Source: Selenomonas sputigena ATCC 35185
GTDB lineage: Bacteria; Bacillota; Negativicutes; Selenomonadales; Selenomonadaceae
Assembly: GCF_000208405.1 (NCBI RefSeq)
Contig: NC_015437.1
Coordinates: 1,977,501 to 2,041,500 of the forward strand
DNA: 64,000 nucleotides
Reading direction: 5' to 3'
Shown: positions 1 through 64,000 of the stretch, in pieces
How positions within the stretch are numbered: position 1 is the stretch's first letter
Layout: the number at the start of each line of letters is the position of its first letter
Made by a program: the position numbers and the translations under genes
Notes under the pieces: generated by a model
Seen by the model: the letters and a program-made list of their open reading frames with translations, nothing else
The model's database searches: none
What the model was told of the DNA's origin: nothing

Positions 1-259
1 TGTCGGCGGCGAGCGATGCATACTGCACTTCAAGATCCGCCAGCTGCACATACGCCTCATGCGCCTTCTCAGCTCGCGTCACATCGACGACGCCGATCCC
101 GCCCTCTTCTTGCTTCGTTGGAGCGGCGGGCGGCGGCGCATCTCGAAAGAAAAAGAACGCGCCGCCAAGAGCCGTCAAGAACAGGACAGCAAGAGCGCCG
201 CAAATTTCCTTCCGGCGCTTTTCCCAAAAGCCGCCGCCCTGCGCCTTTTCCTGCGGCAT
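1..259 (-). CDS. OmpH/Skp-family periplasmic protein, N-terminal part (runs off left edge)
   Basis: Only the first 86 codons are in the window; the 3' end lies beyond base 1. The product starts MPQEKAQGGGFWEKRRKE, then has a hydrophobic segment (about residues 20-38) that would be an uncleaved anchor or signal. After a Pro-rich stretch comes IGVVDVTRAEKAHEAY, which resembles the first strand and helix of the Skp/OmpH fold and the start of the mature OmpH encoded just upstream at 355-816. The start ATG has a good ribosome site (GGGAGG about 8 bases upstream). It would be a second, membrane-anchored OmpH paralogue in the outer-membrane cluster. The family call rests on a short N-terminus only. 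Confidence 0.6.
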   Translation of the reverse strand, partial: MPQEKAQGGGFWEKRRKEICGALAVLFLTALGGAFFFFRDAPPPAAPTKQEEGGIGVVDVTRAEKAHEAYVQLADLEVQYASLAAD

Positions 260-290
260 CGCATCCACCTCCCAAAAAGCCTCTGCATTT

Positions 291-320
291 AAAAGTACCG
301 GGCAGGAAGCCCGCCCGGTA
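291..320 (-). terminator. Rho-independent terminator after ompH
   Basis: An 8-bp perfect stem (TACCGGGC/GCCCGGTA at 296-303 and 313-320) is followed, reading leftward, by a T-rich tract (291-294). It sits between the ompH stop and the next gene's ribosome site, so it probably limits read-through into the partial gene at the edge. Confidence 0.65.
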
Positions 321-354
321 CATCATGCGCTCGCGCGCTCATATCCGTATTTTC

Positions 355-816
355 TTATTTGAACTTCTTCATGACATCGTCCGTGATGTCCTGACCGCCA
401 TAGACGACAGCGCTCTTGTCGATGACGACGGAAAGCCCCTTGGCTTCAGCGACCTGCTTGACGGCATCGTCGATCTTCTTCTGGATGCCCGAGATGAGAT
501 CCTGTTCCTTCTGCTGCAGCTCCATCTGCGCCTGCTGCATCGCCTTTGCCTTCTCCTCATCGCTCTTGTTTGCGTTGTCCGCCTCGAAGCGCATCTGTGC
601 TTCCTGCATCGCCTTCTGCATCTCGTTCGAAGCCGAAGCGTAATCCGGATGGCTCATCATCACCTTGCGGTAATCGACGACGCCGACGGACGACGACGCT
701 GCAGACGCCGTGCTCGTGCCGAGCTGCGAAAGGCCGAGAGCCACGACCGATCCAATGAATACGAGTGCAAGCGCCACGCAAAAGATCTTGACCTGCGTCT
801 TTTGAAGTTTTACCAT
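355..816 (-). CDS. ompH: OmpH/Skp-family periplasmic chaperone
   Basis: 153 residues. An N-terminal signal or anchor (about residues 8-30, ending near ASAASS) is followed by SSVGVVDYRKVMMSHPDY, then a long charged helix rich in Gln, Glu, Lys and Met (about 55-115), and a C-terminal strand region (GLSVVIDKSAVVYGGQDITDDV). This is the Skp plan: a small beta core with a protruding coiled-coil arm that holds unfolded outer-membrane proteins in the periplasm. I chose the ATG at 816 because GGAGACAAGG lies just upstream; a longer in-frame extension to 930 has no ribosome site and reads into the promoter. Downstream of bamA, as in other diderm Firmicutes. It has its own promoter (886-914). Confidence 0.88.
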   Translation of the reverse strand: MVKLQKTQVKIFCVALALVFIGSVVALGLSQLGTSTASAASSSVGVVDYRKVMMSHPDYASASNEMQKAMQEAQMRFEADNANKSDEEKAKAMQQAQMELQQKEQDLISGIQKKIDDAVKQVAEAKGLSVVIDKSAVVYGGQDITDDVMKKFK

Positions 817-885
817 TTCCTTGTCTCCTTTTCCCTTTTGAAGAACGCTGCATCGCGATTCTTCCTCAAATATCCAACGATAAAC

Positions 886-914
886 ATTATAGCAAACTCT
901 CTTCGGGGATTCAA
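886..914 (-). promoter_or_regulatory. Promoter for ompH
   Basis: Reading leftward: TTGAAT (909-914), a 17-bp spacer, then TATAAT (886-891) preceded by TG as an extended -10. It lies in the 120-bp gap between the barrel-protein gene and ompH, so ompH can be expressed apart from bamA. Confidence 0.7.
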
Positions 915-936
915 GCCCAAGAGGGCGCAAACGCCC

Positions 937-2238
937 TTAAAAATCGCCAATCAGGCGCAGCCAGCCCCCCGAAGAGTCCCGCACGAGTTCGGCGCGCAGA
1001 AAATCGTGCAGGCGGTAGCTGAGTCCCGCCTCGCCCGTATGGTCGGCACGGCGGTACTCCCAGCGCACTTCGACGCGCGGCAGGGGGGCTGCCCGCACGC
1101 CCGTCGTCCACGCATGCTCGCGCATGTCGTAGCGAATACTCGCAAAGACTCCCGGGAAGACGCGTCTCTCGTAGGCCGCTTCCCAACCCCAGTCGAAATC
1201 CTGCGGCAGCACATCGGCCTGTACGAATATCTCGTCCGCCGCCGACAACATCGCTCCTGCATGGGCACGAAACGTTATGTCATTGCCGTCGGCAGAGCGT
1301 CTGCCGACATCGCCCCAGCCCTCAAGGCGCAGACGGTACCGCGAGGTATCGCTGCGACTCATGACCGAGGTCTGCTCACCTGCTACGATCGTCGCATGTG
1401 TCTTCAAACCGAGCGTGCGAAACTCGCCTGACGCATCGAGGATCTCTTCCATCCCCCGCGCAAATTCCTTCTCGTGGCGTGCCACGAATGCAACGGGAAC
1501 ACCGAGCATTTCATCCGCCTTCGCCTGCAAAACGCTGCGCTTTTCAAGCAGAGCGAAGTTTGCGATCGTATCCGAACGCATGGCGAGATCGATCGTGCGC
1601 ACGACAGGCATCTTCGGATAAACCGTCAGCGCGACGTGCGTGCGCCTTGCCGTATCGACATCAAAGTCGGCGCGAAACTCGGGCAGATGCTCCGCCATAT
1701 AGGCGTTCAGACTCTCCTTCAGGACGCCGTTCGTCCAGTCGACAGCTGCAGATGGAAGCCCCTCCAAGCTCTGTCGAAACACCGTCTCAACGCCTCTGAG
1801 GTCTTCTTTCGCCATCTTCCCGATGACAGGTGAGACGCCATCGACCGAAAATTCGACCTCGACCGCCTCGACGCGCTCTGCCCAAGGCGCAAGAGTCACA
1901 CGGACGTGCGCTTCCTCGCCAGGCTCAATGGCAACGGCCGTAACGGAGTAGCCGACGAGCACCTTGTCGAATACCTCACGGACTGTCGCCTCATCCGCCG
2001 CCCTGCGCTCTTCATACGAAGAGAGCGGTTTTCCCTCGATGAGTTGTGCGGAGATGGCCGCGACGCTTTTTTCCATGCGCACCTTGACCGTGGGCGGCAA
2101 GGCTTCGCCATCCGCTGCAACCTCGGCGCGAACCGCTGCGATCGTACCCGAAGCAAGGGCATATCCGCCCCCCATCCAAAGGAGCGCGAGGACAAAGAGC
2201 GCGAAGAACGCCCGCACCCTTGCCCTTCGCCCCATCAT
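937..2238 (-). CDS. Putative outer-membrane beta-barrel protein of unknown function
   Basis: 433 residues. A signal peptide is visible (MMGRRARVRAFFALFVLALL, cleavage near ALASG). The middle (about 40-270) is mixed alpha/beta with repeated hydrophobic-alternating strands and may hold POTRA-like folds. The last 150 residues alternate polar and apolar residues with many aromatics and end in Phe (WLRLIGDF), as outer-membrane barrels do. Its ATG overlaps the bamA stop by one base (TGATG), so translation is coupled to bamA. Lying between bamA and ompH, it probably serves outer-membrane assembly or cell-envelope maintenance, but I cannot name a family. Confidence 0.65.
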   Translation of the reverse strand: MMGRRARVRAFFALFVLALLWMGGGYALASGTIAAVRAEVAADGEALPPTVKVRMEKSVAAISAQLIEGKPLSSYEERRAADEATVREVFDKVLVGYSVTAVAIEPGEEAHVRVTLAPWAERVEAVEVEFSVDGVSPVIGKMAKEDLRGVETVFRQSLEGLPSAAVDWTNGVLKESLNAYMAEHLPEFRADFDVDTARRTHVALTVYPKMPVVRTIDLAMRSDTIANFALLEKRSVLQAKADEMLGVPVAFVARHEKEFARGMEEILDASGEFRTLGLKTHATIVAGEQTSVMSRSDTSRYRLRLEGWGDVGRRSADGNDITFRAHAGAMLSAADEIFVQADVLPQDFDWGWEAAYERRVFPGVFASIRYDMREHAWTTGVRAAPLPRVEVRWEYRRADHTGEAGLSYRLHDFLRAELVRDSSGGWLRLIGDF

Positions 2239-4160
2239 CAGAAGGAGCCGCCGACGCTGAAGTGCACGCGCCCGCCGTCCGAGCCGCGTCCGTAGTCGAG
2301 ACGGATCGGGCCGATCGGCGTCTCAAGCTGCAGTCCCACGCCGACGCTACCCTTGATCGTATTCGGCCAGCGATCGTTGCTCCAAGCATTTCCCCAGTCG
2401 GTGAAGACGGCGCCCTGCACCTTCTTCACGATGGGGAAGCGGTACTCGACCGTCGCGAGCAGAAGGCGCGTGCCGCGGAACTGGTCGTCACGGTAGCCGC
2501 GCAGGGAGTCCTGTCCGCCGATCTTGTAGAGGTTCGATTCGGAAATTGAGCCGCGCGCGTAGCCAAGCTGTCCGCGCACAGCGACGGTCTGCGACCGACC
2601 GACCTTGAAGAAGCGCTTATCCTCAGCCGTAAACTTCTGGTAGTTGAAATCGCCGCCGAAGCCCGCAAATTCTGCCTCAAGGCTCATGCGTCCGCCCGAT
2701 GTCGGATTGTAGATGTTGTCGCGCGTATCGTTCACGCGCGACAGCGTGATGCTGCGCGTCGTGCCGAAGTTCGCATCGCGCCATGCCTTCCACGCCGGCG
2801 TGCTGCGATTTCCCTTGTTGCCGCTGCTCTTGTGACTCTCGTAAGTGTCCTTGCGGTTGCGCAGCGTAATGGAGTTCGTCGCATACTCGTTGACGGGACG
2901 GCTCAAGGTGATCTCACCGCCCGAGTACTTGCGCATGTACTCTTCCTCCAAGTTGCCGTCCGTGTCATAGTCATCGTACTCGTAGGTACGGTTGTAAATG
3001 CGCAAGGAGGCCGCCGTTTCCTTGCTGTCGAGCCAGGGACGACGATAGGAGAAGACGAATCCGTGTGCGTCCGTATCGTCACCACTCATCTCGTAGAGCA
3101 GGCTCACGGCATCTCCTGTACCGCGAAAGTTCGTATCGCCGACATTGATCATGCCGACGAGCCCGTCCGACGAGCTGTAGCCGGCGCCGATGCCGAAGTT
3201 TCCCGTGCGCTTTTCGACGACGTCCGCTTCGAGAATGACGGATCCCGATGCCTCACCCGGATTGAGCTTCATGTTCACATCTTCGAAGAAGCCGAGATTA
3301 TAGATGCGCTGCATGCTGCGGCGCGCCTTCTTCACGTCGAACGGTTCGCCGATCTTCAGGCGCATCTCGCGCAGGATGACGCGATCCTTCGTCTTCGTAT
3401 TGCCCTTGACGGCGAATCCTTCAAGCTTTCCCTCATTGATTTTGAGCGTGAGGTCTCCCGAAGAGTCGATATTCATGTCCTCGATCTTGGCGAGGATGAA
3501 GCCGTCCGCTCTATATCTTTCCTGAATGGCAGATACATTCTTCTGCAGTTCGCGGCTGTTCATCACACGCTCCTTCTCGAGTGTGATGAGCTTCTCAAGG
3601 TCTTCTGTCGTCTCGACCGTATTTCCCTCGATCTTCACGGAATGAAGTACGGGGTTTTCCAAGACGTGATAGGTGAGAACGACACCCTCAGGCACATACT
3701 CCCACGATGGGTAGAGGTCGTAAAAATAGCCCGTATCGAAGATGGCAGAGCGATCGCCCTGTGCCTTCTTCGCATCATACACATCACCTACGCGCTGCAC
3801 GAGGGCAGCACGCGCCGTCGCCATCGTATCCTTGCCCGCGCCGTCGATGACGATGTCAACGATGGTCTTGCCGTCGGCGATCTTCGCCTCCTCGTCAATC
3901 TTGCGCTCCTCGGGGCGCTTGGCTTCCCACGCCTCGACACGCGCATCCTTCAGCTGCGTCTTAGCGGCAGCGCTCTCAGCAGCAGTCTGCGCATCCACGC
4001 GCCGGATTTCTTCGGCGTCTGCAGCGGCGTTCTTCATCTCCTGATCGCCTTGCATTGTACCCACGACGGCGACGGCCGCAGAGGCGTCTGCGGAAAAGCC
4101 GGCAACGCCCGCAGCAAGTGCGACGGCCCCGGCGAGGATTCGCGTTCTCTTCATATCCAA
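2238..4160 (-). CDS. bamA: BamA, outer-membrane protein assembly factor
   Basis: 640 residues. BamA inserts beta-barrel proteins into the outer membrane. After a signal peptide (cleavage near ASA-AV) and an unusual charged Ala/Glu-rich segment (about 35-100), about three POTRA domains follow (roughly 95-325, e.g. LHSVKIEGNTVETTEDLEKL and EGFAVKGNTKTKDRVI). The 16-strand barrel (about 330-640) carries the conserved loop motif LRGYRDDQ and a terminal Phe. Three POTRAs, against five in proteobacteria, fits diderm Firmicutes. The best start is TTG at 4160 (AGGAGG 8 bases upstream); the ATG two codons later has poorer spacing. It has its own promoter at 4193-4220 and is the first gene of a bamA-barrel protein-ompH unit. 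Confidence 0.96.
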   Translation of the reverse strand: MDMKRTRILAGAVALAAGVAGFSADASAAVAVVGTMQGDQEMKNAAADAEEIRRVDAQTAAESAAAKTQLKDARVEAWEAKRPEERKIDEEAKIADGKTIVDIVIDGAGKDTMATARAALVQRVGDVYDAKKAQGDRSAIFDTGYFYDLYPSWEYVPEGVVLTYHVLENPVLHSVKIEGNTVETTEDLEKLITLEKERVMNSRELQKNVSAIQERYRADGFILAKIEDMNIDSSGDLTLKINEGKLEGFAVKGNTKTKDRVILREMRLKIGEPFDVKKARRSMQRIYNLGFFEDVNMKLNPGEASGSVILEADVVEKRTGNFGIGAGYSSSDGLVGMINVGDTNFRGTGDAVSLLYEMSGDDTDAHGFVFSYRRPWLDSKETAASLRIYNRTYEYDDYDTDGNLEEEYMRKYSGGEITLSRPVNEYATNSITLRNRKDTYESHKSSGNKGNRSTPAWKAWRDANFGTTRSITLSRVNDTRDNIYNPTSGGRMSLEAEFAGFGGDFNYQKFTAEDKRFFKVGRSQTVAVRGQLGYARGSISESNLYKIGGQDSLRGYRDDQFRGTRLLLATVEYRFPIVKKVQGAVFTDWGNAWSNDRWPNTIKGSVGVGLQLETPIGPIRLDYGRGSDGGRVHFSVGGSF

Positions 4161-4192
4161 GTTTTCAACCTCCTATGCTTCACATCCCCTTT

Positions 4193-4220
4193 ATTGTACC
4201 ATGAATGCCCACGAGGTCAA
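4193..4220 (-). promoter_or_regulatory. Promoter for bamA
   Basis: Leftward TTGACC (4215-4220), 16-bp spacer, TACAAT (4193-4198), with TGG just before the -10 (extended -10). The spacer ends TTCATGG, identical to the flotillin promoter at 35337-35364. The transcript would have a leader of about 25-30 bases before the TTG start. Confidence 0.8.
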
Positions 4221-4274
4221 GGGGGACGCAAAGACTTAACAGCAGACTCATCGAATTATAGGAATCAATAAGAA

Positions 4275-4853
4275 TCATTCGCGCAGCACGCGCCCCGCAG
4301 TAACCATGAGCTTCTGCATGTCTTCGGTCGGCGGCGAAGCGGCAGAGGTCTGCTTCGGCTTCTCCGTCTGCTGCTCCAAGGCAGGCTGCGGCTGCGGCGG
4401 CTCGACAAATTGCACTTGTCCTTGCGCCCGTGCCATCGGGCTTTCCTGCGCCTGCACAGGCATGACGGGCAGCTCGATCTCACGAGATTCCGAAAGATTC
4501 GCCGCAGATCCCATTCGTTCGGCGAGAGCCTCACTTCCCTTCTCCTCGTGAATCGTCGTCCCTTGTCCGACGATCGCCGCAGAACTTTTCTCGGCAGGTG
4601 CCGCCGTCGGCTCCGCACTCCTCTGCAGGGCGATGCCGCCCAAGGCGAGGAGCACGGCGAGCGCCGGCGTGAGGAAACGTGCGAAGCGCTTCCCTTTGCG
4701 CGTCTCTCTCACACGCTGCAGTTCCGCCTCCGCCAGCATGAGATTGAGGCCGCCTCGGACATCCTCTTCCTTCTCCAACAAGGATTCTGCACGCCCCAGC
4801 CAGTCCTTCGCCGCCTTGACGTGCGCACATATCTTTTCCCTTTCCTCGGCCAT
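4275..4853 (-). CDS. Single-TM protein encoded after a sigma factor; possible anti-sigma factor
   Basis: 192 residues. The N-terminal 60 residues are charged and helical (cytosolic by the positive-inside rule: KGKRFAR precedes the membrane segment). One TM segment covers about 62-78 (FLTPALAVLLALGGIAL). The remaining 110 residues are Pro/Gln/Ala-rich and would be periplasmic. It follows the sigma-factor gene by 18 bases. A cytosolic head, one TM and a periplasmic tail downstream of a sigma gene is the usual plan of an anti-sigma factor, but no known anti-sigma domain is recognisable, so the role is inferred from position and topology. Confidence 0.5.
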   Translation of the reverse strand: MAEEREKICAHVKAAKDWLGRAESLLEKEEDVRGGLNLMLAEAELQRVRETRKGKRFARFLTPALAVLLALGGIALQRSAEPTAAPAEKSSAAIVGQGTTIHEEKGSEALAERMGSAANLSESREIELPVMPVQAQESPMARAQGQVQFVEPPQPQPALEQQTEKPKQTSAASPPTEDMQKLMVTAGRVLRE

Positions 4854-4871
4854 CTTCCTCTCCCTCCTTCC

Positions 4872-5498
4872 CTAAAAGCGCATGAGGCGCGAGAGCATGC
4901 CGCGCACGCGGCGTATGCCGCTCTTCTGCAAGCGGTAGATGTGTGAGGCGCTGACGTCAAGCACATCGGCGATCTTCGGAATCGTCTCGCTCTTCAAGTA
5001 CACGCTCTCGAGGACGACGCGCTCCTTCTGCGGCAGACGCGCGAGCGCCCGATGAAGCTCTCGCGTCATGAAGCCCAATTCCGCCTGCTCGGCAACGGAA
5101 GGCGTCGTATCGGGCAGAAGTTCCCAAGGCGCCCTGCCGTCGGCGCGGGGCGCATCCATGCAGGTGACATCGCGGCTGCCCTCTTTCTGCAGGAAATTCA
5201 GCATCCTGCCGCGTATGCGGTGGACGGCGAAGAGACTGAAGGCAACGCCGCGCTTCCAGTCGAAGTTTTCTGCCGCCTCGATGAGTCCGACCGTGCCTTC
5301 CTGTATGATGTCCATGATGCTCTCGCTCATGCGCCACGGCAGCGCCGTCTTGAATACGAGCGGCTGGTACGATTCGATCAGGCGCTGCCTCGCCGCCCTC
5401 TCACCGCGCTCCTTGAAGGCCTGCCACAAGGACTGTTCCTCCTCGGGCGCAAGGAGTTCGACCTTTTCAAGCTCCTGCAGATACTCCTCAAGTTTCAT
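4872..5498 (-). CDS. Sigma-70-family RNA polymerase sigma factor
   Basis: 208 residues. Regions 1.2-2 span about 1-110 (EYLQELEKVELLAPEEEQSL, SYQPLVFKTA, DIIQEGTVGLIEAAENFDW, the core-binding and -10 recognition part). Region 3 is short. Region 4 has a clear helix-turn-helix (about 150-200: LARLPQKERVVLESVYLK, then TIPKIADVLDVSASHIYRL). It resembles the SigB/FliA/SigK group more than ECF factors. The ATG at 5498 has GAGGAGG 7-8 bases upstream; an in-frame extension to 5576 would run into tamB. It lies 18 bases after the tamB stop and directly before a single-TM protein, so a sigma/anti-sigma pair reporting on the envelope is a reasonable reading. Its targets cannot be seen here. Confidence 0.85.
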   Translation of the reverse strand: MKLEEYLQELEKVELLAPEEEQSLWQAFKERGERAARQRLIESYQPLVFKTALPWRMSESIMDIIQEGTVGLIEAAENFDWKRGVAFSLFAVHRIRGRMLNFLQKEGSRDVTCMDAPRADGRAPWELLPDTTPSVAEQAELGFMTRELHRALARLPQKERVVLESVYLKSETIPKIADVLDVSASHIYRLQKSGIRRVRGMLSRLMRF

Positions 5499-5515
5499 GA
5501 CGCTCCTCCTCGCAC

Positions 5516-8500
5516 CTAGAACTTGATGCGCGCTTCGATACCGATGACGGACTGCGAATCCTCGTTGCGGTTCCAATAGATGCTCATGCGGTCGTTGAAG
5601 TCGTAGCGCACGCCGAATTCGCGCACTTTGTTGCCAATGCCTTGCTTGTAGCGCAGCATGACCCTGTCGTTGATGTACTTGCCCACTTCCAGCGTGTATT
5701 CGAGTCCGTGCGCCACCTCGCCCGGCTTCATGACGTCCTTATCCGTCGTCGTCACGTCCTCGCCCGCGATGCGGAATTCATCGAGGCCAAGCGCATTCTT
5801 CACATTCGTCTCGAATTCGCCGAGAACCGTCATGGAAAGGCCGAAGGTCAAAAGCGATGTGAGCGCTTGGGAGCTTTTCAGATCGGGCGTCTGAAAGGTC
5901 AGGAGGTTCACGATCTCCGTCTCACTCATCTCTGGCATCGAACTGAGATGCGTTTCCATCGCCCCGATCGGGCCTTTCGAATGCAGGAAGATGCGCACCT
6001 TGCCGACGTGCGCCTCCGCTTCGAGCGTGAGGCTCGGCAAGAACGAACCGATCTGATTGAAGTACGCCTCGCCGTCTCGGATCGTAAAGCGCGTCTTGTT
6101 GTACGTGATCGTGCCGCGCTCGACGAGGATCGTGCCGGAAGGCTCGACGTGCTGCGTCGTGCCGCCGTAGCGGAAAGCACCCGAAAGACGCATGTCGTAG
6201 AGTGCGGGATCGTAGAAGCGCACGCGCTCGCCGAGCGTCACGCCAACATCCAAGATCATCTCGGGCAGTGTGCTCTCAGCATCGGGAAGGGATGGAATGG
6301 AAAGTGTCGCATGATGGATGCGGATGTCTCCTGTGAGTTTCGGCATCTTCTGTCCAGACATCTCACCCTCTTCGATGTGAAAGTCTGCCGTCAAGGGACC
6401 GTCATAGAAACTGCTGACGACAGAAAGCTCATCCGCCTTAAAATCGAGCGCATAATCGCGCCACCTGCCGCCGCCAAACGACGTCCTGCCCGCGATGCGG
6501 TAAGAGCCTGTACCCATCTTGCCCGTGCAATCCTCAAGCGTGATGCTGCTGCCGAAGAAGCGCAGCCGCGCCTTCATCTCCGTGACGGGCGTCGCGACGT
6601 CCTTGAACTTCAGCGCTCCGTCCGCGAGACTGACCTCGCCCGCGAACTGCGGCCTTTCGAGCGTCCCTGTCACGCGCACCTTGCCCTTCGTCGGACCGAT
6701 CGCCCATTCGACGGCGGGCGAGAGAATCGGCAGAAGCGAGAGATCGGCGTCGTCGAGCGCGAGCGAAAGATCGATCTGCTCGGACGATGCAACCGTTTCA
6801 TCGGCGGCTACCGTCAGGCTTCTCACGGGAATCTTGCCCTTGGCGCTCGCGCTGTAGTCACGCTCGCCGAGCTTCTTCTTCACGCGAAGCTGCTCGATGT
6901 TGATGACGCTGTCCTTAAGACTCGCCAAACCCGTCATATCGTCGAAGGTCGACGCGCCCACGCCGCCGTTCTTCACTTCAACAGAGGCGTTCGCCTGCGG
7001 GTTCTCCAGCGTGCCGCCGAACTGCACGGCGAGATCGATCGTGCCGCGCACGTCAGCGTCCGCCCCCGCCGCCTTCGCGACCATGCCGGCGGGGATGCCG
7101 TTCGCGGCGAACTGCGCGTCCATTGCCGCGCCATCCAATGGAATGCGTCCCTTGGCGGCGAATACGCCGTCTCCCTGCCTGCCGTGCAGTTCATCGATCG
7201 TCACGACGTGGTCGGCGAGCTTGACGCCCAGCGCCATATCACGAATCTCGTAGCCTGCCACCTTGCCCTCGACGACGACGGCGTCAAGTGCCGCCATGGG
7301 ATTATCCAGAGTGCCCCCAAGGCGGATCGTGCCGTTCAGTCTTCCGTCGAGGATGTCGTTCTTGAGGTTCGCAATCGCAAAGAGAGCACGCACGTCGCCG
7401 TTCTCGACGTTCAATATGCCGCCAAGCGCCTGCGTTTCGAGATTCGCCGTGCATTTCATCGCGTAGGCGCCGCCATTCTGCTGGAAGCGGATGTTCTCAG
7501 CGCGCAGCACATCTGCACCATAGACGAGTTCGCCGTGCACGGACTCGATCGCCTGTCCGTTGAGTTGAAGCGTCTTTGCATCGAGCACGCCGATGAATTC
7601 AGGCGATTGCAGCGTACCCGCGATATGCCCGGCAAACGTGCCGTGGCCGCTGACCGGATACGGCAGTCTGCTGCCGAAGCGGTCGAGGCTCACATCGTGC
7701 ACATCGGCATAGAGGTCAAGCGCACCATCGCGCGTGACCGTACCGTTGAGGTCGACGTCGACGAGCGGGGAGAAGATATGGAAATCCTGCAGGCGCACGG
7801 CGCCGTTCTCCAGATAATAGTCGCCGTCCATGCCCGAGAGGATATAGCCATTGTAGCTGCCGCGATAGAGATGGATGTAGCCGACCGCCGACGGATTGTC
7901 GAGCGTGCCCGTGAAGCGGATCGTATTGTCGACATTGCCCGTGATCGGCTGGTCGGGAGCGACGAGAGCCGCGATGTCCTCCATGCGCGCACCGATGGAA
8001 TCAACGCGCAGGTCGATGCGTCTCTCGCCCGTAAGGCCGACGCTGCCCTCAGCGATCCACGTCTCCTTGCCCGCACGCTCCACGGAGAAGCGGTCGATGG
8101 CGATGCCGTCGGCGCTGCCATGCACGGCACCGTGGAATGCGTCAAACGGCTGATGGAAGAGACTTCCTGCCGTCCCCTCGAAATCCGCCTCGATCCGAGG
8201 ATTCGACGCGTCGCCGCGCACTGCGCCCGCGATGTCGAGCGTGCCCGCGCCCTCGGCCTCTGGCACGAAGGCGTCGACGAGCGCCAGCGGCAGTGCCGTA
8301 CCGTAAAAGCGCATGTCAAGCGCCGTGCCGCCCCGCACGTCACCCTCGACGACGAGCGTGCCGCCCGCCGCAAACGACGCGTTGAGGTTATCAAAATGAA
8401 GAAGCTCCCCTTGCTTGAAGAACGATGCGGAAACCTTCTCGGCCGCAACGCCGCCGAAGGACGCGCCCTCGCCCGAAAAGGTGCCGTAAGCGAGAAGATC

Positions 8501-9850
8501 TGCCAAATCCGTCCCCTTGCCGCTCAATGCGATGTCCGCAGCGCACTTCCCCGTCAGGGAAAGACCGTCCACAGGCAGCACGGCGGCGATTTCCTCGCCC
8601 GAAAGCCCCTTCGCTTCGACGTGTGCGCTGTAGGAGCCGTCCGCCGTGCGGAGCATCCCCCCGCCCTCGAACGTGCCTCCCAAGGCTCCTGCCTCGCCGC
8701 TCGCCGTCAGAAGGCCGTCCTCGTAGTGCCCCTTTGCCTTCACCGCTGAAAGCGATGTGCCGTAGAGCGTTGCGGCTGAGGCTTCGCACTCTCCGTCAAC
8801 CTTCCAGTCCTGCGGCGTGCCGTAAACAGAAGCGAGGACGCGCACCGGACCTTGGAAAGGGCTCTGCGCCAAGATTTTCGACGGATCAAAGGCCGCGGAC
8901 TCGACGACGAAGTTGAAGCTCGGCACTTCCTCCTGCCAAGCGACCTTCCCATGAATGGACGTTTGCTGCTCTTCGGCAGAAGCACGCAAAAAGATGCGCG
9001 CCTCCTTGCCCGAAAAGACGACGAGTCCACGCGACGCCTCAACCTCCATGCCATGGACGAGCGCCTTCGCACCCGAAAGGCGCACGTCGCCCGCAAGCGA
9101 AACGTCATCCGCCTCGCGCACGAGCTTCAGCACCGTCTCGTCGACGTGCAGCGCCTGCGGCTCGATCTCGTCGGGAAGCACACCTTCGGGCAGGAATGCG
9201 ATATAGTCCATCGCATTGATATTTTCCCCCTTGAGCTTCAGTTCCTGCCGCTCTTTCGAGACTTCTCCCTCGACAGCGAGCGGTGCGCCCTTGCAGCTGG
9301 CCTCAGCTTCGACGGAGACAGAAGACTTGTGCACGAAGTCAAGCTCCGCCCCGATATCTTCCAAGGCGATTTCCTTGCCCGAAACGGCAACGTTCGCCTT
9401 TCCTTCCTTCACGCTGACCTTGCCGCAAAAATCATTTCCCCCTGCTTCCTGCTGCACGAGGTCGGCGACGTTCCAGCTTCCGTCCGCGCGCTGCTGCAGG
9501 GAAAGCTCCGGCTCTATGACCGTCACATGGGAAATCGCGGCAACAGGCGAGGCGGAAAGAGCCGCAAAGAGACTCATTTCCACCTCGGCGTGCGCAGCGC
9601 GAAGAATCTCCTCTCCCGCCCTGTCCTGCACCGCGATGCCGTCAAGGGCAAGCGTATGCCAAGACTCGACCCGCACGGCGTCGATGGCGACGGGAACGCC
9701 GAGCGACTCGGACGCCTTTGCAGAAAGCGTCCTGCCAGCCTCCTCAACGTAAGCGCCCGTGCGGGCGATGTAAGCCGCCGTGCCGCAAACGAGCGCAAAA
9801 AGGAAGAGCGCGATGACGACTGCAGCGAAAACAATGCTCCCCTTCTTCAT
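5516..9850 (-). CDS. tamB: TamB-family translocation/assembly (lipid-bridge) protein
   Basis: 1444 residues. One N-terminal TM anchor (MKKGSIVFAAVVIALFLFAL), an AsmA/TamB-like start, then more than 1000 residues of repeated beta-strand turns (recurring GTLDNP, GKGT, LSGAK units), as expected of a long periplasmic beta-taco. The C-terminal DUF490 domain (about 1100-1444) ends in Phe (GIEARIKF). Members of this family span the periplasm and are tied to phospholipid transport and to outer-membrane protein assembly. Size is normal. GAGGAGGAAG precedes the ATG. It sits between tolC and the sigma-factor gene, in one unit with mlaEFD, which supports a lipid-transport role. No tamA is visible; BamA nearby may be its partner. 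Confidence 0.93.
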   Translation of the reverse strand: MKKGSIVFAAVVIALFLFALVCGTAAYIARTGAYVEEAGRTLSAKASESLGVPVAIDAVRVESWHTLALDGIAVQDRAGEEILRAAHAEVEMSLFAALSASPVAAISHVTVIEPELSLQQRADGSWNVADLVQQEAGGNDFCGKVSVKEGKANVAVSGKEIALEDIGAELDFVHKSSVSVEAEASCKGAPLAVEGEVSKERQELKLKGENINAMDYIAFLPEGVLPDEIEPQALHVDETVLKLVREADDVSLAGDVRLSGAKALVHGMEVEASRGLVVFSGKEARIFLRASAEEQQTSIHGKVAWQEEVPSFNFVVESAAFDPSKILAQSPFQGPVRVLASVYGTPQDWKVDGECEASAATLYGTSLSAVKAKGHYEDGLLTASGEAGALGGTFEGGGMLRTADGSYSAHVEAKGLSGEEIAAVLPVDGLSLTGKCAADIALSGKGTDLADLLAYGTFSGEGASFGGVAAEKVSASFFKQGELLHFDNLNASFAAGGTLVVEGDVRGGTALDMRFYGTALPLALVDAFVPEAEGAGTLDIAGAVRGDASNPRIEADFEGTAGSLFHQPFDAFHGAVHGSADGIAIDRFSVERAGKETWIAEGSVGLTGERRIDLRVDSIGARMEDIAALVAPDQPITGNVDNTIRFTGTLDNPSAVGYIHLYRGSYNGYILSGMDGDYYLENGAVRLQDFHIFSPLVDVDLNGTVTRDGALDLYADVHDVSLDRFGSRLPYPVSGHGTFAGHIAGTLQSPEFIGVLDAKTLQLNGQAIESVHGELVYGADVLRAENIRFQQNGGAYAMKCTANLETQALGGILNVENGDVRALFAIANLKNDILDGRLNGTIRLGGTLDNPMAALDAVVVEGKVAGYEIRDMALGVKLADHVVTIDELHGRQGDGVFAAKGRIPLDGAAMDAQFAANGIPAGMVAKAAGADADVRGTIDLAVQFGGTLENPQANASVEVKNGGVGASTFDDMTGLASLKDSVINIEQLRVKKKLGERDYSASAKGKIPVRSLTVAADETVASSEQIDLSLALDDADLSLLPILSPAVEWAIGPTKGKVRVTGTLERPQFAGEVSLADGALKFKDVATPVTEMKARLRFFGSSITLEDCTGKMGTGSYRIAGRTSFGGGRWRDYALDFKADELSVVSSFYDGPLTADFHIEEGEMSGQKMPKLTGDIRIHHATLSIPSLPDAESTLPEMILDVGVTLGERVRFYDPALYDMRLSGAFRYGGTTQHVEPSGTILVERGTITYNKTRFTIRDGEAYFNQIGSFLPSLTLEAEAHVGKVRIFLHSKGPIGAMETHLSSMPEMSETEIVNLLTFQTPDLKSSQALTSLLTFGLSMTVLGEFETNVKNALGLDEFRIAGEDVTTTDKDVMKPGEVAHGLEYTLEVGKYINDRVMLRYKQGIGNKVREFGVRYDFNDRMSIYWNRNEDSQSVIGIEARIKF

Positions 9851-9919
9851 CGGCTCTTCCTCCTCGTTGTCTCTTTTTCAAGTTCTGCGGCACGAAAGGA
9901 CATCGCGGCTCGATGCGCT

Positions 9920-11491
9920 TTACATCTCCCCCGCTGCAGCCGCTTCGGCCGCCGCATCCTTCTCTGCTGTCTTGACAGGTGCGGTCTTGACGGGTGCGCC
10001 ATGCGTCACGGGAATCATCGCATCGTCCTTCGCCGTGCGGCTCTTCTGGCTCTTCTCATCGAGCAGCTTCTGCTCGACAGCCATCTTCTCCGCTGCCTCA
10101 TCCGTATGGTAGAGCGCCGTCTCAGCCTGCTCCTTCGCCGCCTTATAATACTTGGCATCGACTTTCTCACGGTAGGAAACGGTGTCGAGATCGACGGGCA
10201 GACCCATGGCTCGGTCCAGCGCCGCCTTGCTGAGGTTGTAGTTGTAGAGCGCATCGTAGTAATTCGTCTGCGCCGCGACGAGCTTTTCGTCGGCGTCCGT
10301 CACGTCGAGGTTCGTGCCGACACCCGCCGTGTAGCGCACCTGCGCAATCTTGAAGTCCTCGACGGCATGCTCGACGGCGACGCTCGTCGTCTTGATGTTC
10401 TTCTCCGCCGCCAGAAGACTCAGGTACGCCGTCTGCACGTCGAGCGCAATCTGCTCGCGCGTGTCCTCCGCCGCCTGCTGCAGCTTGTGCACCGCCGCAC
10501 GCTTCTGGTTCACCTGCGCCTGCGTCACGTTGTTGTCAAAGGCCGCCCAGTTCGCCTGTATGCCGATCGACCAAGTGTCCGCCGAATCCGTGTTGTTGGA
10601 AAAGAGGCTGTCGCCGCCGACCGTGCGGGATGCCGCTGCGCTGACCTGCGGCAGCGAAGCGCCGCGCGTCGCCTCCATGGCAGCGTTCGCCTGACGCACG
10701 GCATAGTCCGCCGCAATGCCGTCCGCACGGTGCGCGAGCGCGTACTCCGTGCAATCCTCAAGGCTCAGATCATACTTTCTGTAGGCGAGTTCATCCGCCA
10801 ACGAGAGCTTCGTACCCGTCGGCAAGCCGATGATCTTGTTGAGTTCGGCGATGGCGACGTCGTAGTTGTTCGTCACGTTCACGAGACTCTGCTCAGCGTT
10901 CGCGAGCGAGACCTGGGATGCGAGTACATCGGAACGCGCGACCGTGCCCACCTTGTACTGCGCGTTGACATTTGCCAGATGACTCTTCAAATTGGCGACG
11001 GACATCTCGCCGACCTTGATGAGATTGCGGTATTCGAGCGCCTTGAAATATTGTCCCGTCGTCTGATACCGCACCGCCTGCTTCGTGCCTTCGAGCGCGA
11101 GATCGGCATTGTTCACGCCGTAGCGCGCCGCCTCGATGCCGTGCTCGATGCTGCCGCCCGTGTAGAGCGGGAAGGAAAGCGCCGCGCTGCTCCGAAAAGC
11201 ATAGTCGTGGTCATACATCTTGTATGCCTTGCCGCCGACGCGGTTGCCCTGCGTCGAGAGCGTGAGTTTCGGGCCTGCCGTGCGGCGCGCCTCATGGTAT
11301 GCCCAGTCCGCCGCATCCACATCGGTCACGGACGACTTGATCGAGCGATTGTTCTCAAGCGCCAGTTCCACGCTCTCGGAGAGTGCGAGAGAGCGCGTCT
11401 CCGCTGCGGACGCAGATGCGAAGCTCAGGGAGAAAAGCCCGCCCGCGACGAGCGCCGCAAGCTTCTTGGAAAAATATTTTGACTGCTTCAC
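9920..11491 (-). CDS. tolC: TolC-family outer-membrane efflux protein
   Basis: 523 residues. Signal peptide (about 1-29, cleavage at ASA-AE), then two repeats of the outer-membrane-factor fold (about 35-240 and 250-440), each starting with SLALSESVELALENNRSIK-like or LSLEDCTEYALAHRADG-like helices and ending in PLYTGG/WAAFD barrel strands. The C-terminal 70 residues are Ala/Lys/Glu-rich and low in complexity. TolC proteins form trimeric exit ducts through the outer membrane for export pumps. No pump gene is adjacent; the gene lies between mlaD and tamB in the envelope operon, so the partner pump must be elsewhere. Confidence 0.93.
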   Translation of the reverse strand: MKQSKYFSKKLAALVAGGLFSLSFASASAAETRSLALSESVELALENNRSIKSSVTDVDAADWAYHEARRTAGPKLTLSTQGNRVGGKAYKMYDHDYAFRSSAALSFPLYTGGSIEHGIEAARYGVNNADLALEGTKQAVRYQTTGQYFKALEYRNLIKVGEMSVANLKSHLANVNAQYKVGTVARSDVLASQVSLANAEQSLVNVTNNYDVAIAELNKIIGLPTGTKLSLADELAYRKYDLSLEDCTEYALAHRADGIAADYAVRQANAAMEATRGASLPQVSAAASRTVGGDSLFSNNTDSADTWSIGIQANWAAFDNNVTQAQVNQKRAAVHKLQQAAEDTREQIALDVQTAYLSLLAAEKNIKTTSVAVEHAVEDFKIAQVRYTAGVGTNLDVTDADEKLVAAQTNYYDALYNYNLSKAALDRAMGLPVDLDTVSYREKVDAKYYKAAKEQAETALYHTDEAAEKMAVEQKLLDEKSQKSRTAKDDAMIPVTHGAPVKTAPVKTAEKDAAAEAAAAGEM

Positions 11492-11502
11492 AATGATTCC
11501 TC

Positions 11503-12786
11503 CTAAAATGACTGGTGCAGACCGAAGTAGGCGGCGCGCCGCTCGCTGCGGTTGAGATCTTTGAGTTGACCCATCAAATACGTATCTTCACGCAGACGGT
11601 ACTTGGCGGAAAGGCGCAGCCGGAAATCGTCGGGGTCGTAGGCGTCGGCGGAGAAGAGCCAGCGATTTCCAACATTCGCATCAAGACCGACGCCCGGCTC
11701 GCCCGCGATGAGTCCCGCGCGTGCGCCGAGTCTGCCCTTCGTGCGGCCGACCTCAAGATTCAAATCGTTCCCCTCGCCGATGTCCTCGACGCCGACGCGC
11801 AGGAAGCGATCGGGCCTGTCCTCCTTGGAAACGTCGACGTTGAAGTTCGTGATCCAGTCGCGATTCTTGCCGCTGTAGAGAATGTCAACCGAAGGCTGCG
11901 TTTCTATGCTGCTTAAGTTATCGAGCGTGTCGTTCGCCTTCTCTGTGACGGCGCGCGCCTGATGGATCGTCGCCTTGAGATCTTCGCGCACCGTGGGATC
12001 GCCCGTGATGTCGTGCAGTTCCTCCGCCACCTGCCGGATGTTCTCGCTCGCCCTGGCGACGTTCAGCAGTGTCAGACGAAGATTTGCAGCCGTCGCGCCG
12101 CCGTCAGAGACATCTGCCGCCATCTGGCGCACCGTCTCCGTCGTCGCGGAAAGGTTCGCGAGGATTATCTGCATCTCCTCCATCATCGCGTGCATATTGC
12201 CCTCGTTCTGCAGCGCAACGCGCCCGAGCACAGCCGTGAGGTCGCGGATGTGCGCCGTGACCTCGCGCACATTTTCCGCCGATCCGAGGACGGATTCCTT
12301 CATGCGCGGATTGCCGAGGATGTCGTTCAACGAACCGAGGAGGTCATGCACGTCGGCCACCGCCTCGCTCACATTCTCAAGCACGGAATCGACGCTCGTC
12401 TCATCCGTGCCGATGACGAAGTCGCCGTCCTTCAAGTAATCCGTACTCTTCGATCCAGCCGGCGAGATGAGGACGAACTTGTCGCCGAGGACGCTGTTCG
12501 CCGCGAGAGAGATTCGCGCATCGCGCGGGATCTGAATGTCGGGATGGACGGAGAGCGTCACGCGCACGCCCGTCCCCTCCGGCTCAATGGCCTTGACCTT
12601 GCCCGCGAGCACGCCCGCATAGCGCACGTCCGCTTCCGGGGCAAGCCCCACGACCTGCGTGAATCCTACATAAATCGTATAATTGCGGCTCGTCGAAAAA
12701 GAAAATCCCTGAAGCTGCAGGAGCACTGCCGTCAAAATCGCGATGCCGAGAAGCGTGAACGCTCCCACCTTCGCTTCCGTCGTCAT
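11503..12786 (-). CDS. mlaD: MlaD-like MCE-domain lipid transport protein with C-terminal barrel-like extension
   Basis: 427 residues, more than twice proteobacterial MlaD. An N-terminal TM (about 8-28) is followed by a single MCE domain (about 35-115: YTIYVGFTQVVGLAPEADVRYAGV, VLGDKFVLISPAG), a long helical rod (about 135-285), and a C-terminal 140 residues of alternating strands (FNVDVSKEDRPDRFLRVGVE, LRLSAKYRLREDTYLMGQLKDL) ending in Phe. A transenvelope MlaD with a C-terminal outer-membrane barrel has been reported for Veillonella, and this protein fits that plan. Its ATG overlaps the mlaF stop (ATGA). It works with MlaE and MlaF to move phospholipids between the membranes. Confidence 0.93.
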   Translation of the reverse strand: MTTEAKVGAFTLLGIAILTAVLLQLQGFSFSTSRNYTIYVGFTQVVGLAPEADVRYAGVLAGKVKAIEPEGTGVRVTLSVHPDIQIPRDARISLAANSVLGDKFVLISPAGSKSTDYLKDGDFVIGTDETSVDSVLENVSEAVADVHDLLGSLNDILGNPRMKESVLGSAENVREVTAHIRDLTAVLGRVALQNEGNMHAMMEEMQIILANLSATTETVRQMAADVSDGGATAANLRLTLLNVARASENIRQVAEELHDITGDPTVREDLKATIHQARAVTEKANDTLDNLSSIETQPSVDILYSGKNRDWITNFNVDVSKEDRPDRFLRVGVEDIGEGNDLNLEVGRTKGRLGARAGLIAGEPGVGLDANVGNRWLFSADAYDPDDFRLRLSAKYRLREDTYLMGQLKDLNRSERRAAYFGLHQSF

Positions 12787-13532
12787 AAACTCGCCTCCTT
12801 CTCTTCCGTCTCCACCGCGCGAAAAAACGCGCGGACGCGCGGATCTTCGAGCTTTCTGAACCCTTCGACCGTATCGAGCGCTATGAGCGATCCCTTGTGC
12901 AGCATGGCGATGCGGTCGGCGATGCGGCAGGCGCTCGCCATGTCATGCGTCACGACGACGCTCGTCACGCCAAGATTCCTCTGCGTCTCGATGATGAGGT
13001 CGTCGATCTTCGCCGACGTCAGGGGATCGAGTCCCGAACTCGGCTCATCGTAGAGGATGATGGACGGGTCGATGGCGATGGCGCGCGCCAAGCTCACGCG
13101 CTTCTTCATGCCGCCCGACAATTCCCCCGGCATCATGCGCTCGCTGCCGTCAAGGCCGACGAGATGCAGCTTCTCGCGCACAATGCGCACGATCTCCGCC
13201 TCCTTGAGACGCTTGTGCTCGCGAAGCCCGAAGGCGACGTTCTCCCCTACGGTCATGGAGTCGAAGAGCGCCGAATACTGGAAGACCATGCCCATCCTCA
13301 GGCGCACCCGGTCAAGCTCGTTTTCCGTCATCTGTGAGATTTCGGCGTCATCGATCCAGATCCTGCCCGAGGTCGGGCGGATCAGCCCGATGATGAGCCG
13401 GAGAAGCGTACTCTTGCCCGAACCCGAGCCGCCGATGACGGCGAGCGTCTCACCGTCTTTGACGCAGAGATCGAGAGGGTGCAGCACCTCATGGGAAGCG
13501 AAGCTCTTCGTCACACCTTCCAGCCGTATCAT
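12783..13532 (-). CDS. mlaF: MlaF, ABC transporter ATP-binding protein (phospholipid transport)
   Basis: 249 residues. Walker A GGSGSGKST (about 36-44), Q-loop in MVFQYSALFDSM, signature LSGGMKKR, Walker B IILYDEPSSGLDP and the switch His in VVVTHDM. FQYSALFDSMTV and the Met/Lys-type signature are typical of the Mla/Ttg2/Mkl group. The ATG at 13532 has GAGG 8 bases upstream; a GTG three codons earlier is also possible. It powers lipid movement through MlaE and sits in the mlaE-mlaF-mlaD order with an ATGA overlap to mlaD. Confidence 0.95.
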   Translation of the reverse strand: MIRLEGVTKSFASHEVLHPLDLCVKDGETLAVIGGSGSGKSTLLRLIIGLIRPTSGRIWIDDAEISQMTENELDRVRLRMGMVFQYSALFDSMTVGENVAFGLREHKRLKEAEIVRIVREKLHLVGLDGSERMMPGELSGGMKKRVSLARAIAIDPSIILYDEPSSGLDPLTSAKIDDLIIETQRNLGVTSVVVTHDMASACRIADRIAMLHKGSLIALDTVEGFRKLEDPRVRAFFRAVETEEKEASL

Positions 13533-13550
13533 ATCTTCCACCTCAGCCCG

Positions 13551-14321
13551 TCAATAAAGCAAGAACGACAGGAACACATTCAAAAAGAAAATGCAGACGA
13601 TCGCCGCCACGACGCTCTTCGTCGTGGCGCGTCCCACGCCCTCCGCCCCCTCGGGCGCATGAAGCCCGTACCATGCGCCGAGGACGGCGATGACGATGCC
13701 GAACACCGCCGCCTTGATGAGTCCGCCCGTGACGTCGTGCGGCACGGCAAAGACGTGGATGGAGTTCGTGAAGGTATAGGAGGCAATGCCCGCATAGTGC
13801 ACAGCGACAAACCAGCCGCCGAAGACGCCGATAACGTCACCGAAGATCGTCAGGAGCGGCACCATGCACATGCACGCGATCATGCGAGGCACGACGAGGT
13901 AGCCGATGGGACTCGTCGCCATGACGCGCAGGGCGTCGATCTGCTCCGTGACCTTCATCGTGCTGATCTCCGCCGTGATGGCAGACCCCACGCGCCCTGC
14001 ACAGACGACGCCGACGAGCACGGGGCCAAGCTCGCGCCCGATGGCGATGGCTATGACGCCGCCGATCGTCGACTGCGCGCCGAAGCGTATGAACTCATGC
14101 GCGACCTGCAGCGTCATGACCATGCCCGTGAAAAGCATCGTCAAGGAGACGATGGCGAACGAGTCGACGCCGAGATGCGACATCTGCGCGAAGATGTGTC
14201 GGAAGCGCAAGGGGCGGCACATCTCTTTGACGGCAGCGGCAAGGAGCAAAATAACGGAGCCGACCCACTCGAATCTTTCGAGCACGAACGAACCGATTTT
14301 CTCCAACAGCCGCATCATCAT
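13551..14321 (-). CDS. mlaE: MlaE, ABC transporter permease (phospholipid transport)
   Basis: 256 residues, normal family length. About five to six TM segments, with the conserved MlaE core FTGMVMTLQVAHEFIRFGA, ELGPVLVGVVCAGRVGSAITAEI and EQIDALRVMATSPIGYLVVPR (the loop that contacts the ATPase). The ATG overlaps the stop of the S55 gene by four bases, so the S55 protein, MlaE, MlaF and MlaD are probably made from one message. Confidence 0.95.
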   Translation of the reverse strand: MMMRLLEKIGSFVLERFEWVGSVILLLAAAVKEMCRPLRFRHIFAQMSHLGVDSFAIVSLTMLFTGMVMTLQVAHEFIRFGAQSTIGGVIAIAIGRELGPVLVGVVCAGRVGSAITAEISTMKVTEQIDALRVMATSPIGYLVVPRMIACMCMVPLLTIFGDVIGVFGGWFVAVHYAGIASYTFTNSIHVFAVPHDVTGGLIKAAVFGIVIAVLGAWYGLHAPEGAEGVGRATTKSVVAAIVCIFFLNVFLSFLLY

Positions 14322-16711
14322 CTCTTATCCTCTTCCTCAATCAGCAATGAAGTATGGATCACATTGTCTATGACATAGCCCGTCTCGAACTTCGCCTCAA
14401 AGGGATTGCCCTGCTTCTTCGCTTTCTGCCCGAGGAGGTCAATGCGCTTCTCCTGTTTCTTCCGCGGTGCGCTCTCCTGCTTCTTCAGACGCTTCTTCGC
14501 TTCCTTCTTCTCCTCCGCCGAAAGGGGCAGTTTCGGCGCGATCGCAGGCGCTACGATGATCTCATTGTTCCTGCCGAGCTGCAGGAACTGCTTGAGCTTG
14601 TCCGCCGTCGTCTGCGTCTTGTCCTCCTCGGCGCTCGTATCGATGCCGAGCGCGTTCTGCAAAAGAGCCGCCGTCACGGGGATGAAACTGCCGCCGCGCA
14701 CATCGAGACTCAGGACGCCCGGCGCTTGGCTCTCCGGCACATGGTAGGGAATCAGCAGCTCTTCCTTCTCCCTGCGGAAGGGCTTGATCGTCGTGCGGAA
14801 GTTCACCGTCTCCCCCGGCTTTGCCGATGGCTTTTCGGGCACAGCGGAAATCAAAGAGGCCGTCTTGCGCGTACTCTCCATCTCGATGTCGACGTCAATC
14901 GAAGTCACGTCGGCTTCCTTCTCCGTATTCTGACAGAGGAGCGTCATGACCTGCGCCAACTCGCCCACCGAAGCCTGTCCAACATCCGAGGCCGTATAGT
15001 ACATGTTCGAGCGCTCGATTTTGCCATCCTCGCCCGCCGTCGTGCGAATCGTGAACTTGAGGTTCGCCGTCGCCTCGCCGATCGTATCCGACGTCTTTCC
15101 CATCGCCGCGTAAGCGATGCCAGGCACGAGAATCGGCAGAAAATCCTCGTCGTAGGCGATCTGCGCCGCAAACTTTCTGTCGTAGCCGAGCGACGTGTCC
15201 TTCACGCGCACGCGCATCGGCACACTCTCGGGAAACGCGCCGATGATGCCGGCGACGCCCGCCTCTCGATCCTGATTGATGCGCCCGATGATGTTGCCGA
15301 TGCTCGCAATCTTCATGCCGTCCGTCGGACCGCTGATCGTGCCGACGACCTTAGCGTCCGTCATGAAGTAGTTGACATTCCCCTTGTGCAGGAACGGATG
15401 CCCAAAGGCGAGCACGCGCTTTCCATCGACCGCCGTCACCGTTCCCGTCGCTCCGACGGAAAAATCGCCGTAGGAGACGGCGACGCCGACGGCGCTCCCG
15501 GGCGCGAGAGCCGCATCATAGACGACATGCGCACCTGGCGTCGGCGTGCCGAAGGCCGGCATCTCGCCCGCCTTGAACCCGAGGGCGGAAAGCTTCTCCT
15601 CCATATAGGCGGAGCCGCTTCTGCCGAATCCTGCGAGATAGAGCGCCGATTTCGCCTGCGTCTCGTGCTTCTTCGCTGCTGGCTTCGCGCCTTCTTCAGC
15701 GATGGGCTTCTTCTCCGCCGGTTTCTTTGATGCCCCTGCCGGTTCTTTCGTCTCCTTCGCCGGCTCTTTCATCGCCTCGGCGGGTTGCTTCTCTACCTCA
15801 GCAGAATTTCCCTTCGCCTTGGAAGGCTTCTTCCTCGCTTCTTCGGGTTTTTCGCTTTCCGCTGCAGGCTTCTTCTCCGCTTCTGCAGGCTTTTTCTTTT
15901 CTCCCGCAGGCTTCTTTTCTGCCTTTGCAGAGTCTCCCTGCTCAGCCGCAGGTTTCTTCTCTGCTTTTTCCTTCTTTTCTTCTGCAGCCGCGGGCTTCTT
16001 CTCTGCCTTTTCCATCTTTGCCTCAGCTGCTGCAGGCTTTTCCTTCTCCGCTTTCTTTCTCTTTTCGGGGTCTTTTCCCTGCTTTTCTGCCGGCTTCTTG
16101 TCGGGCTTTTCTGCCGTTTCCTCGGCTAGCTCCGGCAATTCTTCCTTTTCGAGTTTGGCGCGCTTTCCTGCCGCCTGCTCCGCCCCGCCTGTGCCGCCTT
16201 CGCCAGCGCCTTCACCGACGTCCTCGCCCGTGCCTTCGCCCATCGGCTCATCGGCGTCCGCTGCCTTTTCCTTTTTTTCCTTCTTCAGATGAACCGCCTT
16301 GTAGTCGGGCATATCCCAGATCGGCAGCATCTCATCGATCGGTGTGATGAAGAACGTATAGAGGCTCATTCCCTTAATGCCCGCTGAAAGCGCGCCGACG
16401 AGCGCCCCATCCACATAGACGGGGCTGCCGCTCATGCCCTGCAGCGTGCCGCCCGTGCGCTCGACGACAGGGCCTGACGCCTTCGCCATGATGCGATTCG
16501 TCGAAGAGCCTTCCTCGTACGTGCCGACGACATCGACATGGAACGGCACGATCTCGCCCGACTCGTCGACCACGGTGTACGCCGTTCCCTCCATACCCGG
16601 GTATACCTCCGAAAGCGGCAGCGTCGGCGGCAGGGAAGCCGCTGTCGCCACCCCCATGGAAAGAGACAGAGACAGACCGAGCGCGAGCATCTTCTTTTTG
16701 AAATTACGCAA
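14318..16711 (-). CDS. SpoIVB-type S55 peptidase-like secreted protein with low-complexity insert
   Basis: 797 residues. I start it at TTG 16711 (AGGTGA just upstream), giving MRNFKKKMLALGLSLSLSMG and a signal peptide cut near ATA-AS. Residues 40-115 match the second half of the SpoIVB S55 domain, with the nucleophile motif GMSGSP (Ser about 95). Residues about 150-340 are a Lys/Glu/Pro/Ala low-complexity insert (AEKKPA-type repeats). Residues 420-500 match the first half of S55, including a His in AFGHPF and IGNIIGRINQDREAGVAGIIG. The two halves are thus swapped relative to Bacillus SpoIVB, and there is no PDZ domain. A sporulation role is unlikely here; it starts the mlaEFD unit and may act on envelope proteins. 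Whether it is an active protease is unknown. Confidence 0.78.
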   Translation of the reverse strand: MRNFKKKMLALGLSLSLSMGVATAASLPPTLPLSEVYPGMEGTAYTVVDESGEIVPFHVDVVGTYEEGSSTNRIMAKASGPVVERTGGTLQGMSGSPVYVDGALVGALSAGIKGMSLYTFFITPIDEMLPIWDMPDYKAVHLKKEKKEKAADADEPMGEGTGEDVGEGAGEGGTGGAEQAAGKRAKLEKEELPELAEETAEKPDKKPAEKQGKDPEKRKKAEKEKPAAAEAKMEKAEKKPAAAEEKKEKAEKKPAAEQGDSAKAEKKPAGEKKKPAEAEKKPAAESEKPEEARKKPSKAKGNSAEVEKQPAEAMKEPAKETKEPAGASKKPAEKKPIAEEGAKPAAKKHETQAKSALYLAGFGRSGSAYMEEKLSALGFKAGEMPAFGTPTPGAHVVYDAALAPGSAVGVAVSYGDFSVGATGTVTAVDGKRVLAFGHPFLHKGNVNYFMTDAKVVGTISGPTDGMKIASIGNIIGRINQDREAGVAGIIGAFPESVPMRVRVKDTSLGYDRKFAAQIAYDEDFLPILVPGIAYAAMGKTSDTIGEATANLKFTIRTTAGEDGKIERSNMYYTASDVGQASVGELAQVMTLLCQNTEKEADVTSIDVDIEMESTRKTASLISAVPEKPSAKPGETVNFRTTIKPFRREKEELLIPYHVPESQAPGVLSLDVRGGSFIPVTAALLQNALGIDTSAEEDKTQTTADKLKQFLQLGRNNEIIVAPAIAPKLPLSAEEKKEAKKRLKKQESAPRKKQEKRIDLLGQKAKKQGNPFEAKFETGYVIDNVIHTSLLIEEEDKR

Positions 16712-16744
16712 ATATATCACCTCGTACAGATTGGAGAGCGGCAC

Positions 16745-16764
16745 AAAAGAGGGAGTCTTCCCTC
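16745..16764 (-). terminator. Weak leftward terminator/attenuator after the barrel-sandwich gene
   Basis: A 6-bp perfect stem (GAGGGA/TCCCTC, 16749-16754 and 16759-16764) with a 4-base loop is followed leftward by TTTT. It lies in the 57-bp gap before the S55 gene and could lower read-through into the mla unit. Confidence 0.4.
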
Positions 16765-16768
16765 GCAG

Positions 16769-17068
16769 TCATTCATCCTGTTTCTTCAAGCGCGCGACGA
16801 CCTGTCCCGCAGTGATGTCATCGCCGACGGAGACGAGCATCTCGCTCACACTGCAGTCCTCCTCGGCACGCGCCGCCGCGACCTCTCCCGTCAATGTGCG
16901 CACGCGCACGATCTCCGCACCCGCCGCAAGCGCGCTTCCCGGCTCAGCCCGCCATGTGACCGTACCGGCAATGCCGGACTTCACGTCCACTGCCGCCTCT
17001 GCCGTCAGCGCATGGACAGCAAATATCATAATGCCAAGGAAAAGGCCAAACATCAGTGCTTTTTTCAT
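16769..17068 (-). CDS. Small secreted barrel-sandwich (biotinyl/lipoyl-like) protein
   Basis: 99 residues from the ATG at 17068. A signal peptide or anchor covers about 1-26 (ALMFGLFLGIMIFAVHAL). The rest is a single biotinyl/lipoyl-type barrel sandwich: VKSGIAGTVTW, GSALAAGAEIVRVRTLTGE, then MLVSVGDDITAGQVVARL. The hairpin where the modified Lys would be reads AEEDCSVSEM, with no Lys, so it should not be biotinylated or lipoylated. It looks like an isolated HlyD/RND-adaptor hybrid domain in the periplasm. Function unknown. Confidence 0.65.
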   Translation of the reverse strand: MKKALMFGLFLGIMIFAVHALTAEAAVDVKSGIAGTVTWRAEPGSALAAGAEIVRVRTLTGEVAAARAEEDCSVSEMLVSVGDDITAGQVVARLKKQDE

Positions 17069-17081
17069 CTGCATCCCCTCC

Positions 17082-17110
17082 ATTATAGCGGATTCTTTCC
17101 TATGTGCCAA
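17082..17110 (-). promoter_or_regulatory. Near-consensus promoter just before the barrel-sandwich gene
   Basis: Leftward TTGGCA (17105-17110), 17-bp spacer, TATAAT (17082-17087). The expected start point, 6-8 bases past the -10, falls at or beside the ATG codons at 17074 and 17068, so a message from this promoter would be leaderless or nearly so. Confidence 0.65.
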
Positions 17111-17133
17111 CAGAAACTCGGAAAAATGCCGTG

Positions 17134-18561
17134 TCAGTGCGGCAAGAGGGCAAGCGCCGAGCCGACGGCACGCTCCTGCCCGTCGGACGGACTGTTTTCA
17201 AGTTCACCGCCGACGACGAGCGCACTCGAACCGCCGCCGTCGAAGTTGATCGCCTGCACAGCGCCGAACTGCAGCATGAACTCCGCCATCTCCTGCAGCG
17301 TGCAGCCAATGCTGTGCGGCTGGCGTCCGTCGACGACGGCGAGCAGGTAATGCCCCTCCGCCGTCACGCCGAACGCCGTGCGCGGCGCACGTCCGCGTGC
17401 GATGTCGGGAGGAAATTCCTCCTCCGTCGCCGTCACATGAGCGATGCCGTCCTTGACAAGCATCGGGCCTGCGCCAATGACTGTCGGCAGGCTCTCCCAA
17501 GGTGCACCGATCGTCTCCGCTACACGCACAGCATCGCCGACCTTCACTTGGGAGAAGGCGTCCTTCGCCTTGCCGTGCACCGAGATGACGAGTCCATCTT
17601 TCGGAATTGGGCTGTCCGACGAGTTGACGGCAGCAACCCTGCCGCCTCGGACGATGTACTCCTGTCCGTATTCATTCGTGCGCGTCGTCGATCCATAGTA
17701 ATGATTGTAAATCACGAGACTGTCCTCGCCGCGCTCCGCATCGACGCCGCCCACGGGCCAGCTTCTCTTGCCGAGCGTCACCGTTCCGCTGTAATCGACA
17801 GGGCCGAAATATGCCCTGCCGTCAGCGGCAAACCCCACAGCACTGCGCCGAAAGTACGTCGTACCGACGATCGTGCCGTCCATTTTCAAAAGGCCAAGGA
17901 TCTCGCCGTTCGGTGCGAAGTAGGACGCATTGATCGCCGCGTCGGCTCCTGCCATATCCGACATCGCACTGACCGAAGCGCGTCCCGGCACAGCCCCCTT
18001 GGCGAGCACAGGCACGGCGCGATAGCGGGCGGGATCGGCCTCCAGCACCCATCCCGTCAGACGGCCGCGAGCGTCGAGCCGCTTGAGCGTCGAGAGTTTC
18101 AAACCGGGCGCAGGCGTCTCCTCGGAAACGACCTCATATTCCTTCTGCACATCGATGAAGATGCGCGTCGGATTCGCCAGCGTCTTGACTTCGTAAGATG
18201 CCGGCGCTGCAAGATCGATGACGACCTTGACGCCCTGCGGTACGGCCGATACGCGCACGCTCTCGACCATGCTGCCCGAAATCTCTGGTTGCACGGCCTG
18301 ACTGTGTGCGCCCGCAAGGGAAAGCACGATCCTCTGTCCGTCATTTTCCGTATGAACTTCGTAGGCGGGCAGCGTCGTCAAGTCGAAGACGACGCGCTCA
18401 CGCTCGTCACTCGTGCCAAAGCGCACGCCCGTCAGAGTCTTCGCTGCTTGCTGCTGCACCTGCACACGAGCCTGCGTCTGCGGCAGTGCCGCAAAAGAAA
18501 CGGCATCCGTCCCCAAGGCCACCGCCAGAGCCAAAGCCAGACTCAGCGCCGTCTTCCTCAT
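17134..18561 (-). CDS. Phosphodiester glycosidase (NAGPA) family protein with AMIN-like domain
   Basis: 475 residues. Signal peptide 1-24 (SFA-AL). An AMIN-type region about 40-145 (LTGVRFGTSDERERVVFDL, GVKVVIDLAAPASYEV) would bind the envelope or peptidoglycan. The C-terminal half is a NAGPA domain with INASYFAPNGEILG, PTVIGAGPMLVKDG and the signature INFDGGGSSALVV. The family includes enzymes that cut GlcNAc-phosphodiester links, so an exported or cell-wall glycan phosphodiester is the likely substrate. Preceded by an extended -10 promoter at 18600-18608; probably the first gene of the envelope operon. Confidence 0.87.
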   Translation of the reverse strand: MRKTALSLALALAVALGTDAVSFAALPQTQARVQVQQQAAKTLTGVRFGTSDERERVVFDLTTLPAYEVHTENDGQRIVLSLAGAHSQAVQPEISGSMVESVRVSAVPQGVKVVIDLAAPASYEVKTLANPTRIFIDVQKEYEVVSEETPAPGLKLSTLKRLDARGRLTGWVLEADPARYRAVPVLAKGAVPGRASVSAMSDMAGADAAINASYFAPNGEILGLLKMDGTIVGTTYFRRSAVGFAADGRAYFGPVDYSGTVTLGKRSWPVGGVDAERGEDSLVIYNHYYGSTTRTNEYGQEYIVRGGRVAAVNSSDSPIPKDGLVISVHGKAKDAFSQVKVGDAVRVAETIGAPWESLPTVIGAGPMLVKDGIAHVTATEEEFPPDIARGRAPRTAFGVTAEGHYLLAVVDGRQPHSIGCTLQEMAEFMLQFGAVQAINFDGGGSSALVVGGELENSPSDGQERAVGSALALLPH

Positions 18562-18599
18562 ACTCTCGCCATCCTCTCAAAATCCATCTAGTGAAGACT

Positions 18600-18608
18600 A
18601 TTATAGCA
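18600..18608 (-). promoter_or_regulatory. Extended -10 promoter upstream of the NAGPA-family gene
   Basis: Leftward TGCTATAAT: -10 TATAAT at 18600-18605 with TG one base before it. No good -35 is visible at 16-18 bp, which is common for extended -10 promoters. About 40 bases ahead of the ATG. Confidence 0.55.
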
Positions 18609-18691
18609 CGGATCCAAGCGAATCGGTGGAAAATCTTTGACTGAAAATCCTTTAACGAAGGAACAGAACATGCGCCGCATCACGCGCACAC

Positions 18692-18730
18692 AAAACAGGC
18701 ACCCTTCCATCATCGGAAGGATGCCTGTTG
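18692..18730 (-). terminator. Terminator after ftsZ
   Basis: Hairpin AACAGGCA-C-CCTTCC / GGAAGG-A-TGCCTGTT (18694-18708 and 18715-18729) with a 6-base loop. It has a T-rich end on both strands (TTTTG leftward, GTTTTT rightward). It ends the dcw transcript 28 bases after the ftsZ stop. Confidence 0.85.
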
Positions 18731-18757
18731 TTTTTCGCAATATTTTTCTGCCTGCCC

Positions 18758-19873
18758 TCAATCGCGCTTCCGGTTCATCCACTCGGGGATGTCGAAGTTG
18801 CTGAAGCTCGGCGCTTTTGGCAACGGCGTGTCGGCCTGGGGGACGGGCTTTGCGCCGGGCTGCGCGGGCTTTCCTGGGACGGCCGTCGCAGCGGGACGCT
18901 GTATGCCTACCGTATCATTGTCGAAGCCTGTCGCGATGACGGTCACGCGCACGGTGTCGCCGAGCGTTTCGTCGAGGGACGCGCCGAAGATGATGTTCGC
19001 ATCGACGTTGACGGCCTCCTGAATCGTCGACGAGGCTTCGTTGACCTCGTACATGCTGAGGTTCTCCGCCGAGCTGGAGATGTTGAGGAGAACGCCGTGC
19101 GCCCCTTCGATGCTCGTCTCCAAGAGCGGCGACTCGATCGCGTACTTGGCGGCGGTGACGGCGGCGTTCTCGCCCGTCGCCTCGCCGATACCCATGAGCG
19201 CCGAGCCTGCATTGCTCATGATGGACTTGACGTCGGCGAAGTCGAGGTTGATTAGTCCCGGCACGGCGATGAGGTCGGAAATGCCCTTGACGCCCTGGCG
19301 CAGGACATCGTCGGCGAAGCTGAACGCATCCGTGATCGAGGTCTTCTTGTCGACGACCTGCAGCAGGCGGTCGTTCGGAATCGTGATGATCGTGTCGACG
19401 TGCTGCTGCAGCTTCGCGATGCCCGCCTCCGCCTTCTTCTGGCGCAGACGTCCTTCAAACGTGAAGGGGCGCGTGACGACGCCGACGGTCAGAGCGCCGA
19501 TCTCACGCGCACACTCGGCGACGACGGGCGCCGCTCCCGTGCCCGTGCCGCCGCCCATGCCAGCCGTCACGAAGACCATGTCCGCGCCCTGCAGCGACTG
19601 CAGGATGTCATCGCGGCTCTCTTCCGCCGCCTGTTCACCGATCTCGGGACGCGCACCCGCGCCAAGGCCGCGCGTAAGTTTCTCGCCGATCTGGATGCGT
19701 TTCGGCGCCATCGCGTGCAAAAGAGCCTGCGCGTCCGTGTTGACAGCGATGAACTCCACGCCCTGCAATCCCGCTGAAATCATGCGGTTCACAGCATTGC
19801 TGCCGCCGCCGCCCACGCCAATGACCTTGATCTTGGCGAACTGGTCCAAACCCATATCATCCAATTCAAACAC
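18758..19873 (-). CDS. ftsZ: FtsZ, tubulin-like cell-division GTPase
   Basis: 371 residues from the GTG at 19873 ([20 protein letters not shown]); a TTG at 19888 is a possible alternative. GTP-binding [13 protein letters not shown] near the start, the tubulin signature [13 protein letters not shown] (about 105-117), a synergy/T7 loop in [13 protein letters not shown], and the C-terminal peptide [12 protein letters not shown] that binds FtsA, ZipA or SepF. The linker (about 315-350) is Pro/Ala-rich and of normal length. It is the last gene of the dcw cluster here. There is no ftsA beside it, so another membrane tether such as SepF would be needed. Confidence 0.97.
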
Positions 19874-20030
19874 GATAGCAACCCCCAAAATATAGCATAG
19901 TCCGCCTTTCGTCCCACTAGAAGGAGTACGGCAGTCGTCCTCAAAAGTTTCCCTACCATTCTATCATTATTTTAATACGTGCGCCATAAAAAAATTATGA
20001 AAATGCTTGCTTTTTTCTCTTTTTGCCGCT

Positions 20031-20366
20031 CTAATTATGCTTTTCAAAGAAATGACGGCGCAGAATCGCCAGATTCTGGAAGACACGCAAGCCAAACGCC
20101 AGAAGCGCCACATAGTAAAGGTCGATGCCGAGGCGGTCGCCGATGTAGACGAGAAACGCCGCCATGAGGGCGTTCATAAAGAAGCCCGAGATGAATACGG
20201 CATTGTCGAAGTGGTTTTCCGATGCCGCCCGAAGGCCGCCGAAAACGGAATCAAGCGAGGCGAGCAGGGCGACGGAAGAGAGCTTCGCGTAGGCGAGCGG
20301 CACGGTGATCGGCGAGAGCATGCCGACGGCAACGCCGACGAGAAGTCCGAGAACGGGCAGGATCAT
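20031..20366 (-). CDS. sbp: Small basic membrane protein, DUF1290 (Sbp) family
   Basis: 111 residues with three TM segments (about 2-20, 27-42, 54-76). The motifs PITVPLAYAKLSSVALLASLD and DNAVFISGFFMNALMAAFLVYIGDRLGI are typical of DUF1290, found beside ftsZ or ftsQ in Firmicutes and Actinobacteria. The ATG overlaps the DUF881 stop by four bases. Its role in division is not established. Confidence 0.88.
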   Translation of the reverse strand: MILPVLGLLVGVAVGMLSPITVPLAYAKLSSVALLASLDSVFGGLRAASENHFDNAVFISGFFMNALMAAFLVYIGDRLGIDLYYVALLAFGLRVFQNLAILRRHFFEKHN

Positions 20367-21064
20367 CTTGACCCCTCCTTTTCATCCGAAAGCGCTTCGA
20401 TGGCTTTCGCGTACTTGAACGACGCCGCGCCCTTGTAGGCTGGCACCTCGACATGCTCTTCCTTCTTCACGTCAATCTGTATGCCCCAGACCTTCAGCGT
20501 GTCCTCAACGCCGCCGCGCATCTTGATCGACTTCTCCAAACTCTCGGGGTCGCCGATGGCATGAATCTTGTAGGGCGGTGCCGAACGCACATTGTTGACG
20601 GAGAGCGTCGGCCCCGCGCAGCGGATCTCCGACGTTCCCGTGAGCCTCTGCCCGTTGATGGACACGGCTTCTGCGCCTGCGGCGCGCAGTTCGTTGATGA
20701 CGCGCAGGAGATCGTCGTCATGAATGAGGTAGAGGTTCGGATTCTCGCCCGCCTTCGACGTCGCCTTGCTGTCGTCGAGCGTGACGATGACGCCCGGTCC
20801 CGCAAGCGCCGTGAAGCCGCCCTTCATGCGTTGGTAATCGTTGCTCGGCCCCTCTGACGCTGCGTCCTTCGTATCCTTCAGCTCTTCCTGCAGACGATCG
20901 CGCTCCTTCTCCGTCTCCAAAAGACGCGTGGCAAGTTCCTCCACGCGCTGCTGCGATACGGACTGGCGCATGTCCTCCGTCGCGCGGAACTGCACGGCGA
21001 GCATGAAGCCCAAGACCATGCAGACAAAGGCGATGGACCACCGCCCCTGCTTGAAATTGATCAT
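20363..21064 (-). CDS. DUF881 family protein (YlxW/YlxX-like)
   Basis: 233 residues from the ATG at 21064 (GGGAGG upstream). One TM (about 9-27), a coiled coil (about 40-75: SQQRVEELATRLLETEKERD), then the DUF881 core (about 90-225) with GPGVIVTLDDSK, LLRVINELRAAGAEAVSINGQ and PYKIHAIGDPE. Such proteins sit with ftsQ/divIB and DUF1290 in dcw clusters and are thought to be membrane-anchored division accessories. Confidence 0.9.
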   Translation of the reverse strand: MINFKQGRWSIAFVCMVLGFMLAVQFRATEDMRQSVSQQRVEELATRLLETEKERDRLQEELKDTKDAASEGPSNDYQRMKGGFTALAGPGVIVTLDDSKATSKAGENPNLYLIHDDDLLRVINELRAAGAEAVSINGQRLTGTSEIRCAGPTLSVNNVRSAPPYKIHAIGDPESLEKSIKMRGGVEDTLKVWGIQIDVKKEEHVEVPAYKGAASFKYAKAIEALSDEKEGSR

Positions 21065-21135
21065 AAAATGCCTCCCGAGCTGTTGCTGAAATGAGATAAT
21101 AAAGGAATTATAACGCAAACTCAAATTTTCTTCCA

Positions 21136-21924
21136 CTATTGCTTGAGCTTGATGAACGGCGCCGTATACTTGAAGTCGACGTACTCGACGGGGCGCTGCT
21201 TGACCTCCTGATCGACGATGAAGCTGTCCGTCAGATGCGCCTTTTCTTCCAAGCGGTCGAGCGCACCGAGGCGGATCTGCACGCCGCCCGTCGTGTACGC
21301 CATGACGTCGTCCGGCTTCTTCAGCGACACCTCGGAGATCTGCGCATTCGTCTCAGGCTTCAGGGCATTGAGATAGACGAGCGCCGCCTTGAGATTTTCA
21401 TCCGTCGTTTTGTCGCCGATGTAGATGTCCTTGAGCTTGATGCCCGTGACCATGGGAATCGCCATCTTTTTCAGCGTCTTGTAGGCGTCGATGACCGTGC
21501 CTTCGCGGTCGAGATCGACGTAGCCGAAATCGCAGTCGACGGTGGCGACGGGGCGGCGCTCGACGATCTGAATCTCAAGCGTCGAGGGCAAAGAGCGGCG
21601 CACACTCGCCTGCTCGACGCGCAGATCCTTCATCAGGAGCTGCGCCATCTCCGCCGTCTTCACCTGGAAGAGCGGCACGCCCGGATAGACGCCGGCGACG
21701 CGGCGGATGTCATCGGCTGGCATGTAGTGGTTGCCGATGATGTGCACATCGCGCACGGAAAAGAGCGGCGAGTAGACGGCGACGGCGAGGAGAGCGCCCG
21801 AGACGACGAGGAACAGGAATCCCTTGAGGACGCGGCGCGGGCTGCGGCGGCGCACGATATGCGTCTCGCCCGGCAATGCGCCGGGCTCGGTAAAGCCGAG
21901 ATTCTCCTGCCTTTCCTCTGCCAT
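21136..21924 (-). CDS. ftsQ: FtsQ/DivIB cell-division protein
   Basis: 262 residues. A cytosolic tail (1-33), one TM (about 34-52, FLFLVVSGALLAVAVY), the POTRA domain (FSVRDVHIIGNHYMPADDIRRVAGV) and the FtsQ beta domain (RSLPSTLEIQIVERRPVATV, then EGTVIDAYKTL). It links the division proteins FtsL and FtsB at the septum. GGAGG lies 7 bases before the ATG. Follows ddl, as in many dcw clusters. Confidence 0.93.
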   Translation of the reverse strand: MAEERQENLGFTEPGALPGETHIVRRRSPRRVLKGFLFLVVSGALLAVAVYSPLFSVRDVHIIGNHYMPADDIRRVAGVYPGVPLFQVKTAEMAQLLMKDLRVEQASVRRSLPSTLEIQIVERRPVATVDCDFGYVDLDREGTVIDAYKTLKKMAIPMVTGIKLKDIYIGDKTTDENLKAALVYLNALKPETNAQISEVSLKKPDDVMAYTTGGVQIRLGALDRLEEKAHLTDSFIVDQEVKQRPVEYVDFKYTAPFIKLKQ

Positions 21925-21965
21925 CGTCCCGCCTCCTTTCCGTATCCCGTACCTTCGCTCATTTC

Positions 21966-22904
21966 TTACTTCTCGTACCCTGCCATTTCCAAAATCCTTT
22001 CGCAGAGTTCGGGGAACTCGACGCCCATGGCGCGTCCCGCATCGGGCACGAGCGAGGTCTCCGTCATGCCGGGCATCGAGTTGATCTCGATCACATAGGG
22101 CGTCATATCCTCGCCGAGCATCATGTCGGCACGCGCCACGCCGCGGCAGCCACAGGCGCGGAAAGCGTCGACGGCGAGCTGCTGCACACGCTCCGTCACA
22201 TCTAAAGGAATGCGTGCGGGAATGATGTGCGTCGACGCGCCCTTCGTGTACTTGCTCGCGTAGTCGTAGCGTCCCGAAACGGTCGTGATCTCAATGACGG
22301 GAAAGGCCTGTGCTTCTCTCGCATCACCCCAGACGGCGACGGTCAGCTCCTTGCCGCGAATGAACTCCTCGACGAGCACTTCCTCGTCGTAGCGGAAGGC
22401 GTCCTTGAGCGCCGCCTCAAGCTCCTCTTCCTTCTCGACGATGGCGACGCCGATGCTCGATCCCTGCGACGACGCCTTGATAACGACGGGCAGCGAGAAA
22501 GCCTTTCGGATGCGTGAGGGAAGCTCCGCGTCAAACTCAAAGCGATGAAACGTCTCGGAGCGCGGCGTCGAGATGCCGGCGCCGAGGAACACGCGCTTTG
22601 ACATGACCTTGTCCATCGTGACGGCGGCGGCGAGGACGCCCGAACCCGTATAGGGGATGCCGAGCATGTCGAGCGTGCCCTGCAGCACGCCGTCCTCGCC
22701 GTACCTGCCATGCAGCGCGTTGAAGACGATGGCGCAGTCGCTCTTTCTTATCGCCTCGGCAAAGTGCGGCGGGTCGAGTTCCATGCCCTCAACCGCATAG
22801 CCCTTCGACTCCAAGGCGCTGACGATGGCGGCTCCCGTGCGGCGCGAGACTTCCGCCTCGCTCGACGGCCCTCCCATGACGACGACGATCTTTCCCTGCT
22901 TCAT
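21966..22904 (-). CDS. ddl: D-alanine--D-alanine ligase
   Basis: 312 residues, ATP-grasp enzyme that makes D-Ala-D-Ala for the peptidoglycan stem. Visible motifs: VVVMGGPSSEAEVSRRTG, FNALHGRYGEDG, IPYTGSGVLAAAVTMDK, FSLPVVIKASSQGSSIGV, EEFIRGKELTV and, near the end, DMMLGEDMTPYVIEINSMPG. I start it at the ATG at 22904, just after the murC stop; upstream in-frame residues overlap murC and are not conserved. Confidence 0.96.
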   Translation of the reverse strand: MKQGKIVVVMGGPSSEAEVSRRTGAAIVSALESKGYAVEGMELDPPHFAEAIRKSDCAIVFNALHGRYGEDGVLQGTLDMLGIPYTGSGVLAAAVTMDKVMSKRVFLGAGISTPRSETFHRFEFDAELPSRIRKAFSLPVVIKASSQGSSIGVAIVEKEEELEAALKDAFRYDEEVLVEEFIRGKELTVAVWGDAREAQAFPVIEITTVSGRYDYASKYTKGASTHIIPARIPLDVTERVQQLAVDAFRACGCRGVARADMMLGEDMTPYVIEINSMPGMTETSLVPDAGRAMGVEFPELCERILEMAGYEK

Positions 22905-22908
22905 GAAA

Positions 22909-24282
22909 TTACTTCCCCTCCAAAAGGGCGACCAGTTCCTCGCCCGTCTTCCATATATCGCCCGCGCCCATCGTGAGGACGATGTCGCCGGACTGTGCGA
23001 TGGCGGCAAGGTGCGCGGCAATATCTTCCCGCTGCGGAATATAGACCGCGTCCTGCCCCGTCGTCTGCCGCACGGCGTCGAGGATCGTGCGCCCCGACAC
23101 GCCCTCGATCGGCGCTTCTCCCGCCGAATAAATATCCGTCAGTACGAGCACGTCCGCCTCGCGAAAAGCGCCGCCAAATTCAGCGGCAAGAAGCTTCGTG
23201 CGCGAGTAGCGATGCGGCTGAAAGGCGCAGATGATGCGGCGCGGCTTCGTCTGACGCGCCGCGAGGAGCGTCGTCGCGATCTCCGTCGGATGGTGCGCGT
23301 AGTCGTCGACGACCCATACGTCCTGCACGCGCCCCTTCGTCTGGAAGCGCCGTTTCGCGCCGTGAAAGAGCGCAAGTCCCGCCGCCATCTGCTCGACTGT
23401 CAAGCCGATGGACAGCCCCGTGACAACGGTCGCGAGCGCGTCGAGCACGTTGTGCCTGCCGGGCAGATTGAGGCGCACGCGGCCGAGATCTTTTCCTTCG
23501 TGCAGCACGGAGAAATCAACGCCCGCGCCGTGCATCTCAATCTTGCCCGCGCGGTAGTCCGCCTCATGGTCAATGGCGTAGGAGATGACCTTGCGGCCGA
23601 GCGTCTGAGCGATGTCTCGCACGTTCTCGTTGTCAAAGCACAAGACGGCGTGGCCGCCGGGCTTTATGTTTTCCAGAAATTCGCGAAATGCCTTGCGAAT
23701 GTTCGCGAGCGTGCCATAGTGATCGAGATGATCGTCCTCGATGTTCGTGACGACGGCGATGTGCGGCCGGAGCTTCAGGAACGAGCCGTCGCTCTCATCG
23801 GCTTCGGAGACGAGATACTCGCCCTTGCCGAGCTTCGCGTTGCCGCCGAGGACATCGACCTCTCCGCCGATGATGATCGTCGGCGAGATGCCCGCATGGT
23901 CGAGCGCGACGCCGAGCATCGAGGTCGTCGTCGTCTTGCCGTGCGCTCCCGCCACGGCGATGCCCTTCGCCGCATTGAGGAGCGCGGCATTGATGTCCGA
24001 ACGATGGAAGCGACGCAGGCCGAGTCGCGCCGCCTCAACGATCTCGGGATTCGTCTCAGGAATCGCCGTTGAGACGACGATGGCTTCTGCCCCGTGCACG
24101 TTCTCTGCGCGATGCCCGTGATGGATGTGCGCGCCGAGACCCTTGAGCTGCTCGATCAGCGCGGAAGAGCCGAGGTCGGAGCCTGTCACCTCATAGCCCT
24201 TTTCCAGCAGAATGTGCGCGAGCGCACTCATGCCCGCACCGCCGATACCGACAAAATGTATCTTATGGATGTCCTTCAGCAA
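22909..24282 (-). CDS. murC: UDP-N-acetylmuramate--L-alanine ligase (MurC)
   Basis: 457 residues. Adds the first residue, L-Ala, to UDP-MurNAc. N-terminal Rossmann motif HFVGIGGAGMSALAHIL, P-loop GAHGKTTTTSML (about 108-119), ATP/Mg residues in SEADESDGSFLKL and TNIEDDHLDHYG, and the C-terminal domain with DDYAHHPTEIATTL and FQPHRYSRT. Normal length. Twelve bases after murG. Confidence 0.97.
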   Translation of the reverse strand: MLKDIHKIHFVGIGGAGMSALAHILLEKGYEVTGSDLGSSALIEQLKGLGAHIHHGHRAENVHGAEAIVVSTAIPETNPEIVEAARLGLRRFHRSDINAALLNAAKGIAVAGAHGKTTTTSMLGVALDHAGISPTIIIGGEVDVLGGNAKLGKGEYLVSEADESDGSFLKLRPHIAVVTNIEDDHLDHYGTLANIRKAFREFLENIKPGGHAVLCFDNENVRDIAQTLGRKVISYAIDHEADYRAGKIEMHGAGVDFSVLHEGKDLGRVRLNLPGRHNVLDALATVVTGLSIGLTVEQMAAGLALFHGAKRRFQTKGRVQDVWVVDDYAHHPTEIATTLLAARQTKPRRIICAFQPHRYSRTKLLAAEFGGAFREADVLVLTDIYSAGEAPIEGVSGRTILDAVRQTTGQDAVYIPQREDIAAHLAAIAQSGDIVLTMGAGDIWKTGEELVALLEGK

Positions 24283-24294
24283 CTCTCTCTCCTC

Positions 24295-25404
24295 CTAATC
24301 CTTCGCAATCTCCAGCACGAGATTGGCAATCTCATCGGCCGCCTCGGGGCGACCGAGCGCACGGCTCTTCTCTGCCATGCGGCGGAGCTTTCCTTCTTCC
24401 GACAAAAGTTCGCCGAGAAGCGCCGAAAGCGTCTTGTCCGTGAGATCGCGATCCAAGATCACGCGCGCCGCGCCCGCTCGCTCCAAAGCGCGTGCATTGT
24501 ACTCCTGATGGTTCTCCGCCGCATACGGATACGGCACCAAGATCGCGGGCACGCCGCGTGCCGTGAGCTCGGCAAGCCCCGTCGCACCTGCGCGGAAGAC
24601 GGCGAGATCCGCCATCGCCATCGCCTCGGGCATATTGTAGAGGTAAGGCTCGACCTTGATGTGCGGCGCGGCGGCGAGATCCACGCCCGCCTCCTCCAGT
24701 CGGCGCATGACGTCCTCATACTCGCCCCTTCCCGTGACGAGAAGGAACTGCACCTCGGAATACTCCTGCGCCGCCTGCAGGACGCCGACCATCGCGCGGT
24801 CAATGCTCCTCGCGCCGCGGCTGCCGCCCGAGACGAGCACCGTGCGCTTTGCCGCATCGAAGCCGAACGTTTCGAGCGCCTTCTCGCGGCTCGCCGTCAT
24901 GACCTCGCGGCGGATGGGATTTCCCGTAAAGACCGCCTTCTTGCGCGGGAAGCGGCACAGAGCCTCTTCCGTGCCGACGGCAATCTTCGTCACGAACTTC
25001 GACAAGATCTTGTTCGTCACGCCGGGCACAACGTTCTGCTCCTGAATGAGCGTCGGCACATGCGCGAGGCTCGCCGCCATGAGAATCGGCCCGCAGACGT
25101 AGCCGCCCGTGCCGATCACGACGTCGGGGCGGAAGCGGCGCACGATGGCCGCCGCCTCTGCAAGGCCGTGCATGGCGCGTCCGAGCCGCACGATGTTCGC
25201 GGGCGAGAAACTGCGCTTGAGCCCCTCGATATCGACGGTTTCAAAGGGGATGCCTTCCTTCGGTATGATGTCGGCCTCCAAGCCTTTCTGCGTGCCGACG
25301 TAGAGAAATTCCGCCGTGCGCTCCTTCTTGGCGAGAGCGCTCACGAGCGTCAGCGCCGGATATATGTGGCCGCCCGTGCCGCCGCCCGAAACGATGATCT
25401 TCAT
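24295..25404 (-). CDS. murG: MurG, undecaprenyl-PP-MurNAc-pentapeptide GlcNAc transferase
   Basis: 369 residues, GT28 family. Makes lipid II on the inner face of the membrane. The N-terminal SGGGTGGHIYPALTL and the second Gly-rich loop VSGGSRGARSID are diagnostic; the C-terminal domain has FRAGATGLAELTARGVPAILVPYPYAAENHQEYNA split across the UDP-GlcNAc site. Directly follows murD; there is no room for ftsW between them (45 bases). Confidence 0.96.
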   Translation of the reverse strand: MKIIVSGGGTGGHIYPALTLVSALAKKERTAEFLYVGTQKGLEADIIPKEGIPFETVDIEGLKRSFSPANIVRLGRAMHGLAEAAAIVRRFRPDVVIGTGGYVCGPILMAASLAHVPTLIQEQNVVPGVTNKILSKFVTKIAVGTEEALCRFPRKKAVFTGNPIRREVMTASREKALETFGFDAAKRTVLVSGGSRGARSIDRAMVGVLQAAQEYSEVQFLLVTGRGEYEDVMRRLEEAGVDLAAAPHIKVEPYLYNMPEAMAMADLAVFRAGATGLAELTARGVPAILVPYPYAAENHQEYNARALERAGAARVILDRDLTDKTLSALLGELLSEEGKLRRMAEKSRALGRPEAADEIANLVLEIAKD

Positions 25405-25449
25405 GCCTGTTCCCCTTTGCCTGCCATTTCTGCGTCTTCCTGCAAACTC

Positions 25450-26832
25450 CTACGCCAGCTCGCGTGCCAAGCGCTTGAACACCTCGCCGCGCTCCTCAAA
25501 GCCGTCGAACATGTCGAAGCTCGCGCACGCGGGCGACAAGAGCACGACGGCAGGCGGCTTCGCCAGACGACGCGCGATGTAGACCGCCGTCTTCATCGAG
25601 TACGCGGCGTCGTGGATGTGCGCGGCGGGAAAGCCCGCTGCGCGCGCGGCGTCGGCGAAGCGAACGGCGGCGTCGCCGACGAGGATCAGTTCCGTACAGC
25701 GCTCCGAGACGAGATGCATGAAGTCCGTCAGATCCGTCATCTTGTCGTCGCCGCCCGCAATGAGCACGATGCCGTCCGAGAAGGATTCGAGCGCCTTGAT
25801 CGCCGAATCCGTATTCGTCGCCTTGGAATCGTTGTACCAGGCGACGCCCGCGAGATCGAGAAAATGCTCGATGCGGTGCTCGACGCCCTTGAAGGAGCGC
25901 AGCACGCGGCGGATCGCCTCAGCCTCGACGCCCGCGAGGTGCGCCATCGCCGCCGCCGCGAGCGCGTTCTCGACGTTGTGCGTCCCCTTGATGCCAAGCT
26001 CCGCCGTCGTCACGAGCGCGATCTCCTCGCCGCCCTGGCGCAGGACGAGCTTGTCGCCTAAGAGCAAAGCGCCCTCTTCGAGCGCCTCCCTGCGGCTGAA
26101 GAAAAATACGGGGCACGCGGCACGCTCCTTCATCGAGCGCGTCCTCTCGTCGTCATAGTTCAGGACGAGCCAATCGCCTTTTGCCATTTCGCGGAAAAGC
26201 CGCTCCTTCATCGCCTGATAGACTTTCATCGAGCCGTGGCGCTTGATGTGGTCGGGCGTCACGTTGAGGACGGCGGCGACCTTCGGACGGAAGTGCTCCG
26301 TCGCCTCCATCTGGTAGCTCGAAATCTCGGCGGCGACCGCGCCGCCCTCGCCCGCCTCCAGCACGGCTTCCGACAGCGGATAGCCGATGTTGCCGCCGAC
26401 GCGCGTCTTCTCCTTGCCGAACTTCTCGGCGAGCAGCAGCCCCAGGAGCGTCGTCGTCGTCGTCTTGCCGTTCGTCCCCGTCACGGCGAAGATCGGCGAC
26501 TTGGCAAGTGCAGCCGCCAATTCCACTTCGCTCGTGATGCGGATGCCGCGCCGCTTCGCCTCCTCGGCGAGCGGAATGGCGATGGGAACGGCGGGCGAGA
26601 GCACGAGAAGGTCGCAGCCGTCAAGGAGCGCGGCTTCCTGTGCGCCGAAGATCAGCCCGATGCCGAGTGCGCGAAGCTCCGAGACGTCCTCTTTGATCGC
26701 CGCCTCGTCCTTCGCGTCGGAAAGCGCGACCTTCGCGCCGAGCCTCTTGAGAACCTTCGCCGCCGCAAAGCCGCTGATCCCGGCGCCGATGACGAGAACC
26801 TTCTTTCCTGTGAAATCCGTATCGAGATGCAA
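25450..26832 (-). CDS. murD: UDP-N-acetylmuramoylalanine--D-glutamate ligase (MurD)
   Basis: 460 residues from a TTG start at 26832 (AGGAGG 7 bases upstream: MHLDTDFTGKKVLVIGAGIS). A longer reading upstream has no ribosome site. Rossmann start VLVIGAGISGFAAAKVL, P-loop GTNGKTTTTTLLG, AEISSYQME, NVTPDHIKRHG and the C-terminal YNDSKATNTDSAIKALE and LLSPACASFDMFDGFEERG. Adds D-Glu to UDP-MurNAc-L-Ala. Normal size. Confidence 0.95.
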   Translation of the reverse strand: MHLDTDFTGKKVLVIGAGISGFAAAKVLKRLGAKVALSDAKDEAAIKEDVSELRALGIGLIFGAQEAALLDGCDLLVLSPAVPIAIPLAEEAKRRGIRITSEVELAAALAKSPIFAVTGTNGKTTTTTLLGLLLAEKFGKEKTRVGGNIGYPLSEAVLEAGEGGAVAAEISSYQMEATEHFRPKVAAVLNVTPDHIKRHGSMKVYQAMKERLFREMAKGDWLVLNYDDERTRSMKERAACPVFFFSRREALEEGALLLGDKLVLRQGGEEIALVTTAELGIKGTHNVENALAAAAMAHLAGVEAEAIRRVLRSFKGVEHRIEHFLDLAGVAWYNDSKATNTDSAIKALESFSDGIVLIAGGDDKMTDLTDFMHLVSERCTELILVGDAAVRFADAARAAGFPAAHIHDAAYSMKTAVYIARRLAKPPAVVLLSPACASFDMFDGFEERGEVFKRLARELA

Positions 26833-26905
26833 TATGCTTCCTCCTCGCTTTATCTCTTCCCTGCAGACGAGGGAGGCTTCCCAAGATGTCAAACGTCTGC
26901 CCGCG

Positions 26906-27880
26906 TCAATATGCGAGCCATGCGCCGAGCGCCGCAAAGACTGCGCCGACGAGCCAGAACGTATGAACGACGCGCGTCTCCTGCCACCCCTTGAGCTCGA
27001 AGTGGTGATGAATCGGACTCATGAGGAAGACGCGCTTTCCCGTCGTCTTGAAGGAGATGACCTGAATGATGACGGAAAGCGCCTCGGCGACGAAGACGAT
27101 GCCGATGACGGCGAGCAAAATTTCCGTATGCGTGAGAATGCCGAGCGCGGCGATCGCGCCGCCGAGCGCCAAGGATCCCGTATCGCCCATGAAGACGCGG
27201 GCCGGATGATGATTGAAGCGCAAAAAGGCGCACGAAGCGCCCGCAATCGCCGCCGCGAACACAGCAAGCCCCGTCGCGCTAAAGACGAGCGCAACCGCCA
27301 TGTAGGCGAGTGCGGCGACCGTGACCGTGCCCGCCGCGAGGCCGTCGAGGCCGTCCGTGAGGTTCACGGCGTTGCTCGTGCCGACGAGCACGAAGAGCAC
27401 GAGCGGATAGTAGAAGAGTCCGATGTCAAGCTCCGCATGCACGAGCGGCAGCCAGACCGTCGTCGCAATGCCGAGTTCATGCTGTGCGAAAAAAATGACG
27501 ACGACGGCGATGACGATCTGCCCCAAGAGCTTCTGCCGCGCCTTGAGCCCGAGGTTGCGCTTCTTCACGACCTTGATGTAGTCATCGAGGAAGCCGAGCG
27601 CGAAGTGTCCGAGCATCACGAAGAGCGCGAGCCATACGCCCGCCGTCAAGGGCGCGGCGGCAAGCGTCGCGAGCGTGATGGCGGCGATGATCATGACGCC
27701 GCCCATCGTCGGCGTGCCGCTCTTCGCCTGATGGCTCTTCGGCCCTTCCTCGCGTATGCTCTGCCCGAACTTCAGCTTGTGCAGCTCGGGAATCACGAAG
27801 GGGCCGGCCGCGAGCACGAGGACGGCGGCGAGCGCCGCCGCTCCTGCAAGAGAAAGCGCCGTCGTATTCACATCCATCAT
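26906..27880 (-). CDS. mraY: MraY, phospho-MurNAc-pentapeptide transferase
   Basis: 324 residues with about ten TM segments. Makes lipid I from UDP-MurNAc-pentapeptide and undecaprenyl phosphate. Catalytic Asp pair in LGFLDDYIKVVKKRN, NAVNLTDGLDGLAAG, FMGDTGSLALGG, and the HHHFE loop (SPIHHHFELKGW) that marks MraY rather than WecA. Its ATG overlaps the murE-murF stop (ATGA). Confidence 0.97.
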   Translation of the reverse strand: MMDVNTTALSLAGAAALAAVLVLAAGPFVIPELHKLKFGQSIREEGPKSHQAKSGTPTMGGVMIIAAITLATLAAAPLTAGVWLALFVMLGHFALGFLDDYIKVVKKRNLGLKARQKLLGQIVIAVVVIFFAQHELGIATTVWLPLVHAELDIGLFYYPLVLFVLVGTSNAVNLTDGLDGLAAGTVTVAALAYMAVALVFSATGLAVFAAAIAGASCAFLRFNHHPARVFMGDTGSLALGGAIAALGILTHTEILLAVIGIVFVAEALSVIIQVISFKTTGKRVFLMSPIHHHFELKGWQETRVVHTFWLVGAVFAALGAWLAY

Positions 27881-30777
27881 TTGCCTGCCTCCAGCGCCTT
27901 CTTCAACAGGGGGATGATCTCATCCATCTTCATGCCGCGCGATCCTTTGAAGAGCACGGCGTCGCCCGGCTGCAGGATCTCTTTGAGCCTTGCCGCCGCC
28001 GCTTCATGCGACGTCATGCGCTCGACGAGCGGCACGCCGCCCGCCTTTGCGGCCTCTGCGATGAAGCGGCTCTCCTCGCCGCGCGAGAGGACGGCGGCAA
28101 AGCCAAGATGCGCCGCCTCCTCGCCCACGCTCGCGTGGCCGCTCTTCGACGCGCTGCCGAGTTCGAGCATGTCGCCGAGGACGGCGATCTTCCTGCCCGC
28201 GAACATCTCGGCGAGCGTCTTCAAGGACGCGCGTGTCGATACGGGACTCGCATTGTAAGCGTCGTTGACGAAGGTGTATGCGCCGCACTTCTCGACGGCG
28301 AAGCGCATCTTCTGCGCAGGCGGCACGGCGAGTCCGCGCCGGACATCCGCGAGCGAAAGGCCGAGCACGCGGGCCGCAGCGATGGCGGCGAGCGCATTCG
28401 ACACATTGTGTCTCCCTGGCATCGGCAGGAAGAGCTCGTGCCGTTCCAGTCGCCCGCGCTCGTTTTTCCATTCCAGCATGAATCTCATGCCGCCCTCGGC
28501 CTTGCCGACGGCGACGGCACGCACATCGGCATCGCGAGAAAGCCCGAAGGTCACGACGCGCACGCCCGCCTTCGCCTTCTCGCGCATCGCTAGGACGCGC
28601 GCATCGTCGGCGTTCAGTATGACCGTGCCGCCCGGCTCCACAGCCTCGACAAGCTCCGCCTTCGCCCTCGCGATGTTTTCGATCGAGCCGAGAAGCTCCA
28701 TGTGCACCTCGCCGACATTCGTCACGATGGCGACGGTCGGTGCGGCGAGCGGCGCGAGCGCGGCGATCTGCCCGAGTCCTCTCATGCCGATCTCGACGAC
28801 AGCCGCCTCGTGCGCGGCGCGAAGGCCAAGGAGCGTCAGCGGCAGGCCGATCTCGTTGTTGTAGTTCGCCGCCGTCTTCTGCACAAGAAGGCATGCGCCG
28901 AGCACGGCGGCCGTCAAGTCTTTGGTCGTCGTCTTGCCGTTCGATCCCGTGATGGCGACGACGGGGATCGAAAACTTCCTGCGCCACGCGGCGGCGATCT
29001 GCTGATAGGCGAGCAGGGTGTCCTTCGCCTTGAGCACGACGCCCGTCTTCGGCAGCTTCGCCTCGGGCGTATCAACCGCTACGAGCACGCCCGCCGCGCC
29101 CTTTTCGACCGCCTGCGCCGCAAAGTCCGCGCCGTCAAAGCGCTCGCCTTGAAGCGCGACGAAGAGCGATCCCGCCGCAATCTTTCGCGTATCCGTCACG
29201 ATGTCGGAAAATGCGATGTCCGCCGCCGTGCGCACGACTTCGGCCTTTGCCGCACGCTCGATGTCGGCGAGCGAAAAGTGCATCGCATAGCTTTTTTCCC
29301 GCGCGGCGACGGCCTCGCGTGCGACTTCCTTGTCGTCGAAGTGGATCGTCTTGTCCTTCAAGATCTGGTAATTCTCGTGCCCCTTGCCTGCGATGATGAC
29401 GATGTCGTCCTTTTCGGCGAGCGCCACGGCTCGCACGATCGCCGTGCGGCGGTCGGCGATTTTTTCATGGCACTTGTCGCCGATCTTCTCAAGCACACCG
29501 ACCTCGACCTCATCGAGGATGCGCGCGGGATCTTCCGTGCGCGGATTGTCCGAGGTCACGAGCACGACATCGGAAAGCGCCGCCGCGATGCGCCCCATGA
29601 TCGGCCGCTTCGTGCGGTCGCGGTCGCCGCCGCAGCCGAACACCGTGAGGATGCGTCCCGCCGCAATCTCACGCGCCGTATTCAGGATGTTCTCCAAGCC
29701 GTCGGGCGTATGCGCATAGTCGACGATGATGGAGAACGCCTGCCCCGCATCGACGAGCTCAAAACGCCCGGGCACGCTCTTGAAAGCTTCGAGCGCCCTC
29801 TTGATCGCCTCGGGCGCGATCCTTTCCGCGAGCGCCGCGCCGACGGCGCTCATGACGTTGTAGACATTGAAGATTCCCGTGACGCCGAGCGAAAGATCCA
29901 TCCTGCCGAAAGCGCCTGCAAGCGTCAGCTCCAGGCCCCGCGCATGGACGCGGATGTTCTCGGCGCGAAGGGCGGCTTCCTTCTTCACGGCATACGTGAG
30001 ATGCGCACACTTCGCATGGGCGAGCATCGTTTCGCCCGCCGCATCGTCATCATTGACGACGGCTGTCTTGCCCTCCTTCGCGCCCTTGCGGCTCACAAGG
30101 TCGAAAAGGCGCGCTTTCGCGCGCTTGTAGTTTTCGAGCGTCTTATGGTAGTCGAGATGATCCTGCGTGAGGTTCGTGAATACCGCCGTATCGAATTCGA
30201 TGCCCGCCACGCGGTTCTGATCGAGCGCATGCGAAGAAACCTCCATGACGACGAAATCCATGCCGCGCCGCGCCATATAGGCGAGCGTTCGTTCCAGGAC
30301 GACGACGTCGGGCGTCGTATTGTGAATCGGCAGAGCCTCATCCTCGACGAGGATCTGAATCGTGCCGATGAGCCCGACCTTGTACCCCGCCTCGCGCAGG
30401 ATGGCACGCGTCATGTAGCTCGTCGTCGTCTTGCCGTTCGTGCCCGTGATGCCGATGATGCGCATCTTTCGCGACGGGTAGTCATGGAAAAACGGCACGA
30501 TGACCTCAAGCGCCGCCGCAAGATTTGGCACGCGAAGAACTGCCGCCGCACCCTCGGGAATCTCGATCTCACGCTCCGTCAGAATCGCGCACGCGCCCTT
30601 CTCGACCGCCTGCGCGATGAAGGAATGGCCGTCGACATGCAGCCCCTCGATGGCGACGAAGAGCGTCCCCTCCGTCACCTCGCGCGAATCGTGCACGATG
30701 TCCGCGATCTTCGCAGCTGCATCTCCCTTGATTTCAGCGCCCTCGACGAGCGCCGCCAACTCGGCAAGCGTCTTCAT
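27877..30777 (-). CDS. murEF: Fused MurE-MurF: UDP-MurNAc-tripeptide synthetase and D-Ala-D-Ala-adding enzyme
   Basis: 966 residues in one unbroken frame, about the sum of MurE (about 490) and MurF (about 460). MurE part: P-loop GITGTNGKTTTSYMT, SSHALDQNRV, TQDHLDYH, and TSDNPRTEDP, whose DNPR motif marks meso-diaminopimelate specificity, then IAGKGHENYQ. MurF part from about 505: SDIVTDTRKIAAGSLFVALQG, VVAITGSNGKTTTKDLTA, NYNNEIGLPLTLL, DAYNASPVSTRASL and LFKGSRGMKMDEII. The ATG at 30777 has GGAGGG 6 bases upstream. The fusion would pass the tripeptide product to the pentapeptide-forming site. ftsI, often between ftsL and murE, is absent. Confidence 0.95.
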   Translation of the reverse strand: MKTLAELAALVEGAEIKGDAAAKIADIVHDSREVTEGTLFVAIEGLHVDGHSFIAQAVEKGACAILTEREIEIPEGAAAVLRVPNLAAALEVIVPFFHDYPSRKMRIIGITGTNGKTTTSYMTRAILREAGYKVGLIGTIQILVEDEALPIHNTTPDVVVLERTLAYMARRGMDFVVMEVSSHALDQNRVAGIEFDTAVFTNLTQDHLDYHKTLENYKRAKARLFDLVSRKGAKEGKTAVVNDDDAAGETMLAHAKCAHLTYAVKKEAALRAENIRVHARGLELTLAGAFGRMDLSLGVTGIFNVYNVMSAVGAALAERIAPEAIKRALEAFKSVPGRFELVDAGQAFSIIVDYAHTPDGLENILNTAREIAAGRILTVFGCGGDRDRTKRPIMGRIAAALSDVVLVTSDNPRTEDPARILDEVEVGVLEKIGDKCHEKIADRRTAIVRAVALAEKDDIVIIAGKGHENYQILKDKTIHFDDKEVAREAVAAREKSYAMHFSLADIERAAKAEVVRTAADIAFSDIVTDTRKIAAGSLFVALQGERFDGADFAAQAVEKGAAGVLVAVDTPEAKLPKTGVVLKAKDTLLAYQQIAAAWRRKFSIPVVAITGSNGKTTTKDLTAAVLGACLLVQKTAANYNNEIGLPLTLLGLRAAHEAAVVEIGMRGLGQIAALAPLAAPTVAIVTNVGEVHMELLGSIENIARAKAELVEAVEPGGTVILNADDARVLAMREKAKAGVRVVTFGLSRDADVRAVAVGKAEGGMRFMLEWKNERGRLERHELFLPMPGRHNVSNALAAIAAARVLGLSLADVRRGLAVPPAQKMRFAVEKCGAYTFVNDAYNASPVSTRASLKTLAEMFAGRKIAVLGDMLELGSASKSGHASVGEEAAHLGFAAVLSRGEESRFIAEAAKAGGVPLVERMTSHEAAAARLKEILQPGDAVLFKGSRGMKMDEIIPLLKKALEAGK

Positions 30778-30805
30778 TGCCATCCCTCCATGAAATTTAT
30801 CGGAC

Positions 30806-31177
30806 CTATTCCTTCGCACCTGTCGCAAAGTAGACCGTCTTCGGCGTGCTCATGCCGAGCTTTTCCGTCGCGATGCGGCGCACGCGCTCGGGCGATTTCA
30901 TCTGTGCGATCTCAATCTTCAGATGCTCATTTTCCTTTTCGAGCGTTTCCGCCTGCTGCTGAATCTTCACGAGATCGTAGCCGCGGCTCGCCGTGATGCC
31001 GCTTCGGATCGTCACCGCCATCGCCATGATAGAGACCAGCGCGAGCAGCAAGAAGCAGCGGGAGCGCAGATGCGTGTTGAGTGTCGGCCGCCTCTTAGGA
31101 GGCGGCGCGGGCTTCTCGATCCGCTGCGGCTGCAGCTCCTCCTCATAATACTCATACTCCCTTTGTCTTGCGAGCAT
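30806..31177 (-). CDS. ftsL: FtsL-like septum protein
   Basis: 123 residues. A Pro-rich, charged cytosolic tail (1-38), one TM (about 42-58), then a leucine-zipper-like coiled coil (YDLVKIQQQAETLEKENEHL) ending in the FtsL/DivIC-type tail PERVRRIATEKLGMSTP. The position between rsmH and murE is the classic ftsL site. Sequence conservation in this family is low, so the call rests on architecture and position. Confidence 0.85.
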   Translation of the reverse strand: MLARQREYEYYEEELQPQRIEKPAPPPKRRPTLNTHLRSRCFLLLALVSIMAMAVTIRSGITASRGYDLVKIQQQAETLEKENEHLKIEIAQMKSPERVRRIATEKLGMSTPKTVYFATGAKE

Positions 31178-31263
31178 CTGTCGATCCCTCCTTGACAGCG
31201 GTGCTGCCGCTTCCTGCGGCCTCCGCCTGCTTCCTCATCCGCCCTCCGCCGAAGAGCGGCTTC

Positions 31264-32199
31264 CTATAATTTCTCAGCCACGCGCAATTTCGCGCTCTTG
31301 GCGCGTGGATTTTCTGCAGCTTCTGCAGCGCTCGGCTTCTGCGCCTTGCCCAAGAGCCTGACCTTGGGCTCGTGACCGCAAACGCAGACGGGAAGCCCGG
31401 GCGGGCAGATACAGCCGCGTGCGAGTTCCTTGAGCGCCTGCTTGACGATGCGGTCTTCGAGCGAGTGAAACGTGAGGACGGCGATCCTGCCGCCGGGCGC
31501 TAGCGCGTGCACCGCATTCTCGACGCTCGCCTGCAGGATGCCGAGTTCGTCGTTCACCTCGATGCGGATCGCCTGGAAGATGCGCTTCGCCGGATGGCCG
31601 CCCGCCGCACGGCGCACGCCCTTGGGCACGGCGCGGCAGACGATGTCAACGAGTTCGCCCGTCGTCTCGATGGGCTTTTCCTGCCGCGCCGCTACGATGA
31701 ATTCGGCGATGCGCTTCGCCCAGCGCTCCTCGCCGTAGTCGCGGAATATGTGCCAAAGCTCCGCCTCGTCATATTCGTTGACGACCTCGTGCGCCGAGAG
31801 GAGGCGCGACGTGTCCATGCGCATGTCGAGCGGCGCGTCCTGCATGTAGGAAAAGCCGCGCTCTGCCGTATCGATCTGATGCGACGACACGCCGAGGTCG
31901 AAGAGCACGCCGTCGACAGAGGTGACGCCGAGACTTTGCAGAACCGAGTCGAGCGCACGGAAATTCGAGCGCACGACATCGACGCGGCACGAGACGTTGG
32001 CAAGACGCTCCTTCGCCGCGCGGATTGCCGCCTCGTCCTGGTCAAGTCCGATGAGCCGTCCTGCGGGAGAGAGCCTGTCAGCGATGCGCCGCGCGTGACC
32101 CGCACCGCCCAGCGTACAGTCGATGTAAGTGCCCGCAGGCTTCACGGCGAGAGCCGCCAGAGTCTCCTCCGGCATCACGCTCGTATGGCGAAACTCCAT
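31264..32199 (-). CDS. rsmH: RsmH (MraW), 16S rRNA C1402 N4-methyltransferase
   Basis: 311 residues, normal length. SAM-binding YIDCTLGGAGHARRIADRL and LIGLDQDEAAIRAAKERL, then GVLFDLGVSSHQIDTAERGFSY and MDTSRLLSAHEVVNEY, and TFHSLEDRIVKQALKEL near the end. It methylates C1402 in the ribosomal decoding centre. Nine bases after mraZ, the usual order. Confidence 0.97.
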   Translation of the reverse strand: MEFRHTSVMPEETLAALAVKPAGTYIDCTLGGAGHARRIADRLSPAGRLIGLDQDEAAIRAAKERLANVSCRVDVVRSNFRALDSVLQSLGVTSVDGVLFDLGVSSHQIDTAERGFSYMQDAPLDMRMDTSRLLSAHEVVNEYDEAELWHIFRDYGEERWAKRIAEFIVAARQEKPIETTGELVDIVCRAVPKGVRRAAGGHPAKRIFQAIRIEVNDELGILQASVENAVHALAPGGRIAVLTFHSLEDRIVKQALKELARGCICPPGLPVCVCGHEPKVRLLGKAQKPSAAEAAENPRAKSAKLRVAEKL

Positions 32200-32208
32200 G
32201 CACTCACC

Positions 32209-32640
32209 TCAAATCCCGAGATCCGTCAGCGTCTCCGCGATCTTCGTGACCATCGGATTCACCTCGGCGTTGTAAGCATCCCAAGCCGTGCGGCTCCAGA
32301 TTTCGGCGCGCGTCATGACGCCGTTCAGGACGACGTCCTTCTTGAGACTCGCATAGGCGCGCAGGTTCGCGGGCACGAGGAAACGTCCCTGCCTGTCCAA
32401 TTCCAGCTTGCGTGCACCCGCAAAGAAGAAGCGGGCAAAGGCGCGAGCCTCGGGCTTCGACATAGGCAGCGCCTTGAGCTTCGCCGACAGCCGCTCCCAT
32501 TCCTCCTCGCCGTAGAGAAAGAGGCAGCTGTCAAGCCCCTTCGTGATGACAAACGAGCCGCCGAGTTCCGGGCGAAAATCCACGGGCAGGATCACGCGCC
32601 CCTTCGCGTCGATCGTATGCGTGTATTCGCCCATCAACAT
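32209..32640 (-). CDS. mraZ: MraZ, transcriptional regulator of the dcw cluster
   Basis: 143 residues from the ATG at 32640 (AGGAGGT 10 bases upstream); an in-frame GTG four codons earlier touches the ribosome site. Two SpoVT/AbrB-type halves with the DXXXR signatures: TIDAKGRVILPVDFRPELGG and ELDRQGRFLVPANLRAYA. MraZ binds DNA as a ring and controls its own operon; the three GTGG repeats at 32681-32704 are its expected site. Confidence 0.96.
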   Translation of the reverse strand: MLMGEYTHTIDAKGRVILPVDFRPELGGSFVITKGLDSCLFLYGEEEWERLSAKLKALPMSKPEARAFARFFFAGARKLELDRQGRFLVPANLRAYASLKKDVVLNGVMTRAEIWSRTAWDAYNAEVNPMVTKIAETLTDLGI

Positions 32641-32672
32641 CTCGCTTGCCACCTCCTCTGCCAGTGCTCTCT

Positions 32673-32704
32673 ATATTAAACCACATTTCCCCACTTTTCG
32701 CCAC
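32673..32704 (-). promoter_or_regulatory. MraZ box and promoter for the dcw cluster
   Basis: Leftward, three GTGG repeats (GTGGCGAAAA, GTGGGGAAAT, GTGGTTTAAT) start exactly 10 bp apart (CCAC on + at 32681, 32691, 32701), matching known MraZ sites of GTGG/TGGG repeats with 10-bp period. A TAATAT -10 (32673-32678) lies next to the last repeat, so bound MraZ would cover the -35 region. No clear -35 is seen. Confidence 0.8.
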
Positions 32705-32800
32705 TTCATTGTCTAGGTTTAATTCTTTCTTTCCCGTCTTTTTCCTGCCTCTCGCTTTCATTTTTTTCCTCCTGCGCCCCTTTTGGCGTAAAAAATAAAG

Positions 32801-32838
32801 AAAAAGCACCCCCTTCGCCAAAGGCAAGGGACTGCTTT
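32801..32838 (-). terminator. Terminator after the polysaccharide deacetylase gene
   Basis: Interrupted stem AAAGCA..CCCTT.GCC / GGC.AAGGG..TGCTTT (32803-32838) with an AAA loop, followed leftward by a long T-rich tract (TTTTTCTTTATTTTTT). It separates the flotillin/deacetylase unit from mraZ. Confidence 0.75.
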
Positions 32839-32886
32839 CCCACAAACATATTTTCTTTTTGAGACAGAAAGAAGCCGCGCTTTTCC

Positions 32887-33693
32887 CTACCGCTTCTGCC
32901 AGCCGAAATTCTCGAAAATCGGCAAGTAGCGCAGTCGCTTCTGAAACGATCCTTCCGTGTTTTCCGTATGGAAGATCGGCACGCGGTCGATCGCGTAGAG
33001 ATTGCTCGCGCGATCCGCGTTGCCGTAGCGCACGGTGAACGCCATCTTGTAGCCCGCTTCCTTCACGAGATTCGCGATGTGCAGGTTGTACGCGCCCCCC
33101 GGGTAGGCGAAGCATGTGACCGTCTTGCCGAGCTTCTCCTCGATCATGCGCTTCGAGGCGGAAAGCTCCTCCTTGACCTCGTCATCTGTGAGACTCGTCA
33201 AAGCGCGGTGCGTCATCGTGTGCCCCTCGATGGAAAAGCCGTGCTGCTCCATCTCGCGCAGCTGCTCCCACGTCAGATAGCCCTTCTTCTTTCCCACCAT
33301 CTCCGTGACGACGAGGATCGTCGCCTTAAAACCGTATTTCTTGAGAATCGGATACGCCTTCTCATAGTTGTCGATATAACCGTCGTCAAATGTGATCATC
33401 ACGGGCTTTTCGGGCAAATCGCCCGCTCCCGTCAATGCGCCGTAAAGCTCTTCGGGCGTGATCGACTGGAAGCCGTTCTTCTTGAGCCACGCCATCTGAC
33501 GCTCAAAGTCCTTCGGCGCGACGGCGAGCGAATGATCCATGTCGTTGACCATGTGATAGTTCAGGATGCGCACCTTCGCCCCCTGCTCGACTTCCTGCGC
33601 GATACGCGCGTCAATATCCCCCGTACCCGCCGCCAGAAGCAGCGCAAAGAACAGCACGAAGAGCGGCAGAAACCGCCGCAGAAATTTTGTCAT
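32887..33693 (-). CDS. Polysaccharide deacetylase (NodB/CE4 family), secreted
   Basis: 268 residues. N-terminal signal anchor (LPLFVLFFALLLAAG). CE4 motifs in order: MT1 ITFDDGYIDNY (catalytic Asp and metal Asp), MT2 EGHTMTHRAL (metal His pair), MT3 CFAYPGGAYN. Residues 40-70 (VRILNYHMVNDMD, FERQMAWLKKNGF) match the YHMV-type extracellular deacetylases of Firmicutes. Likely removes acetyl groups from peptidoglycan or an exopolysaccharide. Twelve bases after the flotillin gene. Confidence 0.9.
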   Translation of the reverse strand: MTKFLRRFLPLFVLFFALLLAAGTGDIDARIAQEVEQGAKVRILNYHMVNDMDHSLAVAPKDFERQMAWLKKNGFQSITPEELYGALTGAGDLPEKPVMITFDDGYIDNYEKAYPILKKYGFKATILVVTEMVGKKKGYLTWEQLREMEQHGFSIEGHTMTHRALTSLTDDEVKEELSASKRMIEEKLGKTVTCFAYPGGAYNLHIANLVKEAGYKMAFTVRYGNADRASNLYAIDRVPIFHTENTEGSFQKRLRYLPIFENFGWQKR

Positions 33694-33705
33694 CTCTCTC
33701 CTCCC

Positions 33706-35229
33706 TCAGTCGCGAATCGCATTGGCAATCGTCGCCGCCTTGACGGCAGCCGCCTTTATGGCCTCAGCATCCGCCCCCGTGACGTTGACATTCTTCGTGA
33801 CCTTCGCCTCGTAGCTCTCGCCGCGCACGATGTCCGCGAGGTCGATGCCCGTCGCCGCCTTGACCGTCTGAAACGTCTTCGCCATGACGAGCGGCACATT
33901 GTCTGCCATCGGCTCGACCGCAGAGGCGCTGCTGCCGCCGATGATGGATACATTGCCGATGCGCTCAAGCGGCTTTGCCACTTCCGAAGCGATCTGCGGC
34001 AGAATCTCAACGATCATCTGCGCCATAGCCGCCTTGCCGTATTTCTTCAGCGCTTCTGCCTTGCGATCCATCGCAGCGGCTTCCGCCTCGCCTTTCGCCT
34101 GGATTGCGGCAGCTTCAGCCTCGCCCTGCGCCTTGATTCCTGCCGCTTCCTGCTCTGCCGCATAGCGCGAGGCCTCCGCCTCAGCCTTCTTCGCCTCCGC
34201 CTTGCGCTGCGTTTCGTAGAGCGCGGCTTCCGCCTCACGCTGACGCTTGGCAAGATCGGCCGCCGCCTTCTGCTCGACGGCATACTTCTCTGCATCCGCC
34301 TGCTTCTGAATCTGCGCCGCAAGCTCCTGCTCACGCACGGACACCTGCTGCTTCTTCAGCTCCTGCTCACGCTCCGCCTTCGCGATCTGCGCGTTGACCG
34401 TAGCGGCCTGAACGGATTTCTGCTGCTCCTGCGCCTGAATTTCGTAGGCTGCATCCGCCTCCGCGCGCTTGATATCGGAGGCTCTCTTAAGCTCGGCCTG
34501 TCGGATTGCAAGGTCGGTTTGCCGCTGGGCAATCTCAAGGTCCGCCTCGACCTGCGCATCGTTCGCTTCCTTTTGCGCCTGTGCCTTTGCTACCGCAACA
34601 TCGCGCTCCGCCTCGGCGCGCGAGATAGCTGCGCGTTTCTTGATGCGCGCCGTGTTGTCCGCACCGAGGTCGACGATGAGACCGTTATTGTCCGTGACAT
34701 TTTGAATGTTGCAGGAAATGATCTCGATGCCGAGCTTCTTCATATCCTGCGCCGCCTTATTGACCACTTGATCAGAGAAACTGTCACGATCCGTATTGAT
34801 GGCTTCTAACGTCAACGTGCCGATGATCTCGCGCATGTTGCCCTCAAGGGAATCCTGCAGATCCTTCGCGATCTGTTCCCCCGTGAAGTTCAGGAAGTTC
34901 CGCGCTGCAAGCTGCACGCTTTCCTCATCGCGTCCAACCATGACCTTGGCAACAGCATCGACATTCACATTGATGTAATCATTCGTCGGCACGGGTGTCT
35001 CCGTCTTGATGTCCACAGAAATCTGCCCGAGAAAAAGCTTGTCCATGCGCTCAAAGAAAGGGATGCGCGCTCCGCCCCGCCCGATGAGGATGCGCGGGCG
35101 CTTCTTGATGCCGGAAATAATGAGTGCCGTCGACGGCGAAGCCTTTACATAGCCGCCCACTAAAATCGCCAAGAGCACGACGACCAGCACAACGGTGCCA
35201 ACAATTCCTCCGATAAATAAGATTCCCAT
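33706..35229 (-). CDS. Flotillin-like SPFH-domain membrane scaffold protein
   Basis: 507 residues from the ATG at 35229. N-terminal membrane segment (IGGIVGTVVLVVVLLAILVGGY), an SPFH/band-7 domain (about 35-230: VKASPSTALIISGIKKRPRI, TLTLEAINTDRDSFSDQVV), and a long Ala/Glu/Gln/Lys coiled coil (about 235-400) typical of flotillins and YuaG, then a short C-terminal region. It organises membrane microdomains. The start is uncertain: GGAGGTGAAA lies about 35 bases upstream, and a TTG at 35256 is the alternative. Driven by the promoter at 35337-35364. Confidence 0.9.
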   Translation of the reverse strand: MGILFIGGIVGTVVLVVVLLAILVGGYVKASPSTALIISGIKKRPRILIGRGGARIPFFERMDKLFLGQISVDIKTETPVPTNDYINVNVDAVAKVMVGRDEESVQLAARNFLNFTGEQIAKDLQDSLEGNMREIIGTLTLEAINTDRDSFSDQVVNKAAQDMKKLGIEIISCNIQNVTDNNGLIVDLGADNTARIKKRAAISRAEAERDVAVAKAQAQKEANDAQVEADLEIAQRQTDLAIRQAELKRASDIKRAEADAAYEIQAQEQQKSVQAATVNAQIAKAEREQELKKQQVSVREQELAAQIQKQADAEKYAVEQKAAADLAKRQREAEAALYETQRKAEAKKAEAEASRYAAEQEAAGIKAQGEAEAAAIQAKGEAEAAAMDRKAEALKKYGKAAMAQMIVEILPQIASEVAKPLERIGNVSIIGGSSASAVEPMADNVPLVMAKTFQTVKAATGIDLADIVRGESYEAKVTKNVNVTGADAEAIKAAAVKAATIANAIRD

Positions 35230-35336
35230 ACACTTCGCGACGCATCGCACAGGCAAGGCGCCGCTTTCACCTCCTTAAAAGCACGAAGAAAAAGACCTAG
35301 GAGGGAACGAACAATGTCTTTCCCGCCCTTTTGTTT

Positions 35337-35364
35337 ATTGTACCATGAAAATCTAAGAGGTCAA
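35337..35364 (-). promoter_or_regulatory. Promoter for the flotillin gene
   Basis: Leftward TTGACC (35359-35364), 16-bp spacer, TACAAT (35337-35342), extended -10 TGG. The last bases of the spacer and the whole -10 match the bamA promoter at 4193-4220. Confidence 0.8.
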
Positions 35365-35445
35365 ACTGGAAAGGAACTCTCCTCCATGCATTCTGCGCCT
35401 GGTAAATTCTAAGAAATATCCTCATGCCTCACAGAAGCCTCACCG

Positions 35446-35492
35446 ATGCGTCTGCGCCTTCGGCTTGACTTCTCGGGGCTTCGTGGTAAACT
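35446..35492 (+). promoter_or_regulatory. Promoter for the chromate-transporter pair; copy of the dispersed promoter repeat
   Basis: TTGACT (35465-35470), 16-bp spacer, TAAACT (35487-35492) with TGG before the -10. The sequence from GTCTGCGCC through the -10 is clearly related to the leftward elements near 48.9, 63.0 and 63.85 kb. This copy lacks their upstream hairpin. Confidence 0.7.
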
Positions 35493-35577
35493 ATTTCTAT
35501 CACAATAGGAATCGTCGACTGTACCTATATCCTCGTGCCCTACAAAAGTCTGGCCAGTCCGAAAAGGAGCAATCCCA

Positions 35578-36162
35578 ATGAAGCAGACAGAAGTTCCTGC
35601 ATCGCCTCGCGATGCCAAGCATTTTTACTGGAAGCTCTTTTCTTCCACCTTCGTCATCAGCGCCGTCACCATCGGTGGCGGTTTCGTCATCATCCCGCTG
35701 TTGAAGGCGAAATACGTCGATGAATACGGCTGGATTGACGACAAGGAGGCTCTCGACATGGTCGCCATCGCGCAGTCCATGCCGGGCATCGTCGCCGTCA
35801 ACGCCTGCATCATCCTCGGCTACCGCATGGCGGGGCTCGCAGGCTCCTTGACAGCGCTCCTCGCGACGGTTCTGCCGCCCCTCATCACGCTTTCTGTCAT
35901 CGCTCGCTGCTACGATGCCTTTGCCAGCAATCCGACGGTGCAGCTCGCCTTGAAAGGCATGCAGTGCGGCGCGACAGCTCTCATCCTGAAGGTCGCCATC
36001 GACCTCTTCATCAAGCAGGCGAAGACGCGCCTCCTGCTGCCCATGGCGATCGTCCTCGCTACCTTCGTCGCCAACGTGTTCTTCGACGTCAACATCATGC
36101 TGCTTGTCATCATCGACGGCATCATCGGCCTCGTCCTCATGCAGGACAGGAAATTCGGCTGA
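35578..36162 (+). CDS. Chromate transporter family protein (ChrA half, first)
   Basis: 194 residues, about five to six TM segments. A single-domain (short-chain) CHR protein: FSSTFVISAVTIGGGFVIIPLLK near the start, EYGWIDDKEALDMVAIAQSMPGIVAVNA, then GLAGSLTALLATVLPPLITL. In short-chain CHR systems two half-size proteins act together. The family is named for chromate efflux, but many members have unknown anion substrates. AAGGAG precedes the ATG; followed by its partner after 12 bases. Confidence 0.9.
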   Translation: MKQTEVPASPRDAKHFYWKLFSSTFVISAVTIGGGFVIIPLLKAKYVDEYGWIDDKEALDMVAIAQSMPGIVAVNACIILGYRMAGLAGSLTALLATVLPPLITLSVIARCYDAFASNPTVQLALKGMQCGATALILKVAIDLFIKQAKTRLLLPMAIVLATFVANVFFDVNIMLLVIIDGIIGLVLMQDRKFG

Positions 36163-36174
36163 GGGGGCGCGATC

Positions 36175-36747
36175 ATGATATATCTTCAGCTCTTCTTCGA
36201 GTTTGCCAAGGTCAGCATCTTCTGTGTCGGCGGCGGCTACGCTTCCATGCCGCTCATCCAAGCCGCCGTCGTCGATGAGCGCGGCTGGCTGACACTCGCG
36301 CAGTTCATCGACATCTTCACGATCTCACAGATGACTCCCGGTCCCATCGGCATCAACGCCGCAACCTTCGCAGGCATGACAGTCGCGGGCACCTGGGGCG
36401 CCGTCGCTGCGACAGCGGGCTTCGCCTTCCCGTCGCTAATCCTCGGTATTGCACTCGCCAAACTCTTCTTCAAGTATGGTGACATCGGCTCAATCCGCGG
36501 CATCTTGAACGGTCTGCGCCCCGCCGTCATCGCTCTCATTTGCGGCGCGGCGATCGACTTCATCCTGCTCGCCGTCTGGAACACGGAAAGCCTTCCCACA
36601 AGCTTCGATGCGACCGAATGGAGCAGCATCGTCATCATCGCTTTCGCCCTGATCGCCATGCACTACAAATATGGCGTCATCACGATTCTTGCTGCCTCCG
36701 GCGTGCTCGGCGTGCTCTTTGGCATATTGAAGAACGGCGGCATGTAA
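36175..36747 (+). CDS. Chromate transporter family protein (ChrA half, second)
   Basis: 190 residues. FAKVSIFCVGGGYASMPLIQ, DERGWLTLAQFIDIFTISQM followed by TPGPIGINAATFAGM, and AATAGFAFPSLILGI are the core CHR motifs (GGG and PGP). Together with the preceding gene it forms the two halves of one transporter, probably as a heterodimer. The operon ends at a strong terminator (36761-36802). Confidence 0.9.
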   Translation: MIYLQLFFEFAKVSIFCVGGGYASMPLIQAAVVDERGWLTLAQFIDIFTISQMTPGPIGINAATFAGMTVAGTWGAVAATAGFAFPSLILGIALAKLFFKYGDIGSIRGILNGLRPAVIALICGAAIDFILLAVWNTESLPTSFDATEWSSIVIIAFALIAMHYKYGVITILAASGVLGVLFGILKNGGM

Positions 36748-36760
36748 ACGCAAAACAAAG

Positions 36761-36802
36761 AGGAGCATCTGCAGGGATTTTCCCGCGCAGATGCTCCTTT
36801 TT
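36761..36802 (+). terminator. Terminator between convergent genes
   Basis: Perfect 12-bp stem AGGAGCATCTGC / GCAGATGCTCCT (36761-36772, 36787-36798) followed by TTTTT rightward. It sits between the chromate-transporter operon and the convergent gene at 36815, and may work on both strands. Confidence 0.88.
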
Positions 36803-36814
36803 ATATCGTTTGAT

Positions 36815-37333
36815 TCAGTCCTTCTTCTCTGCCTCACCGCCTTCCCACAGATGTTTCATGATGTCGGGATAGAGCGCTTCCAGATGGCCTTGGATCTGGT
36901 TCACCAAGGCAACGATCAGGGACGGGTCGAACTGCTCTACCCCCGATGGGATGCAGCAGGTCAGCAGGAGATTGCCCGCTTCGTCACTGTTGTACTTTAA
37001 CATGCGATACTCATTGTTCAGATTGTCCAAGTACGCTGCAAGGCCCGGTTTCTCCTTCGCCGCAGCGATACGTGCGGCGACTTCAATCTGAATCAACGTA
37101 TAGACACTGTCATCCACGAGGATCATGAAAGGCAGATCCTGCCCCCTAAGCGGCAGATTGCTGCGAAAAACATGTGAATGAACAGCATCCTCCGCCTTGT
37201 GCATCTCAATGCCCGAAATCTTCTCCTGTACCAAATAGGCTTGGAGCTTTGCTGCTTTTTCCTTCGCAACCATGCTTTCCGCCGCCGCGTCCTTCTTCAT
37301 ATCTTTCTTTTCTTCTGCTTTTTTCTCACTCAT
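36815..37333 (-). CDS. Unknown cytosolic protein, possibly YbjN-like fold
   Basis: 172 residues, no signal or TM. The first 28 residues are highly charged (EKKAEEKKDMKKDAAAE). The rest is alpha/beta: LPFMILVDDSVYTLIQIEVAAR, then LAAYLDNLNNEYRMLKYNSDEAGNLLL and DPSLIVALVNQIQGHLEALYP, a strand-helix order like YbjN/secretion-chaperone folds. GGGAGG lies upstream. It follows the autotransporter gene by 96 bases and may be co-transcribed with it, so a chaperone-like role for the autotransporter is possible but unproven. Confidence 0.5.
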   Translation of the reverse strand: MSEKKAEEKKDMKKDAAAESMVAKEKAAKLQAYLVQEKISGIEMHKAEDAVHSHVFRSNLPLRGQDLPFMILVDDSVYTLIQIEVAARIAAAKEKPGLAAYLDNLNNEYRMLKYNSDEAGNLLLTCCIPSGVEQFDPSLIVALVNQIQGHLEALYPDIMKHLWEGGEAEKKD

Positions 37334-37429
37334 ACGAGGTCCTCCCTAACCAAAAATCAATGTTTGCAGATACGGCAGCGGGTGCAAAACGTCCCGCCGC
37401 CTGCCTGCTTTTTCATCCTTTCTATTTCC

Positions 37430-40400
37430 TTAGAAACTCCAGCGAAGGCCTGCGTCGACGCGCCAATCAGTCTTGATGTCGCCGCCGAATGTCTTTTCAA
37501 ATGTGCCATAGAGGCTCGTTTTGTCACTGAGCTTCATCGTGCCGCCGAGCTGGAGACCAAGCCATGTATCCTTTCCTTCTTGATGCGTCGTTTTCCACGG
37601 ATTCGTCCCGTCAGAGTAATCCGTCGAGAGATCGCCCGCGAATTCATGATAGAGCGACGCTTTGAGGAACCATGTGCTGCTCTTCGTTTCTTGACCGAAG
37701 CCAAGACCAATGCGCCCGACGAAGCTGTTCATCGCGCCTTGGCGTACATACATCTTCTGTCCGGCATAGTCCGTATCACCCGTGTAGTTGACACCGTTCA
37801 GATGGCTGTAGATCAGCTCGATCTGCGGCTCGACGAAACTGCCGCCATTCAGGTTGATACGTCTGCCGTACTCTGCCGAGAGTGAACCGCCCCAGGTGTG
37901 GAAGTCGCCCTTGACATAGTGATTGAAGTCGTTGTAGACCGTGTACTCATTAGAGAGTCTGCCGATCTTTGCAATGAGATCGACATATTCGCCGTTCTTG
38001 CCCGACCATGTGCCATAAATGCCGAGGTTGCCTTCCTTGTTTTCGCCATTGCCTTTTGCAAAGGAAGATGTTCCCTTCATGTAGCTTCCAGCAACGCCGA
38101 CACGCCAGTCGTCTCCAACCTTCTTGTCGTAACCGACCTGGATCGTCGTGTAGTTCATCTCGAAGTTCGTCTTGTCCTTGTCGCTCGACGACTTGCCGCG
38201 GTAGACACGCGCCCAAACGCCCTCATCTTCTGGCGAAAGTCTGAGATCGCCCATGCGCTTCATAAGGTCGTTCGCCTCGGCACGCCACGCCATCGTCGAT
38301 GCCGTCATCGCCGACTTGACGCCGCTCATGAGTTTCGTCTCGTAGTCGCCATACTCAATTTTCGGCTTCGGCTGCGGTTTCGGCTCTGGCTTCGGCTGCG
38401 GCTCTGGCTTCGGCTGCGGCTTCGGCTGTGGCTGTGGCTGCGGCTCTGGCTTCGGCTGCGGCTCTGGCTTCGGCTGTGGCTGTGGCTGTGGCTGCGGCTG
38501 CGGCTCTGGCTGTGGCTGCGGCTCTGGCTTCGGCTGTGGCTGCGGAGCCTTTACCGAACCTTGACCGCTCGCTTCCGACCAATCCATATTTGCCTTTTTC
38601 AGCGTCTTGGATGAGGCGACCAGACCTTCAGAGATCATCGCCTCGCCTTTGAGATTCCTCTCCCCCGTCTTATATCCGTCGTAGTAGAGCTTTCCTGCGA
38701 GTGCATTGAGCGTCTTGTAGACTTGCGTCTCGTCCGTCAACGTAAGACCGTTGCTGTCCGTCACCATCGTGACCGAAGAATTCTCCGCCGCTTTCTTGAT
38801 ATGCACATCGCCCGCCTTATAGTGCTCGGCTTTCGTGCCGTCGCCTTCATGCTGATAGACGAGCTGCATATTGCCGGAGTAGTTGTCAATCGTGATCTTG
38901 TGCGGATCGTTCTGCTTCAAGATGCCCTTGTCTGCCTGCAGACGAGTGACGCGGCTATCCATAGCAATGCCCTTTTCTCTAGAGCCGGTTTCCTTCTTGT
39001 GATGATAGCCAGTGCCGACCTGCTTATGTTCCCATATTGCACCGTTGGCGAGCAGCATGGAAACATTGCCGGGGTTGTAGCGCCATTTCTGCGTCTGCTT
39101 GTCAATCCCATTGATGTCAGTCGATACCATTCCCTTGAAGAAGGAATTCTTATTATTCAATCCCAAGACGATATGACCATCGCCCTCCGAGCTGATATCG
39201 CCCGTAATCTGTACAGGACGCGTATTCGAAGTCGCGACCACATTGCCATTCCCATCAAACTTAGAATTGACGAATACTGTGCCACGGTCATAAGCAGCGA
39301 TGGACGCGACATCAGTACCCTTGATAATGCCGCCGCCGATGGAGATTCTCGCACCATGCGACTCAATCGCACGCCACATCGTCGAGTCGATGTCCACGAG
39401 TCCCTTGATATCGACCTCCGCGCTGCCCATATTCTTGCGAGCTTCGATCGCACCGAAATCCTCACCTGTATTCTTCACGCGGATTTTGACGGCATTTTCC
39501 ATCTTGTCGTCGTTCTCAATCACAAGCTTTGCTTTTCCATGACCGCTCATGTGTCCCGGACCGCCCGGATAACCCATGACGAAGATGCCGCGTCCGTAGA
39601 GACTGCCCTTCGGATCCGACTCGATATTCATGCCCTTGACATTCTTGATCGTAAGCGTGCCGCTGTAGACGGTGATGGCATTCGGCGTGCGCTCCCAGCC
39701 TGCCTGCGGGCCTTCGTTCGGCAGAAGGCCATGACCGCCGGGACCTGCCTTGATGTCGAGGCGATGCCCCGTCATATCAATCGAACCTTCAACGTCGCCG
39801 TTCCAATAGATCGTCCCGAACTTATTGTCCCTCGCCGAAGTGACGGGCTTATCCGCCGCCTTTACCTCAAGCTTGATGTCGCGATGGAAGGTATAGTTCC
39901 CCTTGCCGTCGTAAACGCCCTTGCCTTTCCAATATGCCTTGGTATCGTTCGTATCGAAATTGCCTTCGGCAATTTGCTTCTTAATCGTTTCACCCGTCAA
40001 AGGAGTTGTATCTTTGGGCTTTACATGAGCGCGCCCGTTTGACAGCCAGTAGTCGAGATCCATCTGCTGCGAAACGGCAGATCCCGTCAGCCCTTCAGCG
40101 ATCATCGCCTTGCCCTTGAGATTGCGCTCACCATTGACGTAACCATCGTAATACAGCTTGCCTGCAAGCGCATTGAGCGTCTTGCGCACCGCAGTCTCAT
40201 CGCCGAGATTGACACCGTTGCTGTCCGTCACCATCGTGACCGAAGAGTTCGCGGCAGCATGCTTGATATGTGTATCGCCGTAGAACTTGTTGGGATCTTT
40301 ATGGGCCGGATCGCTGCCATAGTCCTCCGTCTGCGTGCCGTCATTGACATGCTTGTAGTAGAGTCGTGCACTGCCGGAGAAATTATCAAACGTAAGCGGC

Positions 40401-43400
40401 TTATAGTCGTTGCGGTCAATGCCGGTATTCAGACCGTGGAAATTCTTGTAGTTCCCATTCTCTATGGTATCATTCGTATACCCCTGGCCACTGTCCGAAC
40501 GGAAGGATATATCTGCCAGCCGCTTCGAAATTGACGATGCCGTCAGTCCCTCAGCAATCATCGCCTTGCCCTTGAGGTTTCGCAGACCGGATCTTGCACC
40601 ATCATAATAGAGCTTGCCTGCGAGTGCATCCAGCACGCTTCGGACTTGCGCTTCGTCCGATGTTGTGATGTTCTTGCTGTCCGTGACCATCGTGACCTCG
40701 GAGCCTTGCTTTGCCGCCGCAATCTTGACATCGCCCGCTTTGTAGTCCGCTGCTTTCGAACCGTCGTTCTCATGCTCGTACATCACCTTCATATTGCCGC
40801 GGAAGTCGTCGATGAGGATGTTGCGCTTGTCCTTCTGGCGGATGATGCCGCCGTCGGCATTAAGGCGGCTGACACGGCTGTCGCCCAGCTCCGCCGTACC
40901 ATTCTTATCCCTGCCCGTGCCGAACTTCGTATGTTCCCACGTACCACCGTTCTTGAGAACGAGATAGCCATTGCCCGACGCCAATTCCCAATTATTCTGT
41001 GGCCATGTGTACATATCGGTAGTAAAGAGTCCCTTGAGGATGGAATTCTTCGTCGTCAGACCGATATAAGCGGAGGCAGATCCTGCTTTCACCTGTATAT
41101 CGCCCTCAATCTGCACATCGCGATTCTCGTGCATGGGGACGACGTTACCTTCACCATCCATCGTCGCATTGATCTTTGCCGTACCGGGCGAGTTTACATA
41201 AAGCGCCGCATCACCCTTCGAGACGATTCTGCCGCCGCCGATGGTGAGCGTGCCTCCATCGACGACCACGCCTTTCGGTGCATCAATATCGACCATGCCG
41301 TCGATTTCCAACCGCGCAGCGCCGTTGTAGCTTTCGAGATAGATGCCCTTGTCCTTAGACATAATTTTCACGGCATGATCTGCATCTGCCTGATTCTTGA
41401 TATAGAGGTTCGCATTCCCCTTCCTCTGATCACCTACCAGATGGATGCCGTTGTTGTGCGCCTGAATCGTCGTCTTGCCGAGCGACTTCAGCTCAAGCGT
41501 ACCACCGTTCACCAGAATGCCGGTGGACTCGTCGCCGCGACGCTCTCCCGATTGCGTACGGACATTGCCGACTCCGGTATCAATATTCAGCGCATGCCCA
41601 TTCATATGGATACTGCCGTTCTTTCCTTTGCCCCACAAGATACCACCGAAATCATAGCGGCTGTACTCGTTCAGCGCCTTGACGGGATTGTCGCTGAGCT
41701 TGGGAGAAAATGCAGCGTCGTTGCTGAAGCTGTAGGTCGAGCCGCTGCGAACGCCCTTCTTGTCCCAATACTTCTGCTCACGGACTGCACCTTTCCAGTC
41801 GCCCTCCGCAATCTGACGTCCTTCGCCGATATCTTCCTTGACGCTTCCCTGTCCATTTGCTTTGAAGGTGATATCCTCCAACTTCTTCGACGCCGATGAA
41901 GCAGTCAGTCCTTCGGCGATCATTGCCTTGCCCTTGAGATGGCGCTCGGTAGCGGCAGCATCGTAGTAGAGCTTGCCCGCAAGCGCGTTCAGCGTCTTAT
42001 GGACCGCAGCATCGTCCGACAGATTCACACGATCAGCATCTGTGGCGACCGTGATTTCAGCATTTTCCGCCGCACTCTTGATATGCGTGTCGCCCGCTTT
42101 GTAATGGGCGGTGTCCGTGCCGTCGCTTTCATGCTTATAGAACAGCTTTGCTTTGCCTTCGAACTTGTCAATGGTGAGATCCTGCGTATCATTCTGGTGA
42201 ATCGCGCCGCCGTCCGACTTCAAATGTGTCAAATGACTCCTGCCAATCGTATCGCCGCCGATACCGACCGACTGATTATCCCAACGCGCACCATTTGCCA
42301 GCAGAAGACGAGTACTCCCGCTGCCCGAGCTGCCAATCTTTCCCTTGATGTAGGACTGTTCCGTATTGAGCGCTGCACCGAAGACGCCGCCATTGCCCTC
42401 AAGCAACACGTTGCCTTCGACCTTGACATCGCGCTCCGTCGAAGCAGCGTCAACGCCGTCACCGGCGCTTCTCGCATTGATGAATACCTTGCCTTGCCTC
42501 GTGATATGCACGGCTTTCGCATTCGCTCCGGCCATCATGCGTCCGCCGCCGATACGGATTTCGCCGTCATTCGAGGCATAGAGAAGATTTTCCTTATCCT
42601 GCTCGATATCGACAAGCCCCTTGATGTCGACGAGGGCGCTTCTCGATGATGCACCTTTTGCCGTGATGGCGTTGCCTTTTTCCCCGCTCGATGTATTGCG
42701 AATCTTAACTGCATGCGGTGCTGTATCGTCGTTTTCTATGACGATACGGCCATCTCTGCGACTGGTTGCCATGGCATAGATGCCGTGTTCTGAGCGCTTG
42801 CTGCCCGTAATATTGATATCGATGCCGCCCGCACGCTTGATTTCCAGATTTCCGGCAGTCGCCACGATACCGCTCGCATATCTTTCATCCGAGTCCGCCG
42901 TACTGTTCAGCGTCAGCCTATGAGCCTTCATATCGACAGTGACAGGCCCTTCAGGAGCCTCCTCATCAACCACGATACCGCCCGTATAATATCGCTGCGC
43001 AGGGATCACCTTGTTGTCGCTCGCCTTCGTGCGAATGATGACGTCCTTGTCAAAGGTATAGTGCCCGTTGTCATCGCCGTAGCCATCATTCTTCCACTTC
43101 TCGCTCAGATCCATGCTGTCAAAACCGACTTCTGCAATCTGCTGCGTCGTATCCAGCACGGCAGAAGCGGGCGGCGTAGATGGCTGTCCAGGCGTCGTGC
43201 CTGGCGGCGTAACAGGCGGCAAGGGAGCAGCGGGCGTACCGTCCGTGCTGCCTTGCCCAGTCGTCGCAGAGAACTTCATGCGCTCGACCTTGACTTCTGC
43301 CGAAGATGCCGTCAAGCCTTCCGCGAGCATTGCCCGACCCGTGAGATGGTCTTCCCCGCTCTTTGCTGCATCGTAGTAGAGCTTACCTGCGAGTGCGTTG

Positions 43401-44719
43401 AGCGTTTTATGAATCTGTTCTTCATTCGCTGCAGGATTTGTGCGGTCCGTCACCATCGTGACGAAAGAGTTCGCCGCCGCCTTTTTGATGTGCGTATCAC
43501 CTGCCGTGTAGTGCGATGTGTCTGTGCCGTCGCCGCCCGTATGACTGTAGTAGATCTTTTGCCGACCCGCATAGTCGTCAATCGTCAGCTTGCCTGCATC
43601 ATTTTGGAAAATGTTTCCCTCATTGCCATTCGTGCTTGAGAGTCGGGCAAGCCGCGTGCCGCGCCCGCCGTTCATCGTATCCCACGTCGCGCCGTTCTTC
43701 AAAAAGAGCGTCGTCTTTCCCGTTGCGCCAGCTTCCGTACCGCCGAGCCATTTGGAATCCGCTCCATTAAGGCCGAGGTAGACTTCGCCGCCGTTTTCCG
43801 TATGAATGGGACCTGCCAGCTCCGTCTTTTGATCCGCAGCATCGGTGCCCGCCTCATTCACATTGAAATAGGTTTTGCTCGATCCCTTCACCCACATCAA
43901 CCATTGATCGCGCGCCTTGTTGTCGGCAATCTTCAGCTTGCCGCCGCCGATGCGCAGAACGCTGTCTTTAGCAGAATTGAATTCATCACCAAACTGAATG
44001 CCGCGCTGGATCTTCGGATCGTCAATATCCACGCGACGAATATTCAGCGTATTACTCTCTCCTGTCACATGAATACCATACGTACTCGGTGATTTCACGT
44101 TCCCCAGTCCGGCTTCCGTCCAATAATGGTAGACGGCTCCCGGTTTTATCGTGAACGTGCCATCCAGATTGAGCGTCGCTTTACCCGGCGCCCAAATGCC
44201 GCGGGCAAATTCTCTGCCTGCCCAAAGCTCATTGATCTGCACATCTGCATGGATATCCGCTTTCATCGGTTTTTTTGCATATTCGTCGAACCGAATGCCG
44301 CTTGTCGCACCGCCATGCTGATCGGCATCCTTCCAGTTTCCATGGGCATTGATGGTGATGAGACGGTTTGCCGCACTGGCATTGTTCTTATCGCTATGAA
44401 CAGTTAACGTTGCATTAGGGCGAATATGAAGTCCCGAGGCGCGATTATTCTCATTCTTTAGATTGCGAATATCCAGTTTGAGATCGTGCCCTGCCATATC
44501 GAGCGTAAGCGAGCTGTTCGCATAAACAGCCGATGCGCCATTCACAATATTCCACTTGATCGTATTCTTATCTGCCTTGACCTCGGTATCCGCCGTCAGC
44601 GTCGTATCTTCCTTGATCGGTCCCTGCTCTGCCGCCCACGCCGGCACTTGCCATGAGCCTGCCAGCAAGGCTGCGGCAATGCCTAAAGTCAGTTGCTTCA
44701 GACGCGCTTTTTTCCTCAT
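37430..44719 (-). CDS. Giant autotransporter with tandem passenger modules and Pro-rich stalk
   Basis: 2429 residues. Signal peptide 1-29 (cleavage at AWA-AE). The passenger (30-2055) is beta-helix-like, made of modules of about 450-490 residues with shared motifs: a Gly-rich IGGG turn, VDIKGLVDID, GDTHIKKAAENSSVTMVTDS and TLNALAGKLYYD followed by a KGKAMIAEGLTASS-type stretch. The last motif occurs five times (near 43.37, 41.96, 40.61, 40.15 and 38.67 kb). A stalk of Pro/Gln/Lys/Glu repeats covers about 2057-2124. The C-terminal autotransporter barrel (about 2165-2429) ends GLRWSF. No passenger enzyme domain is recognisable, so adhesin or ligand binding is likely. GGAGAG precedes the ATG. 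A cobalamin riboswitch lies about 300 bases upstream with no other gene between, so expression should respond to cobamides. Confidence 0.9.
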   Translation of the reverse strand: MRKKARLKQLTLGIAAALLAGSWQVPAWAAEQGPIKEDTTLTADTEVKADKNTIKWNIVNGASAVYANSSLTLDMAGHDLKLDIRNLKNENNRASGLHIRPNATLTVHSDKNNASAANRLITINAHGNWKDADQHGGATSGIRFDEYAKKPMKADIHADVQINELWAGREFARGIWAPGKATLNLDGTFTIKPGAVYHYWTEAGLGNVKSPSTYGIHVTGESNTLNIRRVDIDDPKIQRGIQFGDEFNSAKDSVLRIGGGKLKIADNKARDQWLMWVKGSSKTYFNVNEAGTDAADQKTELAGPIHTENGGEVYLGLNGADSKWLGGTEAGATGKTTLFLKNGATWDTMNGGRGTRLARLSSTNGNEGNIFQNDAGKLTIDDYAGRQKIYYSHTGGDGTDTSHYTAGDTHIKKAAANSFVTMVTDRTNPAANEEQIHKTLNALAGKLYYDAAKSGEDHLTGRAMLAEGLTASSAEVKVERMKFSATTGQGSTDGTPAAPLPPVTPPGTTPGQPSTPPASAVLDTTQQIAEVGFDSMDLSEKWKNDGYGDDNGHYTFDKDVIIRTKASDNKVIPAQRYYTGGIVVDEEAPEGPVTVDMKAHRLTLNSTADSDERYASGIVATAGNLEIKRAGGIDINITGSKRSEHGIYAMATSRRDGRIVIENDDTAPHAVKIRNTSSGEKGNAITAKGASSRSALVDIKGLVDIEQDKENLLYASNDGEIRIGGGRMMAGANAKAVHITRQGKVFINARSAGDGVDAASTERDVKVEGNVLLEGNGGVFGAALNTEQSYIKGKIGSSGSGSTRLLLANGARWDNQSVGIGGDTIGRSHLTHLKSDGGAIHQNDTQDLTIDKFEGKAKLFYKHESDGTDTAHYKAGDTHIKSAAENAEITVATDADRVNLSDDAAVHKTLNALAGKLYYDAAATERHLKGKAMIAEGLTASSASKKLEDITFKANGQGSVKEDIGEGRQIAEGDWKGAVREQKYWDKKGVRSGSTYSFSNDAAFSPKLSDNPVKALNEYSRYDFGGILWGKGKNGSIHMNGHALNIDTGVGNVRTQSGERRGDESTGILVNGGTLELKSLGKTTIQAHNNGIHLVGDQRKGNANLYIKNQADADHAVKIMSKDKGIYLESYNGAARLEIDGMVDIDAPKGVVVDGGTLTIGGGRIVSKGDAALYVNSPGTAKINATMDGEGNVVPMHENRDVQIEGDIQVKAGSASAYIGLTTKNSILKGLFTTDMYTWPQNNWELASGNGYLVLKNGGTWEHTKFGTGRDKNGTAELGDSRVSRLNADGGIIRQKDKRNILIDDFRGNMKVMYEHENDGSKAADYKAGDVKIAAAKQGSEVTMVTDSKNITTSDEAQVRSVLDALAGKLYYDGARSGLRNLKGKAMIAEGLTASSISKRLADISFRSDSGQGYTNDTIENGNYKNFHGLNTGIDRNDYKPLTFDNFSGSARLYYKHVNDGTQTEDYGSDPAHKDPNKFYGDTHIKHAAANSSVTMVTDSNGVNLGDETAVRKTLNALAGKLYYDGYVNGERNLKGKAMIAEGLTGSAVSQQMDLDYWLSNGRAHVKPKDTTPLTGETIKKQIAEGNFDTNDTKAYWKGKGVYDGKGNYTFHRDIKLEVKAADKPVTSARDNKFGTIYWNGDVEGSIDMTGHRLDIKAGPGGHGLLPNEGPQAGWERTPNAITVYSGTLTIKNVKGMNIESDPKGSLYGRGIFVMGYPGGPGHMSGHGKAKLVIENDDKMENAVKIRVKNTGEDFGAIEARKNMGSAEVDIKGLVDIDSTMWRAIESHGARISIGGGIIKGTDVASIAAYDRGTVFVNSKFDGNGNVVATSNTRPVQITGDISSEGDGHIVLGLNNKNSFFKGMVSTDINGIDKQTQKWRYNPGNVSMLLANGAIWEHKQVGTGYHHKKETGSREKGIAMDSRVTRLQADKGILKQNDPHKITIDNYSGNMQLVYQHEGDGTKAEHYKAGDVHIKKAAENSSVTMVTDSNGLTLTDETQVYKTLNALAGKLYYDGYKTGERNLKGEAMISEGLVASSKTLKKANMDWSEASGQGSVKAPQPQPKPEPQPQPEPQPQPQPQPQPKPEPQPKPEPQPQPQPKPQPKPEPQPKPEPKPQPKPKIEYGDYETKLMSGVKSAMTASTMAWRAEANDLMKRMGDLRLSPEDEGVWARVYRGKSSSDKDKTNFEMNYTTIQVGYDKKVGDDWRVGVAGSYMKGTSSFAKGNGENKEGNLGIYGTWSGKNGEYVDLIAKIGRLSNEYTVYNDFNHYVKGDFHTWGGSLSAEYGRRINLNGGSFVEPQIELIYSHLNGVNYTGDTDYAGQKMYVRQGAMNSFVGRIGLGFGQETKSSTWFLKASLYHEFAGDLSTDYSDGTNPWKTTHQEGKDTWLGLQLGGTMKLSDKTSLYGTFEKTFGGDIKTDWRVDAGLRWSF
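38348..38548. repeat. Low-complexity tandem repeat encoding the Pro-rich stalk
   Basis: About 200 bases of near-identical 6- and 12-base units (variants of GGCTGTGGCTGCGGCTCT on the + strand) encoding alternating Pro with Gln, Lys or Glu. In-frame multiples of 6 mean the repeat can gain or lose units without breaking the frame, changing stalk length. Confidence 0.85.
38673..43400. repeat. Tandem module repeats within the autotransporter gene
   Basis: The module end (encoding LAGKLYYD plus KGKAMIAEGL-type sequence) recurs at about 43372, 41961, 40607, 40149 and 38673, i.e. spacings near 1411, 1354, 458 and 1476 bases. Four modules are full length and one is short. The copies are diverged but still similar at the DNA level. 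Confidence 0.8.
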
Positions 44720-45030
44720 ATCTTTATCTCTCCTTTGTTCTGTGAAATCGCTTTCTTCAGCGACTTCTTTTCTCTGCCATGTTTCTCAGCGGCGCAGTCC
44801 GCGCCATAAATACTCTCAAACCGCTTACCGGCCTGCCAGCCTTTCTAACAGGTTCTCAGCCTTTCCAACACCATTGCCATCGCCTCCCTTGACAGCACTC
44901 CAACAAAAAAACGCGACACAAAAAGAACACATAGCCTTCCATGAAAATGAGAACTGTCAAACGACAGCCCAAACTCCTTGGCCTGCTACGCGCCATCTTG
45001 TATCGCGCAAGTGACGTGACGAAAAGAAAA

Positions 45031-45186
45031 CAGGCGGCACTCTGACTTAGCTCATCATCCTGCCATCTCTTTGTGAGAGACGTACGATGGCAGGACTCCC
45101 CATACAGTTGCGGAACAGCTCCGGATTCACACCGGATTCCCCACACTCAGCCTTGCGGCTTCCATTTCTTGTGGTATGAAGTTGTC
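45031..45186 (-). ncRNA. Cobalamin riboswitch upstream of the autotransporter
   Basis: Read leftward: AACTTCATACC, a GCCGCAAGGC stem, then GGGGAATCCGGTGTGAATCC, GGAGCTGTTCCGCAACTGTA (the B12-box core), an AGTCCTGCC..GGCAGGA stem, GATGATGAGC and TAAGTCAGAGTGCCGCCTG. These follow the order of the cobalamin aptamer. The nearest downstream gene is the autotransporter (start 44719). No strong intrinsic terminator is visible after it; CTGTCGTTTGACAG with a weak T tract (about 44950-44970) is the best candidate. Confidence 0.88.
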
Positions 45187-45330
45187 TTGGCTCTTGGAAA
45201 GCTCTCAAAAGCCATGCCGTAACCAGCAGAAGCGCCTCCTCTTTTCTTTTATAACCTATACGCATTTATCATATCATAAATCAAACAATATGAATAGCCG
45301 TAAGGTATATGTTTAATTATTTTTTAATAT

Positions 45331-47265
45331 TTAGAAGCTATGCTCCACGCCGACGACAAAGCTGCGTCCCGGAGCCGTCCACCACTGACCGGCTCCACCG
45401 TAGTTCACATTGGAACGCTCAGCATAGAACTTATCGAAGAGATTGTTGACCTTGAGATAGACCTTCGTCGTTTCCATGATCTTATAGTTCATGCCGAAAT
45501 CGCAGACCCAGTACGACGTCTCCGGGAAAGCGTTGTCCACGGGACCCGGACGGTCAATCATGGCGCGTGCCATCAAGGATGCGTCGAATCTCCGATTCTT
45601 GTAATCCACACCGATATTCCACTGATGCGTCGGCAAATAACCATCAACATTTGCTTTGCGCTGTTCGGTCTTACCAACATGCGTGTTCGTATAGCCAAGG
45701 CGTGCACTCACATGTGAGTCAAAGCGCTTCGCAAGCTGCAGATCCCAGCCATGTGCATCCTCATCGCCAACGTTGATATTCTGATATGTCACGGGATGAA
45801 AGCCGATACGATCCTTGGAATGACGCCAATAGTAGTGCGCTGCAACATTCAGTCCTTTGCCAAAATCATGCGCAATACCGATCTCCCGCGTATCGCCGGA
45901 CTCGGGCTTGAGGTTCGGATTGCCATATGTCGGCGCATAGAGCTGATTCGGCGTCGGGGTCAGGAAATACTCGGTATAAGCTACATAGGCATGAGTTCTA
46001 GGCGTAATATCATAGCCAAGGCTCACGCTCGGGCTTGTATGGCTGCCGAAAGCCGAATTGCTGTCGTAGCGAATGCCGCCGATGAGCTTGAGTGCAGGCG
46101 TGATGTTCCACTGATCTTGCAGATAGACGGAACGATTCACGAGGGATCTCCCGTCAATACTCACTATTCCTCCGTTCCAAATCGACGTATCGTCATACGT
46201 GAAATCCACACCGGTCGTCAGGAGATGATCGCCGAAGCGCTTATCATACTGGTCACTGAGCTTCCAGCTGTAGACGTCCATCTCGTAGCTCGATCCTAGC
46301 GGCGTCCACATGTTATGGTAAAAGAGATTATAATTATAGCGGCTGCGGGAAAGGACCATCTGATTCTTCGAGGTATCGTCAATCTTCGCATTCCAGATCA
46401 AGTCTACATCAAAATGATCGTAGCGTCCTCGATTCTGCTTCAATCCCTGCTGCTTTTCATACAGCGCTTGATAGCGGTCTCCATCCTTGTAACTGCGCAG
46501 GTTGAGCACAAGGTACGAAGCCTTGCTGAGATCTTTGCCGAGGTGTATGTTGACGGAATCAGCGTCGAGTCCTGAAGGAACTTCATTGCCATGCCCATCT
46601 TTGAAGTCGTTGCTCTTGTCCTTCTGATACTTGAGCCGCCAATCAAGACCGTTCTCGCTGCCCTCGTAAGCAACACTGTAGAGCTGCTTGCCGAAGCTGC
46701 CATAAGCCGCCTCAACCGTCGCTTTCGCGTTCTTCGCCTTCTTCGTGATGATGTTGATGACGCCGCCCTTAGCATCCGAGCCGTAAAGCGTCGATGCCGA
46801 GCCGCGCAGCACCTCGATGCGGTCAATACCGCTGAGATCCTTCATCGCTGATGTCAGTGACGCCGCAAAGCCACCTGCATAATTCTGCTTCACACCATCA
46901 ATGAGAACAACAACATCCTCCGAGCCATTGATATAGAACTTTGTGCTGTTATTATACCCTGCCGGCGCATACTGATTGACCGTAACGCCCGGGACATCGC
47001 GCAGAGCCTGCGTCAGATCCGTATAGTGGCGCTTTTCGAGATCCTTTCCCGTGATGACCGTGATATTTGCATTCGCCTTGAGCTCCTGTACCGGCGTGCG
47101 CGTCGCCGTGACGACCGTCTCGTCGAGCGAATGCTCCGATACGGCATCCTGCGTCGACTCCGCTTCTGCGGCAAACACTTGCCCCCCCGCAGGATACAAA
47201 GCAGCGAACGTAAGCGCCGCCGCCACCGTCGCGCCGAGTTTCTTCCTCGACCCTGTTCTTCCCAT
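45331..47265 (-). CDS. btuB: TonB-dependent outer-membrane receptor, BtuB-like (cobalamin uptake)
   Basis: 644 residues. Signal peptide 1-33 (VFA-AE). TonB box DETVVTATRTP (about 48-58), plug domain (to about 165: ITVITGKDLEKRHYTDL, IDRIEVLRGSASTLYGSDAKGGVINIIT), then a 22-strand barrel ending in GVEHSF. The TonB-box type and size fit BtuB, and a cobalamin riboswitch with its own terminator lies in the leader, so cobamide uptake is the likely role. No tonB, exbBD or btuFCD is in the window. Confidence 0.92.
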   Translation of the reverse strand: MGRTGSRKKLGATVAAALTFAALYPAGGQVFAAEAESTQDAVSEHSLDETVVTATRTPVQELKANANITVITGKDLEKRHYTDLTQALRDVPGVTVNQYAPAGYNNSTKFYINGSEDVVVLIDGVKQNYAGGFAASLTSAMKDLSGIDRIEVLRGSASTLYGSDAKGGVINIITKKAKNAKATVEAAYGSFGKQLYSVAYEGSENGLDWRLKYQKDKSNDFKDGHGNEVPSGLDADSVNIHLGKDLSKASYLVLNLRSYKDGDRYQALYEKQQGLKQNRGRYDHFDVDLIWNAKIDDTSKNQMVLSRSRYNYNLFYHNMWTPLGSSYEMDVYSWKLSDQYDKRFGDHLLTTGVDFTYDDTSIWNGGIVSIDGRSLVNRSVYLQDQWNITPALKLIGGIRYDSNSAFGSHTSPSVSLGYDITPRTHAYVAYTEYFLTPTPNQLYAPTYGNPNLKPESGDTREIGIAHDFGKGLNVAAHYYWRHSKDRIGFHPVTYQNINVGDEDAHGWDLQLAKRFDSHVSARLGYTNTHVGKTEQRKANVDGYLPTHQWNIGVDYKNRRFDASLMARAMIDRPGPVDNAFPETSYWVCDFGMNYKIMETTKVYLKVNNLFDKFYAERSNVNYGGAGQWWTAPGRSFVVGVEHSF

Positions 47266-47373
47266 TTCAATCTCCTCCTAAAATTCTGCCCACAGACAAA
47301 TTTATATTCAGCCGCCGCCCTTGCTTTATCGACGGATAAATACCGAGAATAGCACACATTCCCATTCCCATAC

Positions 47374-47404
47374 AAAAAAGCCCTCCCTGCATCGCAGAAA
47401 GGGC
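47374..47404 (-). terminator. Riboswitch-linked terminator in the btuB leader
   Basis: Leftward GCCCTTTCTGC-GAT-GCAGGGAGGGC (47380-47404) followed by TTTTTT (47374-47379). It lies between the riboswitch and btuB, so the aptamer probably controls transcription by termination. Confidence 0.85.
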
Positions 47405-47506
47405 ACACTCCTATCACAATGGCACCGCAAAAGCCGCTTTGCCCAAAGGCAAATACGCTGCCGAAAATCTCCTTCCCATCGCTCGCAGGTCAAACGGTGA
47501 TTGTCA

Positions 47507-47702
47507 ATCAGGCAGTTCTCCTGGCTTCAGTTCATCACCTGTCTGCGCCTTCCCAAGGATTGACTCCTCAGTGACCATCTCAAGAAACACAAAGATTTTT
47601 CTCGTGCAGACCGGCTCGCTGCTACAGTGGCGGGACCGCTCCGGCATATACCGGATTCCCTATTAAGTCTTGCGACACCTGATCCAATCGGTATGAAGTT
47701 TT
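47507..47702 (-). ncRNA. Cobalamin riboswitch controlling btuB
   Basis: Read leftward: AACTTCATACC, GTGTCGCAAGAC, AATAGGGAATCCGG, GGAGCGGTCCCGCCACTGTA, GGTCACTGAG, GGGAAGGCG, GATGAACTG and AAGCCAGGAGAACTGCC, all core elements of the cobalamin aptamer in order. About 240 bases ahead of btuB, with an intrinsic terminator in between. Confidence 0.95.
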
Positions 47703-47719
47703 GCTAGTTTCCGAAAGAT

Positions 47720-47748
47720 AGCGTAGCATTGAACAATACTCTTGTCAA
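47720..47748 (-). promoter_or_regulatory. Promoter for the btuB riboswitch transcript
   Basis: Leftward consensus TTGACA (47743-47748), 17-bp spacer, TACGCT (47720-47725). The -10 is weak but the position, about 18-20 bases before the aptamer, fits. Confidence 0.6.
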
Positions 47749-47816
47749 GTAGGAATATCAGAAACTATGAATTTCTGCACTTCTGATCTTTAAGAAATCA
47801 CCGACACATTCAGTTT

Positions 47817-48791
47817 CTATGAAATCGTATTCCGCAAAGCTTCTTGCTGTGTTTGCAGCTTTTCTTCCCAATCGGTACGCGAGCGCTGTATGAACTCGTG
47901 CACAAGATAGTCGGGGCAGATAAGATCGACGATGCGCCGCGCCGCATCCGTCTGAAACGGCTGATGGCGGTCGACCTGCAGGACGTATTCCATGGCTTCC
48001 TGCCAAGACAGGCTGCGATGCTCGCCCGCATGCTCCTCCATCATGCGCTTCGTATAGCTTCCCGAAAGCGATTGATGAAGATGCACGCCGTAGATTCGCT
48101 TGCCAAGTTCGCCAAGATTTCGATAAATCTCCTTCACATAGCGTGCACCATCTTCTTCGCTCGTGAGATCAGCATTCGTATTCATCAGATGCCCGACATC
48201 GAGCATGAAGCCCGTATCCGCATGGGAAACGCGCTCCAAAAGCGCACCTGCAAGCTGCGGCTTTTGAAATGTCAATCCCGGCCACCAGAGATTTTCAAAG
48301 AGTAGGCGCACACCCTGCGGTATCTCATCTGCGATCTCGTTGACAAGCTCGATTGTCCCTTCGATGACTTCTTCATCGGTATGAGCGAACTCGCGCGTAT
48401 ACATCTCCGAAGTCACATTGTGCGCGACATGAAAGACGAGATACTGCGGCCGACAAGTCGCCGCTTGGCGCAGATTCTCTTTCCAGCTTTCCACCCAGTC
48501 ATCAACATCAAGAGAGCCATAGTAGGCGCGGATATTTTCCTCCGTGCCGAACTCTGCAAGGAGCGCAGCTTTATCCCCGCGCCAAAAATCCAGCCACGAC
48601 GGCCAGAAAAGGAGATGTACGCCCTTGATATACGTGGGCGGATACATCGCTCGATCCCACGGCGCACAGAGCATGAATTCGATGCCATCGAGTCCGTAGC
48701 GCTGAATGAATTCATGGAGGGCTTCCGTTTTATTTTGCAGCAAATTCTCTATATCGCAGCCTGCATTCGATATATTCACCAGTTCCAGCAT
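47817..48791 (-). CDS. TIM-barrel (AP endonuclease 2/xylose isomerase-like) protein; candidate CbiR-type cobamide hydrolase
   Basis: 324 residues. Barrel motifs: GLDGIEFMLC, YLVFHVAHN with a His for metal, VRLLFENLWWPGLTF with a Glu, TGFMLDVGHLMNTNADL (Asp-His) and IYGVHLHQSLSG (His), typical of the metal-dependent PF01261 barrel. Many members are sugar epimerases or endonucleases. CbiR, a cobamide-remodelling enzyme first described in Akkermansia, belongs to this superfamily, and this gene lies just upstream of btuB and its riboswitch, so a CbiR role is attractive. That is inference from context; no CbiR-only motif was checked. AGGAGA precedes the ATG. Probably driven by the repeat promoter at 48912-48939. 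Confidence 0.72.
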   Translation of the reverse strand: MLELVNISNAGCDIENLLQNKTEALHEFIQRYGLDGIEFMLCAPWDRAMYPPTYIKGVHLLFWPSWLDFWRGDKAALLAEFGTEENIRAYYGSLDVDDWVESWKENLRQAATCRPQYLVFHVAHNVTSEMYTREFAHTDEEVIEGTIELVNEIADEIPQGVRLLFENLWWPGLTFQKPQLAGALLERVSHADTGFMLDVGHLMNTNADLTSEEDGARYVKEIYRNLGELGKRIYGVHLHQSLSGSYTKRMMEEHAGEHRSLSWQEAMEYVLQVDRHQPFQTDAARRIVDLICPDYLVHEFIQRSRTDWEEKLQTQQEALRNTIS

Positions 48792-48902
48792 AAAATCTCC
48801 TGATTCATTATCGTCTGAAAAATTCCTTCATTTTGAAAAACATGGCAAGTTCAGTCTATCATAGACGGACATCCAACGTCAAGAATCTGGACGGAACGAT
48901 AT

Positions 48903-49018
48903 ATATCATGGAATTTACTATGAAAGTCCAAGAAGTCAAGCCCGAAGGGCGCAGACGGATTGGTAAACTTTCATTAAGGGCGGCGCACAATGTCCACAAA
49001 GTGGACGTTTGTGCGTGT
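48903..49018 (-). repeat. Dispersed repeat: promoter plus hairpin (copy B)
   Basis: About 115 bases, closely matching 62981-63088. It carries a leftward promoter TTGACT (48934-48939), 16-bp spacer, TAAATT (48912-48917), then GGGCTTGACTTCTTGG-type sequence and a hairpin of CGCACAA..GTCCAC / GTGGAC..TTGTGCG (about 48984-49015) with an AAA loop. It is placed to drive the TIM-barrel gene. The remaining gap up to 49094 holds no gene. Confidence 0.8.
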
Positions 49019-49094
49019 AGCTTATGCAATCCATAGGACTTTGCATAAATTAGATCCAACTCATGCAAAGCCATGCTCTTATATTTATGAAACT

Positions 49095-51071
49095 CTAGTC
49101 AAATTTCCTATCGTAGAGCAGCGCAGCGATCAGGACGACGAAGCACGAGCCGGCATTGTGCACGAGCGCACCCGTCGTAGGGTTGAGCTCCTGCATGAGA
49201 GACAGGACGATGGCAACAAAATTGATGCACATCGAGAGCGTGATGCTGAGCTTGATCGTCGTCGCCGTGGCATTGGCGAGGCGCTTGAGGTAGGTCACCT
49301 CGCCAACATCGTCGCGCATCAGCGCTATGTCAGCGGCTTCGACGGCGATATCGCTTCCCATCACGCCCATCGCCGCGCTGACGTCAGCACACTTCAAGGC
49401 GGGTGCGTCGTTCACGCCATCGCCAATCATCAGAACTTTGCGCCCCTTTTCCTGCAGGTTCCTGACGTGTGCGACCTTATCTTCGGGCAAAAGATCCGCA
49501 TGGATCTCGTCGATGCCGACTTGGCTCGCAAAGTAGGCCGCGGTTTCCTTGTTGTCACCCGTCAGGAGCACGGTGCGCACATCCATAGTGTGCAGGCGCT
49601 CGACCATCGCCTTCGCCTCGGGACGCAGCGTATCGGAGAGGGCGAGCGCACCGATGCACCTCTCCCCTTCCGCCGCGAGCACGAGCGCCTTGCCTTCGGC
49701 GCGCAGGCGCTCCAAAGCTTCACGCATCGGCGCTTCCGGCATGACGCCGTTTTCCGCGAGAAAGCTCACGCTGCCGCACAAGAGTTTTCGCCCTGCGACC
49801 TTTGCCGAGACGCCCCTGCCCGCCGTCATGCGGAAATTCTCCGAAGGCGCAAGCGCGACGTCCTGCGCCTTCGCATGGGCGACGATCGCCTTGCCCAGCG
49901 GATGCTCGCTCCTCGCCTCAGCGGAGGCGACGATTTGGAGCAATTCCTCTTCACTGACAGTTTCAGCAAAGGGCAGGACATCGCTGACAGAGAGTTTGCC
50001 GCAGGTCAATGTGCCTGTCTTGTCGAAGGCGATCGTATCGACCTTGCCCATCTTTTCCAAGGTCTCGCCCGATTTGATGATGACACCGCGCTTCGTCGCC
50101 TGTCCGATCGCCGCCATGATCGCCGTGGGCGTCGCCAAGACGAGAGCGCACGGGCAGAAGACGACCAGCAGCGTGACTGCAATGATGATGTTCGCCGTCG
50201 CAGCATAGGCGCCGACGGCGAGCACGAGCACGATGGGAACGAGCCAGCTCGCCCAGCGGTCGGCGATGCGCTGCATCGGCGCCTGCTTATCCTCGGCTTC
50301 CTGCACCATGCGGATGAGCCTTTGCAGGGAGCTTGACTCGCCGACCTCCTTCACTTCGACATCGACCGAGCCAAAACAGTTGAGTGTGCCGCAGAAGATC
50401 TCTTCGCCCACACCCTTGTCGACGGGCAGGGATTCGCCCGTCATGACGGACTGATCGACGGAAGTCTCGCCTGCAAGAATCGTGCCGTCCACGGGAATCC
50501 GTTCGCCAGGCAGGATGCGCAGCACATCGCCGCGCACGATCTCTTCGAGCGCGATCATTTCCTCCCTGCCGTTTCGGATTCTCCGCCCCTGCGTCGGCGA
50601 AAGCGCGAGGAGATTCTTTAATCCCTTCTTCGCACGCTCCGTAATCGCCTCTTCGAGAAGTGCGCCGAGCGCCATGATGAAGGCGACCTCGCCCGCCGCG
50701 AAGAGATCGCCGATGGCGATCGCTGCAAACATCGCCATCGAGATCAGAAGCGCCGATGAGATCTTGCTGATGCCGCGATTGTAAATGATGCGCCAAACGG
50801 ACAGGTAGAGCAGCGGAATGCCGCAGATGACGACCGTAACCCATGCGGGGTCGAACGGCAAAATCTGCATGGGCGCCGCTTCCGCGCCGAACTCCTCCAT
50901 CACATGCGGCACGAGATCGAGCAGCAGGAATGCCGCCGCCACGAGCGTCATGGAAAGGCTCGCAAGAAAATCATTGAGCCTCTTGAGTAGCGCCGCACTT
51001 TGCAGTCTGTCGCAGCCATAGCCGCTTGGCTGCAAAGGTTTCTTTCCCTGTACCGCATTCGCCTCTGCCAT
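49095..51071 (-). CDS. P1B-type heavy-metal-translocating ATPase
   Basis: 658 residues from the ATG at 51071. Actuator TGES (SVMTGESLPVDKG), membrane metal motif CPC (VVFCPCALVLATP), phosphorylation motif DKTGTLT, nucleotide-domain HP (SEHPLGKA), hinge GDGVNDAPALKCAD. Eight TM segments are expected. No N-terminal metal-binding CXXC domain. The last TM has LVHNAGSCFVVLIAALL instead of the Cu (MXXSS) or Zn (DXG) signatures, so the metal cannot be assigned with confidence. Divergent from a TetR gene and controlled from a shared operator. Confidence 0.9.
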   Translation of the reverse strand: MAEANAVQGKKPLQPSGYGCDRLQSAALLKRLNDFLASLSMTLVAAAFLLLDLVPHVMEEFGAEAAPMQILPFDPAWVTVVICGIPLLYLSVWRIIYNRGISKISSALLISMAMFAAIAIGDLFAAGEVAFIMALGALLEEAITERAKKGLKNLLALSPTQGRRIRNGREEMIALEEIVRGDVLRILPGERIPVDGTILAGETSVDQSVMTGESLPVDKGVGEEIFCGTLNCFGSVDVEVKEVGESSSLQRLIRMVQEAEDKQAPMQRIADRWASWLVPIVLVLAVGAYAATANIIIAVTLLVVFCPCALVLATPTAIMAAIGQATKRGVIIKSGETLEKMGKVDTIAFDKTGTLTCGKLSVSDVLPFAETVSEEELLQIVASAEARSEHPLGKAIVAHAKAQDVALAPSENFRMTAGRGVSAKVAGRKLLCGSVSFLAENGVMPEAPMREALERLRAEGKALVLAAEGERCIGALALSDTLRPEAKAMVERLHTMDVRTVLLTGDNKETAAYFASQVGIDEIHADLLPEDKVAHVRNLQEKGRKVLMIGDGVNDAPALKCADVSAAMGVMGSDIAVEAADIALMRDDVGEVTYLKRLANATATTIKLSITLSMCINFVAIVLSLMQELNPTTGALVHNAGSCFVVLIAALLYDRKFD

Positions 51072-51089
51072 AAAGATCCCCCATTTCCT

Positions 51090-51119
51090 TGACAAGATGA
51101 CATCCTCTTGCGTACAATA
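51090..51119 (+). promoter_or_regulatory. Promoter for the TetR gene
   Basis: TTGACA (51090-51095), 18-bp spacer, TACAAT (51114-51119). The predicted start falls just ahead of the palindromic operator. The leader to the TetR ATG is about 115-120 bases. Confidence 0.7.
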
Positions 51120-51129
51120 AATGCAATAG

Positions 51130-51144
51130 AGAACATAGTGTTCT
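51130..51144. promoter_or_regulatory. Palindromic operator between metal ATPase and TetR genes
   Basis: Perfect inverted repeat AGAACA-TAG-TGTTCT, 15 bp. It lies next to the start points of both the rightward promoter (51090-51119) and the leftward one (51150-51178), the expected place for a TetR dimer to repress both genes. Confidence 0.7.
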
Positions 51145-51149
51145 TTATT

Positions 51150-51178
51150 ATTCTAAGCAGATGTCCGCAAGAAAACAA
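51150..51178 (-). promoter_or_regulatory. Promoter for the P1B ATPase gene
   Basis: Leftward TTGTTT (51173-51178), 17-bp spacer, TAGAAT (51150-51155). The expected start point falls inside the palindrome at 51130-51144. Confidence 0.6.
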
Positions 51179-51243
51179 CGGATGATTGAGGCGTCGCGTT
51201 TTTTACGGAACATCTCGATAAATTTGTACGGCGAAGGGGATTT

Positions 51244-51804
51244 ATGGACAGACGACAGAAAAAGACGAGGGCGGCAATCTTTGCCGCTTTCAGCGAGCTT
51301 GCAGCGAAGAAGCGCTACAACAAGATCACGGTGCAGGAGATCATCGACAGCGCCGACATCGGACGCACGACCTTCTACGCGCACTTCGAGACGAAGGACG
51401 ATCTCCTCAAGGCTCTTTGCGAGGAGCTTTTCGGCCACATCGTCGGCAGCGCGATGGACCGCACGCACACGCACGGGATGTACTCGGATGGCCAAGCGCC
51501 CCACTCCGTCTTCCTGCACCTCCTGCAGCATCTCGAAGAGAACGACAGCAATATCCTCGGACTGCTGTCATCTGCGAGCAGCGACATCTTCCTGCGCTAT
51601 TTCAAGGACAGTTTGAAGGAGCTCGTGCGCCTGCACATCGTCGCGCACGGAAGGGAAAATCCCGCCGTGCCGCAGGATTTTCTCGTCAACCACATCACGG
51701 GCAGCTTCGTCGAAATGACACTGTGGTGGCTCAAGGGCGGCCGAAAGATGACGCCCGAAGATCTCGACCGCTGCTTTCGCGCCGTGATCGAGCCGATTCT
51801 CTAG
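51244..51804 (+). CDS. TetR-family transcriptional regulator
   Basis: 186 residues. N-terminal TetR helix-turn-helix (about 8-52: KKTRAAIFAAFSELAAKKRY, then ITVQEIIDSADIGRTTFYAHFETKDDL). The C-terminal ligand domain (about 75-186) has a His-rich stretch (THTHGMYSDGQAPHSVFLHLLQH) that could bind metal, in keeping with the neighbouring metal ATPase, but the ligand is not known. It probably represses itself and the ATPase through the operator at 51130-51144. Confidence 0.9.
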   Translation: MDRRQKKTRAAIFAAFSELAAKKRYNKITVQEIIDSADIGRTTFYAHFETKDDLLKALCEELFGHIVGSAMDRTHTHGMYSDGQAPHSVFLHLLQHLEENDSNILGLLSSASSDIFLRYFKDSLKELVRLHIVAHGRENPAVPQDFLVNHITGSFVEMTLWWLKGGRKMTPEDLDRCFRAVIEPIL

Positions 51805-51844
51805 CATGAAGGACGCAAGTATACTGGCTAGAAGAGATTTTTAA

Positions 51845-51853
51845 TGCTATAAT
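51845..51853 (+). promoter_or_regulatory. Extended -10 promoter for the Rpn-type nuclease gene
   Basis: TGCTATAAT (TATAAT at 51848-51853) with no clear -35. It lies about 20 bases ahead of the GTG start. Confidence 0.5.
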
Positions 51854-51873
51854 GACAGAAAGAAGGTGAGTTC

Positions 51874-52902
51874 GTGCAAAAAGAGGAACAGATTTCAGGA
51901 AAAGATCATACGCTTCCTTACCAAAATCCAATCTACGACCAACATGCCAAACGTCTGCTTTCACAAAGAGCCATCATGGCGCGCCTTCTCAAACGAACCG
52001 TACCAGAATTTGAAAAAGTCTCCATTTCCGACATCGCCGAAAAATACATCGAAGGCACGCCACAAATCAGTGAGATTCCTATCGACCGAGATAAGACGAA
52101 TACGGTGAGAAAATCTCCTAAAGAAATCTTTGGCGATGCCACGGAAAACGTCGCCATCACCGAAGGTTGGATTCGCTTTGACATCTTATTTCGCGCACGC
52201 GCCCCCAAATCAGGAGAATTGATCACATTGATCGTCAACGTCGAGGCGCAGAGAACGCAGCGTAGGTCGAAACTCGGTTACGCACTTTTACGTCGTGCCA
52301 TCTACTATGCCAGTCGCTTGATTTCCTCCCAAAAGGAAACCGAATTTACCGGGTCTTCCTACGATGATATCAAGAAAGTTTACAGCATCTGGCTCTGCAT
52401 GGATTCCCCCAACGGCAAAAGCGCCATCAATCGCTACGAACTGAATGAACATCACATTCTTCACTGCCATAGGGAAAATCGCGTCGACTATGACTTGATA
52501 AGCATCATCACGATCCATCTTGGAGACGAGCAGCAGCTAAACGAGGATTGGCTCATCCGTTTTCTAAAAATCCTATTCAAGGATACAAAGACGTCTCCAT
52601 CAGAAAAGAAGAACCTACTAAAAAATGAATTCGATCTTGATACGACTACAGATATAGAAGAGGAGTTGAAGACGATGTGCAACCTGAGTACAGGCATCTA
52701 TGAGCAGGGCATGGAACACGGCATGGAACGCGGCATGGAGCGCGGTATGGAGCGCGGCATGGAGCGCGGCATAGAAAAGAATCGCTTAGATACAGCACTT
52801 TCTATGCTCAAAGAGAATCTTCCCCTCGATATGATTGCCCGAATTACAAACCTATCACTGGACAAGATCAAATCCTTGCAAAAAGAACATTCGATACATT
52901 GA
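51874..52902 (+). CDS. Rpn-type PD-(D/E)XK nuclease family protein
   Basis: 342 residues from a GTG start (GAAGGTGA upstream). The N-terminal 230 residues match the recombination-promoting nuclease/transposase-like family: FGDATENVAITEGWIRFDILFRA, LIVNVEAQ (PD-(D/E)XK Asp and Glu-x-Gln), YALLRRAIYYASRL and SIWLCMDSP. A 4-residue repeat (GMER/GMEH, about residues 279-299), typical of the family's variable tail, is followed by a helical C-terminus. Codon use is visibly AT-richer than neighbours, which suggests acquisition. Its stop overlaps the -35 of the tRNA-Ser promoter. Confidence 0.85.
   Translation: MQKEEQISGKDHTLPYQNPIYDQHAKRLLSQRAIMARLLKRTVPEFEKVSISDIAEKYIEGTPQISEIPIDRDKTNTVRKSPKEIFGDATENVAITEGWIRFDILFRARAPKSGELITLIVNVEAQRTQRRSKLGYALLRRAIYYASRLISSQKETEFTGSSYDDIKKVYSIWLCMDSPNGKSAINRYELNEHHILHCHRENRVDYDLISIITIHLGDEQQLNEDWLIRFLKILFKDTKTSPSEKKNLLKNEFDLDTTTDIEEELKTMCNLSTGIYEQGMEHGMERGMERGMERGMERGIEKNRLDTALSMLKENLPLDMIARITNLSLDKIKSLQKEHSIH
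52708..52771. repeat. 12-base tandem repeat in the Rpn-type gene
   Basis: Five to six copies of GGCATGGAGCGC-type units encoding GMER. In-frame expansion or loss by slippage would change the linker length without a frameshift. Confidence 0.8.
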
Positions 52903-52927
52903 CAGTCCTCGCCCCTTTTGCTAAAAT
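52899..52927 (+). promoter_or_regulatory. Promoter for tRNA-Ser
   Basis: Consensus TTGACA (52899-52904), 17-bp spacer, TAAAAT (52922-52927) with TGC before it. The -35 overlaps the stop of the preceding gene. The tRNA starts 15 bases past the -10. Confidence 0.8.
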
Positions 52928-52942
52928 GGTACAGCAAGTCAC

Positions 52943-53031
<89 letters not shown>

Positions 53032-53055
53032 TGATGAAATAATTGACGCATAGAT

Positions 53056-53100
53056 AAAAAGACGGTGCATGAATCTTCGGATTCATGCACCGTCTTTTTT
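53056..53100. terminator. Bidirectional terminator between tRNA-Ser and the ATP synthase operon
   Basis: Perfect 15-bp stem (GACGGTGCATGAATC / GATTCATGCACCGTC) closed by a TTCG tetraloop, with AAAAA before and TTTTTT after. It can end the rightward tRNA transcript and the leftward atp operon (atpC stop at 53109). Confidence 0.93.
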
Positions 53101-53108
53101 GAGGTTGC

Positions 53109-53534
53109 TTATTTGTCGTAGGATGTCTTCGTCGCATCGAGACGCGCGATGGCGCGGAGCAGAGCCGCTTCGGCACGCTGGAGGTCGATCTCCTTCGACG
53201 CCGAGGCGCTGCGGAACGCTTCGATGCGCTCCTTCGCTCTCTGATAAGCGCGCTGGGCGCGGTTGATGTCGATGTCGATCGGCTCTTCGGCGGCCGAGGC
53301 GAGCACCGTGATCTTCTCGGGCTGCACTTCCATGAAGCCCCCGGAGACGGCGATGAGTTCTTCGCGATCGGGGAACTTCACATGCATGGCATGGGGCAGC
53401 AGCCCCGTGACAAGCGGCGCGTGATGCGGCAGGATGCCTAGCTCGCCGCCCGTCGAGCGCACGATGAGCATGGCGATGTCGTCGCTGTAGACAACCCGGT
53501 CGGGGGAGACAATTTCGAGCTTGATGGAAGCCAC
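53109..53534 (-). CDS. atpC: ATP synthase epsilon subunit
   Basis: 141 residues. Beta-sandwich N-terminus (IKLEIVSPDRVVYSDDIAML, GELGILPHHAPLVTGLLPH) and a C-terminal helical hairpin (INRAQRAYQRAKERIEAFR..RAEAALLRAIARLDA). Central-stalk subunit that can inhibit ATP hydrolysis. Last gene of the atp operon; its start is 3 bases after the atpD stop. Confidence 0.97.
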   Translation of the reverse strand: MASIKLEIVSPDRVVYSDDIAMLIVRSTGGELGILPHHAPLVTGLLPHAMHVKFPDREELIAVSGGFMEVQPEKITVLASAAEEPIDIDINRAQRAYQRAKERIEAFRSASASKEIDLQRAEAALLRAIARLDATKTSYDK

Positions 53535-53537
53535 GAA

Positions 53538-54962
<1,425 letters not shown>

Positions 54963-55814
54963 TTACTTCAAGGCTTCCGCACCGCCCACGATCTCAGTGA
55001 TCTCGCGGGTTATGCCAGCCTGACGCACTTTGTTGTAGTGCAGGTCGAGCTTACGGATGAGTTCCTCGGCGTTATCCGTCGCGTTGCTCATCGCGTTCAT
55101 GCGGGAGCTGAGTTCGCTCGCGGCGGACTGCAAGAGCGCCGCGTACACCGTCGTCACGAGGTACTGCGGCAACAGGAAGCCCAAGACTTCCTCCGCCGAC
55201 GGCTCGTAGATGTACTCCGCATGAGGGCCTTCCTTCGCCTCGCCGAGCCCTGCAAAGGGCAGGAGCTGCATCGTTTCCGGCACGCAGCTGATCGACGAGA
55301 TGAAGCGCGTGTAGACCATGTGGATCTCCTTGATGCCGCCTTCGGTGAAGCGATTCGTAAGATCTTGGGCTATCGTGCGCGCTTCTTCGTAAGTCGGACG
55401 CTCGCTGATGCCGATGTAGGATTCCGCGACGTCGAAGCCTCTGTGCTTGAAATGATCGCGCGCCTTGCGGCCCACGGTCACAAGCGTCGTCTTCGACTTG
55501 TCCTCTATGAGACTGAGGGCGAGCTTGAATACGTTGCTCGAATAAGCACCCGCAAGCCCTTTGTCAGCGGCGCAGACGAGATAGAGCGTCTTGCCGTCCG
55601 GATGCGTCTCCAACAGCGGATGGCTGAAATCGCCGGCATTCGCCGCGATGTCCTTGACCACCTCAGCCATCTTTTCCGCGTAGGGGCGGTTGTTCGTCGC
55701 CGCATCCTTGGCACGGCGCAGCCTTGAGGTCGCGATCATATTCATAGCGTTCGTGATCTGCTGGATGCTTTTTACGCTCTTGATCCTTCGGCGTATATCC
55801 TGCAAGCTAGCCAA
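54963..55814 (-). CDS. atpG: ATP synthase gamma subunit
   Basis: 283 residues. N- and C-terminal helices of the rotating shaft: LQDIRRRIKSVKSIQQITNAMNMIA and SRMNAMSNATDNAEELIRKLDLHYNKVRQAGITREITEIVGGAEAL, split by the Rossmann-like middle (LYLVCAADKGLAGAYSSNV). Normal size. Confidence 0.97.
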   Translation of the reverse strand: MASLQDIRRRIKSVKSIQQITNAMNMIATSRLRRAKDAATNNRPYAEKMAEVVKDIAANAGDFSHPLLETHPDGKTLYLVCAADKGLAGAYSSNVFKLALSLIEDKSKTTLVTVGRKARDHFKHRGFDVAESYIGISERPTYEEARTIAQDLTNRFTEGGIKEIHMVYTRFISSISCVPETMQLLPFAGLGEAKEGPHAEYIYEPSAEEVLGFLLPQYLVTTVYAALLQSAASELSSRMNAMSNATDNAEELIRKLDLHYNKVRQAGITREITEIVGGAEALK

Positions 55815-55831
55815 AATGAATCACCTCGCTA

Positions 55832-57352
55832 TTATTCTTTGACCCTGTAAGAAATCGTCTCCTTGAACCCCTCGATGCACTTCTTGATCTCGGCTTCCAA
55901 AGCATCGTCGAGCTTCTTCTGCTCAGCGATTTTCTTACCGATATCGGCATGGCTTGCGTGCATGAACTTGATGAAGTCCTCCTGGAACTTGACGACTTTC
56001 TCGACGGGGATGTCCGCGAGGAAGCCGCGCACGGCCGTGAAGAGCACGAGCACCTGATCCTCGACGGCGAGCGGCGTGTACTGCGGCTGTTTCAAGGTCT
56101 CAACCATGCGTGCGCCGCGATCGAGCTGCTCCTTCGTCGCCTTGTCGAGGTCGGAACCGAACTGCGCGAAAGCAGCGAGCTCACGATACTGTGCGAGGTC
56201 GAGACGCAAGGTGCCCGCGACCTGCTTCATCGCCTTGATCTGCGCCGATCCGCCGACGCGCGAGACGGAGAGACCGACGTTGATCGCCGGACGGATGCCC
56301 GAGTAGAACGCATCGGTTTCAAGCATGATCTGACCGTCGGTGATGGAGATGACGTTCGTCGGGATGTACGCCGAGAGGTCGCCTGCCAGCGTCTCGATGA
56401 CAGGCAGAGCCGTGATGGAGCCTGCGCCAAGCTCATCGGAGAGCTTCGCCGCGCGCTCCAAGAGGCGCGAATGCAGGTAGAAGACGTCGCCCGGATAGGC
56501 TTCACGCCCCGGCGGACGGCGCAGGAGAAGCGACATCGCGCGGTAAGCGGCGGCGTGCTTCGTCAGATCGTCGTAAACGCAGAGTGCATGGCCGCCCTTG
56601 TACATGAAGTACTCCGCCATGGCGACGCCCGCGTACGGCGCAAGATACTGCAAGGGAGCGCTGTCCGCCGCCGTCGCAGCGACGACGATGGAATATTCCA
56701 TCGCGCCGGCGTCTTCGAGCGTCTTGACAACGCGTGCGACCGTCGACGCTTTCTGGCCGATGGCAACATAGACGCAGATGCAGTTCTGTCCCTTCTGGTT
56801 GAGGATCGTATCGACGGCGATCGCCGTCTTGCCCGTGCCGCGGTCGCCGATGATGAGCTCGCGCTGGCCGCGGCCGATCGGCACGAGGCCGTCGATCGCC
56901 TTGAGGCCTGTCTGCAGCGGCTCATGGACGGACTTTCTGTCCGCGATGCCCGGCGCGGAGAACTCGACGGCGCGATGCTCTGCCGCCTGAATGGGTCCCT
57001 TGCCGTCGATCGGACGCCCGAGAGCGTCGACGACGCGGCCGACCATGTTCTCACCGACCGGCACCTGCATGATCTTCTTCGTGCGCTTGACCGTCGCACC
57101 TTCCTTGATTTCCGTGTCGCCGCCCAAGATAACGGCGCCGACGTCGTCCTGATCGAGGTTCAGGGCAAGACCGTATACATCATTGCCGAAATCGAGCAGC
57201 TCGCCTGCCATGGCTTTCGTGAGGCCGTGGATATGGGCGATGCCGTCACCGATCTCGATAACAGTGCCGACATCATCGACGTTCAGATCGACGTTGTAGT
57301 TCTTGATCTGGTCTTTGATGATGGCTGTTATTTCTTCCGGATTCATTTTCAT
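55832..57352 (-). CDS. atpA: ATP synthase alpha subunit
   Basis: 506 residues. Non-catalytic P-loop [28 protein letters not shown] in the N-terminal barrel, [15 protein letters not shown]-type and [22 protein letters not shown]. Full length, with the conserved regulatory N-terminus ([14 protein letters not shown]). Confidence 0.98.
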
Positions 57353-57374
57353 CTTATGCTGTCACCCCAATTTC

Positions 57375-57917
57375 TCACTTGTTCGCCAGTATCTCGGCGC
57401 GCAGTGCTGCAAGTCTGCCCTGTACGCTGCCGTCGATGCGCTTGTCGCCGATCTGGGCGATCGCACCGCCGATGATGGCGGCGTCGATGTGCTTCCTGAG
57501 CTTCACGCTGCGCCCCGTCGCCTTTTCGAGCTTTTCGGCGAGAAGCTTTTCCAGCGCTCCCGTCAACGGATGCGCCGTCGTGATGTCCGCGACGACGATG
57601 CCCTGCGCCTCGTTGGAAAAATCTTGATACTGGGCATCGATGACCTCCAGAAGGTCCATGCGATGCTTGTCGATCAAGAGCATGATGAAGTTCTCAATGT
57701 CCGAGGAGAGTTCGCCCGAGAAAATCTTCTTGAACAGCGATTTCTTCGCTTCAGGCGGCACCTGCGGATTCGTCGCGAAGCCTCGGAGCATCGGCTCATC
57801 GAATACAGCGCGCGTCACGCCCGTGAGTTCTTCGCCGTACTCCTTGAGTTTCTTCTCATCCGCGGCAATCTCGAAGATGGCGCGCGAATACTTTTTCGCC
57901 AGTTGCAGATTCAGCAT
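57375..57917 (-). CDS. atpH: ATP synthase delta subunit
   Basis: 180 residues. N-terminal six-helix bundle (LQLAKKYSRAIFEIAADEKKL) and the C-terminal DVTTAHPLTGALEKLL-like segment with IIGGAIAQIGDKRIDGSVQGRL. Joins the peripheral stalk to F1. Overlaps atpF by 7 bases. Confidence 0.96.
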   Translation of the reverse strand: MLNLQLAKKYSRAIFEIAADEKKLKEYGEELTGVTRAVFDEPMLRGFATNPQVPPEAKKSLFKKIFSGELSSDIENFIMLLIDKHRMDLLEVIDAQYQDFSNEAQGIVVADITTAHPLTGALEKLLAEKLEKATGRSVKLRKHIDAAIIGGAIAQIGDKRIDGSVQGRLAALRAEILANK

Positions 57918-58414
57918 GAGAGATCACCAAGCTTTTCGTTGCCGAGTCGATCGGCGAACTCGGCGATGAGGCTCTCGTTCGCCTTCTCGTCGAGGTTCTT
58001 CGCGATGACCTTGCTCGCCGCCGCCATCGAAAGGGCAACGACCTCGGCGCGAAGCGTCTCCGCTGCCGCGCGGCGCTCGCGCTCGATCTCCTCTGCCGCA
58101 GACTTCTTCATCTGCTCAATATCGCGCTTCGTCTTCACGACGCTCTCATCGCGCTCCTCCGCCGCCTGACGTGAAGCGGAGTCGATGATGCTTTGCGCCT
58201 TGACGCGGGCGCTCGCGAGCTGATCCTCGTATTCCTTCTTGAGGGCTTCGGCCTTTTCCACGTCCTCGTCCGCTTTGGCGAGGCTCATTTCGATCTTCTT
58301 CTGACGCTCCTGGAGCATGTTGACGATCGGCTTATAGGCAAAGGCGCGAAGCAGCACGACAAGAATCAGGAAGTTCAGGATCTGAGCCGCAAGGGTCCAA
58401 TTTATATCGATCAA
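57911..58414 (-). CDS. atpF: ATP synthase b subunit
   Basis: 167 residues. One N-terminal TM (about 8-27, AAQILNFLILVVLLRAFAYKP), then a long right-handed coiled coil (EKAEALKKEYEDQLASARVKAQSII and onward) forming the peripheral stalk. Only one b-type gene is present, so the stalk should be a homodimer. Confidence 0.97.
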   Translation of the reverse strand: MIDINWTLAAQILNFLILVVLLRAFAYKPIVNMLQERQKKIEMSLAKADEDVEKAEALKKEYEDQLASARVKAQSIIDSASRQAAEERDESVVKTKRDIEQMKKSAAEEIERERRAAAETLRAEVVALSMAAASKVIAKNLDEKANESLIAEFADRLGNEKLGDLSC

Positions 58415-58459
58415 TTTGCTGTACCCCCTTTTCTGTGATAGAGAGAATTTACGCTCTCC

Positions 58460-58714
58460 TTATTTCGTCAGAAGCGGGTTCGCATAAAGCATGATCAGGG
58501 CAACAACCGTCGCGATGATCGCCATAGCTTCGATCAGACCGACGGAAATCAGCGTGTTCGTGAAGAGGGCGTTCTTCGCCTCCGGCTGACGCGTGATGCC
58601 TTCGATGAAGCGCGCCGTGACAAGACCGTCGCCGATGCCGGCGCCGATCGCAGCAAGACCCATCGTAATACCTGCGCCAATCAAAGCGGCTGCTACCATA
58701 ATCGCGTTTTCCAT
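58460..58714 (-). CDS. atpE: ATP synthase c subunit (rotor ring)
   Basis: 84 residues, two TM helices joined by the polar loop RQPEAKN. The ion-carrying carboxylate is Glu62 (LIEAMAII). In helix 1 the position that is Gln32 in Propionigenium Na+ c subunits is Asp29 (GAGIGDG), giving a carboxylate in each helix. The residue after Glu62 is Ala, not the Ser seen in classic Na+ types. See findings for the coupling-ion question. Confidence 0.97.
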   Translation of the reverse strand: MENAIMVAAALIGAGITMGLAAIGAGIGDGLVTARFIEGITRQPEAKNALFTNTLISVGLIEAMAIIATVVALIMLYANPLLTK

Positions 58715-58805
58715 GAAAGATTTCCTCCTTAAAGATACACTCGCTCAAGCAACTTGGCTCAAGCCTCAAAAGAAACATGCGGGAGCGCCAAGCGCCTCCC
58801 CGCCC

Positions 58806-59480
58806 TCAATGCTCTTCGCCTGAATGGAAGGCGTTCGACAGATAGGCAATCGACAGCATCGTGAAGATGACCGCCTGCACCATGCCGATAAAGATACTGA
58901 AGGCAAGCCAAAGGACGGACGGCACAGGCATCCAGATCGGCAAGAGCTTCAGCAAGATGATGATGAGTATCTCACCCGCGAGGATGTTGCCGAATAGACG
59001 AAAGGCCAGAGTGATGGGCTTCGCCACTTCCTCGATGATGTTGAGGATGACGAAGACGGGCGTCGGCTGGAAGAAGTGCTTGATGTACTTCATGCCTCCT
59101 ATGTAGAGTCCCAGTCCATGCACCAAGGCGACGACAAAGAGCGCTAGCCCCAACGTGGTGTTCAAGTCATTCGTCGGCGACGCCATCTTCGGCACGAGGC
59201 CGATCCAGTTGGAAACCAAGAGAAACATGAACAAGGTGATGATCATTGGCGCGAGCCAGCGGCCTTTGGGGCCCAAAGTCGCATCCATCTGCTCATGCAG
59301 CCACACGACGACCATCTCCAGCACGTTCTGCCAGCCCGAGGGAATGAGCTGCAAATTGCGCGTCGCGAGAATCGCGATGAGAAGGACGACCGCCATGGTG
59401 ATCCATGTCATGATCAAGGTTTCCTCATTGAAGGTCATGCCGGCGAACTGAATAACTTCGCGAACACCGATTTCATGCAT
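58806..59480 (-). CDS. atpB: ATP synthase a subunit
   Basis: 224 residues, five to six TM segments. Contains the essential Arg in KPITLAFRLFGNILAGEI and the last-helix pattern SIFIGMVQAVIFTMLSIAYL. Forms the half-channels beside the c ring. A normal Firmicute-size a subunit. Confidence 0.97.
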   Translation of the reverse strand: MHEIGVREVIQFAGMTFNEETLIMTWITMAVVLLIAILATRNLQLIPSGWQNVLEMVVVWLHEQMDATLGPKGRWLAPMIITLFMFLLVSNWIGLVPKMASPTNDLNTTLGLALFVVALVHGLGLYIGGMKYIKHFFQPTPVFVILNIIEEVAKPITLAFRLFGNILAGEILIIILLKLLPIWMPVPSVLWLAFSIFIGMVQAVIFTMLSIAYLSNAFHSGEEH

Positions 59481-59565
59481 GTTTAACTACCTCCCTTTCG
59501 GATAAATCTCGGAGAGCGCCGAAAAGCAGCCTCCCCGGAAAGCGCGGACTCAGTCCGCCTTTCCC

Positions 59566-59943
59566 TTATCGGTCTTTTTCGAGCGCGAGCAGCATGATGT
59601 GGAGCATCGTCACGACGTAGCATAGGGCAAAGCCCGAAACCACTGTGAAGAACACCTCGGTCGAGATCTGCACGGCAGCCCAAAACACGATAAAAATCGT
59701 GACGAGCCGCAGAAAAAATCCCTGCCGCATCTCGCGCTTGGCGCGTTCGACGGTCAGCGTCGTGCTTCGCCACGTGCGCCATACGAGATTCCACAGACAG
59801 ACTGCCGCCGCCAGATAGCCGATGAGCCATGCGCCAATGAGACCTGCACGTCCGCCGGCAGCGAACGAGACGAGTGCCATGAGCGCAAAGCCAAGAAGCC
59901 ATGCAGCGAGCCGCTTCGCATATACCGATAAGACTTCCCTCAC
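59566..59943 (-). CDS. atpI: ATP synthase subunit I (AtpI)
   Basis: 125 residues with four TM segments (about 12-30, 34-52, 74-92, 98-118). GTG start with GGAGG 5 bases upstream. Position directly before atpB and the four-helix plan match AtpI (PF03899-type), which helps assemble the c ring or handle Mg2+. An overlapping 228-codon frame is not conserved-looking. Confidence 0.8.
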   Translation of the reverse strand: MREVLSVYAKRLAAWLLGFALMALVSFAAGGRAGLIGAWLIGYLAAAVCLWNLVWRTWRSTTLTVERAKREMRQGFFLRLVTIFIVFWAAVQISTEVFFTVVSGFALCYVVTMLHIMLLALEKDR

Positions 59944-60140
59944 ATATTCCTCCTTCGGCGGAAAAAGCGCCGTGGTGCGAATATCTTCTCAAACTGCCAT
60001 GAAAAATTTCAAAGAGAACTTCCACGGCTATTTCGTTATTTCGACAAAAGAAGCCATTCCCCTGCCGAAAACAAGCGGAAATCACCATAAAATTAAAGAA
60101 TGATAAAATAACTAAAAATAGACGGTAATTATATAAACAG

Positions 60141-60169
60141 AATCTATTTTCCCATAAATAAATAATCAA
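60141..60169 (-). promoter_or_regulatory. Candidate promoter for the atp operon in the 437-bp gap
   Basis: Leftward TTGATT (60164-60169), 17-bp spacer, TAGATT (60141-60146), in an AT-rich stretch. A 7-bp inverted repeat (ATGGATT/AATCCAT, about 60171-60191) lies just upstream and could be an operator. The gap 59944-60380 shows no convincing gene. Confidence 0.45.
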
Positions 60170-60380
60170 TATGGATTATGGCAGAATCCATAACTCCACC
60201 TTGTCAATGTGCGCTGCAGGAATCCGCCTTGCCTTCCCCATCTGCAGCAGTGAAAGGACAAATATTCTCCGCTATACGAGAATGCGACGTTATACCTATG
60301 TATCGCAAAAAAGAGAGACAACCTTAAGCATTTCCTAAGTTTCTCCGGAAACTTTTCTTGTTCCACTGCTTGCAACATCG

Positions 60381-60617
60381 TCAGCGCATACGGCGCACGC
60401 GCCGATAGACGGAAAAGAGGGCGAGCGGAAACCCCACGAGGATTCCCGCAAAGATTCCCTTGTGTCCCAAGGCGAAGACCTCATCCGCCAAGCTTCCCGC
60501 GTACATGCAAATGCCGAGAACAGCACAGAAGAAGATGCCGATGCCGCTCAAAAAGAGGTAGGCGTCGAGTGCCTGACGGAGCGCACCCTTTTCCTTCGGC
60601 GCTGTTTGCCGTTCCAT
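60381..60617 (-). CDS. atpZ: AtpZ/ATPase gene 1-type protein
   Basis: 78 residues, two TM segments (about 22-40 and 48-68: YLFLSGIGIFFCAVLGICMYAG, GIFAGILVGFPLALFSVYR). Matches the F1Fo accessory protein AtpZ (AtpR/ATPase_gene1) often upstream of atpI. Its ATG overlaps the wecB stop by one base (TGATG) and has no strong ribosome site, so translation is coupled to wecB. It is split from atpI by 437 bases. Confidence 0.8.
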   Translation of the reverse strand: MERQTAPKEKGALRQALDAYLFLSGIGIFFCAVLGICMYAGSLADEVFALGHKGIFAGILVGFPLALFSVYRRVRRMR

Positions 60618-61774
60618 CAGCAAGCGGAGAAGACATCGGGCTTTTCATGGGAAAGACCCGCATGGTAAAAGATCGCCTGGATGATGCGGCGCGCAGCCTC
60701 ACCGTCTCCGTAGGGATTGCAGGCGCCGCTCATGCGTTGGTAAGCAGCATCGTCGGTCAGAAGTTCCTTCGCTTCCCTGTAGACGCGCTCCTTATCCGTG
60801 CCGACGAGGCGCACCGTCCCCGCTTCCACAGCTTCGGGCCGCTCCGTCGTATTGCGCAGCACGAGCACAGGCTTGCCAAGCGCCGGCGCCTCCTCCTGCA
60901 CACCTCCCGAATCCGTAAGAATGAGGTGCGATCGCGCCATCAGGTTCGCGAACGGCTCGTAGTCCAACGGATCGATGAGGTGGACGCGGTCGAGGCCGCC
61001 GAGCTCTTCGCGGGCGACTTCGCGCACCTTGGGATTCTTGTGCATAGGGAACACCGCTTCGATGTCGGAAAGTTCCTCGACAAGTTCCTTGAGCGCCTTG
61101 TAGACGTGGCGCATCGGCTCGCCGAGATTCTCACGCCGATGCGTCGTCACGAGCACGACGCGCCGCCCCCCACGGCCGAGGCCGTCGAGCAGCGCATCGT
61201 CGAAGGAAAAATCCTCGCGCACCGTCTGCCGCAGGGCGTCGATGACCGTATTACCCGTGACGAAGATGCGGCTTTCGCTCACGCCCTCGCGCAGAAGATT
61301 CGCCTTTGCTGTCATCGTCGGCGCAAAGTGGAGGTCAGCGATCGCTCCCGTGAGCTTGCGGTTCATCTCCTCGGGAAACGGCGAATACTTGTCCTGTGTA
61401 CGAAGTCCCGCCTCCACATGTCCGACCGCTGTCTGATGATAATAAGAAGCGAGCGCTCCGGCAAACGTCGTCGTCGTGTCGCCATGCACGAGCACGATGT
61501 CGGGCTTCTCCTTCGTAAGAACGCCATCGAGCCCTAGGAGCGCCTTCGACGTGATGTCGAAGAGCGTCTGTCCCTGCGCCATGATGTCGAGATCGTAGTC
61601 GGGCGTGATAGAAAAGAGCGAAAGCACTTGGTCGAGCATCTCGCGGTGCTGCGCCGTCACAGCGACGAGCGGCGTTATCTCTGCCTCATGCTTCTTGAGT
61701 TCGAGCACGATCGGCGCCATCTTGATCGCCTCGGGGCGCGTGCCGAAAACCGTCATGACCTTGATCTTCTTCAT
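60617..61774 (-). CDS. wecB: UDP-N-acetylglucosamine 2-epimerase (non-hydrolysing)
   Basis: 385 residues from the ATG at 61774 (GGAGAA 8 bases upstream). Motifs: VFGTRPEAIKMAPIVLELK, VHGDTTTTFAGALA, HVEAGLRTQDKYSPFPEE, VTTHRRENLG and LTDSGGVQEEAPALGKPVL. Makes UDP-ManNAc from UDP-GlcNAc for surface glycan synthesis. In an operon with wecA. Confidence 0.95.
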   Translation of the reverse strand: MKKIKVMTVFGTRPEAIKMAPIVLELKKHEAEITPLVAVTAQHREMLDQVLSLFSITPDYDLDIMAQGQTLFDITSKALLGLDGVLTKEKPDIVLVHGDTTTTFAGALASYYHQTAVGHVEAGLRTQDKYSPFPEEMNRKLTGAIADLHFAPTMTAKANLLREGVSESRIFVTGNTVIDALRQTVREDFSFDDALLDGLGRGGRRVVLVTTHRRENLGEPMRHVYKALKELVEELSDIEAVFPMHKNPKVREVAREELGGLDRVHLIDPLDYEPFANLMARSHLILTDSGGVQEEAPALGKPVLVLRNTTERPEAVEAGTVRLVGTDKERVYREAKELLTDDAAYQRMSGACNPYGDGEAARRIIQAIFYHAGLSHEKPDVFSAC

Positions 61775-61841
61775 AGGTTTGTTCTCCTTTTCCCTCACTG
61801 GAACGAACGCGTGGAAAGTATGGCAAAAACTCCGCCCCGCA

Positions 61842-62891
61842 TCAATGCGTCTGGGCGGAATCGTTCATGCGGAAGATGCCGAGCTTCTTCGCGCCAAAGA
61901 GCACGGAGACGACGACGCCGGCGAAGATGAGAAGCGCAATGCCGCCCGAAACCTCCGTCAAGGCGACGGCACTCAGACCCAAAAGGGCGCTGATGATGTA
62001 CATCAAGAGCACCGCCTGGCGCTGCGTGAAGCCGAGGTCAAGCAGGCGGTGATGCAAGTGTCCCTTGTCCGGCTTGAAGATCGGCACGCCGCCGCGATAG
62101 CGGCGCACGATGGCGAAAGTCGTATCCATGATGGGAAGGCCGAGCGCGAGAATCGGCACGATGAGAGCGATCGTCGCCGCGCTCTTGACGGCGCCGATGA
62201 CGGAGATGCCCGCGAGCATGAAGCCGAGGAACATGCTGCCCGTGTCACCCATGAAGATCTTCGCCGGATTGAAGTTGTAGAAAAGGAAGCCGATGGCAGC
62301 TCCCGCAAGCGCCGCCGTCAGCACGGCGACGAGCGCATAGCCCTGCTGCAGGGCGACGAGACAGATGGTCACAGACGCAATGGTGGCGACGCCCGCCGCC
62401 AAGCCGTCGAGACCGTCGATGAGGTTCACGGTATTCGTCAGACCGACGATCCAGAAGATCGTCGCGGGTATGGCAAGATACTCAAGGTAAAGATAATCAC
62501 CGAACGGATCGGTGATGAAGTCAATGCGCACATCGAAAGCGACGAGCACGCAGGCACAGACGATCTGCCCAAGGAGCTTGACCTTCGCAGGCAGATTCTT
62601 GTAGTCGTCAACGAGTCCCAGAAGCACGATGAGAGAGCCGCCCGTCATGAGTCCTGCCAGTTCAGTCAAAACCTCATCCGAAAGCTCCCCGTAAGTCATA
62701 AAGCTGAGCATCGCGACCATAAAGGCGATGTAGATGCCGACGCCGCCGATGCGCGGCACCGGCTTCTTATGAACCTTGCGCGCGTCTGGCGCATCGAGCG
62801 CCCCCGTTTTTTCTGCAAAAAAAATGACCGCCGGCGTCACGGCAACCGCGACAACCATGGCGACGAGGAACGCCAAAACGTGATTCGGCAT
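61842..62891 (-). CDS. wecA: WecA/TagO-like UDP-GlcNAc:undecaprenyl-phosphate GlcNAc-1-phosphate transferase
   Basis: 349 residues from the ATG at 62891 (AAGGGGTG upstream), about ten to eleven TM segments. Catalytic LLGLVDDYKNLPAKVK, NTVNLIDGLDGLAAG, FMGDTGSMFLGF and the HIHH-type loop KPDKGHLHHRLLDLG, which marks GlcNAc-1-P (WecA/TagO) rather than MraY. It starts a lipid-linked surface polysaccharide. Preceded by the repeat promoter at 62981-63008. Confidence 0.93.
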   Translation of the reverse strand: MPNHVLAFLVAMVVAVAVTPAVIFFAEKTGALDAPDARKVHKKPVPRIGGVGIYIAFMVAMLSFMTYGELSDEVLTELAGLMTGGSLIVLLGLVDDYKNLPAKVKLLGQIVCACVLVAFDVRIDFITDPFGDYLYLEYLAIPATIFWIVGLTNTVNLIDGLDGLAAGVATIASVTICLVALQQGYALVAVLTAALAGAAIGFLFYNFNPAKIFMGDTGSMFLGFMLAGISVIGAVKSAATIALIVPILALGLPIMDTTFAIVRRYRGGVPIFKPDKGHLHHRLLDLGFTQRQAVLLMYIISALLGLSAVALTEVSGGIALLIFAGVVVSVLFGAKKLGIFRMNDSAQTH

Positions 62892-62980
62892 GGAAAACAG
62901 CACCCCTTTTATATACCCGCAGGACGCATCCAAAAGCGTCACCGTTTCTATTCAACAGCCACTCCACTTTTTCATGAACC

Positions 62981-63088
62981 ATTTTATCATGAAAGCCCAA
63001 GAAGTCAAGCCCGTAGGGCGCAGACCGATTGGCTGCTTTCATATAAGGGCGGCGCACAATGTCCACAAAGTGGACGTTTGTGCGTGTA
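62981..63088 (-). repeat. Dispersed repeat: promoter plus hairpin (copy C), upstream of wecA
   Basis: Leftward promoter TTGACT (63003-63008), 16-bp spacer, TAAAAT (62981-62986) with TGA before the -10, then GGGCTTGACTTCTTGG-type sequence and a hairpin CGCACAA.GTCCAC-AAA-GTGGAC..TTGTGCG (63053-63084). Nearly identical to 48903-49018. The promoter is placed to drive wecA-wecB-atpZ. Confidence 0.85.
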
Positions 63089-63106
63089 GTTATGGGTCGT
63101 GACCCA

Positions 63107-63131
63107 GTGTCGCATGCAAAGCATGCGACAC
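63107..63131. repeat. Perfect 11-bp inverted repeat beside the IS element
   Basis: GTGTCGCATGC-AAA-GCATGCGACAC. It lies between copy C of the promoter repeat and the left end of the IS200-like element. No T tract follows, so it is not a terminator on either strand. Confidence 0.75.
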
Positions 63132-63183
63132 AGTAAACCACCCGCTATGCGGGTGGAAGACAAATGGTTATACCAAAAACACC

Positions 63184-63240
63184 TTTCCGGGTAGTATACT
63201 AAGGTTGTTCAAGCCAGTATACAGAAAGGAAAGGTGCTTA
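63184..63240 (+). promoter_or_regulatory. Leader hairpin masking the tnpA ribosome site
   Basis: Inverted repeats CACCTTTCC/GGAAAGGTG and, inside them, GTATACT/AGTATAC enclose the tnpA leader; the 3' arm contains the AGGAAAGG ribosome site just before the ATG. IS200 elements are known to use such a hairpin to keep transposase translation low. Confidence 0.65.
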
Positions 63241-63701
63241 TGGCACAGAAAGCTAATAGTTTATCGCATACAAAGTGGCTGTGCAAGTATCACATCGTGT
63301 TTACGCCTAAATACCGTAGGAAAATCATCTACAATCAGTATAAAGCGAGCATCCGTGACATTTTAAGGCAACTTTGTGCATATAAAGGTGTAGAGATTTT
63401 GGAAGGACACTTGATGCCCGATCATGTGCATATGTTGGTAAGCATTCCGCCGAAACTTAGTGTATCACAATTTATGGGATATCTCAAAGGGAAAAGTGCG
63501 TTAATGATATTTGACAAACACGCCAATTTGAAATACAAATTTGGCAATCGGCACTTTTGGGCAGAAAGATACTATGTGAGTACGGTTGGCTTAAATGAAG
63601 CAACCATTCGCAAGTATATCCAAGAGCAAGAAAGGCATGATGTTGCGATGGATAAGTTGAGTGTGAAGGAATACGAAGACCCTTTTAAGGGTAGCAAGTA
63701 G
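63240..63701 (+). CDS. tnpA: IS200/IS605-family transposase TnpA (Y1 HUH)
   Basis: 153 residues from the ATG at 63240; a GTG two codons earlier is possible. HTKWLCKYHIVFTPKYRRK at the N-terminus, HUH pair in LMPDHVHMLVSIPP, and the nucleophile Tyr in TIRKYIQEQE. Full length with no frameshift, so the element may be active. Codon use is AT-richer than the chromosome. Confidence 0.95.
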   Translation: MAQKANSLSHTKWLCKYHIVFTPKYRRKIIYNQYKASIRDILRQLCAYKGVEILEGHLMPDHVHMLVSIPPKLSVSQFMGYLKGKSALMIFDKHANLKYKFGNRHFWAERYYVSTVGLNEATIRKYIQEQERHDVAMDKLSVKEYEDPFKGSK

Positions 63702-63761
63702 TACAAACGCCCTTTTAAGGGCGGTGACGAGTCAAGAGCAATCTGGCTTGAACGTAGTGAA

Positions 63762-63785
63762 AGCCAGCGTCTTTAGACGCTGGCT
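63762..63785. repeat. Hairpin near the right end of the IS200-like element
   Basis: Perfect AGCCAGCGTC-TTTA-GACGCTGGCT stem-loop between tnpA and the right-end hairpin. It may act as a terminator-like barrier, but no T tract follows. Confidence 0.6.
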
Positions 63786-63838
63786 GGTAACTGCCCCTTA
63801 TAGGGGCGAGCAAACCACCCGTTTGACGGGTGGTCATG

Positions 63839-63882
63839 ATTTATCATGAAAGCCCAAGAAGTCAAGCCCGTAGGGCGCACAG
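63839..63882 (-). repeat. Dispersed promoter repeat (copy D, hairpin missing)
   Basis: About 40 bases identical to copy C from TTATCATGAAAGCCC to the GGGCGCA stretch: leftward TTGACT, 16-bp spacer, TAAATC -10. It points into the IS element. The hairpin half is absent and the sequence runs straight into the hpf terminator. Confidence 0.7.
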
Positions 63883-63884
63883 TG

Positions 63885-63915
63885 AAAAGCCCGCCGGCGC
63901 GAAGCACCGGCGGGC
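63885..63915 (-). terminator. Terminator after hpf
   Basis: Stem GCCCGCCGG/CCGGCGGGC (63889-63897 and 63907-63915) with a 9-base loop, followed leftward by TTTT (63885-63888). Confidence 0.85.
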
Positions 63916-63937
63916 AGTCAAGCACAGAATACAAAAC

Positions 63938-64000
63938 TTAATTTCCCGGCTCGATCAGCGCGTACTTGCCGTCCGTGCGGCGATAAACGACGTTGATCTC
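63938..64000 (-). CDS. hpf: Ribosome hibernation promoting factor, long form, C-terminal end (runs off right edge)
   Basis: Only the last 20 codons and the TAA are in the window, reading EINVVYRRTDGKYALIEPGN. This matches the very end of long HPF (Bacillus HPF ends in a VVYRRNDGKYGLIEP-type tail), the domain that dimerises ribosomes into 100S particles. Confidence 0.8.
   Translation of the reverse strand, partial: EINVVYRRTDGKYALIEPGN

Follow-up and report, generated by a model that had tools for sequence, protein, structure and literature searches.

CbiR of Akkermansia muciniphila (Amuc_1679) is a cobamide remodelling phosphodiesterase; its hydrolysis of AdoCbl yields AdoCbi-P and alpha-ribazole, and EDTA inhibits the reaction (PMC7733943). 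In endonuclease IV (Nfo), nine ligands hold a trinuclear zinc centre (PMC5636811). A third described enzyme, CbiZ, is the adenosylcobinamide amidohydrolase of corrinoid salvage. A study of Dehalobacter restrictus describes operon-2, with a riboswitch, a fepB-type transporter, two cbiZ genes, cobN and chelatase subunits, and reports its induction under corrinoid starvation, 46-fold on average at the protein level (PMC4285132).

Here we consider a family of TIM-barrel proteins with a member encoded in a 64,000-nt stretch of the Selenomonas sputigena ATCC 35185 genome (the window; coordinates given without a locus refer to it). The family and CbiR have in common the PF01261 barrel, the conserved His/Asp/Glu metal residues, the association of their genes with cobamide genes, and anaerobic hosts. 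On the other hand, the window protein has 324 aa compared to the 249 positions of the CbiR model, and the family makes a clade of its own, has invariant ENLWWPG and W66 motifs, and has its main ties with import genes and cobalamin riboswitches instead of cobS/cobU loci. With Nfo the family shares the fold and all nine trinuclear-zinc ligands in the same order along the barrel; however, it is a separate clade located in corrinoid operons, the host has an nfo gene besides, and the D-x-H motif is followed by PF in the family and by a G-x-G loop in Nfo. CbiZ is found in the same operons and also belongs to corrinoid salvage, but it is an unrelated protein (PF01955) and cuts a bond different from the one proposed below. 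The D. restrictus operon-2 is the same type of riboswitch-headed corrinoid cluster as those around the family; in the passages that describe it, no PF01261 gene is named.

We found no earlier description of this PF01261 family in the open-licence literature and regard it as undescribed. In many anaerobes its genes accompany those for B12 import.

The locus and the host genome

The TIM-barrel gene was called as an ORF for 324 aa on the minus strand, with the ATG at 48791. The protein matched PF01261 with 49.3 bits against a cut-off of 31.1 (Pfam). The PF01261 barrel gene of the preliminary description is a real ORF. Inspection of the sequence revealed no signal-peptide-like start. The features of the locus are as follows.

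47817..48791, minus strand: TIM-barrel gene, predicted to encode a cytoplasmic metallo-phosphodiesterase and to belong to the corrinoid uptake regulon (ORF, PF01261, AF2 model, family alignment)
47494..47697, minus strand: cobalamin riboswitch between the TIM-barrel gene and btuB (RF00174, 84 bits, E 3.2e-19)
45331..47265, minus strand: BtuB-like TonB-dependent receptor, 644 aa (best NCBIfam match TIGR01779 TonB-B12, 210.6 bits, below the cut-off of 599.7)
45016..45170, minus strand: second, weaker cobalamin riboswitch, 3' of btuB and 5' of the autotransporter gene (RF00174, 36 bits, cut-off 31.5)
37430-44719, minus strand: large autotransporter gene, 2429 aa, behind the second riboswitch

The gene had been placed directly upstream of the btuB riboswitch, and this is correct: the riboswitch lies 3' of the gene. 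Since it is downstream of the TIM-barrel gene and on the same strand, the element at 47494-47697 is the btuB leader, and its position gives no evidence for control of the TIM-barrel gene itself. Upstream of the TIM-barrel gene is a heavy-metal P-type ATPase gene (49095-51095), and in the interval of ~300 bp between the two no riboswitch was found, even at E<=1.

The order gene-riboswitch-btuB was repeated in Selenomonas and Megamonas genomes, and the window protein was 65-73% identical to the Selenomonas and Centipeda copies that share this order. Only one genome of the same genus was sampled (G001, locus L211); its homolog was just 46% identical and was located in a different corrinoid locus. 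This pattern suggests transfer or differential loss. The arrangement around the second riboswitch was seen as well in Selenomonas infelix (L003), where a riboswitch at 11527-11699 stands ahead of a large ORF. Regulation of an autotransporter by B12 would be out of the ordinary.

The host genome has 13 cobalamin riboswitches. Its corrinoid operon includes cbiF-type, cbiG, cbiA, cobU, cbiP, cbiB and cobS genes, a cobD-type aminotransferase gene and, after cobS/cobD, a gene for a CobC-like phosphatase. Another host locus (L141, G000:C1:1356000-1375900) begins with a cobalamin riboswitch followed by genes for a TonB receptor, periplasmic binding proteins, a radical SAM protein and AAA/VWA chelatase-like proteins, and also contains genes for CbiZ, CobN, a NifH-like protein and two NifD/K-like proteins; resemblance to annotated neighbors elsewhere is the basis for the assignments as radical SAM, VWA and NifH-like. 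Clusters of this type, with a nitrogenase-like reductase, also occur around the family in other genera. The strain had been described as a salvaging one. The presence of cbiZ agrees with that, while the biosynthesis genes listed above, from the cbiF-type gene to the CobC-like one, do not fit a pure salvager; from its gene content the host probably makes cobamides and, in addition, imports, reworks and salvages corrinoids.

Conservation of the metal site

Endonuclease IV, epimerases and further superfamily proteins were aligned with the family. In E. coli endonuclease IV the metals are bound by H69, H109, E145, D179, H182, H216, D229, H231 and E261, and all nine of these ligands aligned with invariant residues of the family. 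Their counterparts in the window protein are, in the same order, H59, H121, E166, D198, H201, H237, D274, H276 and E299, and all nine positions were kept in every one of the 95 family sequences. The codons, with correspondences taken from the alignment and each residue invariant in the 95 sequences, are located as follows.

48615..48617, minus strand: His59 (endonuclease IV His69)
48429..48431, minus strand: His121 (endonuclease IV His109)
48294..48296, minus strand: Glu166, in the ENLWWPG motif (endonuclease IV Glu145)
48189..48200, minus strand: Asp198-x-x-His201 (endonuclease IV Asp179 and His182)
48081..48083, minus strand: His237 (endonuclease IV His216)
47964..47972, minus strand: Asp274-x-His276 (endonuclease IV Asp229 and His231)
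47895..47897, minus strand: Glu299 (endonuclease IV Glu261)

Also invariant in the alignment were E38, G57, L60, W66, Y117, N167, W169, W170, P171, G172, G194. The His/Glu/Asp metal-binding pattern, noticed earlier in the single sequence, is thus no chance feature, since E38 and the nine ligands hold across the 95 homologs. The assignment to the superfamily of endonuclease IV and CbiR is supported, as is a full phosphodiesterase-type metal site in the alignment. Several of the nine ligands were missing from the epimerases UlaE, Hyi, YgbM, YcjR and FrlC, most notably the His that ends strand 4. All nine are kept, on the other hand, in a number of further superfamily proteins whose function is unknown, so that the substrate cannot be read from the site by itself.

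The AF2 model of the window protein had a pLDDT of 97.2 and a pTM of 0.94, and both this model and a fold search agree with a PF01261 TIM barrel. As modelled, most of the ligand residues are at, or just past, the ends of the barrel strands, which is the position of the active site in the superfamily. The conserved aromatic residues W66, F69, W70, W169 and W170 may line a large pocket. The protein is likely to be a metal-dependent phosphoester hydrolase.

Association with corrinoid import genes

Gene neighborhoods were analysed for the best 80 of 222 confirmed relatives in genome contigs. With a uniform tblastn test, we scored the presence within ~8 kb of BtuC, BtuF, a TonB receptor, CbiZ, CobN, CobA, CbiK or a corrinoid biosynthesis gene. 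One or more of these import, salvage and biosynthesis genes turned up in 57 of the 80 loci, compared to 1 of 20 control loci around other superfamily members; the controls came from other lineages and were slightly shorter stretches, so that the contrast is indicative rather than exact. No such neighbor was found by this test within ~8 kb in the other 23 loci, which were mainly from Clostridia and included some short contigs.

Clustering of the neighbors, with Pfam and NCBIfam matches, showed import proteins (Peripla_BP_2, FecCD and ABC proteins of the corrinoid/siderophore type, TonB receptors, ExbB, ExbD, TonB) as well as CbiZ, CobA, CbiK, CobN, AAA/VWA proteins and nitrogenase-like proteins. 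With few exceptions, they were encoded on the strand of the family gene. For example, a Pelosinus operon (L014) read riboswitch-btuB-gene-btuF-btuC-btuD-exbB-exbD-tonB, with gaps of only a few bases from the family gene onwards, while a second Pelosinus locus (L024) was similar, with a nitrogenase-like gene ahead of btuB. In Clostridium tepidiprofundi (L036) the order was riboswitch-btuF-btuC-btuD-gene; here and in L014 the riboswitches were identified with Rfam. In two further loci the family gene came first behind the riboswitch, the orders being riboswitch-gene-btuF-btuC-btuD (L212) and riboswitch-gene-exbB-... (L213).

A co-directional riboswitch was located no more than 5 kb upstream of the gene in at least 5 of 20 relatives with the gene, compared to ~0.14 expected (P about 2e-7, assuming random placement in a 2.7-Mb genome). 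Among the riboswitches listed, genomes with the gene had a median of 6 cobalamin riboswitches compared to 3 in genomes without it (P=0.0009). Out of 41 near relatives, 10 had cbiZ, and 7 of these 10 had the family gene, a weak association (P=0.28). Co-occurrence with cobS was uninformative as evidence, with cobS present in 41/41 relatives.

The link to cobamide uptake that had been proposed from the window alone gains considerably from the 57/80 and 1/20 loci and from the riboswitch-headed btuB/btuFCD operons, and we consider a role in corrinoid uptake very probable.

Proposed function

The function that we favor, with confidence about evenly poised, is that of a cobamide phosphodiesterase coupled to uptake, in a lineage distinct from that of CbiR. 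At a comparable level of confidence, the metal site, the setting among import genes and the precedent of CbiR point to the cobamide phosphodiester as the bond that would be cleaved. The protein would be a cytoplasmic three-metal TIM-barrel hydrolase, part of the corrinoid uptake system. Like CbiR, it would cleave the phosphodiester of imported cobamides, with cobinamide-phosphate and the nucleoside of the lower ligand as products, and CobU and CobS would then re-attach the cell's own lower ligand. The enzymes of this rebuilding, CobU, CobS and the CobC-like phosphatase, are all encoded in the host genome. Where CbiZ is present, the corrinoid could go on to cobyric acid instead. Within a single superfamily, a lineage distinct from CbiR would have arrived at the same job or kept it.

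The most likely rival also assigns the enzyme to corrinoid uptake and places its action at another bond or molecule, most likely another phosphoester of the same pathway. The enzyme could be, for example, a cobinamide-phosphate or alpha-ribazole-phosphate phosphatase, or could act at a step of a larger corrinoid pathway together with CbiZ, CobN/ChlID and the nitrogenase-like reductase. A three-metal site would suit a phosphomonoesterase equally well, and many genomes pair the gene with CbiZ, CobN, AAA/VWA chelatase-like, radical SAM and nitrogenase-like genes. However, the tightest tie of the family is to the importer (btuB, btuFCD), and it extends to genomes without CbiZ, as in 14 of the 21 relatives that have the family gene; in addition, the host already encodes the CobC-like phosphatase behind cobS/cobD. 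We regard this alternative as possible and somewhat doubtful.

More speculatively, and with a rather small chance of being correct, the hydrolase could belong to an undescribed pathway of corrinoid processing in anaerobes under the control of cobalamin riboswitches, in which the hydrolase and CbiZ would open imported foreign corrinoids, and CobN/ChlID-like, radical SAM and nitrogenase-like (NifH/NifDK-like) proteins would then rework the ring or the metal.

If cobamide phosphodiester cleavage is the true function, the family would be a second, separate lineage of cobamide-opening enzymes, placed inside operons for B12 import in Negativicutes and Clostridia, among them the oral and gut genera Selenomonas, Megamonas and Phascolarctobacterium. 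Being missed by current CbiR models and by searches for cbiZ, it would mean that remodelling of foreign cobamides is probably under-called in these bacteria. Many genomes have the family gene without cbiZ, and for these it is a specific candidate for the missing salvage step.

Relationship to CbiR, endonuclease IV and epimerases

Kinship with CbiR was judged by the NCBI equivalog model (NF041277) and by sequences matching that model, which also stand for CbiR in the tree. Two high-GC loci with unclear reading frames (L105, L107) were left out of the comparison.

The CbiR model was the best NCBIfam match of the window protein (E 0.00038), and motifs such as ENL and DVGHL are common to the family and the protein of L104, which passes the CbiR cut-off. 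These observations would fit a true, diverged member of the CbiR family. The score of the match, though, was 20 bits compared to a cut-off of 105. Matches to this model at E<=0.001 were present in 225 of 299 Bacillota genomes, with only 2 above the cut-off, and a weak match is therefore superfamily background and was rejected as proof of CbiR identity. Within the family, 33 of 95 members matched the CbiR model at E<=0.1 (the best at 6.5e-5), while the endonuclease IV model (TIGR00587) matched more of them (43). ML analysis of 54 sequences gave a tree in which the family was its own 100/100 clade on a long stem, away from L104 and with no sister group resolved; L104, moreover, has Arg at the position of the family's Asp274. 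We therefore consider a diverged CbiR unlikely. The suggestion of CbiR family membership in the preliminary description was not supported: 'is CbiR' finds no backing in the sole curated test at hand, while 'works like CbiR' is a well motivated proposal.

Two CbiR-like comparisons deserve a mention. The protein of L104/L134 scored 154 bits with the CbiR model, and its gene has sugar ABC transporter-like genes for neighbors, while a search of the surroundings gave no cobamide gene; Arg replaces the Asp of the D-x-H metal motif. It was rejected as a reference CbiR in view of this neighborhood, and this case suggests that the equivalog model may over-call. The best CbiR-like comparison found (L125/L157, G133:C1:678000-693000) scored 56.8 bits, below the cut-off, and its gene is divergent to a btuF-cbiA-cobU-cobS-cobC-cbiP operon. 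The L157 protein may be a genuine CbiR that the model overlooks.

In the same ML tree, endonuclease IV and the multi-member groups matching the CbiR model formed clades of their own, and the epimerases were located elsewhere. The family was thus placed with neither the sugar epimerases nor endonuclease IV; either placement would have counted against the early proposal. A sugar-phosphate isomerase or epimerase standing beside btuB by chance would have the same common PF01261 fold, and fold searches were set aside as a discriminator because endonuclease IV and isomerases tied in them (Z about 17-18). Such a reading is quite improbable given the corrinoid operons conserved over many genera, the extra metal ligands missing from the epimerases compared, the separate clade, and the profile comparison, where CbiR-like groups and endonuclease IV scored well above the epimerases. 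A second endonuclease IV acting in DNA repair would account for the nine-ligand site and for the weak nfo-model matches of some members, but it is very improbable, as the host has its own nfo (L001), the Nfo clade (100/99) excludes the family, and the gene is found in uptake operons, not in repair loci.

Distribution of the family

We found at least 80 homologs, in Negativicutes, Clostridia and Treponema. A copy of the gene was present in 21 of the 41 near relatives, with the host genome counted. The host itself has only two PF01261 proteins, the window protein and endonuclease IV. No relatives were found in viral contigs. The plasmid collection yielded two records with a family member, NZ_CP084075.1 and NZ_CP154629.1 (L209, L210). 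Both are listed as plasmids, with chromosome-like sizes of 2.1 and 2.6 Mb, and are probably chromosomes; no corrinoid genes were found within 9 kb of the family member in either.

Two loci showed irregular copies or surroundings. In L095 (G028:C6:648522-649478) the homolog is broken by an in-frame TGA. In Alkalibaculum sporogenes (L055, 7222-9236) the 5' end of the family gene is overlapped by another PF01261 gene, with an amidohydrolase gene ahead and a cobalamin riboswitch just 3'.
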